Shown one piece after another: positions 1-64,000 of a stretch of DNA of 64,000 bases. The number at the start of each line of letters is the position of its first letter. Within the stretch, counting starts at the first letter, position 1. Below the pieces are notes generated by a model. That model had not been told where the DNA came from and ran no database searches. It saw only the letters and a program-made list of their open reading frames with translations. The stretch is from Ischnura elegans (lineage: Eukaryota; Arthropoda; Insecta; Odonata; Coenagrionidae), in assembly GCF_921293095.1 (NCBI RefSeq), contig NC_060247.1:110069111-110133110 (forward strand). The letters are read 5' to 3'. The position numbers were made by a program, and so were the translations under genes.

Positions 1-1460
1 CTGAAATCCACTTCTTAAGGTAGTCCAGTTATTCTCAACTGAGTTTTTAGACTGATCTAGTCCTATCTTGCGCTCCACTACTTCTTGAAAGGTCTGTTGA
101 TTTTTTGGCTCCTTAAGTTTCCCTAATTGCCAGGTGTTCTTTGCTGATTTCTTCAATTTCTTGAATTTCAGATGGCATTTCATCATCACTAGATTATGAT
201 CACTGCCGATATCTGCCCCCGGGTAGCTTTTAAAGTCCTTTATCTGGTTTCTAAACCTCTGCTTCACTAAAATATAGTCTAGTTGAAATCTTTTTTTGTC
301 TCCTGGCATTTTCCATGTGTATCTTCTTCGCATGTGATTCTTAAATAGAGTGTTGGCAACCACTAATTTGTGTTCTGTGCAGAACTCTAACAGACTTTCT
401 CCTCTTTCATTTCTATTTCCTTATCCATATTTTCCGGTTATTCTTCCATCCTGTCCTTCGCCGACGACAGCGTTCCAATCACCTAAAAGAATTAGGTTTT
501 CTTCACCCCTTACCTTTGTGATTACTTCCTTTATATCATCGTAGACGTCTTCAACTTCTTCATCCTCGTAGTCTGTCGTGGGCATGTAGACTTGTACCAC
601 TACGGTATATACTGGCTTAGTCTCTATCTTCAACATAACTATCCTTTCATTGTACTGTAGGAAGCTTTTCATACGCATTCCGGCGCTCTTTCTGAGCATT
701 ATCCCAACCCCAGCATTACCGTTCAGGGATCCTGTGTGTATAATCCTATAGCTTCCACTCCAAAAGTCTCCCTCCTCAGGCCATTTCATTTCGCTGATTC
801 CTTGCACGTCGATATTCAATCTTTCCATTTCTACTTTAAGGTTTTCTAGCTTACCGCAAGTCCTGAGTGATCTCACGTTCCATGTACCTATTCTCATAAC
901 TTTATCACAATTGACCGATGTACCCTCTCGGGTAGTCCCCGCCCGGAGATCCGAATGGGGGACTAGTTTACCTCCGGAATTTTTTACCTGAGAGAATTCC
1001 ATCATGTCAGACAATTTAAAGTTGGAGTAGCTGCGCCTCCTCGGGATAATAATGTGGTGGTTTCCCCTTGCCTTCCACATCGCAGTACTACAGCCGTTAA
1101 AGTAAATGTTACCACGCCTGAAGTGCAATGAGTGCCGCTGTACTGACCATTGTGATCTCCACCTTCACTCATATGAAGAAGAGCTGCTACCCTCTCCTCC
1201 GGGTGATGTGAGGCATAATTGTTGGCGGCCTCTCATCGCCAAGTCACGGTATCTTCACAGGTTTAGTGTATCATTTAAATGGCCTATCTCACCCAGGGAT
1301 AGACCCATACCTCCTCGGATAACCGCCGCTTTTTGTCCACGACTGCTTATTCGACAAGTAAACTTGCTTATATCGCAGCTAACCTCTATATCTAGAGGTT
1401 GACCCACCATCCGCAACCCGGTGGACGCACTCGGTGGCTTAAAGCTCAGCCGCGAGTTAT
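1..1460 (-). mobile_element. RTE/BovB-like LINE, 5' part with endonuclease domain
   Basis: This is the 5' portion of a non-LTR retrotransposon on the minus strand; it continues beyond the left edge. The apurinic-type endonuclease domain opens with MRIGTWNVRSL, then shows SEMKW, LLGDWNAVVG and, after the break, YPGADIGSDHNLVM with the catalytic SDH triplet. This is the 'craniofacial development protein 2-like' endonuclease type that database annotations associate with RTE/BovB elements. The frame is interrupted by one TAA at 421-423 and then continues in the same frame to position 1, so the copy carries a nonsense change in an otherwise open endonuclease. From about 1130 to 1460 I see no convincing coding sequence; it is probably the 5' untranslated region, and the outer boundary is approximate. 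No reverse transcriptase is in view. Clade assignment is by motif only. Confidence 0.8.
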
Positions 1461-2315
1461 TTTCAGTTATCTTTCCAAAATAAAACCTAAATCTAATACT
1501 AGTTATTTCGGCAGTTTTGTCCGGAATAGTCCCAGTAGTGACCTAGTTTATTATATTTGATTCAAGAATTTATTTACAATTGAATAAATATTTAACAAGT
1601 TTTTAAGCGGATTAATAGTTTTCAGTTTTCATTCCTGTATAAACATGGGACGAACGCAAATTTTCCCCGGAGAATACACTTACAGGTCTGAAGCGGCTAT
1701 TGAGAATACTTACATCACTGATACTAAGCGTTTTTTTTTTGCTATGATTAGTAATAAATATAGCATTCAAGGTTATATTGACGAAGTTTAAAGTTTTTCA
1801 AAATAATTTTATGGTTGTACGATGGGTGAGAATGATCAACAAATATAGAGCGTATGCAACCCGCGTGCCACCAAAGATGTCTTCCAGGGGTGACGCGCGC
1901 TCACTCTTGGTGCAATATTTCGGGAACCAAAGATAAAAAATGAAAAATATTTGAGACGATACACCATAAATTTCCAATAAGTCGTTGTAAAATACAAAAA
2001 AGTGATAGAGAAATTTGAGAGTGACATCATCTTCAGTTATGTCCGAAAAACACCCAAAATGACCAACATTTCAAAACTCCAAGTGCGATGCGGCATGTTT
2101 TCCCGGAATCCGATTGCAAAAAGAATGTTCGCGATTAATTTTGTAACCAAATGGAACGAATCTCGGCGGGGGTCCCAAAGGAAATTCGAAAATTTACCTA
2201 AACGTCATTATGATGATAAAAAATTACCTAGTCTCATGTCTATGCTTGTCGCAATTGCAATTAATGAAAAAGTTGACGCCGTAAGATCACAATAAAGACA
2301 ACAAAATATACAGCC
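1460..2315. other. AT-rich intergenic stretch without a supported gene
   Basis: No exon of the gene family and no recognisable domain is seen here. A 97-codon open frame on the plus strand (2002-2295) has no motif I know and no splice context, so I do not call it a gene. Confidence 0.5.
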
Positions 2316-2396
2316 ATCACGAAATCTCGAACCCTAGTCCCCTTAGAGGCAGCCGTGAACGCTACCACTACCCCACCTGACCCATCTTCTAAAAGG
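2316..2396 (-). repeat. tRNA-derived SINE head or pseudo-tRNA
   Basis: Read on the minus strand, this starts GGGTCAGGTGGGGTAGTGG and contains a box-A-like TAGTGGTAGCG and a box-B-like GGGTTCGAGAT at tRNA-like spacing. The flanks do not close a full acceptor stem, so it is more likely a SINE head or a decayed tRNA than a working tRNA gene. Confidence 0.5.
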
Positions 2397-2859
2397 TGCA
2401 ATATTATGAAATTATACGCGGCTTTGAAAAGTACCGCATGAAAATTAATTAATTACAGCCAAACTAAGGACCATTTAACGAAACCACTACTAGTTCAGGG
2501 ATGTGTTCACCATTCCGAAGGCCATAAAAAATACGGCATAGAAAAAGGCGGAGCAAGTTTCGTGGTCTGCCCTTGTTAGAAGGACCAAGGTTGTATGAAT
2601 GCAAATAAAGGCAAATTTAAAAAAAATTAAAACTTTCTCTCTCATTTACTCTCTACAAAACTCTCAAATTTAAAAAAATTAAAGCCTTCTTTAGGTTTTC
2701 ATCGTAACTTTTCTTCCTCCCCATCTACCAAAGTCTTATGGCTAAATGCGGTTTCAGGTCTTAGTGAACGACACCAAACTCAGACACAAATGGACTCAGC
2801 TTGGCTTCAGGAATCATGTAAGAACAAAAAACGTGAAGAAATGTTCCACTTTAATCTCA

Positions 2860-2865
2860 TTTATT
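2860..2865 (-). promoter_or_regulatory. candidate polyadenylation signal of copy C
   Basis: The minus strand reads AATAAA about 170 bases after the copy C stop codon (3033-3035). This is a plausible 3' end signal, assigned by position only. Confidence 0.4.
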
Positions 2866-3032
2866 TAAATCAAATGTTTTGAAAAAATTCAGCATAATTT
2901 CAATAACATTATTATCTTGCAAAATTTTAAAACAAGTAGAGAAAGGTTAACGGAGAATAAGTTTATCATAAAAATTATATTACATTGTAATCTATCGGGT
3001 ACGACATTTCTTACACCATGTCCATTGAATGA

Positions 3033-6000
3033 CTAGTTTTCGGGAACATTGTCGAGATAATTGGAACAAGTTGTTTCATGCTTCCATTTGAATATGATCC
3101 TGGTCACAGCTTCTTTCATCTCCTCTGAACATCTATCAATATTGGCCTCTAAGCACTCCATGAAATCGAGAAATTTCCTGAAATGACAAGTTCAATCAAT
3201 GTCAATTAATGTCACTACGCATGCTTTTTAATCAACCTATTTATTTTTATTTTGGCAGGATAGCGAAATTTTTAAAAATTTCACTAAATCAAAGCAAAGG
3301 CTGAATTGAGGATTGAAGGTAAAAAATCTGAAAGCAATACGGGCAAATTGGTAAAATAATTTTTGAAAAGCAATAAAACCACGATATTATTTCATATATC
3401 GTACATAAAAGTTACCATTGAGGCCAAGGTCAAAGCATATATACCTACTTGTGAATAGGGGAAACTGGGTACGGGTGTGACAATTTTCATTTGATCGCCT
3501 TTAATTCTGTGAGTAGGCTATTAAGCTGAGCAAAGAGTGTTTCGTTATGTAATTTTTACATAATTATTGGTATAAACATTACATTTGTATCCCTGAACAC
3601 TATGGTTAGCTCATAATAACAAGTTATCAAAAAAATGATAAGTTTCCTAACCCACCACGCTCCAGGAACTGTTGTGACAGGTTTCCAAAATACTCTACAA
3701 TGGCCTGAAATAATTTTAATTGCAAGGAACATTTAACACAATACAGAATAATCTTCTAGCTGAAAACATTGATACTCAATAACAAAAATAAAATCTGGGA
3801 TACATCAGTTTTCATTAACAATTAGTTGAGAAGTTGAGTAAACATTTCTAGTAATGCTTAAAAGGAATTTCATCGAAATATAAATTCCATATGTCCAAAA
3901 TAAATATCCGCGCTACGTGTTAAGTACTAAGAAAGCTAATTTGGATAGCTGATGGTCTTTTTCTGCGGAAAGGCGAAAAAACCTTGACAGTTCCTGTTTC
4001 TGAGAAAACAGTTTCTCACGCATATTCTGGGAATATAAAATATTTAAAAAACTTTTATTCCTGTCACAGCCGTACACAGAAAGAATGTCAAAACCGTAGC
4101 CGAAGCACTTTTTTGCAAAAAAAACAAACGATATGTCGATTCAAAATAACTTACTAACAAAGTAAACGCGCCTATTGAACTTATAATGTCAATCTATTTT
4201 CGAGGAAAAATGATCAACATTCTATCTATATTATCAACAAAAATCATCTAAATATATCGAACAAAAATCTTACTTTTGACTGTTGAAAACCAATGTAGGC
4301 CTCCGCAAGCGTTTATGGTGTGGGGCGGCTAATGCAATACGGAGACATAGGTCAAGACGTGCAATCTATTCCTCTATCCCCTAAAATACTCCTCTATTCC
4401 CGAGGAGGTTGGAATATACTAGATGGGGCACCACAGGTCCTGAGCGTGGAGCGAAGTGTGGCGGGAATGGGGGTGCTTGGGTAGGATGAGGCACGCCTAC
4501 TTTGACCAAAACATTGACAATCCCATAAGTGTCAATGCTTTCTATTTGGTAAAATATTCGGTCATGATCGTTGTTACGTGAAAATAAACTTTGAAACACA
4601 CACTATAAACACTTTTTTCATGTTAATTTGGTAGGCTCCGCGAAGCTCTCTTAAAATCTTTCCCCTAGGAAAAAATATTATCAATCACCGCAGTTACAAC
4701 CTACACCTACAACCAGCTCAGCAGCAAATAAAGTTTTACGAGTTCAGACTAGTCATTTTCTTGCATTTATACTGGCATTTAATTTCATTATTGCCAATGG
4801 AAATATAACAATTGCACCAACAAAGCATATTTTCAAGGATATCCCTACCGGTAAAACGGCTAACAGAAAAAGAGTTTATATGTTAACAGAAGTATCGCGA
4901 ATGATCTGGGAATGAATGGGTAAAATCCGATGGCAATCACCTGTGATATACTAATGATTATAGTATCATTTTTTACTTAATGTAACGAATTTTTAGAACA
5001 TAACTTAGCCATCTCAAAATATCCGTCGTAGACTTAGCCCAAAAATTGTCAAACTGAGATGGGGGAACTTCTGCCACGCTAAAAACTCGGAAACCGCCTC
5101 CAGACATGCCAACCTCCTTGGCCATTCCTAATAATTTCCTAACACGACGGCTGTCACTATCGTACCCTGGCATAACCGCACCCAGTCAACACTACTAATG
5201 TGGGTATTTTTTATTTTGGAATGGGCAATTTTTCCTCTAAAATTTCATATATTAAAGTTAATGTTTTCCGAAACAGTGAAAAATCGATAAGGTGACCTTC
5301 AAAGATTACGTAATCACATGGGTTAAGAATTCTTACTTTTGGGGACATTTGGGAACGGGAAGAGAGTCATAGCATTTCTCGCGATAGATAACAATGTTTA
5401 ACTCCTTAGCAAAGAAAGGGAAGTGGCCGATTAGACTGGACGGTACAGAATAGTATTCCTTGTATTCATAATAATGTATTGATAAACACTACAAGTACTT
5501 CAATTGTATGTACAATTTTTAATTCAAGGAAAACTTAAAAAAAAGGTATAAAATATTTAGTTTTCTTTGAAATGGATCAAATATAATAACAATCGAAAAA
5601 TCTTGCTCAAGAGAGTAGGTAAGGCAAGGGAGGGCTTCATTATATTCATGTATTGCTTAGGAGAGGTAGGAGGGATCAAAAATGTATTTGGGCTACACAG
5701 GAACGGTCCTTCATTAATATGGAGGCCTTTATGCACTGATTGTAAATATACTCACTGGCAAATGTATTTTTGATCTAAGTCCACCGGCTGTGGTATTGGG
5801 TTGTCGCAGATTTCAAAGTTGTCGAAGTCATCCGCTCCGGCCAACTTGGGTTCACATTGAATTGCAACAATGGAGGAGCAGTGGCCTTGAGTTTCATTCA
5901 TGAGCACTAAAAAGGAAGAGTTGTCATGAATTAGAATTGGGAAACAGGAGTAAGGGGGTTTATAAGGTTTCTTGGTTGGATAGCTTAAGGATAAGTTATT

Positions 6001-9000
6001 GTTATCCAGCCAAATAGCCTTTAAATTTAATACCACGCAGTTCAAAATAAGTTGGTGAGTATTAAGACTATTTACAAATGAATCTGACCACATTTTGAGG
6101 CCTGTTAGATCTACAAATTAATCGTTCAAATATTAAATCATTGCTCGAGGGAACAACGCTGATATGATGTAAATGAATCGTTTAGATGGAATTGAATTCG
6201 TTTAATCAGTCATTAATCGCGCGTCTAATGCGGACATTCATTCGACTTTCAAATGATTCCCGCATTTGGCTGAATACGTGACGTTATCCGAATTTGAACG
6301 CGAATCCGGAAATACAGAATAACTGGCGAAAGTTGATGAGCGAGATGAGGTGTGTACAGTATAATTCAAGCCTGAGAAAATATTGCTATATTGAGGAGGT
6401 ACAAGCCAAGCGGTACAAGTGATTTTTTTCTAAAATAAGCCTGGTATAGAAATTAGATAAAGAAAACAAACGAGATCAAGAAGATATTTAGTAGTGCATT
6501 TGATATTCCATCAGATGTCGGCACAAAACAGAGACTCACTCAGTTCCCTAGGCAACCAAGTTTCTGTACATTTCTTCCATCAATTTCTGTTCCTAACTCT
6601 GTTTAGAAAAAAAAAACTCTTACCCGTTCGCTTCTGCTCCCCTCAATCTTATCACTCTGTCCCTTTAGCTATCCTCCTATCTTTACGTCGACCGATATTA
6701 ATGTATGTACATGAGGGGTAGTGTCCATAGAGCTTATTTGAGAGGACGCTAGCTAGCTAGTTAGAGGAGTGATGGCATGGCGGAGAAATTTTTTTGAGTT
6801 TGATAAGAGAAGGAACCTTACCTTAAAAATACCAAGTAAGACAAAAAATTGCTAAAAATATGAGGAAATTTTGAAAAGTGTGCTTAGTAAATACAACGAT
6901 TGAGGTAGTATAAACTACTTAAAAAGAATGCACTCTAAGCTTTTGAAACCAAGTAAGCTAATGTATACTAAATAAACGTGAGAACTAAATTCTGACTTAA
7001 AGCTGCGAATGAAAAATACCTAAACTTTACCTACTATTTAAGCAAAAAGGTTGTCTAATTTACTTCAAGGATAAGAAAATAATTATCTACGACATCCAAA
7101 ACTCAAAATCACTGGGATCAACACACAATTGCACGTGAACTATTGTTATTGTTAATCAATGTCTAGTTAAAGTGTATTACCTTGAATTATTGGGAAAACA
7201 CAATAAAAAAATAATAAAACAGAGCGTTCATCTTGTGGAATATGAAGTGCTTTGTTCTTAATTTGTTCCATTCATTCAAATTCCTCTTGATTTTCATTGG
7301 TTCCGGGCCCAGGAACTAATGAAAATGAAGAACAGGATGTCTCTGCTCACGTTCCTAATTCTCTGAGGGCAAGATACTGGTTGAGAGCGAGTTATGAATG
7401 AAAATTTGAAAAAAATGGAAATACATACCATTCAGTAATTCGGCGTCGTTATCACACAACGCACGGATACTCTCCTCCGACATTCCACTCACGAAAGGAA
7501 CCATGACCACCGACTGGTTTGAGAATGACTTAAGATCATCGCCAGCTTCTCTAATGCATTGTAATATCTCGTCCTGTTTCCTACAAAAAGATAGAAAAAT
7601 CTCTTTTCTGTATTTAGCATTGGTAAAGCACTTATCAAAAAGGGGACACTTAAGGGACTCCATCACCTCCACCCCACAAACTTTTTTCTCCTATGGCAAC
7701 TGCTCGCGATACATCCGATTATGGACAATTATTCCAGGGGGACACTTTTCCAAAATGACTCTGTTTTTGCCGAAATGCAAAGAATACATAGAAATTGAAT
7801 GCAATTTGGTTCGGCGTTGACAAAAAAAGTTGAAGTAATAATTTTATTTTATTTAAATGATATTTAAAATTTTATTAATAATTAATTTTTGGGAAGACCA
7901 GACTTTTCTGTAAAGCAATATATGTTCAATTCTATTAGAAGTGTATTTATTAACTGAAAATTGAAAAGTATTTTCCTGAATGGGATGCAATTAGCGAATG
8001 CCGATTGAGCCGATAAAATTGAAAAGAAAATATGCGGTGGACTTCGAGGTTATATGCCCCATTGTTTTTTTTTCAAATTTTTCGGCTCCATCGACATTCG
8101 CTAATTGCATCCGACTCAGGAAGTACCTTGCAACTTTCATTTAATAAACACTTCTATAATAATCGAACATATTTTACATCATAGAAATTTTTTGCCATCC
8201 TTCCTTCGTGAAAACCACTACTTTAGCCTTCATGGTTACATAAAATAAATAAATAGTTATTCAATGAAATTTATAAAATTTCTTCCCTAGATTTGACGGT
8301 ATATTACCACAATAAGAAAAACCAAAATGATATCTAAGCTATTCTCGACGTAAATTTCTTGCCACGCTTTTGGCAGTGGAAGAGGTTCCAAACTATTAAG
8401 GGTTTTTATGTTTTCCCGCGTACTTAATTTGTCTCATATTGTCATTAATGCAATATGAAATACACAAAAAGCTGATTAATTTTTATACGAAAATTTCATT
8501 GTGGAAATATCATTTGCCATAACTCAGTTCAAGAGAATTAGCTCCAGGGTTCACTTAAAATAATTACAACAGTTATAATTTAGGAAGTTACCATTCAGAA
8601 TCCTTTTTATCGAAAATTTTGAAAGCTTTTATTAAAGAAGCTAGGTAGCTGGCATTAGTTGCACGTGATATATTCATAAATTAAAGGCCGTTTGGTCACA
8701 GAAAAAATATACTTATATGAAACACATTTAATTTTCACTATTATTGGGCTACAAATCTACTTCACTTCTCGACGAAATCGCCATTCACTCTGCATCATAT
8801 AAAGCCCGCCGCCTGAGAGTTGAATCAATCACAACTCTCATGACTTCCTCTTTGGTTTCGGATTGGTGTCAACTGAGCCACTGTTTTAAGTGCAAGTAGA
8901 GGAGGTAGTCGCTAGATGCAAGGTAAGGACTATGCGGTGGGTGGTTAAAGAGTTCCCAACGAAAATCTTGAATTTTTTTATTGGTTTTGACTGCAATGTA

Positions 9001-12000
9001 AGCCTGTGGCTAAGTCCATTTGGTTTAATTTATGAATAATTATTTTACTTTATGTATATACCACGTAATACCAATGAGAAAATGCTTTAACATAATAATT
9101 GACTCTTGCTCCGACATGAACCAGTGATCGTTGATTTTTGCGACCATTTCTGCACCGCTTAAGTTAAAGGACTTGTATCTCCCGATTCTTTATCATCTGA
9201 AATTAGGATTATGCACCCAAAATTTTCACCAGGGGTCGAAATGAATGAAATTTTACCTGCAAAAGCCAACGGATATCCATAGACTAAGTGAATGCAGTCT
9301 TTAACGGCTGTATTTGGGACGCACAATTGAACATCAAGGCCGGAATAGTTCAAATACAGTACTTTATCACATCTTACTGGGTAAAACAAAGCGTTAATCG
9401 AGGTGAGTGGTAGGGTGGAGAGAAATAACCTTTCTGTACCGCACAAGTAACATGTGGTTCTGGTCAGACTCAGCGGCAGTTCGAAGGGTAGCGAGGATTC
9501 TTGCAGTTCAGTTGTTGAAATGAAGCCAAAAGAACGGCGCAGCTCACAAATCATTATTTTAGAGTAAACAGTTTACCAACATACATTCAGGGATGGTAGA
9601 GCTGCGGCATTTCTATTTTTTATACGAATAGGCTTAACATCAAGCTGCATTTATTCAATGGAGAAATGTCAAAGGTATAATCTTCCTAAATTTGAATTTG
9701 CACACGCAGAGTGGCTCAGGGGCGCAGCTAGGAATTAAGGTTGGGGGGGTTTAGGTGCAACTAATACCGGGGTGTGTGAGTGATATTTCACTAATCCTTA
9801 CTCTATTATATTAGTAATATCAATCCAATTAAGAAAAATGGATTAAACTTAAAAATTTATCTGAGCTCTGGGGGGAGGGGGGGTGTTTATCCCCCAAACC
9901 CCCCCCCCCTCGCTGCACCACTGGAGTGGCTGTTCGCGCAATCCGGCCCGTGATGAAACAGAAGATGTGCGCGCGGGGACGTTTTCTCCGGGGTATATTC
10001 AATAAAGGGCGAGGACAACTTTAGTCGAATTCACTTTATTTCACGCGCGACTTACAGGGAAGCGCACGCCAAAACTCCGCGTCCACACGCTCCCGGATTT
10101 TGGTAAACACTGAATGACACCCAAGCCGCGGAGCGGGTGTCATTCAGTGTTTGTAAACCGCGTATTGAACCCGGGTTCAGATGGTGCGGCGTCGACAAGG
10201 GCATGGATGAGAGGTTCGGATGCTTACTGACCATGGAGTAACGGCACTGCCCTCACTCCGAAAAAGTCAAGTCCACTTGGCGGAGACCACGAAAAAGGGG
10301 CCGGACCTTGGGAAACCCCGAACACGGTGACACTCACCGTGGGGGAGGGGAGGAAGTACCCAACGGTGGGTTTACTGAAAACTTCGCAGAATAGACTAGT
10401 GGCAACATCGAACTGACAGATTCAATTACATTCCTCTTGATTGAAAATCAATGGAGTATGAACAAAAAATTGAAGGTGACTAGAGCAGTCACCATGACTG
10501 ACTTGATGTCAATCATTGTGATATTTTGTGTTATTTCGTTTTTCAAATACTAATTGTATTATTTATTGCATGCCTTACGTAGAATGTTTCTTACCTGCAT
10601 GCGTGCTTGGATTTAATGTACTCTGTTTCGTTATGAAGTGCCAACGTCGCATTGATCTTTTCCTCGGTGAATTCCAATGAAATGCATTCCTTCATAATTT
10701 CTTTCCTTTTCTATGAACAAAATAGATTTTACATTATTGTCAGCAGTGATGGTAATTTAAATGTGCATGTATTCATTCTCATTTTCTCGTGGTATATTTA
10801 TAAATGGAAATGATTTTTTTGCCAATTTCTTTATTTTAAAGTCTATTTTTTATGCAATATAAAGGAGTTCCTGTTTTTTTAGCTAGTGAATAATTCCACG
10901 CAAACCTTTAAATAAAGCTTTTAAGACATAAGAATAGACTTGGATGTCAATGGAACTCAATATCAAAATTACATTACTTTACAAGGGGAAATTAACAATT
11001 AACAATGAAGAACATTGACATACACCCATGCCCTGGGCAAGGGTAACTTACACAGGCGGGACTCGAACCCACGACCTTCGGTGTGGCAGTCCAGGGCTTT
11101 ACCCCCCGCCACTAAGGCCGGCCGACTATTTTCATGGTTATCACGTGAAATTGGTAAAAAAAACTCCAAAAGAAGTTCAACATATTTGATTTTCAATATG
11201 AAACAGTGTGTATAATAGAAATAACTTAATTAAGTACGGATAAGGGAGGAGTTAGGGTTCTCTTCAAGTATAAGTATGATTATGATTATGAAAGTACTTA
11301 CATTAGCCCTTCTACTGCATTCAATATAATCAATGAACGTGGCATCGGAGATGTCCGGTTCCTCAGTTGGTGTTGCAAGAATGAGAGTTGGAATCACTAA
11401 AATAGCACCTGTGGTGACAAAAATGCAGGGATAGATGGCTACATAGTCATTCAAATGGGCACTAAGCAAAACGCAAATTATACAAGTAGAACGCATGTTC
11501 TCAGCTGAAATGTTTTCATCGACCAAGATGAGAAAGGAAATATCTCAGGTCCTTGGATACCGATCAAATCCCCCTGAGACCTTTCGGACTGTCTGTGAAG
11601 AGTGATCCGGCGACGTGTTTTCTTCGATCGAAAATTCGAATCCAACGCATAAAACACAGTAATAGGTGCATGAATATTGCATAAATAAACATATTGATAA
11701 ATTGCATAAATTAATTAATAAAATACGTGCATAAACTTTAATTTCTCCAATACCCATTATAATATTGACTATAGTGGCTTCAGTGTAGTTCTTAGCTTTT
11801 TCCCACTTCTAACCACTATGAAATTTATGTTTACTCTGTGCACGTACGAAGATAATAGGGTGCAGACGAAATAGTTCAAATTCCAAAGATGGAAAGGAAA
11901 CTCCTCATTCAAAGTCAGAAATTGATACGACGGTGCCACTTCACGACGACCGGATTTTGGATAATTGCCATGACAACAGGGTAGCTATCCGCTACTGTAA

Positions 12001-12327
12001 TGTTGGGAAGGGAAGCATCGGTTTAATTTTTGCTGAACCGACTCGCCTAGTGTACCGCGCTAAGGCGTTTCAACCCAATTTTCGAAACCCATAACTGCGG
12101 TAAAATCATGAAATTGAAACCATATATTAGAAATACTTCGATACAAATCTTTGTAGAATTGATGCTAGTTTCAATAAGGTATCGTTTCGGCCAAACCTCG
12201 AACGCCGGAAAGTGCATTTAATTTTTGCTGTTTGAAATTTACATAACACGGTATTTTTACACGGTACGTGTAAGCATTTAAGAAGAAGGTACTCACCAAT
12301 AATGATCAGATGAATGGTAGGCGCCAT
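3033..12327 (-). CDS. Copy C: secreted cysteine-rich DUF1397 (27 kDa hemolymph glycoprotein-like) protein, six exons
   Basis: Exons in transcript order: 12297-12327, 11302-11408, 10595-10710, 7429-7580, 5756-5906, 3033-3177. All junctions are GT-AG and the 702 coding bases give 233 residues. Exon 1 (MAPTIHLIIIG) and the start of exon 2 (AILVIPTLILA) form a signal peptide. Twelve cysteines follow, in contexts IECSRR, KECIS, HACR, LQCIRE, ALCDN, GHCSS, IQCEP, EICDN, YICQ, MECLE, DRCSE and TTCSN. This spacing and the C-terminal C-x(7)-CSE block are what I associate with the insect DUF1397 family, whose members are hemolymph glycoproteins of unclear function. The start is the only ATG before the signal peptide and matches the 31-base exon 1 of the other copies. 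Introns of 0.7-3.0 kb hold MITEs and other repeats. The frame is fully open. Family name is by recognition; exon structure is read directly. Confidence 0.85.
3178..5755. other. Intron 5 of copy C
   Basis: No second gene is supported here. A 66-codon minus-strand frame (4973-5173, begins MPGYDSDSRRVRKLLG) lacks splice or family support. The stretch around 4310-4500 is GC-richer than its surroundings and may be an old repeat. Confidence 0.4.
7921..8170. mobile_element. Palindromic MITE in intron 3 of copy C
   Basis: The two halves of this stretch of about 250 bp are inverted copies: ATGTTCAATTCTATTAGAAG at the left is mirrored by the region ending ATAATCGAACAT at the right, and GATGCAATTAGCGAATG by CATTCGCTAATTGCATC. 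It has no coding capacity. The structure is a fold-back miniature inverted-repeat element. The target duplication is unclear because the flanks are AT-rich. Confidence 0.7.
9159..9554 (-). other. Unassigned 131-codon open frame in intron 3 of copy C
   Basis: This open frame is longer than most chance frames nearby. It contains cysteine-bearing segments such as TCYLCGTERL and VRCDKVLYLNYSG. I recognise no domain, and it is not an exon of the host gene family (wrong length and phase, and no DUF1397 cysteine pattern). It could be a remnant of a transposon protein or chance. Confidence 0.2.
9717..9923. mobile_element. hAT-type MITE with 8-bp target duplication
   Basis: A 207-bp element starts CAGGGGCGCAGC and ends GCTGCACCACTG (inverted: CAGTGGTGCAGC). 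It is flanked by perfect 8-bp repeats GAGTGGCT at 9709-9716 and 9924-9931. An 8-bp duplication plus CAG-type ends points to the hAT superfamily. The interior holds long G and C runs and no open frame. It sits in intron 3 of copy C. Confidence 0.8.
10005..10400. repeat. GC-rich block with a perfect 18-bp hairpin
   Basis: This GC-rich island lies in an AT-rich intron. At 10105-10152 the arm AAACACTGAATGACACCC is followed by a 12-base loop and its exact inverse. It also contains CGGCGTCGAC and runs such as GTGGGGGAGGGGAGG. It has no coding frame I would support. It is probably a transposed repeat of unknown class. Confidence 0.45.
10995..11123 (-). repeat. SINE (GCCGGCC family), minus orientation
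   Basis: Read on the minus strand this begins GCCGGCC and contains a tRNA-like box B (GGTCGTGGGTTCGAGTCCCG) followed by a region ending ATGTCAATG. It is one of at least six copies in the window of the same tRNA-derived family. It lies in intron 2 of copy C. The left end is approximate. Confidence 0.7.
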
Positions 12328-12475
12328 TTCTATCGGTAAATATGAATCCGATACAGTGAAAAGTGAGGTAGACTATTCCGTGGAAGGCAATTGAAGCAGT
12401 GCACTTTCTGTGTCTCCTGAACTCATAAAAATGATCTTCTGTGAGGAAACATATTGCCCCGTCATTATCGCAGAT
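12328..12475 (-). promoter_or_regulatory. Proximal promoter of copy C, conserved with orphan exon D
   Basis: Upstream of the copy C start codon, the minus strand carries blocks also found in the same order and strand sense upstream of exon D: GATAATGACGGG (12458-12469), AGAAAGTGCACT (12399-12410), AATAGTCTACC (12368-12378) and ATCGGATTCAT (12342-12352). Conserved order over about 140 bases, next to a shared exon 1, suggests retained transcription-start sequence and 5' leader. No clear TATA box was identified. Confidence 0.6.
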
Positions 12476-12479
12476 TTGA

Positions 12480-15403
12480 CCTTTTGATTTAATGACGAAA
12501 TAATCACCTCTTACGAAGTCAGCTGCCCGTTAAGAACCAGGAAAGAGAGTGGTAATCCACCCTGGTGGGGAGCAGAGTTAGAAAGTCTCCGAAAGGAGAC
12601 AAGAAAACTCTTTAATAAAGCAAAGAGAACCAGGTTGCCGCAAGATTGGGAAACCTTTAAGGACACCCAACGTAGGTATAAATCAGCGATTAAAATCTCA
12701 AAAAAGAAGTCTTGGAGGCGCTTTTGCGAGAATGTGGAGTCAGTTCCACAACTCTCAAGATTTCATAAAATCATTGCAAAAGACCCGTGGGCCGGAGTAG
12801 GGTCTCTTTTGCTTCCTCCGGGAGAATATAAGTCTTCTGACAAGGAAGCATTAAAACTTCTGTTGGAGACTCACTTTCCAGGCTCCAAAGAGTCGGAGGA
12901 GATGCAAAAACGGAAGCCTCCCACCCGTCCGGCTTGGACGGACTGGAGATTGGCCTCCAGCATCGTTAAATATGATATAACAAGATGGGCTATAATTAGT
13001 TTTAGGCCTTACAAATCGGCCGGCGAAGATGGAATTTTCCCGGCACTTCTACAAGAGGGACAGGAGCTGGTATTACTCCCCATGGTAAGGATATTCCGCT
13101 CCTGTCTTGCATATGGGTATATCCCAAAGAAGTGGAGAGCTACCAAAGTTGTCTTTATCCCAAAACCAGGGAAGACGGACTACACTTTGGCCAGCTCATT
13201 TAGGGGCATTAGCTTAATGTCTTTCCTGCTGAAAACGCTGGAGAAGATAGTTGATAGATATATCAGAGATGGCCCCCTTAGGGACCATCCTCTGCATCCA
13301 CATCAGCACGCCTACCAGAAGGGCAAGTCTGTGGAAACTGCACTCCACAACCTAGTATGCAGGATAGAGAACGTACTGGAACATGGTTTGTATGGGTTTG
13401 GAGCGTTTCTAGATATAGAAGGAGCCTTCAACAATACATCCTTTGAACAAATCTGCCTGGAAGCAGACAGGCATGGAATCCATACACATATTGTGAGATG
13501 GATTAGATACATGCCTGAGCAAAGAACTGTTACCGCCCGCCTTGGAGGGAGCTCGCTGACGGTGACTGTGACAAGAGGGTGTCCACAGGGTGGGGTGCTG
13601 TCCCCATTACTATGGAATATGGTAGTCGATAGTCTGCTGTCAAACCTCCACAATACCGGTGTATTCACACAAGGATATGCTGATGATATCGTGATCTTGG
13701 TTTCAGGCAGATTCCTAGACACAGTATGTGAGCTTTTGCAGAAAGCCCTGGACAGAACAGCCCAGTGGTGTTCCGAAACAGGACTCTCTGTTAATCCAGA
13801 GAAGACCAATCTTGTTCTTTTCACTAAGAAAAGGAGGAGAGAGGGATTTACTTCCCCTTACCTCTTGGGAAAGAGACTAACACCGTCCTCATCGGTCAAA
13901 TATCTTGGAGTCGCTCTAGATTCCAAGCTCAACTGGAGAGAGCACATGGATAGCAAACTCAAAAAAGCATGTGCCTCATTATGGACATGTAGAAGAGGCC
14001 TTGGTAAATCATGGGGCCTTCAACCCAGAGCCATTAGCTGGCTATACAATGTAGTGGTGAAACCTAGTTTCCTCCACTGCTCAATTGTATGGTGGAAAAA
14101 GACCAAACAAATTACTGTTAGGAACAAGCTTAACCACCTACAAAGAATGGCCTGTATGGGCATTACAGGAGCAATGAGGACGACTCCAACCTTGGCGATG
14201 GAAACTCTGCTGAACCTTCCCTCACTTTATGTGGAAGTAGAGGTTCATGCAAGAGCCACGTTATACAGATTGAGAAATCTAGGTATGACAGAGGAAATTT
14301 CTCTGGACACAGACAACTGTGGACGGGACTGAGGGAGTCTGGCACAATTTTTGAGATGGGGTCGGATTCCATGATGGCGACGTTCAATTCTTCACCGCCT
14401 CTTTTTAAAACCCATTTCCCAAACAGGGAATGCTGGGCAAAAGAAGAGGGGAAAACCCTTCATAGTGGAGCCCAAGTGTGGTGCACCGATGGCTCCGTGA
14501 AAGAAGGGAAAGCAGGGGCAGGCGTCTACAGCCAATCCCCCCTAGGAGCATACATGTTCCCCTAGGAAGATATGCCACAGTGTTTCAGGCAGAAATCTTT
14601 GCCATCCTAACCTGTGTGCACGCCATTGAGGAGACAGGTCTCTACAAGAGACCAATCCATATATGCACCGACAGTCAGGCTGCTCTAAAAGCCCTGAACT
14701 CACCTTGGTGCAGATCTAAACTATTGGCTGAATGCTACAAGACTCTCAATATTTTGGGCAGCCGTTGTAAAATAGAACTTTTCTGGGTACCGGGACACTC
14801 AGGTATCACCGGAAACGAGAAGGCAGATGAACTGGCAAAGGCCGGCGCTGAACAGAATCCAATTGGCCCAGAACCAATTGTGCCAGTTGCCCCATCAATG
14901 GGGATGGCTGCAATCAAAGTGTGGGGATCAACCCAACACTTAAAGATCTGGCGAGAAACACCGGGTTTACGTCAGGCAAAAACCCTTATAGGAGAGGTAT
15001 CTCCTAGACTCGAGAGAAGACTTCTTCTTATGAACAGAAGTCAAGTGCGGACGGTGGTAGGTCTGCTTACGGGACACTATCACGTAATGAGACATATGCA
15101 CCTGCTGGGGATAACAGACTCAGATAGGTGTAGATGGTGTGAGATGGGAGAGGAAACAACCACTCATCTAATATGCGAGTGCCCCGCAATCATGAGGACT
15201 CCATATAGACACCTGGGCTCACCTTTTATAGAGCCCAAGGAAGTAAGAGATCTTCCGATTGGTAACCTTTTGCCCTTCGTCAAGGATATTGGCCTCTATG
15301 GGTGATCCATTATCGGTGGTTAGCACAATGGACCTACAGGTCTAAGTGCCCTGGGAGCTGATCCCCCACCGCATAAACTAATCTAATCTAATCTAACAGC
15401 CTC
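12480..15403 (+). mobile_element. LOA-like LINE (RT plus RNase H), 5'-truncated, broken
   Basis: This non-LTR element runs on the plus strand. The linker after the endonuclease (SCPLRTRKESGNPPWW) starts near 12507. The reverse transcriptase follows (12635-14332 open) with FLDIEGAFNN, GCPQGGVLSPLLW and GYADDIVILV, then RNase H with CTDGS, FQAEIFAIL, CTDSQAAL and NEKADELAKAG. The segments lie in three different frames (RT; RNase H start from 14356; RNase H remainder from 14478), so there are at least two frameshifts. The C-terminal zinc-knuckle-like part reads CRWCEMGEETTTHLICECP. The 3' end is a (TAATC)n run near 15380-15403, a tail type known from this group. The endonuclease is missing, so the copy is 5'-truncated; the left junction lies between about 12470 and 12505. 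LOA/R1-group placement is from motif style. Confidence 0.85.
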
Positions 15404-16965
15404 CTAACGGAGTCCAATGGCATCCAATACTACTGTTCCCGTCTCTATAAAACTGAGTATATTACTTCCCCCATCTCCTGAGAAGCCATTCCCTGGTCAG
15501 CCACCGCTCTCCTTACTGACGCTCTGTCAATAGTTATCATTCGTAATTACCAATACCTAGCCCATCGTATTCTATGGAACTAAGTCAAAGATCTCTTTTC
15601 CTGCCAATTTTACCAACCACAATCTTGCAGAGCTACTCCGTGCATTGCTTTTCTCAATGTAAATTGTGCGTCTTGCAACAATGAGTACTCTTTGCGTCAC
15701 GACCGTATAGCAGATAAAATAGGGGGAGAGATTTATTGTAATTAGTTTATCGCTGTTAAGATAAACTGATGAAGGAGACAATAACTATAAAGTAAAATTC
15801 CTGTACTTGGAAGGGTGATCACAAACTCTGTAGGCCCTCATAACGTTAAACGTCTGTATACTTAGAAATAATTTAGCGGAAAAAATATTCTTTCATTTTT
15901 TATATGTTTTGCACGTGATAGGGTTGTTTCTGAGGTGATAAGAAATGTTGCGCTTTTTTTCATCTGAATAATCAAATGAATTGTCGGAACAGTTTATTAT
16001 GATATCATTTATAAATTCGCTAGAACGCTTTTGACACTTAGTGCATGCTTTGCCTTGAACGCTCACACGTTGGATGCAATAGATTTTATTTTTCGAAATC
16101 ATTTAAAACATCATTTTTATAACACCATCTCACTAGACCATTTTTTTAATTTCTCTTTCTTGTCATTTGCTCAATATAGTTGCGGGAGTGGTCTTTCGTA
16201 CTTCTAGTTTTAGCTTCAGTATTGAAGAGTCATGAGATATAGCCTTTTTACTAAGGATTCATCTAGCCCTGACATCTGAAGAAGTTTTTAAAGAGGTAAG
16301 GGGAAAAAAGTTACGGAATCGATACATTTTATGCCATCAAATTCAACCGATATCACTTTAGCCCCTGTGGAAATTAATTTTGGTTGCCAATTCATATGTA
16401 ATTCATCGAGACGTTTGACAAAGGATATGATAGTCGCTTCTTTGTAAAATTAATGGTTAATAAAATGAGTGCGAAAAATCCACCGGGAAATCATTCGCCT
16501 TGATCGGGACACTTAAATTAATAAAATGAATTTACAACCTAAAATAATTTTGACAGGGGATAAATTGATGTCGGTTACATTTCGGCTACTGCTCTTCGGA
16601 AGTCAAGAACCGGTTATGAGGTACGAAATATTTTCGCCTCTCTCCGAAATGCGCGCACACACTCATGGATTCTTCGCTAATACAGCTATATCAAATTTTT
16701 TTGTGAGATAAAGGGGTTGGGTGAGTGGAGAATATGTGTGGCTTTTCAAGCAAACGTGGCAAGTAGATTAGTAATGGGTAGCTTGGATAATCAGAGCAGC
16801 GTGAGCGCATTGCTTGATGGTGGCAAGTGGCTTTTCAAGCAAAATCATGTCTTGCCTACACTTTATATGATAAAATTCACACAATAACACTAGCAGAAAA
16901 AGTCTCCTCTTTCTCGGAAAATATGATGATAAGGTCAAATTAAGAAGTTGCACGTCCGCAATTAG
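15404..16965. other. Intergenic stretch, no supported gene
   Basis: AT-rich sequence with only short open frames. One 49-bp sequence at 16766-16814 recurs at 17047-17095 (see the separate entry). Nothing else is recognised. Confidence 0.4.
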
Positions 16966-17095
16966 TTTTCAGCTGGAATGTGCAGCTAGCTTATTGGACC
17001 CATACGAGGCAGCACTGATTGCAGAATGCAAGCACAGGGCAAATAGATTAGTAATGGGTAGCTTGGATAATCAGAGCAGCGTGAGCGCATTGTTA
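16766..17095. repeat. Pair of direct ~49-bp repeats
   Basis: The sequence beginning TAGATTAGTAATGGGTAGC and ending GTGAGCGCATTG occurs at about 16766-16814 and again at about 17047-17095 without visible mismatch. The intervening DNA is unrelated. Confidence 0.7.
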
Positions 17096-17099
17096 GATT
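16966..17099 (+). pseudogene. Possible terminal exon or coding fragment of unknown gene
   Basis: After an acceptor-like TTTTCAG (ending near 16970), an open frame reads LECAASLLDPYEAALIAECK, then HRANRLVMGSLDNQSS and a TAG at the end. Composition and the two cysteines look protein-like, but I do not recognise a family, and no upstream exon was found. About 280 bases upstream (16766-16814) the RLVMGSLDNQSSVSAL part is repeated nearly base for base. It could be a relic exon with a local duplication, or a transposon protein remnant. Confidence 0.3.
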
Positions 17100-17330
17100 A
17101 GTTAGGCCAGGAGTCGTTTAGTGAGCGAAAAACGAAATGCAGTATATTCCCGAATATGTTTATTCCACGATGGATCATTATTGAGTCTTGGAATACGTGG
17201 AAGATAGAGTTAAATCTGAAAAAAATGCGAACTAATGAAATTCTGTAAAAAAAATAATTCCCCGCTAGATAGCTATTTTGTTAAGGATGTTCGAGACTAT
17301 GATCCATAAAATATCTCGGAGTTAGATGCA

Positions 17331-20300
17331 GGGTCATTCCATGTCAGTTCATCCAGGCATGACACCCACCGACTCGGATTTTGATGAAACTTGGCAATTT
17401 TCATCCTTCCATGTAGGAATGAAACAGTGTAAAACATTTCTTGGCTATCTTATATAGCTTTTTTTCACGACCATTTGAAGTTTGGGTGAAACTGCAGTTT
17501 TTCAATGAATGCGGTCTCCAGAGGCACTTGTACCTCCAGAGGGAAATAATTTGTCTCAGCCATAGTTTGAATCCGATTCTTATGAAAATTTGCAGGTTTA
17601 CTATAGAAGTCATGAGAATTCCAAAAACTAATTGAAAAATATCCTAAGAGATATTGTAAATTCTCTAAACTCATATGTTTCATAAGATTTTAGAAAATTT
17701 TGCGTCAAAAACATCGTTCTATTAAACATCAAATTTTGACCTGAGGCAATATCTGAATCAAGCTAAATTATTTTTTCTAATATTCCTTAAGGTATGACCC
17801 ACCACCTGTAAAAATAAAATTCATGGCTTTTTGCTTGCTTTGTTGTTAAAGAAATTTTTATGTAAAAAAAATCCCTTTTCACGACTCTGGTAGTCAGTGC
17901 TGGGTCCTCCTTCAAGTGCTTGTGTCAACTGTTTTCTATATCTAAGCAAATATTTACAACATAAATCTAGTACATAATAAGTTCAAAAATTAAAAAAATT
18001 TCTCCCGATAAGAAAAAATATTTTTGAAATAGAATATTTTAAGGAATTCATAGCACTTACCCACTTGGGATAACTTGATTGTTGCTTTATAAAACACATA
18101 AAAATACATGAAACATGTCAATACAAGCAAACTCTCTCCATTATATATAGACAAAAAACTTCAGGAATGTGTCTTTCTTCATTAATGTTGCACAACTTAT
18201 AAATCAACAATCGCAATATATAGTCACTTTTGTATGAGCATCAGTTTGTGGTTAAAAAGCTTAGTATCCAAGGTCTTCACTGAGGCCTATCTCTGAGAAA
18301 CCTAATATTTCAGTTGACACTAGAGTTACATTTTTATCCCAGTAGTGGTAATTCCAAGTTTTCCTTTTAAATCCAGGAGCCGCTGGTTCACACGTTCAAT
18401 GTCTTTCTCCGAGAAATAATACATTCATCCTGAGCCTCTTGTGGTAGTAGTTTCCTCATTACAAATGACATTATTTACAGGAACGTGGCATATATCTTCT
18501 TTCTCTTTTGGCTGGTAAAATGATCTTGCAGGCCCATAAGGATGCAAGAATTTCACTTTTATATCACATTGATCAACATCCTTTGACATAACTAGCCTAA
18601 AAAACCTGTGATTGTCATACAAGCAGGCCACAAAAGACTAAGTACAAATTTTTGTCATAATTTCTTCCCAACTTGATTTTATCAAGAAATTGTGGACAGA
18701 ACTGTACGTGGTATCAAAGCTAATTTTTTTTGTCGCAATAATGTTATTTGGAATTGGTATAAAAGAATGGTAGCTACGAGTACCTGGGATTGTTTTTGCA
18801 TGGCACCAGCGAGTTTCTAATTGTTGCCGAATCATTGATAAATGTTCTTTTTTTAAAACGTACAATGAAATTTTATCTACTTTGTACTTGCAGAACTCAA
18901 ACACCTTTTCAATGGAAATCATTGTGTTACCCAGATTCCGCTGAAGGCTTTCTCTAGTAAGAATGTGCTTAACTGTTCTGCCTATCCCATCACCAGGAGA
19001 TTTCCCATGACTAGTTGAAAAAAATGACCAAGAAGCTTGCAAGTCAAGGTCCAGGTGATGATGGCACAGGTTTATAAAGTTTTTACAGTTCTTATATTGG
19101 CCAGCACAACCATCACTGAAATTTTGCACTTTCTTTACTTCAGGGAACTTTTCCTTTAAAAACTGAGTGACTATTTTTTGCGTTTCAAATACGAAAGCTA
19201 CAACATGTTCTAGATCATCAGAAAATACACAAAAACTTGAGACACAGAGATCTTTCTACAGCTTTCCACGAGAATAATTTACCGCTGGATGTAGGGAACA
19301 ACCATCCTGATTCAGAGATGAACCTGATACTCATCTTGTCACATAATGTTAGTTTTCACTGAAATCCAGCAAAACAATGGCTTCATCTGGCTGTAGGTTA
19401 TTTTTTTAGTTCTTTTAGGTATCTCGCCTGTGGTTTGGCTATGAAGGAATGTGGGAGAAGTTTTTCCAGATTGTTCACCAGAATATTGATATATTCATCC
19501 AGAGTCACTGTTAACCTAATTTGTAGGGTTCGATCTGTTGTCACCCATGCACTGCATGTCACTTCATCTTCAGGGTCCCATTCCTCAAATTTACTTTTCA
19601 GATGTTCCTTCAGTCGTTTGTCAGCCATACATTCTGAACAGTGCCGTAACATGCAATCCCTGTTATCTTTGGAACATACCAAATAATCAAATAGGTTGTT
19701 GTAGGTTTCCTCTAAAGAGAATGCGTGGAGAAAAAGTGATGCATACTGATGGATAGTACAGACACGTACAGAATGGGTTCCAGAGGAGCCTGCCAACACG
19801 CACCATTTAGGTCGCAACAGACAGAATTTTGAAAAACATATTTTTACAAATGGGAATTCAAATTAAAAAGCTGCATACAGCTCATTTAGGTTACTTAAAA
19901 GTAACCTCTTTTGCTTGTGGACATTTTTGGACAAACTCACCTTATCTTTCATTCCTGGCATAAGGCAGTAATACTCTTCATTTTGGTACTAAGTCCACTG
20001 CAGTTTTTTTCAATGTTTTTGCCCCTCCTAGGATCTGGTATGGCTATGATGCCTTTCATTCATAGAAGTTCCCTAGCTTGCCGAATTGTATATTCACTAA
20101 CATTAAATTCGGTGGCTACTTTTTCCCTACTCCACGATGTCGGAGCTAGTGTTAGTAGCTGAATCATCTCTCCCCGAATGCCTGCTGTCACCAATTTTTC
20201 TTTTAGTAACCCAACTAGCACATCCATATCATTCGCTTTATCAAGAACTTCTGAATCATGCTCTGGAAGGAAATCTTTATCTGGTACTTTGCAAACCTTT

Positions 20301-21184
20301 TTGTTCAAACACACTCGTGAAGTTTTTTGTCAATACAAAATGGAGTTAATATATATGACAATACAAAATGGAGTTACAATAAAGTTAACTTGTATTGGCA
20401 TGTATCATGTATTTTTATGTGTTTTATAAAGCAACAATCAAGTTATCCCAAGTGGGTAAGTGCTATGAATTCCTTAAAATATTCTATTTCAAAAATATTT
20501 TTTCTTCTCGAGAGAAAATTTTTAAATTTTTGAACTTATTATGTACTAGATTTATGTTGTAAATATTTGCTTAGATATAGAACACAGTTAACACAAGCAC
20601 TTGAAGGAGGACCCAGCACTGACTACCAGAGTCGTGAAAAGGGATTTTTTTACATAAAAATTTCTTTAACAACAAAGCAAGCAAAAAGCCATGAATTTTA
20701 TTTTTACAGGTGGTGGGTCATACCTTAAGGAATATTAGAAAAAATAATTTAGCTTGATTCAGATATTGCCTCAGGTCAAAATTTGATGTTTAATAGAACG
20801 ATGTTTTTGACGCAAAATTTTCTAAAATCTTATGAAACATATGAGTTTAGAGAATTTACAATATCTTTTAGGATATTTTTCAATTAGTTTTTGGAATTCT
20901 CATGACTTCTATAGTAAACCTGCAAATTTTCATAAGAATTGGATGAAAACTATGGCTGAGACAAATTATTTCCCTCTGGATGTACAAGTGCCTCTGGAGA
21001 CCGCATTCATTGAAAAACTGCAGTTTCACCCAAACTTCAAGTGGTCGTGAAAAAAAGCTATATAAGATAGCCAAGAAATGTTTTACACTGTTTCATTCCT
21101 ACATGGAAGGATGAAAATTGCCAAGTTTCATCAAAATCCGAGTCGGTGGGTGTCATGCCTGGATGAACTGACATGGAATGACCC
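17331..21184 (-). mobile_element. Long-TIR DNA transposon with decayed transposase
   Basis: Terminal inverted repeats of about 796 bp (17331-18127 and 20389-21184) begin GGGTCATTCCATGTCAGTTC. Both ends are bounded by TGCA (17327-17330, 21185-21188), which may be a 4-bp target duplication or part of the repeat, since TGCA is a palindrome. Between them the minus strand encodes transposase pieces: an N-terminal helix-turn-helix-like segment (ATEFNVSEYTIRQARELL, 20060-20314), a middle part (19398-19817), a core with FSDGCAGQYKNCKNF and TSHGKSPGDGIG (18638-19129) and a C-terminal part (YDNHRFFRLV, 18425-18631). The last two pieces are in one frame, separated by a TAG at 18638-18640. I recognise the motif style from invertebrate transposases but do not assign a superfamily. 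The element is complete in outline, with a multiply interrupted gene. Confidence 0.8.
18425..20314 (-). pseudogene. Transposase relic of the long-TIR transposon
   Basis: Four open segments in the expected order cover a transposase of roughly 600 residues: helix-turn-helix (20314-20060), a cysteine-rich middle with RHCSECMADKRL and EDEVTCSAW (19817-19398), a catalytic-type core with SDGCAGQYKN and a conserved SHGK (19129-18638), and a C-terminal FLHPYGPARSFY region (18631-18425). Frame changes between the first three and a TAG before the last make it non-coding as it stands, unless introns account for some gaps. Confidence 0.6.
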
Positions 21185-21214
21185 TGCAATAATAATATCT
21201 ACTTCAACATCTAC

Positions 21215-21275
21215 ACAATACCCTGCGAGCCATCTCTAGGGGGTTTGAGAGGGGGTGACCAATCTCCAACATGCA
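21215..21275 (-). repeat. Dispersed repeat fragment (CACCCCCTGCCAAACACC family)
   Basis: Short copies of a sequence containing CACCCCCTGCCAAACACCC and a following GGGTATTGTG recur here and near 21820, 30780, 34690, 42705, 48270 and 54805, some continuing into TAGATGTAGATG. It may be the tail of a SINE or LINE; the full unit could not be defined. Confidence 0.45.
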
Positions 21276-22290
21276 GCATGCAAGAGGACCACCACAGGCA
21301 CACCGCACGGGCATAGCATACTACAGTCTGGACGCTGAGAGTTGTCCGATGACTTTTAGAAGGGTCTAGTTCGGGGTAGGGGGCAAGGTTGCCAGTTAAG
21401 AAAGGGAAACGCCCGCCTCACATGTAAACAAAAGGATTCTCTTAAGAAAGGAGCCAGAAGGTACAACGAGAGTTAAGGGCCCAGAGGAAGAATCCCCTAC
21501 TTTGGTTATTCGAAGAAAGGGCTTGTTTTGGTGGCTCAGGCTTATTTCAGTACTTCATACGCATATGGCAACGTTGTATGACTAGGCGAGGGTGTGAGGT
21601 GTGTTTGGGGGACAGCGATTGGCTGCAAACCGTGCTGGCGCAAGGTTCTCCTTCCCTCCTTTTGGACTTCCATCGGACAACTCTCGCCGGCTGGACTGTA
21701 TTAAAATATGAGTGAAAATTGGGATTTGTTAAAAGAATAACGGAAAATTGGAACGAAAAGCGAGAGAAATTAGCTACTTCTAATCTAATTGATGTTGACA
21801 TGTTGGTATGTTGGTGGTGGTCACACCCTGCCAAACACCCCTGTACGTCACTGGCAGGGGAATATGCTGATGAGTCACTCGAACTCAGGACCTCTCTTTG
21901 GGAAAACACTTACGTGAAATCTGTTGAAAGGATAATTGTAAATTGTGGTTTTTAATGAGTGTACACCGGAAACGCGACGAAAAGTTCAAATAAGGAAACT
22001 ATATGTCTTTATTTATCCCTAATCTGGAGTATTCGGCTATCTTTTGGGACCCATTTAAGATAGGGATGATTAGGAAATCCAGAGCTATCAAGATTTGGTT
22101 AGCTGGGGGATCTGTTGGCAGGGGTTGTTTGAGAAGGGTGAAGGGTTGGCGGAGGATGGGTTGATAGGGAGTGGGTCGGCTAGGGGTCGGGGTTGGTCTT
22201 TGGTCTGGTGTCATTGTGAAGGGCTCAGTATGCCGAATGCCATCTATCACGTTTAGCTCGGTTTCTTTTTTCAGGATTAGATCGCGCTCA
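21276..22290. other. Intergenic stretch with low-complexity patches
   Basis: No gene is supported. On the plus strand, 22060-22210 is G/T-rich, which gives a proline- and threonine-rich frame on the opposite strand that I treat as composition, not a protein. Confidence 0.4.
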
Positions 22291-22310
22291 GCTGAAAAGT
22301 TAAGAAATTC

Positions 22311-22483
22311 GATAATGACGGGCTGACAAGTTTCCTAACCGAAAATAACTTTTTTGTGTTCAATAGACCGAGAAAGTGCACTTGAATCAGTTTGCAAGAC
22401 ACCGGAGTGCGTTGCCTACGTTATCATCCACGAAATAGTCTACCACACCGTCCTCTGCATCGGATTCATCTCTATCGATCGTA
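22311..22483 (+). promoter_or_regulatory. Conserved upstream block of orphan exon D
   Basis: Plus-strand blocks GATAATGACGG (22311), AGAAAGTGCACT (22371-22382), AATAGTCTACC (22434-22444) and ATCGGATTCAT (22459-22469) match the copy C promoter in order and near spacing. Intervening bases differ, so the duplication is old while these blocks stayed. Confidence 0.55.
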
Positions 22484-22514
22484 ATGGCGTCTCCGGTTCA
22501 TATGATCTTTTTTG
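22484..22514 (+). pseudogene. Orphan first exon D of the DUF1397 family
   Basis: A 31-base exon, ATG to G, followed by the donor GTGAGT, encodes MASPVHMIFFG (last residue split), matching the length, phase and hydrophobic pattern of exon 1 in copies A, B, C and F. I searched 22515-29000 on the plus strand for an exon 2 (acceptor plus GT-phase hydrophobic segment) and found none. It is either a relic of a broken paralogue or the first exon of a gene with a very long intron. The preceding promoter is conserved with copy C. Confidence 0.6.
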
Positions 22515-23804
22515 GTGAGTACACATCTACAAATAAAAAATTATATTCGTCATGATATAATGTCTTTAAATCATAACTTTTCAATGCTATTCCTTGCGAT
22601 TGGAAAAACTACATTGCCCGTATTATAAACGGATTGCTCCACGCTCAAAGAAACACAGAGAATTTGAAAATCAATTAAATTGCGCCCAAAGTGGTATCAT
22701 AAATTAAGATTCTACCGGGCGGACTCTTCTACGTACTCCTTTTGCCAAAAAAAGCCTACAGCACAATGCCATGAGCTTTTGCTATGCCTGCACGTGATAT
22801 CTTATTCCATTGCTATTTGGCTTTTTTTTTCTAAGGTTGAGAAATATTATACGACGAGTTCAGGTTACTATGGTAACGAACAACTCGTGGCTCCACGTGT
22901 CGATTATCCGCTGACCTTGGGCTGTGTTGACGTGGTTTATCCTTTTTCCTTATACCCGCATGATTTCCTTATCGGACTTGCTTTTCCTTGGGGACAGATA
23001 TTCAGTGTGGACCCCTCGTGAGCGTCCCCTTTTATCAAGAAATTTTCACAGAATTATGCGCCCTTCAGAAATACCGTGGGCATACATCTACATATTACAC
23101 CGGAAGCCGCCTCAATAGACTTGTAGCGGTGTTAAGCTACGTCATTAAAAGGCGGTTATCGCCGGCAACGTATTTTCCCAACCAATTCGAAATGCTCATT
23201 GCTCTCCCAAGGAAAATTTGAGGGGAATTATGGCAGGAACTCTTTGTTGAAATTCTCTTTCCTGACGTTTGAAATGAGTACATGTTTTTCGCATTGGAAT
23301 ATAGATTTGGTTCTCTTCATATTAAAACAATTGTAAACTTCACGCCTATTTTTTTTGTAATTTCCCCGAGCTTCGGCTCGGTTCCATTTTCTAGGTTGCT
23401 GTTTGATTCAATTTATTGTGACCTGCCGAAACCCTGCTCGATTAGGATTAAAATACATGGATATCTAACAATTACGCTTTATTATCAAAATCAACCATTT
23501 AGACGTATACAGAAACATACTTAAACCATCTTTTTTACTATGAGGCATTCAATTATTGATTAAATCATCAATATTGATTTGTTTAGATAAAAAACTTAAT
23601 TACAGTAAGCTTGGAATTTTTGAAATGTAAAATGTAGCCGCCTGCTAACTTTAGCTCATTACGATTTAGGTTTATTTATGCCGCGTGTAAAATTCGGAAA
23701 AAAACAGGAATTGATTTGATTCTTAATGTAATAAATATATGTATCTCCATTTGGGTTAGAGCCGCGATTGTAACGAAGTTAAGACATATGATCGCGGCGC
23801 GCAC
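22515..23804. other. Gene-free stretch after orphan exon D
   Basis: Open frames up to 113 codons occur (for example 22680-23021), but none has a recognisable domain, a matching phase or the family cysteine pattern. Confidence 0.4.
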
Positions 23805-23809
23805 CGGCG

Positions 23810-25086
23810 CACAGTGGGCTGAAATCGAAAAAAGCTGGACAAAACCTCGAAAATGGTTTTTTTGAGTATGGAAGTTGAAACTTTGCACAGTTGTTGCCAA
23901 CACATTAGTGCATTTTTTGACGCAAAATGTTTTTCATAGGTTAATTTTTTTATATAAAATACATAGCCTCAAAGTTGAACAAATTTGGCGCAAATTGCCC
24001 GCTTTGAATTTTTTTCGAAATTCAGCATGTTTAAACTAATGTCACACCTTTAGTAATAAATAAATAGCAACAAAAATTCATAAAATTGTTAAACGGTTTG
24101 TTAGCATTGATTACCATCAACTTTTACTACTTAGTTGTCGTATTTGTGATCAATACGATACAAAATGGCGGACCCTGTTTTCGTCGAATTTTTGTGTTTA
24201 TGTAGGATTTTAAAAAAAGGATCACCGAGTTACCTCGAGATATTTACACCACATATACAGCAAAGTATGTAGATTATGATAACCGGAAAGACAGCTGCGA
24301 CCATCTGCGACGCCGAAATTAAGATCGATTTTTCGAACGTGCGGCTGCGCCCGGAGCTGGCTGCTGGCCACGGGAATTGCCGTACTCGACGGATGTTGGA
24401 TAGTGAATCATTTTAAGCAAATTTATTGTATAATAGCTATGATATATTATTACTACATTTATTTTCCTTTTGTTGTAACCTGATTTCTCTACTGTCTTGT
24501 AATATTTATCGTCGATGCAGTACAAAATGGCGGACACTAATTTCAGTAACATTTTTGCCCGTGTGTGGCTATATAAAAAGAAGGACCCCGAGTTGCTCTC
24601 AGATATTTACATCGTAATTGAATCAAGCCTTTTAGAGTCTCCATCCACAGAAATAATCTGTGACCGTTCGCAACAAACAAAATAAAATCGATGTTTCTAG
24701 TCACTAGTCAGTAAAAATGGATAGAGGAGCGAATTCATTTACCTAAAGTGACAACAAACCAACTTGAAATGAAATAGTAATAATTATGTTGGAATAAAAC
24801 ATATCCACAGCAAAGACTTCATAGCGCTTTATGATGTACGCTGCGTCACGACATTCAATGAGCCCATGGAGCATCCGCGGACTGCGCGGCACGGTAAAAA
24901 CATTTGCGCCAAATTTGTTCAACTTTGAGGCTATGTATTTTATATAAAAAATTAACCTATGAAAAATATTTTTCTTCAAAAAATGCACTAATGTGTTGGC
25001 AACAACTGAGAAAAGTTTCAACTTCCATACTAAAAAAAAACATTTTCGAGGTTTTGTCCAGCTTTTTTCGATTTCAGCCCACTGTG
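23810..25086. mobile_element. Non-autonomous Transib-like transposon with RSS-like ends
   Basis: A 1277-bp element has terminal inverted repeats of about 185 bp (23810-23995 and 24902-25086); the outer 45 bases are identical in both. Each end begins CACAGTG, followed 22 bases later by ACAAAACCT. It is flanked by identical 5-bp repeats CGGCG (23805-23809, 25087-25091). A CAC-type heptamer end and a 5-bp GC-rich CGNCG-type duplication are known hallmarks of the Transib superfamily, from which RAG1 is derived. The interior has two diverged direct repeats around ACAAAATGGCGGAC (near 24170 and 24525) and no transposase frame, so it would depend on a transposase elsewhere. Confidence 0.75.
24160..24615. 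repeat. Diverged internal direct repeat of the Transib-like element
   Basis: About 90 bases around 24160-24250 (ACAAAATGGCGGACCCTG to CTCGAGATATTTACA) recur at about 24520-24612 (ACAAAATGGCGGACACTA to CTCAGATATTTACAT), showing an old duplication inside the element. Confidence 0.55.
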
Positions 25087-25091
25087 CGGCG

Positions 25092-26440
25092 GTTGATCCA
25101 GTTCGGCCGTTACCCAGCCGCTATGCCTGCTATCTCGATCTTCCCTCCTCCATTCACGATAAGAACTATTCCATACCCCACTATCTATAAAGATAGAAAG
25201 ACAGAGAGTTTAGCCACTAAGGGGTTGGGTTTGCAGGGGGTGGGGTCAGGTCAGTCACCCTGTTCAATTTTAACGGGTATAGGAGTTCCAATCTATCCTT
25301 GGAGGATGCTGCTAGCCTATTTGGCCGGTCCGTTTCTCTGGCATCTAAAGCCTTCTCTATAGAAGGAGTAACATTAAGGAAACCGAAGGGAGCACTTGAT
25401 GTGAGACTTCAATATCTACATGTCAACGATGGCGTTCATGGAGTAATGAAGCCCCAAGTAAAGCTAAATAAACGCAAAAAATATCTTATTTGGTTTGGTC
25501 GATTTTTTTTAGCGTGAAATATTTGAAATGTATAAAAATGTAGGCATAAAACTGTATACAATGGAAAACTGTCGCAGTCATTCCTTTCATGCATTTTCCC
25601 TCTTTTTCTGAATGAAACTGTGTGTAACGAATCTTACAGTCGATTATCTTTAGTCTACTAGCTAATCGAATAATAAAAAACATTTCAGGATTTTACGATA
25701 ATCTAGAAGTCAGAGCTCGCCGATTGCCGTTATGCTACGATACATGACAAATTTGAATTTTTTGGGAATAGAGAAAAGAGGGAGAGAAGGGATAAAGAGC
25801 AGGGGTCTTTACATTGCTTGAATTGACTCACTTATTCGTCTGTTAATCCGTTTGTCTGTCATTTTGGACAAAAATCTTGCTGCTCACGAATTAAAAATTG
25901 TCAAATTTGACCCACATTCCGTCTAGCTATCAACTTATAATTTTTAATATAGGTCAGAACCAAAAGAAATTGCATTCTTTCACTGCATGCACTTCTTCAT
26001 ATGCATTAGGGGACGCATCTTCTTAGGCATTTTCTGCAGTTAACATTTGCAATTATTGCTCAGCTGGAGGAAATAGTTTAACAATTTCCAAAAGTTCAAA
26101 AATGTATTTCCGGCTATTCTTTGCTGATCGAATGTAAACACACAAGTTAAGTAATAACATTGCAATACATTAAAATTTTAATGTAAAATCAAGTTTATAT
26201 ATGGAATAAGGAGTGAAAAATATGAAATTAATTTCGATACCTGCGATTTTATTCCGGCAAAAAGAAGAAAATTAACCACCCTTCCTTTCCCCAAGGTCCC
26301 GCGTTTAATTACTAATGATGAAGAGAACCAAAACGTGGAGTGCATTTTAACTTCAATATCTTAAATTGAAATTTTCTCCATAAATATTCATTATAAATTA
26401 AATCACAAATATATGATAGTAAATTTATATCACTCCAGTG
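25092..26440. other. Gene-free intergenic stretch
   Basis: AT-rich sequence with no exon or domain that I can support. Confidence 0.4.
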
Positions 26441-27002
26441 TCAATTGAAGGTAAAGTGAATACGCACCACGTTTGTGGATTTGAATGTGTCGTCGTTCAT
26501 CTGTAAAATTTAAACGTTGGATTATGGGTCAAGGATTATAGTTAGTTTATTTCCTTTTTTAAGTTCAAATGAAAACGTTGATTTCTAGGTATTTTTCAAA
26601 AATTTATTGCAATTTTTTTCGATAATTTTTGGCTGACCATTCTCAGTGAAATTTTAAAGTGCCTTACATTATTTTAAATGAGCCTTAATTTTTTTAACTT
26701 AATGTGTCACGGAGTCACTTAGTCACACAAGTGGCTTTATGGTTGTGCTATGGTATGAATTACTACGTTACTTCAAGATTTGTATACTTTGTAAGATTTG
26801 CAGCCCTCCAAGCTTGTCCCTCCAGTTTTCTTTATTTTTCCTTGTACCCTTTTTAATCTGAGCCAAGTACTTACCTCACGGTATTCATCGTGGAATTTCT
26901 TACCTCCATAACGGTCCCTACGTAGTTGCAATGTCTTGTTGCTTAGCGTATCCAGCGCGTCATTTTCTGGCGTACGGTGCTCTACTATTACCCACAAGTA
27001 CC
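26441..27002 (-). CDS. Possible two-exon fragment of an unknown gene
   Basis: On the minus strand an open segment (about 26968 down to 26875) reads EHRTPENDALDTLSNKTLQL and ends KFHDEYRE just before a good donor GTAAGTAC. A later acceptor TTTTACAG at 26501-26508 opens a short segment, MNDDTFKSTNVVRIHFTFN, followed by a stop. The two join in phase 0. I recognise neither part; the upstream acceptor is weak. It may be chance. Confidence 0.2.
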
Positions 27003-27146
27003 ATGTCAATAAATCAAGACAAAATATAAGCGTATTACACTATGCTTAGATCTTCAGAGGCTGTTTTCGACGATTCGCATGTTAAGTGATTCTGACGCTT
27101 AGCTCCAGAGTAGGTGTTAGTGATTTCATTCTTCATGTCTTCAACA

Positions 27147-27225
27147 GGTGTCATATGGCGCAACGGTTAACGAGTCTGCGTAGCGATTAGAATAGTGCAT
27201 GATCAAATTCCCGGAATAGGCTGCA
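27147..27225 (+). repeat. tRNA-derived SINE or pseudo-tRNA (unit 1)
   Basis: Begins GGTGTCATATGGCGCAACGG with a good box A (TGGCGCAACGG) and a degenerate box B (GATCAAATTCC) about 45 bases later. An equivalent copy lies at 45600-45678 in unit 2, so it predates the duplication. Confidence 0.6.
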
Positions 27226-27879
27226 TATAATTTCTAAATCTATAGCTGTTGTGTACAGGTTGACTTTACGCGTCTTGAATCGTTCAAGGTTATGCTTTTT
27301 CGCATTTTTTACGAGGAATATTTGGCAGTCGAATGGGCATTACTTTTTTATAAAATTATGAAAATAATATTTAAATAGTTTGAAAAATTAGTTAAAAATC
27401 CACATTCATATTTTTACTAAAAGAAGAGAATAATAGGAAATATAAAGTACATGCATTTTCCAAAAACAATATAAAATGTACTAAAAAGTAAAAAAATAAG
27501 ATTTACATCACTCGGAGAACTACGAGAGGGTGCTAATCGTTACTCACCTGTCAGGATCCTATATACTCATTGCTAATAGATTTCGTCAGCAGAAAAAAGC
27601 GTGTTTTTAATCTCTTTTTATTCATTTGTTCCGATTGTTCAAGTCTTTGATCCTTCGAGTACCACTTCTCATACAAATTAGACCCTCGCCCTGAGAGTGT
27701 AGCAACGCACGCCCCCCGTCCTGTGTACTCGTTCCACCAGCTCATAAGAATATTTACTTTATAAACTACCGGAATAAATTCATGGGGCATTACAGATGAC
27801 AGGCTTCTTGCTACTAAAGGTTCAAAAATGACTCATGACTCGTACAAACAGTCATGTTTTATCTAGATTTCTAAACGTA

Positions 27880-28075
27880 TTATATTTATTTATTTATTTT
27901 TTTTAAATTTCCCCGTAAACAGCACTTTGTGGCCTTTACAACGGGTTTTCAACATTAACAAAGCACGACACAAACATCCATGCCCTGGTTAGGGATCACC
28001 TACCCAGGCGGGATTCGAACCCACGACCTACGGATTGGCAGGCGAGGACTTTACCCCACCGCCACCGAGGCCGGC
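27880..28075 (-). repeat. SINE (GCCGGCC family), minus orientation
   Basis: About 195 bp. On the minus strand it begins GCCGGCCTCGGTGGCGG and carries box B GGTTCGAATCCCGCC, then a tail ending in TAAATAAATA. It is absent from the matching place in unit 2. Confidence 0.8.
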
Positions 28076-28301
28076 AATTTATAATATATAATAACTTATA
28101 TGTTTCTAACTCGCGACTAATGAAATACGGACAGCGTAGTGACATGCGCAGTGGCCCGAAGAGCAAAAGAGCCGTGGTTGACTTCCAGTTCTGGGGTATT
28201 TTTCCCTGTTATATATTTCATGCGGAAGAAATTTTACGAATTGAAAAGTTCAACAGAGAAAAAGTGGTGAGAGTTAAGTCACACTAAACTCACTGTATTT
28301 A

Positions 28302-28485
28302 CCGGCCTTGGTGATGGCGTGGTTGTCTTGACACCTAATCTAAAAGTCACGGGTTCGAGTACCACCTGGATAAGTTAATTGTACCCAGGTTATTAGTGTT
28401 CGTGGTAGCACAGTTGTCAGTTGTTGGGGTCTTCAATGAAAAGGCCTTTGTGAGCTGTTTTTAGAGCATGTGGAAATAAATTTTC
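28302..28485 (+). repeat. SINE (GCCGGCC family), plus orientation
   Basis: Begins CCGGCCTTGGTGATGGCG, has box B GGGTTCGAGTACC and a tail GGCCTTTGTGAGCTG ending in AATAAA. It is oriented opposite to the neighbouring copy at 27880-28075 and is likewise absent from unit 2. Confidence 0.8.
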
Positions 28486-29209
28486 TAAGCTCACGTTTCC
28501 ATTTATAAAATTTCAGTTTGCATATTATGGTGTATTCCCTAATCAGTAATTAATGATAGATAATAATATCAGTGCTACGTCTAAAAGAGAATAAACACTT
28601 TTCTCGGCTACCGAAATTTGCTCCTACTTACCAAAGATATCAATGCTTGAATGGTTATCATATCGGCTCATGAGCAGATCAAGGAAGAATTAAGATTAAT
28701 CTGCATTTTTTCGGAGTGTGGATCATTGGTAACCCATTATAATTCATACGATTGAAACACCACCAGTTTATCATCAATTATATCCCGTTTATTTCCTCTG
28801 TTTTTTTGAAATGGTCTCAGTTTCGTGAAACATTATCCTCTTCAAATAATTTAGTAGCAAACTGAATATGATTATGAATAAAAATACACTATTATCAAAA
28901 GGAACGCGCAAAATTGGGTATTTGGTACTAATGTGAAGCGTCTTTGTTCCATTGATCCATGAAATATTTTAAACAAGAAGTTAATATTATTGAAAAATGA
29001 ACTCGCTACTATTAACAATCAACATATGCAACAATTAAGCCTGTTTTTGAAATACTTAAAAATATTTTCAACAAAAGGTGCCACTGTTCCATTTGTATAA
29101 TTTCACGGCCAACTTATGGTTGATGTGAAGCATGTTTCATTCAGCGTTCTTATGATTCAAACAAAAGAATTCACAATTTAAAATAGTTCGTATTCACTCA
29201 TAAGCGCGG

Positions 29210-29215
29210 TTTATT
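29210..29215 (-). promoter_or_regulatory. Polyadenylation signal of copy A
   Basis: AATAAA lies on the minus strand 27 bases after the copy A stop codon. The matching place in copy B has no AATAAA because the sequence differs there. Confidence 0.5.
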
Positions 29216-29241
29216 TCATGTCCGTCGATTTTCGGGGAATT

Positions 29242-32200
29242 TTATGGAAGGTATTTCGAACATATTGTTTCCTTTGGCCATCTGGCTTTGAGCGTCTTCA
29301 CTGCATTCTTCATTACCTCCGAGCACATCTCTCCCATTTCTTCAGCGCATCCCAGAAAATCAAATATATGCCTGGAATGATAAATTACAGCCGAGATCAG
29401 TTAAGGAACGTTGAAATTGTGTAATGCCTCGCTCAATAGTAAATTTATGAGCGTAAAAAACCCCTATGGACGTTTATTCTGGTCCTCTCGTTGCTGAGGC
29501 CTAGGTTGTTAGGTCGCTAAGATTCAGTTGAAATAAACCAGCCGCATGTTGATAATGCCGCAATGGAAGCGAAATCGGAAATTGGAGCGAAATCAAACGA
29601 TTTCTTCCCCAATCGGAGTACGCGTACACAAACTTTTTTATGCAGCAGAGAAAAGTTTTTTTTTTTTTAATTAAAAGTTCTAAATGAAATTATACCTCTT
29701 GAATTCGAAAAGCATTCCCAAAATATCGTATCACTCGCAGTTTTGGTGAATATCATACATTCCGCCAACATCGATTACACATATGTAGGTAAATAGCACC
29801 TATATAGTGAGTGAATTATGTTGAAGTAGAATTTAAAATTAAATAAACAGTATATTGAAGTATGCACGCAGCAAACAGATGTAAATATACACAGGAAATA
29901 CTTTCTGCCTTATATTAACTTAAAATTTTTACATTGTGGTTTCTTTGTTGTCATGACATGTAGATCCTTCTTTTCCCCTTATGGGGCATATCTGTTTGCT
30001 CATACAGCAGTATTCGTTAATCATTCGAACTTGCCAATTTTTCTTGTGTCGTCGTTTCATTCCTTGATAGTCTGATGGAAACTTTCACAGTTTTTTTACA
30101 CTTGCCGTTTTAAGTATGCATAAAAAATTAACATAGTTTATTATCATTAATTAAAAATTTGTGCTATTTTACGCGAATTCTATGGGTAATACGATTCTTT
30201 TAGTATCGTTTTCGTATTCCGGAGGTCAAAATACATTCCGAACTACTTTTCGGCAACTAATAATATGTGATACTTTCAGCAGACAGCTGCAAAGCTGGGA
30301 ACTGTAGTTTGAAAACAAAAATGTGATATTTTAGCGTAGCGTAACCTTTTTGAAAGAGGTTTGCATGACCTGGCAATGAGGTTTAACCAGAATAAACGCC
30401 CGGGTTTATCAATTTCCTCCAATCTCAGACATACTTACTGGCATATGCTCGCTTTGGTGAAGCGGTCATCCCTCGGATCAGGAAACTCGCAAATTACAGA
30501 TTCATCGACGACGTCCACTCCGCCAAGACGCGAATGGCACTTCTGGCTTTTCAATGTTCTTTCCATGCATTCCACTTGATCTTCTCCGAGGATTGCTAAG
30601 CATGGAAAATTTTCAGAATGAGAAATACAGATCTTAACATTAGATGTGATATGAAACGATGAACTGCCCTTCTACCTACAAAGCACAGCCATTCCATGCT
30701 ATTCATTTAACAAGAGGGAATACTCAAAATTACTCCTGAATATAAGGGTCCGAGTTCTACGGCATTCAATACAAAGGGTATGGTCACCCCCTGCCAAACA
30801 CCCTAGAGGTGGCTACCAGGGTATTGTGTCAATGTAAAATGAAATGCCCCACAAGCCGTAACGTGTTACGCTCGTCCGTTTTGCCCCGACCCGGGTTTTA
30901 TAGCACTGGTTTAGGGGTATGAAGCAAATGACCGCTGGGATCGAACACAGCCTCTCAACCGGCATTATAAGTAGTTAAAATAATTTAATCTAGCATTATA
31001 TGGATTCTAGATATAATGAAAATAAATCCGTATACATTTGATCAGGAGTTTTGAAATTGGATACATTCGTTTGCTTACCGAAATTAAGAAATTCCTAAGC
31101 AGTCCACCCTTAATAATATCTCAATAGAACGGATTACACTACCAAATATTATGTTTGATTTATTATCTAACGAGAGTAATATGGGCTATCACAGAATTTT
31201 ACTCTTGAGCGCCAAATAATTTCGTCCCTAGAGCTGTTTGAATCTTCAACTTGAATATTGTGCCAAATTTTTTTCCGCGATTTTTAATTTTCAATGATAT
31301 TTATAATGAGATGCTCTTTAAGCAGTTGTAGCGCACGCCCGTTTTCGTCGACCAGGGTTTTACTGTATTCGTTTGCGGGGATGGAGAAAGTGATCGCAGA
31401 GACCAAATAGAGCCTTTCAACCAGCAAACGCTGACGCTCACTCACACAGGCTAATAATGAATTAACCAAAAAGAGCTGAACAAGACGTAAATTTGGATAT
31501 GTGGTGTGTGTTTTCATCGGGGACTCTTAATTTTACATGGCTAGTATTAATGTTTTGAATTTCGGTCGTTAAATTATATTACTTGCAATAATCCTGTCAT
31601 TTTATCCTCTGTAAAGTTGCATTAAAGATTACATTTATTCTAATACGCATCGCGGAATGGACCCTCTCCTAGCGCGAGATCAGTTTCTATTCTCTGGTTA
31701 TGATACGTATTCGTACGATACGCAGTTAGTGCTGAACATGTAATCATTACATATAGTGCGCATTACATCAAAAACTTCATTGAGGAGTAAACTTCGATAG
31801 AAATAATCCTTACCACTGAGTATTTGGCTGTTGTTTTCGCAAAGTATGGCTATAGATTCTACGATCATGCCTGTTGCGAACGGAACCATTAACTGCGACT
31901 TATTCGTGAATGTCTGTACCATATCCGCAGTATCTCTGATAACACCGATGATTGATTCCTTTTTCCTGAAAAAAAGATGGAGTGATGATAATAATTATCG
32001 CATTCAAAGAGTCATAAAGTCAATGTTTTACTCTCTGCAAAAAATCTTTGATCATGATTGTGGTGACGTTTCAAAAACAATTATCACCCATTAAAGTGAT
32101 GGATATGACTCTTTAACTTTCAATTACTATGTTCATTCACCTGTCCTTGAACTATATTTTCCCTTAGACCCCCGTGTCCCATAAGGTAATCGAGGGAATT

Positions 32201-35200
32201 ATTCCATATTCTATTCAAGGTTTTCAAAACTTTCCAACCTTTCTTAAAACTTCCTCATCACTCACACCATCTATCCATTTGATCGTCATCACTCTTCCAT
32301 AGCACCACATTTCGGAAGCATCCAACCTTCTATTCTTCGCTGCTGTAATTTCCCATTGCTACAATAAAGAAGCCCCACTACCATTAAGATGCATGCCCCA
32401 AATGTATGTCCTAATAAATTGCTTCCTACCTTCAGCCCTTAAATTTCCAACCGTAAGACTCCTTCCTCTTTTTGAGAAATGACCTCTTTGTTTGGGCTAT
32501 TTAACTGACCATCATAGGCCACCTGACTACACAAGGTGTAGAACTCCTTCATCTCTTCATGCTTACTACTGCTAAGTTTATGACCAGATGCATAAGAGGG
32601 AAAGTATCCCTTAAAAGTATCACAATTACAGAGATTCTGGTGTGTTTATTAATTCCGGAGAACTAGAAATTAACGTTTAGTTAAGTGAAATAATGAAACT
32701 GGATACCATTAGCAACTCTAAACATTGGTTTGGCCCCGATGAGGAGCGCATCGACGATGACAAGAGGCGTAGTAGGCATGGATCAAACGAATCAGCAACT
32801 GCAGAAAGGCATAATGTCCAAGTTGGACGATTTTTCTTTTTGTTTCTTAAAATTGTTGCTATGCGTGAAACTCAACGTTTCCTACTGAAAGGAAACATGC
32901 TAATAACACCGAGCGCAAATGTTTCCTTTTAGTAGGAAGCGTTGAGTCTTGCACCTACCAACAACTTAAAGAAGAAAAAAGAAAGATCGTCCAACTTGAA
33001 CATGATGCCTTTCTGCAGATAGCGTTTCTAATAAGCAGCAGGACCCTGGTATGAAGATAGTTGAGATTGAGACGTGACTCATGTTGTGGTCGCATAGAAG
33101 CAATTTATGGTTGGAGATCATAGGAAGGGGGGATTGCTTTGGTATGTGATCTGTGTTTATTATATTATTATTAATATTGTTTGGAAAATGTTATAATGTT
33201 GTTCAACCGACTAGAAAAATTTCAATATTTCTGACCTGCACAAATGTACGGGATCGAGGAGCTTCGTGTCGTTGGGAGTTTGGTCTGCTGCTCCTTCAAG
33301 AAATAAGGATTCTAAATTAAACCCATCCATAATGCAGTGAATCATGAGTTCCCTTGGCAACTGAAAAATAACATTTTCAAATCAGTTATTCTTGATGTAC
33401 ACGCAGCGCATGTTGATAACAAATTTTATTGCCCCAATAAGTCGAATAATCACTGGCCCCAACCGTGGGAATAAATGCAGGCTATAACCACTCTTTCATA
33501 TTACTATGAAAGGCTCCTGCTTGAGGGGATGTATTTTTTCCCATTTGGAGGTGCGGAAGTCATTTGCCTCTCAGCATCAAACTTTTATGACTCAGACGTA
33601 ACCAATCTATTTCTGATGATTCTCTTAATTGACTCAAAATTCTTCATCAAATACTTTTATTATTAGTTCATCATAAAGCGCGATCACCTGTGCTAAGAAA
33701 AAACATGTTTGCTTGGGAATGCCGTTTGAAATAAATGTGAACAAAGGCCGTGATCTTTTTCTTTTTATTATCTTGGGATTAAGAAGCATATTCTAGAATG
33801 AAATAGAGGTGACGGGCAAGAAACATGCAACGTTAAAAAGAATTTAAACTGGTCAACCTATTTTTCGTAGTAAGTGCGCGTGAAATATCACTGTTATTTC
33901 GTTTGTTATCCTTGTAACTTACAGGTCAAAAAGTCACTACTACCACGCCACATTTTTTGGTAAATATCCTCTTCAACATCGTTATTTTGTGAAAACGTGA
34001 AATGCTCAAGTGATGCGATAGGTGTTTCTTCCACTCTAAAAGCACTGAGGTTTAAAAGTTATAAAAAGAATGCTGGAAATCGAAGCCGTGAAAATGATTT
34101 CAAATCAGTGAACTAATTTTAGAGCTGAAATTTTAATTAGACGATTCAATGCCGCACAAAGAGAGAAAGAATATTATATATAACATGATTTTAGGTTTTA
34201 TTTTTTAGAGAAATTTGACAGTATGCCAATTATTTGAGTTTAAATCAGGTACTTTAAATTTTTTCACATATGCGATTCATAGCGTACTATACCTATTTAT
34301 TTGAATTGCAACTTTTTCTGGATAACTTTATGTGACTTAATTTAGCTTTATTTGACACATAGTACCAACACATCATCAAAATTGACTTAGGTTCTGCAGG
34401 GTGGATCTAAAAAAAAAAAAGGCACACAAAATGGGTGAAAAGCAAGTATAATAGTGGTAGGAAAATACCGGGGGCTATGCTTAGATTGCTTGAGTTATTA
34501 TGGGAAGAAGCCTTTAAGAGCCACTCGAACATATCGTTCTAGAACCGTGCTGTATTTCTAGATCCAGTAGAAACGATTTAATAACGAAGGAATTGGTATA
34601 GGAATGATATGGTATTAAAGGACTTAAATGAATTCTCGGTGGAAATCATGAGTCGAATCACCTCAACGCGTACCGTGTTTTCTTTAAACGGCTGGTGTCC
34701 TACAACCTCCGCCACTCATCTTTGGAGGCTGCTTGCGATGTAATTAATACGTCGATGTAGATTAGCGGATTTTTCGAAACGTCGGTGCTTTTAAAAAATT
34801 ATATGAATTGCTAACTAAAGAAAGGCTTCATGTTCAATTTGGGCGATTTTTCTTTTTTTTTCTTTAAGTTTTTGCTGGGTTTAGGACTCAAACGTTTCCT
34901 ACTAAAAGGAAATGTATCAGCTCGCTTTTATTAGCATGACATATTACCTTTATTTTAAGAAACGTTGAGTTTTGCCCCTATGAACAACTAAAAAAAAAAA
35001 AAAAAGAAAATTACTCCAACTTGGACATGATGATTTTCTGCAGTTAGCGATCCATATGTTACCAGATGAAAAGAGCGAGAAAAATATTTTTGCAATCAAT
35101 ACTTACTTCGGCGGCTTTCTTACATTCCCGAAACTCGATTGTTGCCGGATCTGTATTGTTAGCATCACCAGGCGAGCCGCAAATCACCAGAGTGGGAGAT

Positions 35201-38200
35201 ACTAAAAGCAAACCTGTGATGAAAGCAAAGTCTAATTTTAACCTTTATTGGTAGAATATCATTTATCATTTGAAGCCAAGTTTACGCGTTGAAGTTGACT
35301 TTCATGGTAGTTGATCAAAACTGATTATAGCTATTATCGACGCAAAAGGGTCCTAACAATGCCAATGCCATTCACGATGGCAGGGGCAACAAGAGCGGGT
35401 AAAACCAGTAAAGTTAGTACAAAATCTTATCCTGACACTTTTCTTCTTCCTACAAAGACTGCTTTTCAAACTCGTACACTATCAACTAAGAGTATTAGAG
35501 ACATTTACAATATGAGAGCATAAAAAAACAATAAAAAAGGGGGTTCGCTGTGAATCGCCAAAATACTTTCTTTCTGTATAAACTCAAGGCTGAAGTTGGA
35601 CGAATCAACACGTATCATTTGCAACAAAAAGGACGAGCTAAGCGGACAATAAGGAGAGGTCAGTGGCGGATCCATATGGGGGTGCGGGGGCGCGCGCCCC
35701 CCTTCAAGGGCCGCCTGTATTGCCAAATATTGCCGAACCACAATCATAACTTTTTTATAGTATTGTATTGATATGAGTATCCAACGAAATGATCGCTGGA
35801 TTCTTCTCATAATGGAAAAATCTGTCAATTTCGTTGGTAAATCAAGTAATGGTTTCACTAGTAGTGGGCCCCATTGCTACAATGGCAACACAGGTATTCC
35901 CCTACCCCACCCTTCCACCCCCTATCCCCTCTCCGGGTGATCGGGCGTATCGATTGAATTATTGGGTTCCGGCCCCGGTGTGTTGTATCCTTCAAAGGGA
36001 ATCCCTCATTCATTGTCTCGATATGAGTATAATCACTTTCATTGAAACTTTATTAAATATTGCGGGTGACTTAATTGTTTTTATTGTGATAAAATTAAAG
36101 GCAACTTAAGATATCTTTGGCGCCCCACCCCCTTGATTTTTGCTGTATCTGTTACTGGGAGAGGTATAGACATTATGTCAGAGGTAGGAGGATACCGGGG
36201 TCTGGGAAGAGGCAGAAAGAAAATACGGGTTCGGAAGATAAATATTTCCATCTCCTTGTCTTGGTGAGGATAATGAATAAAATTTTGTATTACCATTCAG
36301 ATCGAGCGAATAGTGAAATATCGAAATGTAGAGAAACGATTTCATGTTATAATTGTGATTGTGACAGCACGAAAACGAATTGTGTACTCTGAAGGTGTAG
36401 TTTACTCGTTTTATTGCAATTATGGATAGGAATACTGTTTAGATATACTCATTATTCTAATTCTAATATTATAAAAAAATAACCTGTAACTATGTTCTTT
36501 TCCTGCGCGGGTAAATGATCATTTGCCGTTAGAATAATTTGCTGGAAAACATAACTCCATGGTACGCGCCTCAATTTAAAATGTAACTTACGCTTAAACG
36601 ACTATTCATCTTGGCTGCCCTCCCGTATTTTTTGCGTGTATTAATAGGTCTCTACTTGCCGGAAGAGAGGGTTTAGCGATATGCATCTTGCCCGCGGGCC
36701 TTAGTTTTTGGTGACCCCTTTTATCAGATTTCTCGCGAGTTGATAGTTTTTACTAGCACTCGCCTTTATTCACGCTAATGTTATCCTTTCACTGGTATGC
36801 TCGTAACCACTTCATTCACATTGAAGTTTATCTTGAAAAACTAAAAATAATTCAAATTATTATCCTCTTCTTCACAACCTCACAACCTTTCTCCCAACTC
36901 AATTATTTTTCCTCAGAACTAAATAGAGCACGGGAAGACTCCCTCGTTTAATTATGGTGCATATATGAATAAATCATCACATTTCCCACGGTATGGCTAA
37001 ATTTACAATACATGATGTTCGAATCGCACCGCGTCGACGGCGATCCTCCACACTACGTCATACAAACGAAACTATCGCATCTCTAAGGTACTGATATACG
37101 ACCGAGGTCAATGAACTCAAAGCAATGGATGGCTAGCGAGTGCTCGCGTTTAGTAAAATACTGCTGTACGACTCGACGCGAGCGGAAGATATGTATGCAT
37201 AAATTTGTTTTGCGCAGAAAATACTTGCAATTCATCTGCAAATCTATGAATTTCACCACTGAATCAAATGGAAAAACAATATAAATTTGCCGGCTTCGGT
37301 GACGGCGGAGTAAATTCCTCGCCTGCCAAACTTGAGGTCGCAAGGTCGAGTCCCGCTTGGACAAGTTGCCCCTATCCAGTTAGATCGTTTACGTGTAATT
37401 GTTAAATTAGTTTAACACCGCAATGTAAAATAGGCAACATGTCCTGTATTCCGTGGTATGAAAATAAATAAAAATAAGTAAAATTGAATGATTTGAATAG
37501 CTTCAGTTTCTTGCGACTAAAACCCAGATTTTTTTTCCAATTATGTGATCGTTTTATATATTTAAAGTTTTAAATTTTTTCGCCAATATTATGCGACGCG
37601 AGTAGTACTTTATGTAACGTTTATTCTATCTAACTTTATCTAACGCCACAACTTAATAGTTAACTGGAAAATCAGATTGAAAGCATGGTCCATTTTGAAA
37701 GGGAATAAACTATCGTCTTGGATAAAAGTAATTAATCTTCTAAGTCGCAACCTCATCCGAAATGATGCAATGCCTGTTTTTTTCCGGCGAACGATGGCAG
37801 TGAAGATCTCTCTTAGGTTTCACACTAACGACTTTACGATGTGCAGCTCGCCCGTCGTCCTAAGGGATTCAGATATCCATGGAGGTCCAGAAATCCATGA
37901 TTCATACTGGATTCATCATTGAATTCCCGAATCCATGAGGACGAATTCTCGTCCAATTGCACATCGACACGTCGCGACGAGACGAAGGGAGATATGGAAA
38001 TTACCTAGATTGAAACCACAGAAATCTTCAACGTCATCCTAAATGTAAAAGAATTCTAAGCTGCAAAAATTTTCCATGCATTTAAATGGAGCGCAACTCT
38101 GGAGGTCCTTGTCAAGGCCGTTTTATACGGAGCATGTGATTGTGCATATGAGAACTACATTAATTTCTCATGAAGGCATCAAATCGCAAGTATGCACGAA

Positions 38201-38832
38201 CAAAATTAGAACAGGCTCTATTTTGCCACCTTAAATCCATGCATTCTCGCATGCGTTGTAGCAAATTCACCGCTTTACACAATGCAATTTTGACTGCGAG
38301 GTCGTGACCACGCCAAATTTTGCAATTACGGGACCCGTGTAAAACGGCCTTTAAGAGTCCAGATGCGCAATTTCTTAGCCTCTCTTAGGAATGGGATGTT
38401 AGCATTTCATTTTTTACAGTTCAGTGACCATGATTCACAATGTATTAGCTAATGCACTAGTACCAAGTATTCTTTAGCATGTGGATTCGGGGCTAGTGAA
38501 CGATCGTTTGACTAGAGTTTAGGCACTCGATATGTATCCAGCCGCAGGCGATTGAAATCTGACGAAAGTGAAAGCGATTAAGCCTGCCTCTATGCTTAAC
38601 TATACCCTTTCCTTCATTTCTGTGTGACTCCGAGTTGGAAAATATCTATTACCAATGCTTGGAACAATAGAGGTGTGTGAATTACTTTATAAGCTATGTT
38701 GACATTGTACTTGCGTTTTTATCGATTAATGTATTCATGAAATTAATCATTTTACTATGAATTGAGAGCTAAATGGTAATATTAAAATACAGAATCCTTA
38801 CCGAAAATGATTAGGCGAGTAGCGGAAGCCAT
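29242..38832 (-). CDS. Copy A: secreted cysteine-rich DUF1397 family protein, six exons
   Basis: Exons in transcript order: 38802-38832, 35107-35213, 33236-33360, 31814-31965, 30439-30595, 29242-29371. All are GT-AG, total 702 bases, 233 residues. The signal peptide MASATRLIIFGLLLVSPTLV spans exons 1 and 2. Conserved cysteines lie in RECKK, IHCIM, HLCR, ILCEN, VECME, QKCHS, VICEF, SICQ, LGCAE, EMCSE and TICSK. The exon 4 position that is cysteine in copies B (GCIRD) and C (QCIRE) is valine here (GVIRD). Phases match copy C exactly. A TATA-like box and a TCAGTC initiator lie just upstream. No frame damage is seen, so it is probably active. Function is inferred only from family: a secreted hemolymph protein. 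Confidence 0.85.
32798..33020. mobile_element. MITE (TGCAGAAAGGCAT family) in intron 3 of copy A
   Basis: Inverted halves: CTGCAGAAAGGCATAATGTC on the left and GACGATTTTTCTTTTT are mirrored by AAAAGAAAGATCGTCC and ATGATGCCTTTCTGCAG on the right. A second, more diverged member lies at 34810-35049. Both are present in unit 2, so they predate the duplication. Confidence 0.7.
34810..35049. mobile_element. Second MITE of the same family, intron 2 of copy A
   Basis: Starts GCTAACTAAAGAAAGGCTTC and ends ATTTTCTGCAGTTAGC, an inverted pair about 240 bp apart, with interior tracts like the 32798-33020 element (CAAACGTTTCCTACTAAAAGG). Confidence 0.65.
35661..35720 (+). repeat. Fragment of a CAGTGGCGGATCC repeat
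   Basis: Begins CAGTGGCGGATCCATATGGG followed by G and C runs, resembling an end of a hAT-type non-autonomous element. The matching copy in unit 2 begins near 55794. Other boundaries not found. Confidence 0.4.
37289..37480 (+). repeat. SINE (GCCGGCC family), plus orientation
   Basis: Begins GCCGGCTTCGGTGACGGCGG, box B AAGGTCGAGTCCCGC, tail AAAATAAATAAAAATAAG. Equivalent copies at 57422-57612 (unit 2) and, inverted, 40581-40771. It was therefore in the ancestral segment. Confidence 0.8.
38114..38351. mobile_element. MITE with AAGGCCGTTTTA ends in intron 1 of copy A
   Basis: Starts AAGGCCGTTTTATACGG and ends CCGTGTAAAACGGCCTT, an inverted pair enclosing about 200 non-coding bases. The unit 2 copy is 58286-58523. 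Class not assigned. Confidence 0.65.
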
Positions 38833-38881
38833 TCTTGTTGGTCACTATGAACTCCGATAAGTGCAAACGGAACACTACGCA

Positions 38882-38912
38882 GACTGACTCACTTACGAAG
38901 GATAAGAATATA
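38882..38912 (-). promoter_or_regulatory. Core promoter of copy A (TATA and initiator)
   Basis: Minus-strand TATATT (38907-38912) lies 27 bases upstream of the A in a perfect arthropod initiator TCAGTC (38882-38887; start near 38885). This gives a 5' leader of about 53 bases before the ATG at 38832. Confidence 0.55.
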
Positions 38913-39782
38913 CTGTTCCTGTCTCACTTCTTTCAGCACGAAAGCCATCCCTTCGTGTCAAAATCTTGTATCTCATCATCTTATTATCAAAGTTCTCAAC
39001 TTTGGACTGTGAACTCACTCTCCAAAAAAAATACAGAAATTATTGCCAATCGAGTTAAATCAATGGTAAATAAGTTAAACTGTTAGAAATTATGAGCAGA
39101 ATCTTTTAGTTGACGGCAATATAGAGACTTTAAGCTTCCAAAAAAAGTGTTAGACCTACATTATTTGAGCACTAGGGAAGAGGGAAAATAGTTTTTTTCT
39201 CTTTGATGTCCTCTCTCTCCAAGTGAACCACGGATATCTTGTCAATGAGCATAAAGAAAATATAGCAAAATAATGTGAAATCCGGTCAAACAATTTAACT
39301 TTTTTTGGTATGAAGTACTCAAAATCTATTTCACCAATCTCTATTGCCTTCACGAAGCTCTGAATTTGACCATATGTTTTCTATAATTAAATTATGGGGC
39401 ATCATTTAATGATCGTTCACGAATTATCGGCGTCATTGCAAATCCATTCGTGAGCATTTATATACAATAGGGAATGAAGTGTAATAACTCCAGCCCTGGA
39501 CTTCACCTATATCATCGCTCTCCTATATTCTCCCTGCAACTCCACAATAACAAATTACCGCTTTCCAACCCATGTCTCTTTAATCGTTTTCTCTTGAATT
39601 TTTTGAGTATATTTAATCGTTTTACTTTCATGTTTTGTTTTTATCTATATTAAATACTATTGTTATTCACTACGTTAACCGTCGAAACCATGGTAGTAAT
39701 ATAATAATAAATTCTGTCGATATGCGAAGTTTAAGGTAATCAATCAAAATGCTCAGCAAATTCGCCAGTGTCGCCGGAAACG

Positions 39783-39835
39783 AATGGCCTTTGTGCTGTT
39801 TTGTCTGGTAAGTTTGTAAATGAAAATAAATAGAT
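39783..39835 (+). repeat. SINE tail fragment
   Basis: GGCCTTTGTGCTGTTTTG followed by GAAAATAAATAG resembles the 3' tail of the GCCGGCC SINE at 28302-28485. The head is missing. The unit 2 equivalent is near 59920-59970. Confidence 0.4.
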
Positions 39836-40070
39836 GCGAGGCCCGAAAGTGATCATATTGTCAACAGCCATTAATTGCACTCACTGCAAATATTGCGCTG
39901 TTCGTAAAATTTTAATTGCAAGTTAAAATATTTATAACTATTGATGTTAAAAGTAAATAATTTAAAACAATATGTAAGCCACCTCAGTAATTTTTGTCTG
40001 TGCACATATTCAAGTTCATACACATGTTCATAACTTAATATTCTTCTTCAAATTCAGGACAATTGTAAAA

Positions 40071-41840
40071 TGCCTTTGCACAAGAACTCGTTCTCATGGA
40101 TTCGGGAATTCAATGATGAATCCTATATGAATCATGGATATCTGGACCTCCATGTATATCTGAATCCCTTGGGACGACGGGCGAGCTGCACATCGTAACG
40201 TCGTTAGGAAATATGCAGGACATTACTCACAATCAGTGTGAAATCTAAGAGAAATCTTCACTGCCATCGTTCGCCGGAAAAAAACAGGTATTGCATCATT
40301 TCAGATGAGGTTGCGACTTAGAAGATAAATAACTTTTATCCGAGACGACAGTTTATTCCATTTCAAAATGGACCATGCTTTCAATCTGATTTTCCAGTTA
40401 ACTATTAAGTTGTGGCGTTAGATAAAGTAAGATAAAATAAACGTTACATAAAGTACTACTCGCGTCGCATAATATTGGCGAAAAAATTTAAAACTTTAAA
40501 TATATAAAACGATCACATAATTGGAAAAAAATCTGGGTTTTAGTCGCAAGAAACTGAAGCTATTCAAATCATTCAATTTTACTTATTTTTATTTATTTTC
40601 ATACCACGGAATACAGGACATGTTGCCTATTTTACATTGCGGTGTTAAACTAATTTAACAATTACACGTAAACGATCTAACTGGATAGGGGCAACTTGTC
40701 CAGGCGGGACTCGACCTTGCGACCTCAAGTTTGGCAGGCGAGGAATTTACTCCGCCGTCACCGAGGCCGGCAAATACATATTGTTTTTCCATTTGATTCA
40801 GTGGTGAAATTCATAGTTTTGCAGATGAATTGCAAGTATTTTCTGCGCAAAACAAATTTATGCATACATATCTTCCGCTCGCGTCGAGTCGTACAGCAGT
40901 ATTTTACAAGACGCGAGCACTCGCTAGCCATCCATTGCTTTGAGTTCATTGACCTCGGTCGTATATCAGTACCTTAGAGATGCGATAGTTTCGTTTGTAT
41001 GACGTAGTGTGGAGGATCGCCGTCGCCGCGGTGCGATTCGAACATCATGTATTGTAAATTTAGCGATACCGTGGGAAATTTGATGATTTATTCATATATG
41101 TACCATAATTTAACGAGGGAGTCTTCCCGTGCTCTACTTAGTTCTGAGGAAAAATAATTGAGTTGGGAGAAAGGTTGTGAGGTTGTGAAGAAGAGGATAA
41201 TAATTTGAATTATTTTTAGTTTTTCAAGATAAACTTCAATGTGAATGAAGTGGTTACGAGCATACCAGTGAAAGGATAACATTAGCGTGAATAAAGGCGA
41301 GTGCTAGTAAAAACTATCAACTCGCGAGAAACCTGATAGAAGGGGTCACCAAAAACCACGGCCCGCGGGCAATATGCAGATCGCTAAACCCTCTCTTCCG
41401 GCAAGTAGAGACCTAATAATACACGCAAAAAATACGGGAGAGCAGCCAAGATGAACAGTCGTTTAAGCGTAAGTTACATTTTAAATTGAGGCGCGTACCA
41501 TGGAGTTATGTTTTCCAGCAAATTATTCTAACGGCAAATGATCATTTACCCGCGCAGGAAAAGAACATAGTTACACGTTATTTTTTTATAATATTAGAAT
41601 TAGAATGATGAGTATATTTTAACATTATTCCTATCCATAATTGTAATAAAATGAGTAAACTATACCTTCAGAGAACACATATCGTTTTCGTGCTGTCACA
41701 ATCACAATTATAACATGAAATCGTCTCTCTACATTTCGATATTTCGCTATTCGCTCGATCTGATTGGTAAGAAAAAATTTTTTCATTATATCCCAATAAT
41801 TCAATTGATACGCCCGATCACCCGGAGAGGGGATAGGGAG
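40071..41840 (-). repeat. Inverted copy of copy A/B intron-1 DNA
   Basis: The reverse complement of this stretch matches unit 1 at 35926-37975 and unit 2 at about 56057-58135, with a missing piece of about 300 bases (the 56110-56430 equivalent). At one place, the CTCACAATCAGTGTG region near 40226, it follows unit 2 where unit 1 has a deletion. Its left edge coincides with the right end of unit 1 and its right edge abuts the piggyBac remnant. It includes an inverted SINE (40581-40771). Confidence 0.85.
40581..40771 (-). repeat. SINE (GCCGGCC family), inverted copy
   Basis: Same insertion as 37289-37480 and 57422-57612, carried along in the inverted segment; the head reads GCCGGCCTCGGTGACGGC on the minus strand. 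Confidence 0.8.
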
Positions 41841-41989
41841 TATTGAGAAGAGAATCGTCGCGATTCAAATAGCTGTAGGGAATACTGAAGATCAGTCTGG
41901 AGGTGAACGTAAACATCAGTTTATTCTGATCAATCCATCAACATCTGCGTGTGATGGAAGCGACGAAGTCCAAGATAGTGAATCCGATG

Positions 41990-42655
41990 GCGACTTTGGC
42001 GTGATAGCAAATGCACAGCTCTATCCAACAAAATGCAGCTGTCCTTTTATAAGGTAAATTCCAAATAAACCAGACAAATTTGGAATCCAGTACTGGGTTT
42101 TGACAAATGTGAAATGAAAATACAGCCTAAATGAATTTCCATATGGTGGCAAAGATGATTATTGGCCATCAAATCAAGCGTTGGGGAAATAAATAGTTAC
42201 TGAAGTGACCGTAACGTACAAGAATTCAGGAATAAACGTAACTTCTAACAATTATTATCCATCCATCCAGCCGGCAGGAAGTCATAAAAAATGGAAAACT
42301 TCTCTTGCATGGACGATCTGAAAAAAACAGGTGTGACGCACGAATATCCATGACCCCTAAAATAGCCATGTAATCCATTCAACGCCAGTGTTCAAAAATA
42401 CTTTAGGCCATACTCTTACGTAGAATCAGGCAAATTAGAATAATAATGTACTTTCACTCAGCAGCATGATCTCAGACGACACTATTTCCGAAACGAATAA
42501 AAGAATACCAGAGACCATCGTATTTCATAATAAAAACATAGCGGAAGTAGATATGATGGATAGCATGTATCAATTTATTTACACGTCTCCAAATCCAACA
42601 GCCATATCTCCACGGGCAGAAAAAATAAAAAGGTGCCAAATACCATCAAATTGAA
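41990..42655 (+). pseudogene. piggyBac transposase pseudogene
   Basis: Plus-strand segments match piggyBac transposase style in order: an acidic N-terminal part (SDEVQDSESDGDFGV), the KPDKFGIQYWVL block, the YGGKDD block and the ETIVFHNKN...DMMDSM block. The reading frame is broken by several stops, so it is not functional. Confidence 0.65.
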
Positions 42656-42702
42656 TCATTGCACCAATTTCCTTTCCATTTTCCAATTCCTTTTCATGTG
42701 CA

Positions 42703-42790
42703 AACGGCTGGTGTCCTAACACCCCCTGCCACACGCTTTTAAGCGGCTTGCGGGTTAGTGTGTAGATTTAGATGTAGATGAATGAATCGT
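42703..42790 (+). repeat. Dispersed repeat fragment (GGCTGGTGTCCTAACACC)
   Basis: Contains GGCTGGTGTCCTAACACCCC and a TAGATTTAGATGTAGATGAA tail. Related copies near 34690 and 54805 share GGCTGG(T/C)GTCCTA. Likely a SINE or LINE 3' end. Confidence 0.45.
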
Positions 42791-43004
42791 CCAATGAACG
42801 CATTCAGCGCAAAAAATATTTTATGGAAACAGCGCTGAAAAAATACTGTCCGTCTGAGATTTAAAACAAAGTAATGTTTTAAAAATTTTAATGCAAATTT
42901 TGTAAACCTAGTACCCCTATACAACTTTTGTATTGAGTGTGTGTATTTTCATTATTTGATTTACAATCGACTACTACATACGGTTTAATTCATGATTCTT
43001 TAAA

Positions 43005-45350
43005 ATAATTGTTATTAACTAATGCCAAAGGTGGAAGGCAATTTTGGAAGAATATTAGCATTATCAGGGGTAAACAAGTCAATAAAAATAATGATGACAT
43101 GATAATAAAACACCTTTGTAAGGATAAAGACATTACTAGTGTATGTAATGAATTTGTATCTAATTATACACATGGCATAAATAATTTAAAAAGTAAATGT
43201 TCAAATAAGCTATGGAAGTCATATCCAGAGTCAATGATAAATAGTATGCATCTACCAGAACCTACCAATTCTGATATTGCTAATATTATTACAAAGTTAA
43301 AAAACAAGGCCTGTGGAGAAGATAAAATTAGAATTAAGGATATCAAAAGTCAAAAGGCTTTAATACCAGTCTTGACCGCTCTTGTAAAAAATAGTGTTAA
43401 TGAAGGTATTGTTCCACAAGGTATGAAATTAGCCTTAATTAGACCAATATATAAGGATGGCACTTTTACTGACATGAATAATTATAGACCTATATCAATC
43501 TTGTCATCTCTCAGCAAAGTCCTTGAAAAATATGTAGCTGCTCATTTAACTAACTATGTATCTAAATACAGACTTATAAATAAAAATCAATATGGTTTTC
43601 AGAAATGTAAGGGTACAAGAGGAGCTCTTGAAACTTTTGCTGACATTGTGAACTCTTGTCTAAACAAGAACAAGTATGTAATTGTTTCTTTCATAGACTA
43701 CAAAAAAGCATTTGATACTGTAAACCATGAGATACTATTACAGGATCTCCAACAATTTGGAATAAGAGGAAATGTCTTAGATTGGTTTAAGAGTTATCTG
43801 TCAAATAGAAAAGTAGCAGTCAGGATTAATAATGTTCAGAGTAATTTCATGATTACTCAGTATGGAGTACCTCAGGGATCAGTACTGGGACCTATATTGT
43901 TTAACATTTATGTGAATGGAATATTTAAAGCAATTAAGTACGGTAAAATTCTACTTTATGCAGATGATGTGGTTATAATTACAAACCATAAAGATTACAC
44001 TCAAGCAGTAAATTACATGCAAGAAGATCTGCAAAACATAGCTGCATGGTCTCACGATCACGACCTAACAATAAATCCTAACAAAACAAAAGTTATGCAA
44101 ATTACTAATGTAGGATTTAAGATTACTCCCATTATACTCTATATGCATGACCACAAATGTCTACATAAAAAGGGCCTTTCTAGCACTTGTAACTGCACTC
44201 CTCTGGAACAGGTTACACATTACAAATACTTAGGTATAACCATTGATCAGTATTTGAAATTTGATAGACACATAGTTAAAATGAACAGTAAACTAAGTAA
44301 CATTAATTATCAGATGTATCAAATTAATACCCTAGTTCCAAAGAAAACAAAGATTATAATATATCACGCACTGGTTGAATCAATACTACGCTACGGAATT
44401 ACCATTTGGGGAAGTACTGCCCAATACTATCAGGACACTCTGTTAAAAACTCAAAAAAAAATACTCAAATTAATTCACGCAGGGATTGAATCAACAACAA
44501 ACCATAAAAATGCAGGTATTTCCCTCAAGGGTTCTCCTGATCATAATAAATCTTTGTATGAAGAACTCGGTATACTAAAGGTTACTGACCTTTACATTTA
44601 TGTGTTAGTAATTAATAATTATTTCAACAATACATTAAAGATTCACAAAGATTACAAACACTCCATGGAAATGAGAAATCTTACTCATTACTATGTACCG
44701 AAATATAATAACAACTATGGTAAAGGTGTAATGAATATTAAAATCCCAATGGCAATAAACGAGTTACCAGATAACTTGAAGAGAATAAAAACTATTAGGG
44801 AATTAAAAAGTAAACTAAAAAAGCACCTACTGGAGAGATCGTAAAACGGTTGTCTTATTATTTCTTAGATATGTTTTTGAGTGTCATAATGTAATACTCT
44901 ATGTGGCTAGGGGGTATATGTATATTGTCTATGTGTTAACACTTAATAAATGTTTTGTAAAAGTAAAGATAATAATGGAACCTGCTGATAAGCTTAATGC
45001 TTAGCGGGACCATTAAAATGCAAATAATGTAGTTTTCATTCAAATGTCAATATTTAAAGAACCTGAATGTTTTATTGGAATATATACTTAATTGAATTGA
45101 ATTATATAATGACAATATCTTTTTTTTTAGATAATATTTTATATATTGTAACTTTTTTAAAATTTTGTAATATGTTAAGCAATATGACTACTTATTTGAA
45201 TGGCTATTAACGAATGGTTAATATTTTATAGGTATGGAACTATTGTATGAAAATATTTTTAACTATCAAATGTATTATTGTAAACAATTTTTTTATCCTG
45301 TAACAATAAATATTTACAATATTAAAATATAAAAAAAAAAAAAAAAAAAA
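43005..45350 (+). mobile_element. CR1/Jockey-group LINE, 5'-truncated, with poly(A) tail
   Basis: A 5'-truncated non-LTR element with an open reverse transcriptase of about 611 codons (43009-44844), a 3' untranslated region of about 490 bases and a poly(A) run at about 45332-45350. RT motifs: RPISILSSLSKVLE, NQYGFQKCKGTRGA, VSFIDYKKAFDTVNH, YGVPQGSVLGPILFN and LLYADDVVIIT. The intact frame suggests a recent insertion. No endonuclease is present. A clear target duplication was not found. Clade is judged by motif style; Kiri, Crack or Daphne relatives are possible. Confidence 0.85.
43009..44844 (+). CDS. LINE reverse transcriptase (5'-truncated ORF2)
   Basis: An uninterrupted frame of about 611 codons. 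It starts only because a TAA precedes TTGTTATTAACTAATGCC, so the listed start is the truncation point, not a real initiation site. RT fingers and palm are complete, including the YADD catalytic box at about 43957-43968 and the FIDYKKAFD motif. The thumb and C-terminal part follow, with a cysteine/histidine patch (HDHKCLHKKGLSSTCNC) and a stop at 44842-44844. Confidence 0.8.
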   Translation: MLLTNAKGGRQFWKNISIIRGKQVNKNNDDMIIKHLCKDKDITSVCNEFVSNYTHGINNLKSKCSNKLWKSYPESMINSMHLPEPTNSDIANIITKLKNKACGEDKIRIKDIKSQKALIPVLTALVKNSVNEGIVPQGMKLALIRPIYKDGTFTDMNNYRPISILSSLSKVLEKYVAAHLTNYVSKYRLINKNQYGFQKCKGTRGALETFADIVNSCLNKNKYVIVSFIDYKKAFDTVNHEILLQDLQQFGIRGNVLDWFKSYLSNRKVAVRINNVQSNFMITQYGVPQGSVLGPILFNIYVNGIFKAIKYGKILLYADDVVIITNHKDYTQAVNYMQEDLQNIAAWSHDHDLTINPNKTKVMQITNVGFKITPIILYMHDHKCLHKKGLSSTCNCTPLEQVTHYKYLGITIDQYLKFDRHIVKMNSKLSNINYQMYQINTLVPKKTKIIIYHALVESILRYGITIWGSTAQYYQDTLLKTQKKILKLIHAGIESTTNHKNAGISLKGSPDHNKSLYEELGILKVTDLYIYVLVINNYFNNTLKIHKDYKHSMEMRNLTHYYVPKYNNNYGKGVMNIKIPMAINELPDNLKRIKTIRELKSKLKKHLLERS

Positions 45351-45599
45351 CATTTGACGATGGAAATAATATTTAATAATGTTAAATAGTGTTTTTAATG
45401 AACTGATTCAACAATTAATACGATTAAACTGAATATTGGCTGAAAATTAGGCGTTTTATTCTAAAATAAATTTTAGGGGTCAAATGACCCCTAGCCGTCC
45501 TTCTAGGTAGCGCGAAACTCCCGTCCTGCTAGTGTTAAGTGATTCTGACGCTTAGCTCCAGAGTAGGTGTTAGTGTTTTCATTCTTCATGTCTTCAACA

Positions 45600-45678
45600 G
45601 GTGTCATCTGGCGCAACGGTTAACTTGTCTGCGTAGCGATTAGAATAGTGCATGTTCAAATTCCCGGAATAGGCGGCA
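45600..45678 (+). repeat. tRNA-derived SINE or pseudo-tRNA (unit 2)
   Basis: Unit 2 equivalent of 27147-27225, with box A TGGCGCAACGG and degenerate box B GTTCAAATTCC, here closer to consensus than in unit 1. Confidence 0.6.
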
Positions 45679-46730
45679 TATAACTTCTAAATCATTAGCT
45701 GTCGTGTACAGGTTGACTTTACGCGTCTTGAATCGTTCAAGGCTATGCTTTTCCGCATTTTTATGAGGAATATTTGGTAGTCGAATGGGCATCACTTTTT
45801 TATAAAATTATGAAAATAACATTTAAATAGTTTGAAAAATTAATTAAAAAATCACATTCATTTTTTACTAAAAGAAGAGAATAAAAATAGGAAATATAAA
45901 GTACATGCATTTTCCAAAAACAATATAAAATGTACTAAAAAGTAAAAAATAAGATTTACATCACTCGGAGAGCTAAGAGAGGGTGCCAATCGTTACTCAC
46001 CAGTCAGAATCCTATATACTCAGTGCTAATAGATTTCGTCAGCAGTGTTTGGAAAAAAGCGTTTTTTTTATCTCTTTTTATTCATTTGTTCTTATTGTCC
46101 AAGTCTTTGATCCTTCGAGTACCACTTCTCCTACAAATTAGATCCTCCCCCTGAGAGTGAAGCACCGCGTGCCCCCCCTGTGCACTCGCTCCTCCTGCTC
46201 ATACGAATTAGGTAATCCATAATAATTCTAAAGACTGAAACATCACCAGTTTATCATTAATTATATCCCATTTATTTCCACTGTTTTTTTCCGAAATGGT
46301 CTCAGTTTTGTAAAACATTATCTGCTCAAAATAATTTAGTAGTAATCTTAATGGTAACACTAAGATATATTAGCTACTAAGCATGAATAAAAATACAGCA
46401 TTATCAAAAAGAATGCGTAAAAAAGCGTCTTCGTTCAATAGCTCCATGAAATATTTTAAACAAGAAGTTAATATAATTGAAAATGAACTCGCTACTATTA
46501 ACAATCAACAATGAAGGCTGTTTTTGAAATTCTCATAAAATGTTTTAAACAAAAGGTGCCACTGTTCCATTTGCATAATTTCACGGCCAACTTATGGTTG
46601 ATGTGAAGTATGTTTTACTCAAAGTCATTATGATTCCATTAAAAGAATTCACAATTTGAAATATTTCGTATTCACTCATAACTTTCACTTTCATGCGGCT
46701 AATTTTATGTTCGTTGATTTTCGGGGAATT

Positions 46731-49700
46731 TTATGGAAGGTATTTCGAACATATAGTTTCCTTTGGCCATCTGGCTTTGAGCGTCTTCGCTGCATTCTTC
46801 ATTACCTCCGAGCACATCTCTCCCATTTCTTCAGCGCATCCCAGAAAATCAAATATATACCTGGAATGATAAATTGCAGCCAAGGTCAGTTAAGGAACGT
46901 TGAAATTGTGCAATGCCTCGTTCAATAGTAAATTTATGAGCGTAAAAAACCCCTCTGGACGTTTATTCTGGTCCTCTCGTCGCTAAGGCCTAGGTACTTA
47001 GGTCGTTTAGCTTCCGCTGAAATAAGCCAGCTGCATAATGATAATGCAGCAATGGAAGCGAAACTGGAACGAAATCATATGATTTCTTCCCCAATCGGAG
47101 TTCGCGTACACAAAATTTTGTATGCAGCAGAGAAAAGTTTTTTTTTTATAAAATTCAAAGTTTAAAAGAATTTATACCTCGTGAATTCGAAAAGCATACT
47201 CAAAATATCGTATCACTCGCAGCTATGGTGAATATCATACACTCCGCCAACATCGATTGCACATATGTAGGTAAACAGCACCTATATGGTAAGTGAATTA
47301 TGTTGAAGTAGAATTTAAAATTAAATAAACAGCATATTGAAGTTGCATGCAGCAAACAGATGCACGTGTGCATAGGGAATACTTTATGCCATATATTAAC
47401 TTAAATTTTTTACATTGTGTTTTTTTTGCTGTTATGACATGGATCCTTCTTTTCCCCTTATGAGGCATATCTGTTTGCTCATACAGCAGCATTCGTTAAT
47501 CATTAGAACATGCCAATTTTTCTTGTGTCGTCGTTCCATTCCTTGATATTCTGATGGAAACCTTTTTTGGATAGAGTTTTTCTACACTTGCCGTTTTAAG
47601 TATGCATAAAAAATTCCCACAGAATTTACGTTAAAGGGCATACATTAAATACGTATGTATTTTACGCAAATTATGTGGGTGATACGATTTTTTAGTATCC
47701 CTTTAATTCCGGAGGTCAAAATAAACTCCGAACTACTTTTCGGCAACTAATAATATGTGATACTTACAGCAGACAGCTGCAAAGCTGGGAACTCTAGTTT
47801 GAAAACAAAAATATGATATTTTAGCGTAGCGTAACACTTTCGAAAGAGGCTTGCATGACCTGGCAATGACGTTTAACCAGAATAAACATCCAGGTTTATC
47901 AATTTACTCCATTATCAGACATACTTACTGGCATATGCTCGCTTTGGTGAAGCGGTCATCCCTCGGATCAGGAAACTCGCAAATTAGTGATTCCTCGACG
48001 ACTTCCACTCCGCCAAGACGGGATTGGCACTTCTGGCTTTTCAGTGTTCTTTCCATACATTCCACTTGATCTTCTCCGATGAATGCTAAGCATGGAAAAT
48101 TTTCAGAATGAGAAATACAGAACTTAACATTAGATGTGATATGAAACGAACTGCCCTTCTTCCTACAAGGCGCAGCCATTCCATGTCATTAATTTAATAA
48201 GAAGGAATACTCAAAATTACTCCTGAATATGAGGGTCTGAGTTCTACGGCATTGAATACAAAAGGTATGGTCACCCCCTGCCAAACACCCTAGAGGTGGC
48301 ACCAAGGTATTGTGTCAATGTAAAATGAAATGCCCCACAAGCCGTAACGTGTTACGCTCGTCTGTTTTGCCCCGACCTGGGTTTTACAGCACTGGTTTAG
48401 GGGTATGAAGCAAATGACCGCTGGGATCGAACACAGCCTCTCAACCGGCATTATAAGTAGTTAGAATAATTTAATCTTGCATTATATGGATTATCGATAT
48501 AATCAAAATAAATCCGTATACATTTGATCAGGAGTTTTGAAACTGGATACATTCGTTTAATAAGTTTTCGTTCGTAAGTGGCTATCAAGATACTGAGTAA
48601 GCCAGTAGATACATTAATTATCCAAGTGTACTTGCCAACATCAGATGCAGAAGAAGAAGAGATTGAACGGATATATGAGCAAATAGAGGAAGTATATGAA
48701 GAAAATGGAAAAGGCAAAGTAAGAACTATAATGATGGGAGATTGGAACAGTGTAGTGGGGAATGGAAGAAGGACGAATGTAGTTGGAGATTATGGTCTTG
48801 GAAGTAGAAATGAAAGAGGAGAAAAATTGATAAATTTTTGTGAGCGCTTGGAGTTATGGATTGCAAATACTTGGTTTAAAAATCATAAAAGAAGGTTGTA
48901 CACGTGGAAAGCACCTGGAGATATTTCAAGATATCAGATAGATTTTATTATTGTCAATCAAAGGTTTAAGAATAGTGTTAAAATGGCAAAAACCTACCCA
49001 GGAGCAGATGCTGACTCTGACCACAATCTTCTAGTTACTGATATAAGAACACGATTGAAGCTTGTTAAGAAAGGGAGGTTGATAAGGAAATGGGATGTAA
49101 TAAAGCTGAAAAATGAGAAGAATGAAGCATATAATAAAAATGTTGAGAAAAAATTGGAAGATGTAAGACAAAGTAATGAGGTATCAGAGGAATGGAATAA
49201 CATTAGGGATGTAATATGGGAAGTCTTAGAAGAGGAAGTTGGTGTTGTACAAAAGGAAAGAAATAGGAAGGAATGGATCACTCAGAGCATGATAGATAAA
49301 ATGGAGGAAAGGAGAAAGTGGAAAAATGTTCACACTGAAGAAGGAAAAGGGCAATATAGGAAACTTAACAATGAACTACGAAGATTAACTGATAAGGCAA
49401 GAGAGGAGTGGATGGAGAGAGAATGCGAAAAGATGGAAGTCCTAGAAGAACAAGGGAGATTGGAAGAAATGTATAAAACAGCTAAAAAGTTCACAAAAAG
49501 AGAGCCAAAGAAAATAAGTAAACAAGGAATGTTAAATAAATACGGAAAGATAACAACAGGTGTTGAGGAAAACAAAAACATATGGAAAGAATATGTGAAA
49601 GTACTATATGATAGTAAAGATGATCATTCTGAGATGGAGCTGGAAGAGGAATGGGAATGTGAAGAGGTGAATAGAGGACCAAACATACTGAGAAGAGAAG

Positions 49701-52700
49701 TGGAAAAGGCAATCAAGGATCTCAAGGAAAGGAAAGCAATGGGATGCGATAGAATACCATCAGAAGCATTAAAGAACCTAGGTAACAGTGCAATGAGTCG
49801 ACTAACAAATTTAATCAATAGGATATATGATACCGGGAGCTGGCCTGATGATCTACTTAAAACTATTCTAATACCAATACCAAAGAAATGTAATGCCAAA
49901 GAATGTAAAGACTATAGGACAATTAGTCTTATATGCCATGTTACCAAAGTAATTACAAGGATTATATTAAAAATAATCGAAGGAAGAATTAAAGAAAATA
50001 TGGGAGAAGATCAATTTGGATTTAGGAAGGGTAAAGGGACTCGTGATGCAATAGGATGCTTGAGGATGATAGGAGAAAGAATGATGGAAGTGAATAGAGA
50101 TTTGTACATTTGCTTTATTGATTGGGAAAAGGCATTTGATAAGGTTAATTGGAATGTGTTATTGAAAATTTTGAAAGACATTGGCATTGATTGGAAAGAT
50201 AGAAGATTAATAAAGGAGATGTATTGTAGGCAGGTAGTAGTTATAAAAATTGGAGATGATGAAACAAAAGAAATTGGCATAGGAAGAGGAGTGAGGCAAG
50301 GGTGCTGCCTTTCTCCAGAGCTCTTCAATGTTTATGCAGAAAAAATGATGGAGAAAGCTTTAGAAAAAGCTAGAGGAGTTATAATAGGAGGAGAAAGAAT
50401 AAAAACAATTAAATATGCAGATGATCAGGCAGTGCTGGCAGAAAGTGAAGAAGATTTACAACAAGTGATGGATGATATAATGGATGTGGGGAGGGAATTT
50501 GGAATGAACTTAAACATAAATAAAACCAAGGTGATGAGAATCAGCAGAAAAGAAGGTTGTGTTTGTATATCCTTAGAAGGAAATATCATACAGCAAGTAC
50601 AGACTTTCCAATATTTGGGAAGTCTGGTAAGATGGAATGGAAGTTGTACTGAGGAAATAAGAAGAAGGATATCAATAGGTAAAGGAGCGTATGGAAAGGT
50701 AAAAGCATTGTTAACAGCAAAAAGAATTCCAATAGAGATGAGGAAGAGGTTTATGAAATGTTTTGTGTGGAGTGTAGTGTTGTACGGATGTGAATCATGG
50801 ACTGTTAAAAAGAAGGAGGAGAGATATTTAGAAAGTTTTGAAATGTGGGTATGGAGACGAATGTTGAAAGTGAAGTGGACTGACAGAGTGAAGAATGAGG
50901 AAGTTCTAAGAAGAATAGGCGAGGAAAGAAAATTAATACATATGATTCATAAGAGGAAGGCAAGTTGGTTAGGGCATATATTAAGAAGGAATTGTTTGGA
51001 ACGGAGAATAATAGAAGGGAAGATAGAAGGAAAGAGAGGAAGAGGAAGAAGGAGGATGGGAATGTTGGATGATATAAGAAGAGGAAGAAAATACAAAGAC
51101 CTAAAGGAGGATGCTCAGGATAGAGAAAGATGGAGAGAAGTCCAGTGGAAACCTGTCTAAGGACAGTAATCACTGATGATGATGATGATGACATTCGTTT
51201 GCTTATCGAAATTAAGAAGTTCCTAAGCAGTCCACCCTTAATAATACCTCAATAGAACGGATTACACTACCAAATATTACGTTTTATTTATTATCTAACG
51301 AGAGTAATACAGGCTATCACCGAGTTTTACCCTTGAGCAACAAATAATTAAGTCCCTAGAGCCGTTTGAATCTTCAAATCGAATTTTGTGCCAAATTTTT
51401 TTCCGCGATTTTTAATTTTCAATGATATTTATAATGAAATGCTCTTTAAGCAGTTGTAGCGCACGCCCGTATTCGTCGACCAGGGTTTTACTGTATTCGT
51501 TTGCGGGGATGGAGAAAGTGATCGCAGAGACCAAATAGAGCCTTTCAACCAGCAAACGCTGACGCTCAGTCATGCAGGCTAAAAATGAATTAACCAAAAA
51601 GAGCAGAACAAGATGTAAATTTGGATATGTGACGTGTGTTTTCATCGGGGACTCTTAATTTTATATGGCTAGTATTACTGTTTTGAATTTCGGTCGTTAA
51701 ATTATATTACTTGCAATAATCCTGTAATTTTATCCTCTGTAAAGTCGGCATTAAAGATTACATTTATTCTAATACGCATCGCGGAATGGACCCTCTCCTA
51801 GCGCGAGATCAGTTTCTATTCTCTGGTTATGATACGTATTCGTACGATACGCAATTAGTGCTGAAAATATAATTATTACATATAGTGCGCATTACATCAA
51901 AAAATTCATTAAGGAGTAAACTTCGATAGAAATAATCCTTACCACTGAGTATTTGGCTGTTGTTTTCGCAAAGTATGGCTATAGATTCTACGATCATGCC
52001 TGTTGCGAACGGAACCATTAACTGCGACTTATTCGTGAATGTCTGTACCATATCCGCAGTATCTCTGATGCAACCGATGATCGATTCCTTTTTCCTGAAA
52101 AAAAGATGGAGTGATGATAATAATTATCGCATTCAAAGAGTCATGAAGTCAATTTTTTACTCTCTGCAAAAAACCTTTGATGATGATTGTGGTGATGTTT
52201 CAAAAACAATTTTCTCCCATTAAAGTGATGGATATGATTCTTTAACTTGCATTTACTATGCTCATTCACCTGTCCTTGAACGATATTTTCCGTTAGACTC
52301 CCGTGTCCATAAGGTAATCGAGGGAATTATTCCATATTCTATTCAAGGTTTTTAAAACTTTTCTTCTCTCCCACCTTTCTTAAAACTTCCTCATCATTCA
52401 CACCATCTATCCATTTGATCGTCATCACTCTTCCATAGCACCACATTTCGGAAGCATCCAACCTTCTATTCTTCGCTGCTGTAATTGCCCGTGCTACAAT
52501 AAAGAAGCCCCACTACCATTAAGATGCATGCCCCAAATGTATGTCCTAATCAACTGCATCCTACCTTCAACCCTTAAATATCCAACCGTAAGACTCCTTC
52601 CTCTTTTTGAGAAATTACCTCTTTGTTTGGGCTATTTAACTGACCATCATAGGTCACCTGACTGAACAAGGTGTAGAACTCCTTCATGTCTTCATGCTTA

Positions 52701-55700
52701 CTACTGCTAAGTTTATGGCCAGATCCATAAGAGGGAAAGTATCCCTTAAAAGTATCACAATTCCAGAATTCCTGTTGTGTTTATTAATTCCGGAGAACTA
52801 GAAATTAACGTTTAGTTAAGTGAAATAATGAAACTGGATACCATTAGCAGCTCTAAACATTGGTTTGGCCCCAATGAGGAGCGCATCGACGATGACAAGA
52901 GGTGCAGTAGGCATGGATCAAACGAATCGGCAACTGCAGAAAGGCATAAAGTCCAAGTTGGACGATTTTTCTTTTTGCATCTTAAATTTGTTGCCATACG
53001 TGAAACTCAACGTTTCCTACTGAAAGGAAACATGCTAATAACACCGAGCGTAGTAGGAAACGTTGAGTCTTGCACCTGCCAACAACTTAAAGAAGAAAAA
53101 AGAAAGATCGTCCAACTTGGACATGATGCCTTTCTGCAGATAGCGTTTCTAATAAGCAGCAGGACCCTGGTATGAAGATAGTTGAGATTGAGACGTGACT
53201 CATGTTGTGGTCGCATAGAAGCAATTGATGGTTGGAGATCATAGGAAGGGGGGATTGCGTTGGTATATGATCTGTGTTTATTATATTATTATTAATATTG
53301 TTTGGAAAATGTTATAATGTTGTTCAACCGACTAGAATAATTTCAATATTTCTTACCTGCACAAATCTACGGGATCGAGGAGCTTCGTGTCGTTGGGAGT
53401 TTGTTCTGCTGCTCCTTCAAGAAATAAGGCTTCTAAATTAAACCCACCCATAATGCATTGAATCAGAAGTTCCCTTGGCAACTGAAAAATAACATTTTCA
53501 AATCAGTTATTCTTGATGTACACGCAGCGCATGTTGATAACAAATTTTATTGCCCCAATAAGTCGAATAAACGCTGGCCCCAACCGTGGGAATAAATGCA
53601 GGCTATAACCACTCTTTCATATAACCATGAAAGGCTCCTGCTTGAGGAGATGTATTTTTTTCCATTTGGAGGTACGGAAGTCATTTGCCTCTCAGCATCA
53701 AACTTTTATGATTCAGACGTAACCAATCTATTTCTGCTGATTCTCTTTATTGACTCAAAATTCTTCATCAAATATTTTTATTGTTAGTTCATCATAAAGC
53801 GCGATCACCTGTGCTAAGAAAAAACATGTTTGCTTGGGAATGCCGTTTGAAATAAATGTGAATAAAGGCCATGATCTTTTTCTTTTTATTACCTTGGGAT
53901 TAAGAGCATATTCTAGCATGAAATAGACGTGACGAGCAAGAAACATGCAACTTTAAAAAGAATTTAAACTGGTCAACCTAGATTTCGTAGTAAGTGCGCG
54001 TAAAATATCACTGTTATTTCGTTTGTTATCCTTGTAACTTACAGATCAAAAAGTCAGTACTACCACGCCACATTATTCAGTAAATATCCTATTTAACATC
54101 GTTATTTTGTAAAAACGTGAAATGCTTAAGTGATGCGATAGTTGTTTCTTCCACTCTAAAAGCACTAACGTTTAAAAGTTATAAAAAGAATGCTGGAAAT
54201 CGAAGACGTGAAAATTATTTCAAATCAGTGATCTAATTTTAGAGCTGAAATTTTAATTACACGATTCAATACCGCACAAAGAGAGAAAGCATATTATATA
54301 TAACATGATTTTGGTTTTATTTTTTTGAGAACTTTGACAGTATGTCAATTATTTGAGTTTAAATCAGGTACTTTAAATTTTTTCACATATGCGATTCATA
54401 GCGTACTATACCTATTTATTTGAATTGCAACTTTTTCTGGATAACTTTATGTGACTTAATTTAGCTTTATTTGACACATAGTACCAACACATCATCAAAA
54501 TTGACTTAGGTTCTGCAGGGTGGCTCTAAAAAAACAAGACACACAAAATGGGTGAAAAGCAAGTATAATAGTGATAGGAAAATACCGGGGGCTATGCTTA
54601 GATTGCTTGAGTTATTATGGGCAGAAGCCTTTAAGAGCCACTCGAAAATATCGTTCTAGAACCGTGCTGTATTTCTAGATCCAGTAGAAATGATTTAATA
54701 ACGAAGGAATTGGTATTGGAATGATATGGTATTAAAGGACTCAAATGAATTCTCGGTGGAAATCGTGAGTCGAATCACCTCAACGCGTACCGTGTTTTCT
54801 TTTAAACGGCTGGCGTCCTACAAACTCCGCCACTCATCTTTTGAGGCTGTTTGTGATGTAATTAATACGTCGATGTGGATTAGTGGATTTTTCGAAACGT
54901 CGGCGCTATTAAAAAATTCATATGAATTGCTAACTAAAGAAAGGGTTCATGTTCAATTTGGGCGATTTTTCTTTTTTTCTTTAAGTTTTTGCTAGGTTTA
55001 GGACTCAAACGTTTCCTACTAAGAGGAAATGTATCAGCTCGCTTTTATTGGTGTGACATATTACCTTTATTTTAAGAAACGTTGAGTTTTACCCCTGTGA
55101 ACAACTAAAAGGAAAAAAAAGAAAATTGGACTTGGAAAAAAAAAAAAAAACTTGGACATGATGATTTTCTACAGTTAGCGATCCATATGTTACCAGATGA
55201 AAAGAGCGAGAAAAATATTTTTGCAACCAATACTTACTTCGACGGCTTTCTTACATTCCCGAAACACGATTGTGGCCGGATCTGTATTGTTAGCATCACC
55301 AGGCGAGCCGCAAATCACCAGATTGGGAGATACTAATAGCAAACCTGTGATAAAAGAAAAGAGTCTAATTTCAAACTTTATTGGTAGAATATCATTTATC
55401 ATTTGAAGCCAAGTTTGCGCGTTGAAGTTGACTTTCATGGTAGTTGATCAAAACTGATTATTGCTATTATCGACGCAAAAGGGTCCTAACAATGCCAATG
55501 CCATTCACGATGGCAGGGGTAACAAGCGCGGGTAAAACCAGTAAAATTAGTACAAAATCTTATCCTGACAATTTTTTCTTCCTACAAAGACTGCTTTTCA
55601 AACTCGTACACTATCAACTAAGAGTATGAGAGACATTTACAATATGAGAGCATAAAAAAACAATAAAAAAGGGGGTTCGCTGTGAATCGCCAAAATACTT

Positions 55701-58700
55701 TCTTTCTGTATAAACTCAAGGCTGAAGTTGGACGAATCAACACGTATCATTTGCAACAAAAAGGACGAGCTAAGTGGACAATAAGCAGAGGTCAGTGGCG
55801 GATCCATATGGGGGTGCGAGGACGCGCCCCCCCCCCCCTTCAAGGGCCGCCTGTATTGCCAAACATTGCCGAACCACAATTGTAACTTTTTTTTAGTATT
55901 GTACTGATATGAATATCCAACGAAATGATCGATGGATTCTTCTCCTCATGGAAAAATCTGTCAATTTCGTTGGTAAATCAAGTAATGGTTTCACTAGTAG
56001 ATGGCCTCATTGCTACATTGGCAACGCAGGTATTCCCCTCTCCAACCCTTCCACCCCATATCCCCTCTCCGGGTGATCGGGCGTATCAATTGAATTATTG
56101 GGTTCCGACCCCGGTGTGTTGTATCCTTCAAAGGAAATCCCTCATTCATTGTCTCGATATGAGTATAATACTTTCATTGAAACTTTGATAAACTTTGCGT
56201 GTGACCTAATAATTTTTATTGCAATAAAATTAAAGGCAACTTAAGATATCTTTGGCGCCCCACCCCCTCGATTTTTTCTGTATCTGTTACTAGGAGAGGT
56301 ATAGACATTATGTCAGAGGTGGGAGGATACCGGGGTCTGGGCAGAGGCAGAAACAAAATTCGGGTTCGGAAGATAAATATTTCCATCTCCATGTCTGGTG
56401 AGGATAATGAATAAAATTTTGTCTTACAATTCAGATCGAGCGAATAGCGAAATATCGAAATGTAGAGAAACGATTTCATGTTATAATTGTGATTGTGACA
56501 GCACGAAAACGATATGTGTTCTCTGAAGGTATAGTTTACTCGTTTTATTGCAATTATGGAAAGGAATAGTGTTGAAATATACTCATTATTCTAATTCTAT
56601 TATTCTAAAAAATAACCTGTAACTATGTTCTTTTCCTGCGCGGCTAAATGATCAATTGCCGTTAGAATAATTTGCTGGAAAACATAACTCCATGGTACGC
56701 GCCTCAATTTAAAATGTAACTTACGCTTAAACGACTGTTCATCTTGGCTGCCCTCCCGTATTTTTTTCGTGTATTAATAGGTCTCCACTTGCCGGAAGAG
56801 AGGGTTTAGCGATCTGCATCTTGCCCGCGGGCCGTGGTTTTTGGTGACCCCTTCTATCAGGTTTCTCGCGAGTTGATAGTTTTTACTAGCACTGGCCTTT
56901 ATTCACGCTTATGTTATCCTTTCACTGGTATGCTCGTAACCACTTCATTCACATGGAAGTTTACCTTGAAAAACTAAAAATAATTAAAATTATTGTCCTC
57001 TTCTTCACAACCTCACAACCTTTCTCCCAACTCAATTATTTTTCCTCAGAACTAAATAGAGCACGGGAAGACTCCCTCGTTTAATTATGGTGCATATATA
57101 AATAAATCATCAAATTTCTCACGGTATCGCTATATTTACAATACATGATGTTCGAATCGCACCGCGGCGACGGCGATCCTCCGCACTACGTCATACAAAC
57201 GAAACTATCGCATCTCTAAGGTACTGATATACGACCGAGGTCAATGAACTCAAAGCAATGGATGGCTAGCGAGTGCTCGCGTCTTGTAAAATACTGCTGT
57301 ACGACTCGACGCGAGCGGAAGATATGTATGCATAAATTTGTTTTGCGCAGAAAATACTTGCAATTCATCTGCAAATCTATGAATTTCACCACTGAATCAA
57401 ATGGAAAAACAATATGTATTTGCCGGCCTCGGTGACGGCGGAGTAAATTCCTCGCCTGCCAAACTTGAGGTCGCAAGGTCGAGTCCCTCCTGGACAAGTT
57501 GCCCCTATCCAGTTAGATCGATTACGTGTAATTGTTAAATTTGTTTAACACCGCAGTGTAAAATGGCCAACATGTCCTGTATTCAGTGGAACGAAAATAA
57601 ATAAAAATAAGTAAAATTAAATGATTTGAATAGCTTCAGTTTCTTGCGACTAAAACCTAGATTTTTTTTCCCAATTATGTGATCGTTTTATATATTTAAA
57701 GTTTTAAATTTTTTCGCCAATATTATGCGACGCGAGTAGTACTTTATGTAACGTTTATTCTATCTAAAGTTAATTAGACTAACTTTAACTAACGCCACTA
57801 CTTAATAGTTAAATGGAAAATCAGATTATTGAAAGCATGGTCCATTTTGAAAGGGAGTAAACTTGGATAAAAGTAATTTATCTTCTAAGTCGCAACCTCA
57901 TCTGAAATGATGCAATACCTGTTTTTTTCTGGCGAACGATGGCAGTGAAGATTTCTCTTAGATTTCACACTTATTGTGAGTAATGTCCTGCATATTTCCT
58001 AACGACGTTACGATGTGTAGCTCGCCCGTTGTCCTAAGGGATTCAGATATCCATGGAGATCCAGAAATCCATGATTCATATAAGATTCATCATTGAATTC
58101 CCGAATCCGTGAGAACGAGTTCTTGTCCAAAGGCAAGTTGCACATCGATATGTCGGAGGGAGATATGGAGATATTACCTGGTTTAAAACCACAGAAATCT
58201 TCAATGCCATCCAAAATGAAAAAGGATACAGAGTTGCGCAATTTTCCATGCATTTAAATGAAGCGCAACTTTGGAGGTCTTTATTAAGGCCGTTTTATAT
58301 GGAGCATGCGACTGTGCATGTTAGGACAGCATTGATTTTTCATTAAGGCGTAAAATCGCAAGTATGCACGAATGAAATTAGAACAGGGGTTATTTTGCCA
58401 TCTCACGTTCATGAATTCTCGCATCCGTTCTAGGAAATTCACCCCTTTACACGACGCAGTTTTGACTGCGAGGTCGTGAACACGCCAAATTGTGCAACTA
58501 CGTGTCCCGTGTAAAACGGCCTTTAAAAGTCCAGATGCGCAAGATTCCATTGCATTCCATTTTTTACAGTTCAGTGACCATGATTCACAATGCATTGGCT
58601 AATGCACTAGTACCAAGTATTCTTTAGCATGTGGATTCGGGGCTAGTGAACGATCGTTTGGCTAGAGTTTAGGCACTCGATATGTATCCAGCCGCAGCCG

Positions 58701-58982
58701 ATTGAAATTGGACGAACGTGAAAGCGATTAAGCCTGCCTCTATGCTTAACTATACCCTTTCCTTCATTTCTGTGTGAATCCGAGTTGGAAAATATCTATT
58801 ACCAATGCTTAGAACAATAGAGGCATGTGAAATACTTTATAAGCTAAGTTGACATTGTACATACGATTTTATCGAATAATTTATTCATGAAATTAATCAT
58901 TTTTCAATTAATTGAGAGCTAAATGGTAATATTAAAATACTGAATCCTTACCGAAAATGATTAGGCGAGTTGCGGAAGCCAT
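46731..58982 (-). CDS. Copy B: secreted cysteine-rich DUF1397 family protein, six exons, LINE in intron 4
   Basis: Exons in transcript order: 58952-58982, 55238-55344, 53357-53481, 51943-52094, 47929-48085, 46731-46860. The total of 702 bases and 233 residues equals copies A and C. The signal peptide starts MASATRLIIFGLLLVSPNLV. All twelve family cysteines are present, including GCIRD in exon 4 that copy A lacks. An RTE-like LINE of 2632 bp lies in intron 4, antisense to the gene, without touching exons or splice sites. Upstream, the TATA box is kept but the initiator reads GCAGTC instead of TCAGTC. The AATAAA found behind copy A is not conserved here. The frame is open; whether transcription is normal is unknown. 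Confidence 0.85.
48559..51190 (+). mobile_element. Young RTE-like LINE, 5'-truncated, with 10-bp target duplication
   Basis: A plus-strand insertion bounded by identical ACATTCGTTT (48549-48558 and 51191-51200). The uninterrupted site is seen in unit 1 at 31063-31072. The element begins inside the endonuclease domain, keeps GDWNSVVG and SDHNLL, has a full reverse transcriptase (CFIDWEKAFDKVN, GVRQGCCLSPELFN, YADDQAVLAES) and a basic C-terminal region (GKRGRGRRRMGMLDDIRRGR). The 3' end is about 12 bases past the stop, followed by a short (GAT)n tail, as expected of RTE-type elements. The frame is open to the stop at 51158-51160, which argues for a recent insertion. Confidence 0.9.
48578..51160 (+). 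CDS. RTE-like LINE ORF: partial endonuclease and reverse transcriptase
   Basis: About 860 codons with no stop. The apparent start is a GTG directly after a TAA, so it marks the truncation, not a true start. Order: C-terminal two thirds of the endonuclease, a charged linker, RT with FGFRKGKGTRDAI, YADD and YLGSLVRWNG, then VLYGCESWTV and a final DRERWREVQ segment. It is related to, but not the same family as, the LINE at 1-1460. Confidence 0.85.
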   Translation: MAIKILSKPVDTLIIQVYLPTSDAEEEEIERIYEQIEEVYEENGKGKVRTIMMGDWNSVVGNGRRTNVVGDYGLGSRNERGEKLINFCERLELWIANTWFKNHKRRLYTWKAPGDISRYQIDFIIVNQRFKNSVKMAKTYPGADADSDHNLLVTDIRTRLKLVKKGRLIRKWDVIKLKNEKNEAYNKNVEKKLEDVRQSNEVSEEWNNIRDVIWEVLEEEVGVVQKERNRKEWITQSMIDKMEERRKWKNVHTEEGKGQYRKLNNELRRLTDKAREEWMERECEKMEVLEEQGRLEEMYKTAKKFTKREPKKISKQGMLNKYGKITTGVEENKNIWKEYVKVLYDSKDDHSEMELEEEWECEEVNRGPNILRREVEKAIKDLKERKAMGCDRIPSEALKNLGNSAMSRLTNLINRIYDTGSWPDDLLKTILIPIPKKCNAKECKDYRTISLICHVTKVITRIILKIIEGRIKENMGEDQFGFRKGKGTRDAIGCLRMIGERMMEVNRDLYICFIDWEKAFDKVNWNVLLKILKDIGIDWKDRRLIKEMYCRQVVVIKIGDDETKEIGIGRGVRQGCCLSPELFNVYAEKMMEKALEKARGVIIGGERIKTIKYADDQAVLAESEEDLQQVMDDIMDVGREFGMNLNINKTKVMRISRKEGCVCISLEGNIIQQVQTFQYLGSLVRWNGSCTEEIRRRISIGKGAYGKVKALLTAKRIPIEMRKRFMKCFVWSVVLYGCESWTVKKKEERYLESFEMWVWRRMLKVKWTDRVKNEEVLRRIGEERKLIHMIHKRKASWLGHILRRNCLERRIIEGKIEGKRGRGRRRMGMLDDIRRGRKYKDLKEDAQDRERWREVQWKPV
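52932..53140. mobile_element. MITE (TGCAGAAAGGCAT family), unit 2
   Basis: Unit 2 equivalent of 32798-33020, about 15 bases shorter in the centre. Confidence 0.65.
54929..55180. mobile_element. Second MITE of the same family, unit 2
   Basis: Unit 2 equivalent of 34810-35049. Its poly(A) tract differs in length from unit 1. Confidence 0.6.
57422..57612 (+). repeat. SINE (GCCGGCC family), unit 2
   Basis: Equivalent of 37289-37480; begins GCCGGCCTCGGTGACGGC and ends in AAAATAAATAAAAATAAG. Confidence 0.8.
58286..58523. mobile_element. MITE with AAGGCCGTTTTA ends, unit 2
   Basis: Equivalent of 38114-38351, in intron 1 of copy B. Confidence 0.6.
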
Positions 58983-59031
58983 TCTTGTTGGTCACTATGA
59001 ACTCCGATATGTGCAAAAGGAACACTACGCA

Positions 59032-59062
59032 GACTGCCTCACTTACGAAGGATAAGAATATA
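59032..59062 (-). promoter_or_regulatory. Core promoter of copy B
   Basis: TATATT at 59057-59062 is as in copy A, but the initiator region (59032-59037) reads GCAGTC on the minus strand rather than TCAGTC, a change next to the expected start base at 59035. Confidence 0.5.
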
Positions 59063-60206
59063 CTGTTCCTGTCTCACTTCTTTCAGCACGAAAGCTATCC
59101 CTTCGTGTCAAAATCATGTATCTCGTCGTCTTATTATCAAAGTTTTCAACTTTGGACTGTGAACTCGCTCTCCAGAAATATACAGAAATTATTGCCAATC
59201 CAGTCAAATCAATGGATGAATAAGTGAAGCTGTTAAAAATTATGAGCAGTATATTTTAGTTGACCGCAATATAGAGACTTTAAGCTTCCAAAAAAAGTGT
59301 TAGACCTACATTATTTGAGCACTTGGGAAGAGGGAAAATAGTTTTTTCCCTTTGATGCCCACTGTCTCTATGCAAAACACGTATATCTTGTCAATGAGCA
59401 TAATGAAAATACAGCAAAATAATGCGAAATCCGATTAAACAATTTAACTTTTTTTGGAATAAAGTACTCAAAATCTGTTTCACCAATCTCTATTGCCTTC
59501 ACGGAGCTCTGAATTTGACCGTATGTTTTCTGTAATTACATTATGGGGTATCATTTAATGATCGTTCACGAAGTATCGGCGTCATTGCAAAATCCATTCG
59601 TGAGCATTTATCTACAATAGCGAGCGAAGTGTAATAACTCTAGCCCTGGCCTTCACCTATATCATCGCTCTCCTTTGTTCTCCCTGCAACTCCGAAATAA
59701 CAATTTACCGCTTTCCAACCCCTGTCTCTTTAACAGTTTTGTTTTGATATTTTTGAGTACAGTTAATCCTTGTTTTTCATGTTTTTTTTAACTATATTAA
59801 ATACTATTGTTATTCACTACGTTAACCGTCGAACCCATGGTAGTGTTCTGTGGGTAAGCGAAGTTTAAGATAAGCAATCAAAATGTTCAGCAAATTCGTC
59901 AAAGTATTGCCGGAAACGAATGGCCTTTTGGCTGTTTTGGCTGGTAAGTTTGTAAATGAAAATAAATAGATGCGAGGCCCGAAAGAGATCATTTTCTCAA
60001 CGGCCATTAATTGCACTACTGCAAATATAGCGCTTTTCGTAAAATTTTAATCGCAACTTAAAATATTTATATGTATTGATGTAAAAAGCAAATAATTTAA
60101 ACAATATGTAAGCCGCATCAGTAATTTTTGCCTGCGCACATATTCAAGTGTATAGACATGTTAATAACATAATATTCTTCTTCAAATTCAGGAAAATTGT
60201 GAAATG

Positions 60207-60853
60207 ATACTGTGTGAAAATTCTTCCATATAGATTTACGTGCGCTTAATTACTAATTCACATACTAATTGTAATTTTATTCGAAAAATCACTTACAATA
60301 CACACGATTTGGCGTATTTTTCGCAGTAGTAACTACTTGCAGAATGTTAGAGTATTGCATTACACATATTAAACGCATTATGTATTAGAAAAATTAATCA
60401 ATGGAATATGTTACTTTTACATTTCAGAAGTTCCATTTTTGTTGACTAGGCCCACATACAAACATCATTTTATCTCTAATTTGTTTTTATATATTTCTTT
60501 AAATCTTTAATTAAATCCCCAAGATCTTTTTCTTTATTCGCCCTCAGCGTCGCTGGTACATGCTCGTCTAAGTTTTTATTCTGTTAAATCTCATCTATTC
60601 TAGATTTTGACTCTAGATTTTCCCGCAATCTGTTTAATTCATCTATCGTCCCAATATTTTAAAATACTAATGTCAAAGGTTTTCGGATCACGACGGAAAA
60701 ATGTGCCCACACGATCACCAAGTTGCCCTCTCGCATCTGATAACGGAACCGAGGCGTTGGGAAATCCAAATTTATCATGCCCAAAATTCATTCACTTCCA
60801 CGCTCGTGTCCGTTAGTGATTTGATTTAGGTTAGTGGATATAGGCACGCGAAA
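60207..60853. other. Region upstream of gene F
   Basis: AT-rich, beyond the end of duplication unit 2. It should contain the F promoter, but I see no clear TATA box or initiator and no block shared with the promoters of A or C. Confidence 0.35.
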
Positions 60854-62800
60854 ATGGCTTTGCGAGGATTGCCGATAATTTTCGGTAAGTACTGCATGAT
60901 GTTATTTTGAAGATAGAAGTGAATTTTGCTTTGACCAAGGACTGAGTGATCCCTGAACATTTGAAACTGCGCCATTCACTTTCACAGTGCTGCAGTCCTA
61001 GGATTGGTGTAGTACTATATTATGCCACCATTTCACTCTTTCCAAGCCAGTTATTTCCTGATATTTTTCTCCAATTTATCCCAATTTATTTGCCCCAAGT
61101 TCGCTGTACATAAATATTGAATAATCACCGAAAATGACAAGATGAATAGCTGTCACCATTCTTGTTATAGGCAATGAATGAAATTGAATTGATGAAAAAA
61201 ATACCTTCTGATCAAAGTTTAAACTTCATCAGAGACTAATCTGATCGTAGGGAAAAGCGGTTGATGTGACCACATCAACAAGTACCTCTTTTGTTATCGC
61301 ATATGAATAATCTGCGGGATTCGTCACAACTGGTACAAATGGACAGATTGCATTGCATAGCTGTGACAAGGACAGGACAGGAGCCGCTAGACCTCGGAGC
61401 ATAAGTGATGGGCAAAGATTGTTCGAGTAATTGAGATAAGATGTCTTCCGGTACGAACCGGAGAACATCCTCTTAGAAATACGCGGTATTTCCAGTCCCG
61501 AGTCCCGGTAGAAACGATAAAAATGAGATGGCTTGCAATATAATATGTTGATGCAGATGAGTATTAGCTAGGGCAGTTGCGTTAATGATTTGTTTCATAA
61601 ATCACCTTCGTTTTCTACAGTGACGGTAAATGTGGTGAGAAAAAGTAACTGGGCTCGAATACAGATACTTATTTTTAAAAAGTGATCAATTACGAGTACA
61701 AATTAATTATTTTAAAAAGTAATCAGTAGAATTAAAATTAATTCTTGTAAGATTGTCCACTATAGAGACCACCTGGCACTGTCGAATAATGCTCGCAGAA
61801 ACCTATGAGCGGCTTTTGTACTAAAAGATATGTTTTAATAAAATTATTCCTGAATATGATTTGAGTATGAAAAGAAATTTGGTTTCAATATAGGTGTGTT
61901 TGCTCCGCATGCAATATTATTTAGTACATGAGCAGATTAGCGTCGTGTGTGTGAAATTAAAGTTTTCCCCTATAAACATTTTCACCAGCATTAACACCTC
62001 TTTCTTGTTTTAATTTTGTTTCATCTCACTGCCGTTTAAAAGTATTGCGCTTTCGCAAGTAACACTGTATCCATAAATGAAGCCTGGTGAAAATATAAAC
62101 ATACTCGAAGGGAAAAATTCACCATGCATACATTTTACCTTAAATATTATCTCTGAGGACCTTGTATTATGAACGTGTCCAACTAATGCACTCCATTTTT
62201 CGCGTCCTGCCAAGCTTAAAATATGCTATTCATACCAATGAAATATTTGCATTTTTCCTCGGGTCTTATACCAGATTAATTATGTATATTTCTCAATAAT
62301 ATGTAATTGATTAATAGAAATTACCAAAGTTGCAACTTCCGTTGCGAAACGTGCAGTTATAATTACTGTAACGACGCAAGGGGTGTCATATTTTGTACCT
62401 ATTACTCGTATGTTGCATCATTAGGATGGCTGCGCCTGAAAATGAAAACTATGGCACTCAGAAATTCCAAAGTATCTGTAGACCCAGTGAAATGGGTAAA
62501 GTAAGAGTAGATTACTGGAAAGTAAAGATTACAGCGAAATTAACGGTTACCCTTTCACTGTAAGGAGTAAATTACATGTTAATACTACATTTCGAAACAA
62601 GTAATCCGATTGTTATCGCTCGATTACCTCCAAATCTGGTTTTCTACTGCCACGTTATCTCTCTAAAAAATGTGGTGAAGCATGGATCCAATTTTTGTTT
62701 TCCAGGTGCGTTCTTGGCTATCTTCTTGGTAGTGCTCTGTGATCCAATACCGTCGTCAGAGGAAGACCAGCTATTTTTGCAATGTCGAACCAAGGCGCAT
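60854..62800 (+). CDS. Gene F: DUF1397 family member, first two exons, runs off the window
   Basis: Exon 1 is 60854-60884 (31 bases, MALRGLPIIF plus a split glycine, donor GTAAGT). Exon 2 is 62706-62800 (95 bases, acceptor TTTTCCAG, donor GTGAGT) and encodes AFLAIFLVVLCDPIPSSEED then QLFLQCRTKAH. Phases (1, then 0) are those of copies A, B and C, and the cysteine near the end of exon 2 (LQCRT) matches RECKK and IECSRR. The two exons build a signal peptide. Exon 3 was sought in 62801-64000 and not found; it is presumably to the right. Opposite orientation to the other copies. No defect is seen in the visible part. Confidence 0.7.
61129..61159 (-). pseudogene. Orphan first exon G of the DUF1397 family
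   Basis: A 31-base exon encoding MVTAIHLVIFG with donor GTGATT, preceded by AACAAGAATGG as in copies A and B. It lies inside intron 1 of gene F on the other strand. No exon 2 is seen between here and copy B (58982), so it is a relic or an alternative first exon that might splice into copy B. The GTGATT donor is weaker than GTAAGT in other copies. Confidence 0.5.
61160..62700. other. Intron 1 of gene F, part
   Basis: No other exon is supported. A 79-codon minus-strand frame (61229-61468) has no family match. Near 61470-61500, a TTAGAAATACGCGGTATTTC stretch followed by CCCGGTAGAAACG resembles sequence near 34540 and 54660 in the duplication units, so a short repeat is shared. Confidence 0.4.
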
Positions 62801-62940
62801 GTGAGTAGCCGCCAAGTTACAACTAAAAAAGCGGCAATGCACTCTACCATAAACGAAGATTTTTGTCTTTTTGGTATATTTTAAGTAAGAGGCACAATAT
62901 GTACATTTCCTTGCATGAAAAGTTTAGAAATGTTTTTTAA

Positions 62941-63531
62941 CCCTTAACCAGTGTCGTGCAATTCTTGTTACACTACCAGTGACGTGCGGTCTGGGAGACC
63001 CCAATAAATCAAAAAATCATTAAATATTGCTACGCGATTTTTATTGTTTTGTTTAATTTTTCTTTGAATGCTTAACTATTTTAAAACTTATATTAAAATT
63101 TTTACACCCCTCATACGAACCAATTTGTCATAAAAAATTGTGATTTGAAGCAGGATCAAAAAACTGATGCCAAAAACACTTGAGTTATAATTATTATATT
63201 TGTGTATCAATATTTCGCCAGATTATAAAGAGGCCTTAGATGTTAAAGTTGGAAGGCTAAGTAGTAAGTAGCCATGAAATTTATCCCGCTTATTCCTTTT
63301 CTTGATGCATTCTTGGTAAGTGATGTGCGGTCTCACAAACAGCGAATCGAGTTCAATTGCAAATTTACAGAAATTAATAAAAGGAACGTTAAATTGTAAG
63401 AGTGGGATGTCCTTGTTATGCAAAAATATGAAGCTAACGAGAATTATAGATATTTTGAAATCCTAATTTTGAAAATATTCATAATTTTAGAAACGCAGTG
63501 GTCTCTCAGACCGCACGTCACCGGTTAAGGG
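62941..63531. mobile_element. Non-autonomous piggyBac-type element, TTAA-flanked
   Basis: Ends CCCTTAACCAGTG and CACCGGTTAAGGG are inverted repeats, bounded by TTAA at 62937-62940 and 63532-63535, the piggyBac target site. Subterminal inverted repeats read GACGTGCGGTCT and AGACCGCACGTC, with a third, partial copy near 63323 (GATGTGCGGTCT). The 66-codon minus-strand frame inside (63223-63423) is unrecognised. It lies in gene F after exon 2. Confidence 0.75.
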
Positions 63532-63535
63532 TTAA

Positions 63536-64000
63536 ATATAGGATTCGTAATTCATTTCTCTCCTAAACCTCGGACTTAAAAATCTAGCTTTCGGCCTTTT
63601 CAAAAATCGAGGAGTCGGTAAAATTTAACTTTAAAAGCTCTTTGTTGTGCAGAAATGTTGTCCTCACTATAAAAAATGCAATGAAATGCACCAATGAAAT
63701 ATTTTTCCCGTAACGAGGTGAAGAAGACGGCCGTTTCACCGTTTTCATTTATTTTCGAGTGTTCTTCTTCACTCATTCGACCGTAGAAGCTAAACATTTA
63801 CTTTTAAAAGTTGATCAATGATGTATTATTGTAGCCAAATAAACATTGAGTAAAACGATAAATGACACGACGTTAAGGAGCTTCGGCAGAATTTCATACA
63901 AAAGCTTTAAGCACAACGTTCTATCTTTTTGCGTCGATAGTAGGTTCTTGTTTAAAGGGAAAAACTTTGTATGAATACAGAAATAAGAGCCTTTGTATGA
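63536..64000. other. Right-edge stretch, no supported feature
   Basis: AT-rich; no exon of the family and no repeat end was identified. Confidence 0.4.

Follow-up and report, generated by a model that had tools for sequence, protein, structure and literature searches.

An asparagine at the second catalytic position in a Transib family from a damselfly, Ischnura elegans, and a non-autonomous copy on chromosome 2

The window analysed here, a stretch of 64,000 nucleotides from chromosome 2 of the damselfly Ischnura elegans (110,069,111-110,133,110), contains an ordinary non-autonomous copy of Transib, a common cut-and-paste type of transposon, and what deserves notice is the family to which it belongs, in which the second catalytic position of the transposase is occupied by asparagine. 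The copy is almost certainly a deletion derivative mobilised in trans, its ends bound by a Transib transposase, cut at the CAC border and joined to a CGGCG site with a stagger of 5 bp. Likeness of the ends to the recombination signal sequences (RSS) of V(D)J recombination is by itself expected for Transib, whereas asparagine at a residue of the DDE motif is not. This asparagine occurs in 71 of the 82 places that matched a codon pattern in this single genome, at a residue reported to belong to the DDE motif of both HzTransib and RAG1 (PMC6941560).

The element in the window is 1277 bp long (23810-25086, forward strand) and carries CACAGTG at each terminus (23810-23816 on the forward strand and 25080-25086 on the reverse strand). 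It is flanked by an exact duplication of the target site CGGCG, the left copy of which lies at 23805-23809 and the right copy at 25087-25091. At each of the two ends, a spacer of 22 bp separates the heptamer from the nonamer-like block ACAAAACCT, which agrees with ACAAAAACC at 7/9 positions; the block of the 5' end is located at 23839-23847 on the forward strand and that of the 3' end at 25049-25057 on the reverse strand. The length, the heptamers, the block after 22 bp and the exact duplication had all been described in a previous sequence-only reading and were confirmed, as was the identity of the two ends, which extends over the first 46 bases and not the 45 given there. Comparison with the full-length element L068 showed that the left arm (23810-24699, forward strand) corresponds to its positions 1-890 with 94.7% identity, that a segment in inverse orientation (24698-24903, reverse strand) matches its positions 882-1086 with 93.2% identity, and that the right arm (24902-25086, forward strand) corresponds to its final 185 bp with 93.5% identity. 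The two arms of the window copy are 95.7% identical over 186 aligned columns, and the transposase gene of the full-length copies is missing. Such a copy may have been formed through deletion or through fold-back in repair. Elsewhere in the window, long open frames are found on the forward strand (12635-14332, 14478-15305, 43009-44844 and 48578-51160) and on the reverse strand (421-1128), which, judged by eye, resemble non-LTR retrotransposon proteins (reverse transcriptase, RNase H and endonuclease).

The genome searched (Ischnura elegans ioIscEleg1.1; 1,722,721,009 bases in 110 contigs) is that of a damselfly, in agreement with the arthropod host proposed earlier, and contains 1941 ends (990 + 951) matching the 38-bp terminus with at most three mismatches, with 0 matches for a reversed-pattern control. 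A search for the telomere repeat TTAGG as an arthropod mark yielded two overlapping matches and was uninformative on this point. Chromosome 1 carries 53 exact ends, which can be paired into 18 elements of 1253-5324 bp and include 17 without a partner. An exact 5-bp duplication was present in 23 of the 25 elements with both ends among the loci examined (mean for shuffled partners, 3.2), the exceptions being L010 and L034. Fourteen of these 23 duplications read exactly CGNCG and the rest are mostly one base off, with C at position 1 in 21, G at position 2 in 20, C at position 4 in 21 and G at position 5 in 19. Four full-length relatives (L067-L070; 5324-5351 bp), chosen because both transposase halves matched there, have the same ends and 5-bp duplications, and their inverted repeats are 98.6-98.9% identical over 999 aligned columns. 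Another place, C1:117783888, has a transposase middle part that is closely related. The assignment to Transib made in the sequence-only reading is therefore upheld, since the ends, the CGNCG-like 5-bp duplications of the other copies and the Transib transposase encoded by full-length relatives with the same ends, as judged from the L068 exons that match HzTransib, all agree. The length of the duplications is the same as that stated for Transib in published work. Other insect Transib MITEs (iMITEdb, PMC5199201) are likewise non-autonomous, with Transib-type ends and duplications; their mean length is about 482 bp, whereas the incomplete I. elegans elements examined measure 1.3-4.5 kb.

Inverted repeats of 968-1008 aligned columns, 97.4-99.7% identical, were found in all 17 elements of 3.9-5.4 kb, and those of L067 extend for 968 bp without any difference. 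A literature search on long inverted repeats in Transib found no paper, which does not make a length of about 1 kb unusual. The arms inside L022, L067 and other elements are nearly identical to each other and often equally distant from the family majority, which suggests that the arms of one element convert each other. As a separate observation, L010 (C16) and L025 (C3) differ in size, but 198 bases of their 5' flanks resemble each other at 84%, while their 3' flanks are unmatched, as if an older repeat had received both at one position.

The antibody-gene recombinase of humans descends from the Transib group, and the heptamer CACAGTG of the family is identical to that of the RSS of jawed vertebrates. 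In other respects the family differs from these signals: the 12/23 asymmetry is absent, the spacer is conserved, and the nonamer reaches 7/9 at a spacer of 22 bp only, with 4/9 at both 23 bp and 12 bp. The layout of a functional V(D)J signal, with a spacer of 12 or 23 bp between heptamer and nonamer, is not that of the element's ends. Dinucleotide shuffles reach 7/9 in 1.5% of cases at a spacer of 22 bp, 3.4% at 22-24 bp, 5.2% at 20-24 bp and 6.7% at either 11-13 or 22-24 bp. Perfect matches to CACAGTG-N22/23-ACAAAAACC number 5 in the genome and 1 for a reversed control, and a family with perfect RSS was not seen in it. In 79 ends collected with a seed inside the element (positions 61-260) and not by their termini, the mean majority frequency was 0.989 in the heptamer, 0.994 in the spacer and 0.997 in the nonamer-like block, and further in it was 0.987 at positions 39-60 and 0.971 at positions 61-180. 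The family terminus is a single continuous conserved end rather than two blocks. The proposal that the ends are unusually close to the vertebrate signal was not supported, because symmetric spacers of 20-22 bp and nonamer-like blocks have been published for Transib ends (PMC8355894) and because the spacer is conserved like the blocks, unlike in true RSS. The same source describes certain Transib heptamers and nonamers as equal to the canonical ones. Compared by description, the Drosophila and Anopheles Transib elements named in it have a heptamer and an A-rich nonamer-like block, as here, and differ in their 12/23 asymmetry from the symmetric I. elegans family; for Transib ends other than these, the same source gives symmetric spacers of the 20-22 bp type. 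The earlier proposal gains something from the 7/9 nonamer, which exceeds the little or no nonamer likeness stated for HzTransib ends in PMC8289069. The likeness to RSS is real, yet it was already known for the Transib superfamily.

The conservation of the termini also affects how the age of the window copy is read. In a comparison of 44 ends, which omits L034 and, for elements no longer than 2 kb, the right arm, and is biased in that elements were picked by their ends (the 79 seed-found ends show the same trend), 9 of 1980 sites in the terminal 45 bp differed from the family majority (0.45%), against 1050 of 36254 sites at positions 46-870 (2.9%), or 804 of 35461 (2.3%) when the outlier end L030_5 is left aside. 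Since the terminal 45 bp differ less than the positions that follow, the identity of the first 45 bases is due to constraint or to selection by transposition and is not a clock. The left arm of the window copy departs from the majority at 22 of 824 sites, the other copies, outlier aside, doing so at 11-23 of about 825, and its two arms are less alike than those of 23 of the 24 other elements. Recent activity, previously deduced from the identical ends, is plausible for the family, in which the arms of L022 agree at 921 of 921 positions, but the arms of the window copy, at 95.7%, do not establish it there. Identical ends do not mark that copy as recent, because the termini are conserved family-wide and its left arm has diverged from the full-length relative to the identity given above.

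The four full-length relatives share an intron-split gene, whose frames break at the same peptides in 4/4 copies. Introns 1-3 of L068 have GT-AG borders, and the gene is probably spliced at these breaks, with a first exon and start codon that are uncertain. In L068, the exons are read without stop or frameshift, whereas L067 and L069 have one frameshift each and L070 has stops and a frameshift. The exon pieces of L068 match HzTransib (6pqn) with E values of 1.7e-30, 1.6e-08, 1.9e-11 and 7.4e-38, the first and last of which belong to its two longest exons. HzTransib (PDB 6pqn, 6pqr, 6pqu, 6pqx, 6pqy, 6pr5) is a homologous transposase in every exon piece searched, and its first Asp, final Glu and C(2)C motif are also present in the I. 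elegans family. In the frames of the full-length relatives, CFVC represents the C(2)C motif and HKVLIH the H-x4-H motif. At the start of exon 2 there is a GRP motif of the kind reported in the nonamer-binding domain of RAG1 and Transib, and so shared with the RAG1 core (PMC9435367). A Pfam search with three frames returned no family, and scans of prokaryote and viral contigs found no relatives, so that the comparison outside the host is with solved structures alone. An AlphaFold2 model covering most of exon 2 reached a mean pLDDT of 36.

The catalytic triad of HzTransib consists of D126, D225 and E436 (PMC6941560), and in the 6pqn chain the peptides WGFDG, MIDGK and SEARNK place it at 109, 208 and 419, with a constant offset of 17. 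A gapless alignment pairs TMVNGK of the family with TMIDGK of HzTransib, by which the second Asp is replaced by Asn. The first Asp and the Glu are kept, and the intact DDE triad is absent; membership in Transib is claimed from the homologous transposase, the termini and the target duplication, the triad being a variant one. The position of D225 is Asn in 25/25 family places, all with the codon AAT, as found with a pattern that allowed either codon and up to three mismatches. Judged from how far it lies from the C(2)C motif, D708 of RAG1 is the same residue. Thirteen more distant Transib pieces, selected by hand among the transposase protein matches, comprise 11 with Asn, from two sequence groups and with AAC and AAT codons, and 2 with Asp (L079 and L082). 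Genome-wide, a strict codon pattern, which consists of the motif and a GTRAG splice donor and leaves other donors or neighbouring residues uncounted, identified 71 places with Asn and 11 with Asp (controls, 0 and 0), both sets being related copies and not independent events. Of these, 49 Asn and 9 Asp places were linked to protein matches among the 78 (of 150) used for this comparison, and their identity to L068 ranges from 41 to 100% for Asn places and from 51 to 54% for Asp places. Asparagine at the second catalytic site of a Transib element was not reported in the open literature searched, as far as its text was available, subscription papers and Repbase lying outside that search.

Beyond what was observed (termini, target duplications, number of copies, layout of the deletion, full-length relatives and the homology of their gene), the movement of the element would have required a Transib transposase acting in trans on both of its ends. 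By analogy with HzTransib biochemistry, this enzyme would cut at the CAC border, leaving a hairpin on the flanking DNA and a blunt transposon end (PMC6941560), after which the element would be joined with a 5-bp stagger into the CGGCG site. Because Asn replaces the second catalytic Asp in the full-length relatives, we infer that the family most likely, at about an even chance, owes its movement to a Transib transposase that is encoded in the same genome and bears the aspartate. Candidate drivers are the aspartate-bearing relatives at 11 places, two of which (L079 and L082) were read in sequence. None of these aspartate-bearing elements was found to carry the ends of the window family: around the two Asp sites of chromosome 1, for which the listings of exact ends are complete, no listed end of the window type or of a related type was found within 2 Mb. 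This related pattern has 946 exact places, and many of those listed are paired at about 3.0 kb. One such end, C1:114317029, sits 1.6 kb from the coding piece C1:114318608, which is 39% identical to L068, and suggests that similar ends are common to other Transibs. If the Asp-bearing elements had ends of the CACAGTGG....AAATCGAAAAAAGCTGG type, the driver would be named. A Transib end of this related kind, CACAGTGGTCCCAAATCGAAAAAAGCTGGCC, occurs at L028:4668; it differs from the window type and retains the spacer sequence AAATCGAAAAAAGCTGG.

Compatible with an aspartate-bearing driver, and plausible at somewhat less than an even chance, is the explanation that all Asn families are defective passengers, in which the change had a single origin or a small number of them, the open frames being functionless remnants. 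Three of the four full-length copies read contain stops or frameshifts. In addition, L009:1323-2180 and 30 further deletion copies join the N-terminal part of the transposase in frame to its C-terminal part. The fused frame, 285 codons long, has neither the second catalytic residue nor the C(2)C motif and changes as if neutral. Across these 31 copies, most of which were found through protein similarity so that intact frames are favoured, the 254 single changes comprise 182 nonsynonymous, 56 synonymous and 16 stop changes, and the 159 shared changes comprise 111, 44 and 4, respectively, for a neutral expectation of 71%, 25% and 4%. A role of the fused frame as a maintained repressor was rejected on account of these neutral-looking substitutions. 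However, protein identity to L068 is still 54-60% in pieces from the other Asn groups, and several of these pieces have open frames, which argues for coding constraint after the Asn groups split, unless Asn arose separately in each group. Should the Asn enzyme be dead, many passengers together with few possible drivers would provide a clean system of trans-mobilisation.

A less likely explanation, and in our estimation an unlikely one, is that the family was moved by its own Asn enzyme, edited or not, either because an Asp-Asn-Glu site is tolerated or because A-to-I editing converts AAY to GAY (Asp) in the mRNA. The 71 places with Asn against 11 with Asp, its presence in two further sequence groups that are 54-60% identical to L068 in the pieces compared and use both AAT and AAC, the retention by the window family of the first and third catalytic residues and of both the C(2)C and the H-x4-H motif, and the uninterrupted exons of one full-length copy, L068, are consistent with an active enzyme. 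The codon is also followed, after two further codons, by a GT resembling a 5' splice site in 13 of the 13 pieces read; the 71 and 11 places presuppose this GT and do not test its position. On the other hand, the 71 places are copies related to one another, the RNA at the site folds no better than shuffled sequence does (z +1.26), leaving no local structure as an editing signal, and the Asn enzyme should be inactive, because D225 was placed within the HzTransib DDE motif by homology-guided mutational analysis and the corresponding RAG1 residues are reported to bind metal ions essential for activity (PMC6941560). The more specific proposal that a damselfly Transib clade might use an Asp-Asn-Glu site, or might edit AAY beside the splice site and so need host editing, is improbable. 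If the Asn enzyme does work or is edited, it would bear on metal binding by RAG-type recombinases and on the ways in which a host might gate transposase activity.

The CACAGTG heptamer and nonamer-like block might suggest that a RAG1-RAG2-like (RAGL) transposon, and not Transib, bears these ends as V(D)J-like signals; this is extremely improbable, given that HzTransib is the best solved relative of each piece with no RAG1 entry at the thresholds used, that the sole other match below 1e-3 is a designed protein (7ona) with no stretch passing alone, that L067 has no frame longer than 119 aa outside the transposase exons, and that the duplication is CGNCG-like. A RAG2 profile search of the genome gave no match, and its controls were equally silent.

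Many chromosomes carry Transib pieces of equal score, and these often lie no more than about 4 Mb from the end of a contig, for example at C5:1479238, C7:401300, C8:116434549, C19:121475750, C3:138821269 and C6:125448601; one at C5:106345782 lies away from a contig end. The distribution looks as if these pieces were carried by shared subtelomeric duplications.
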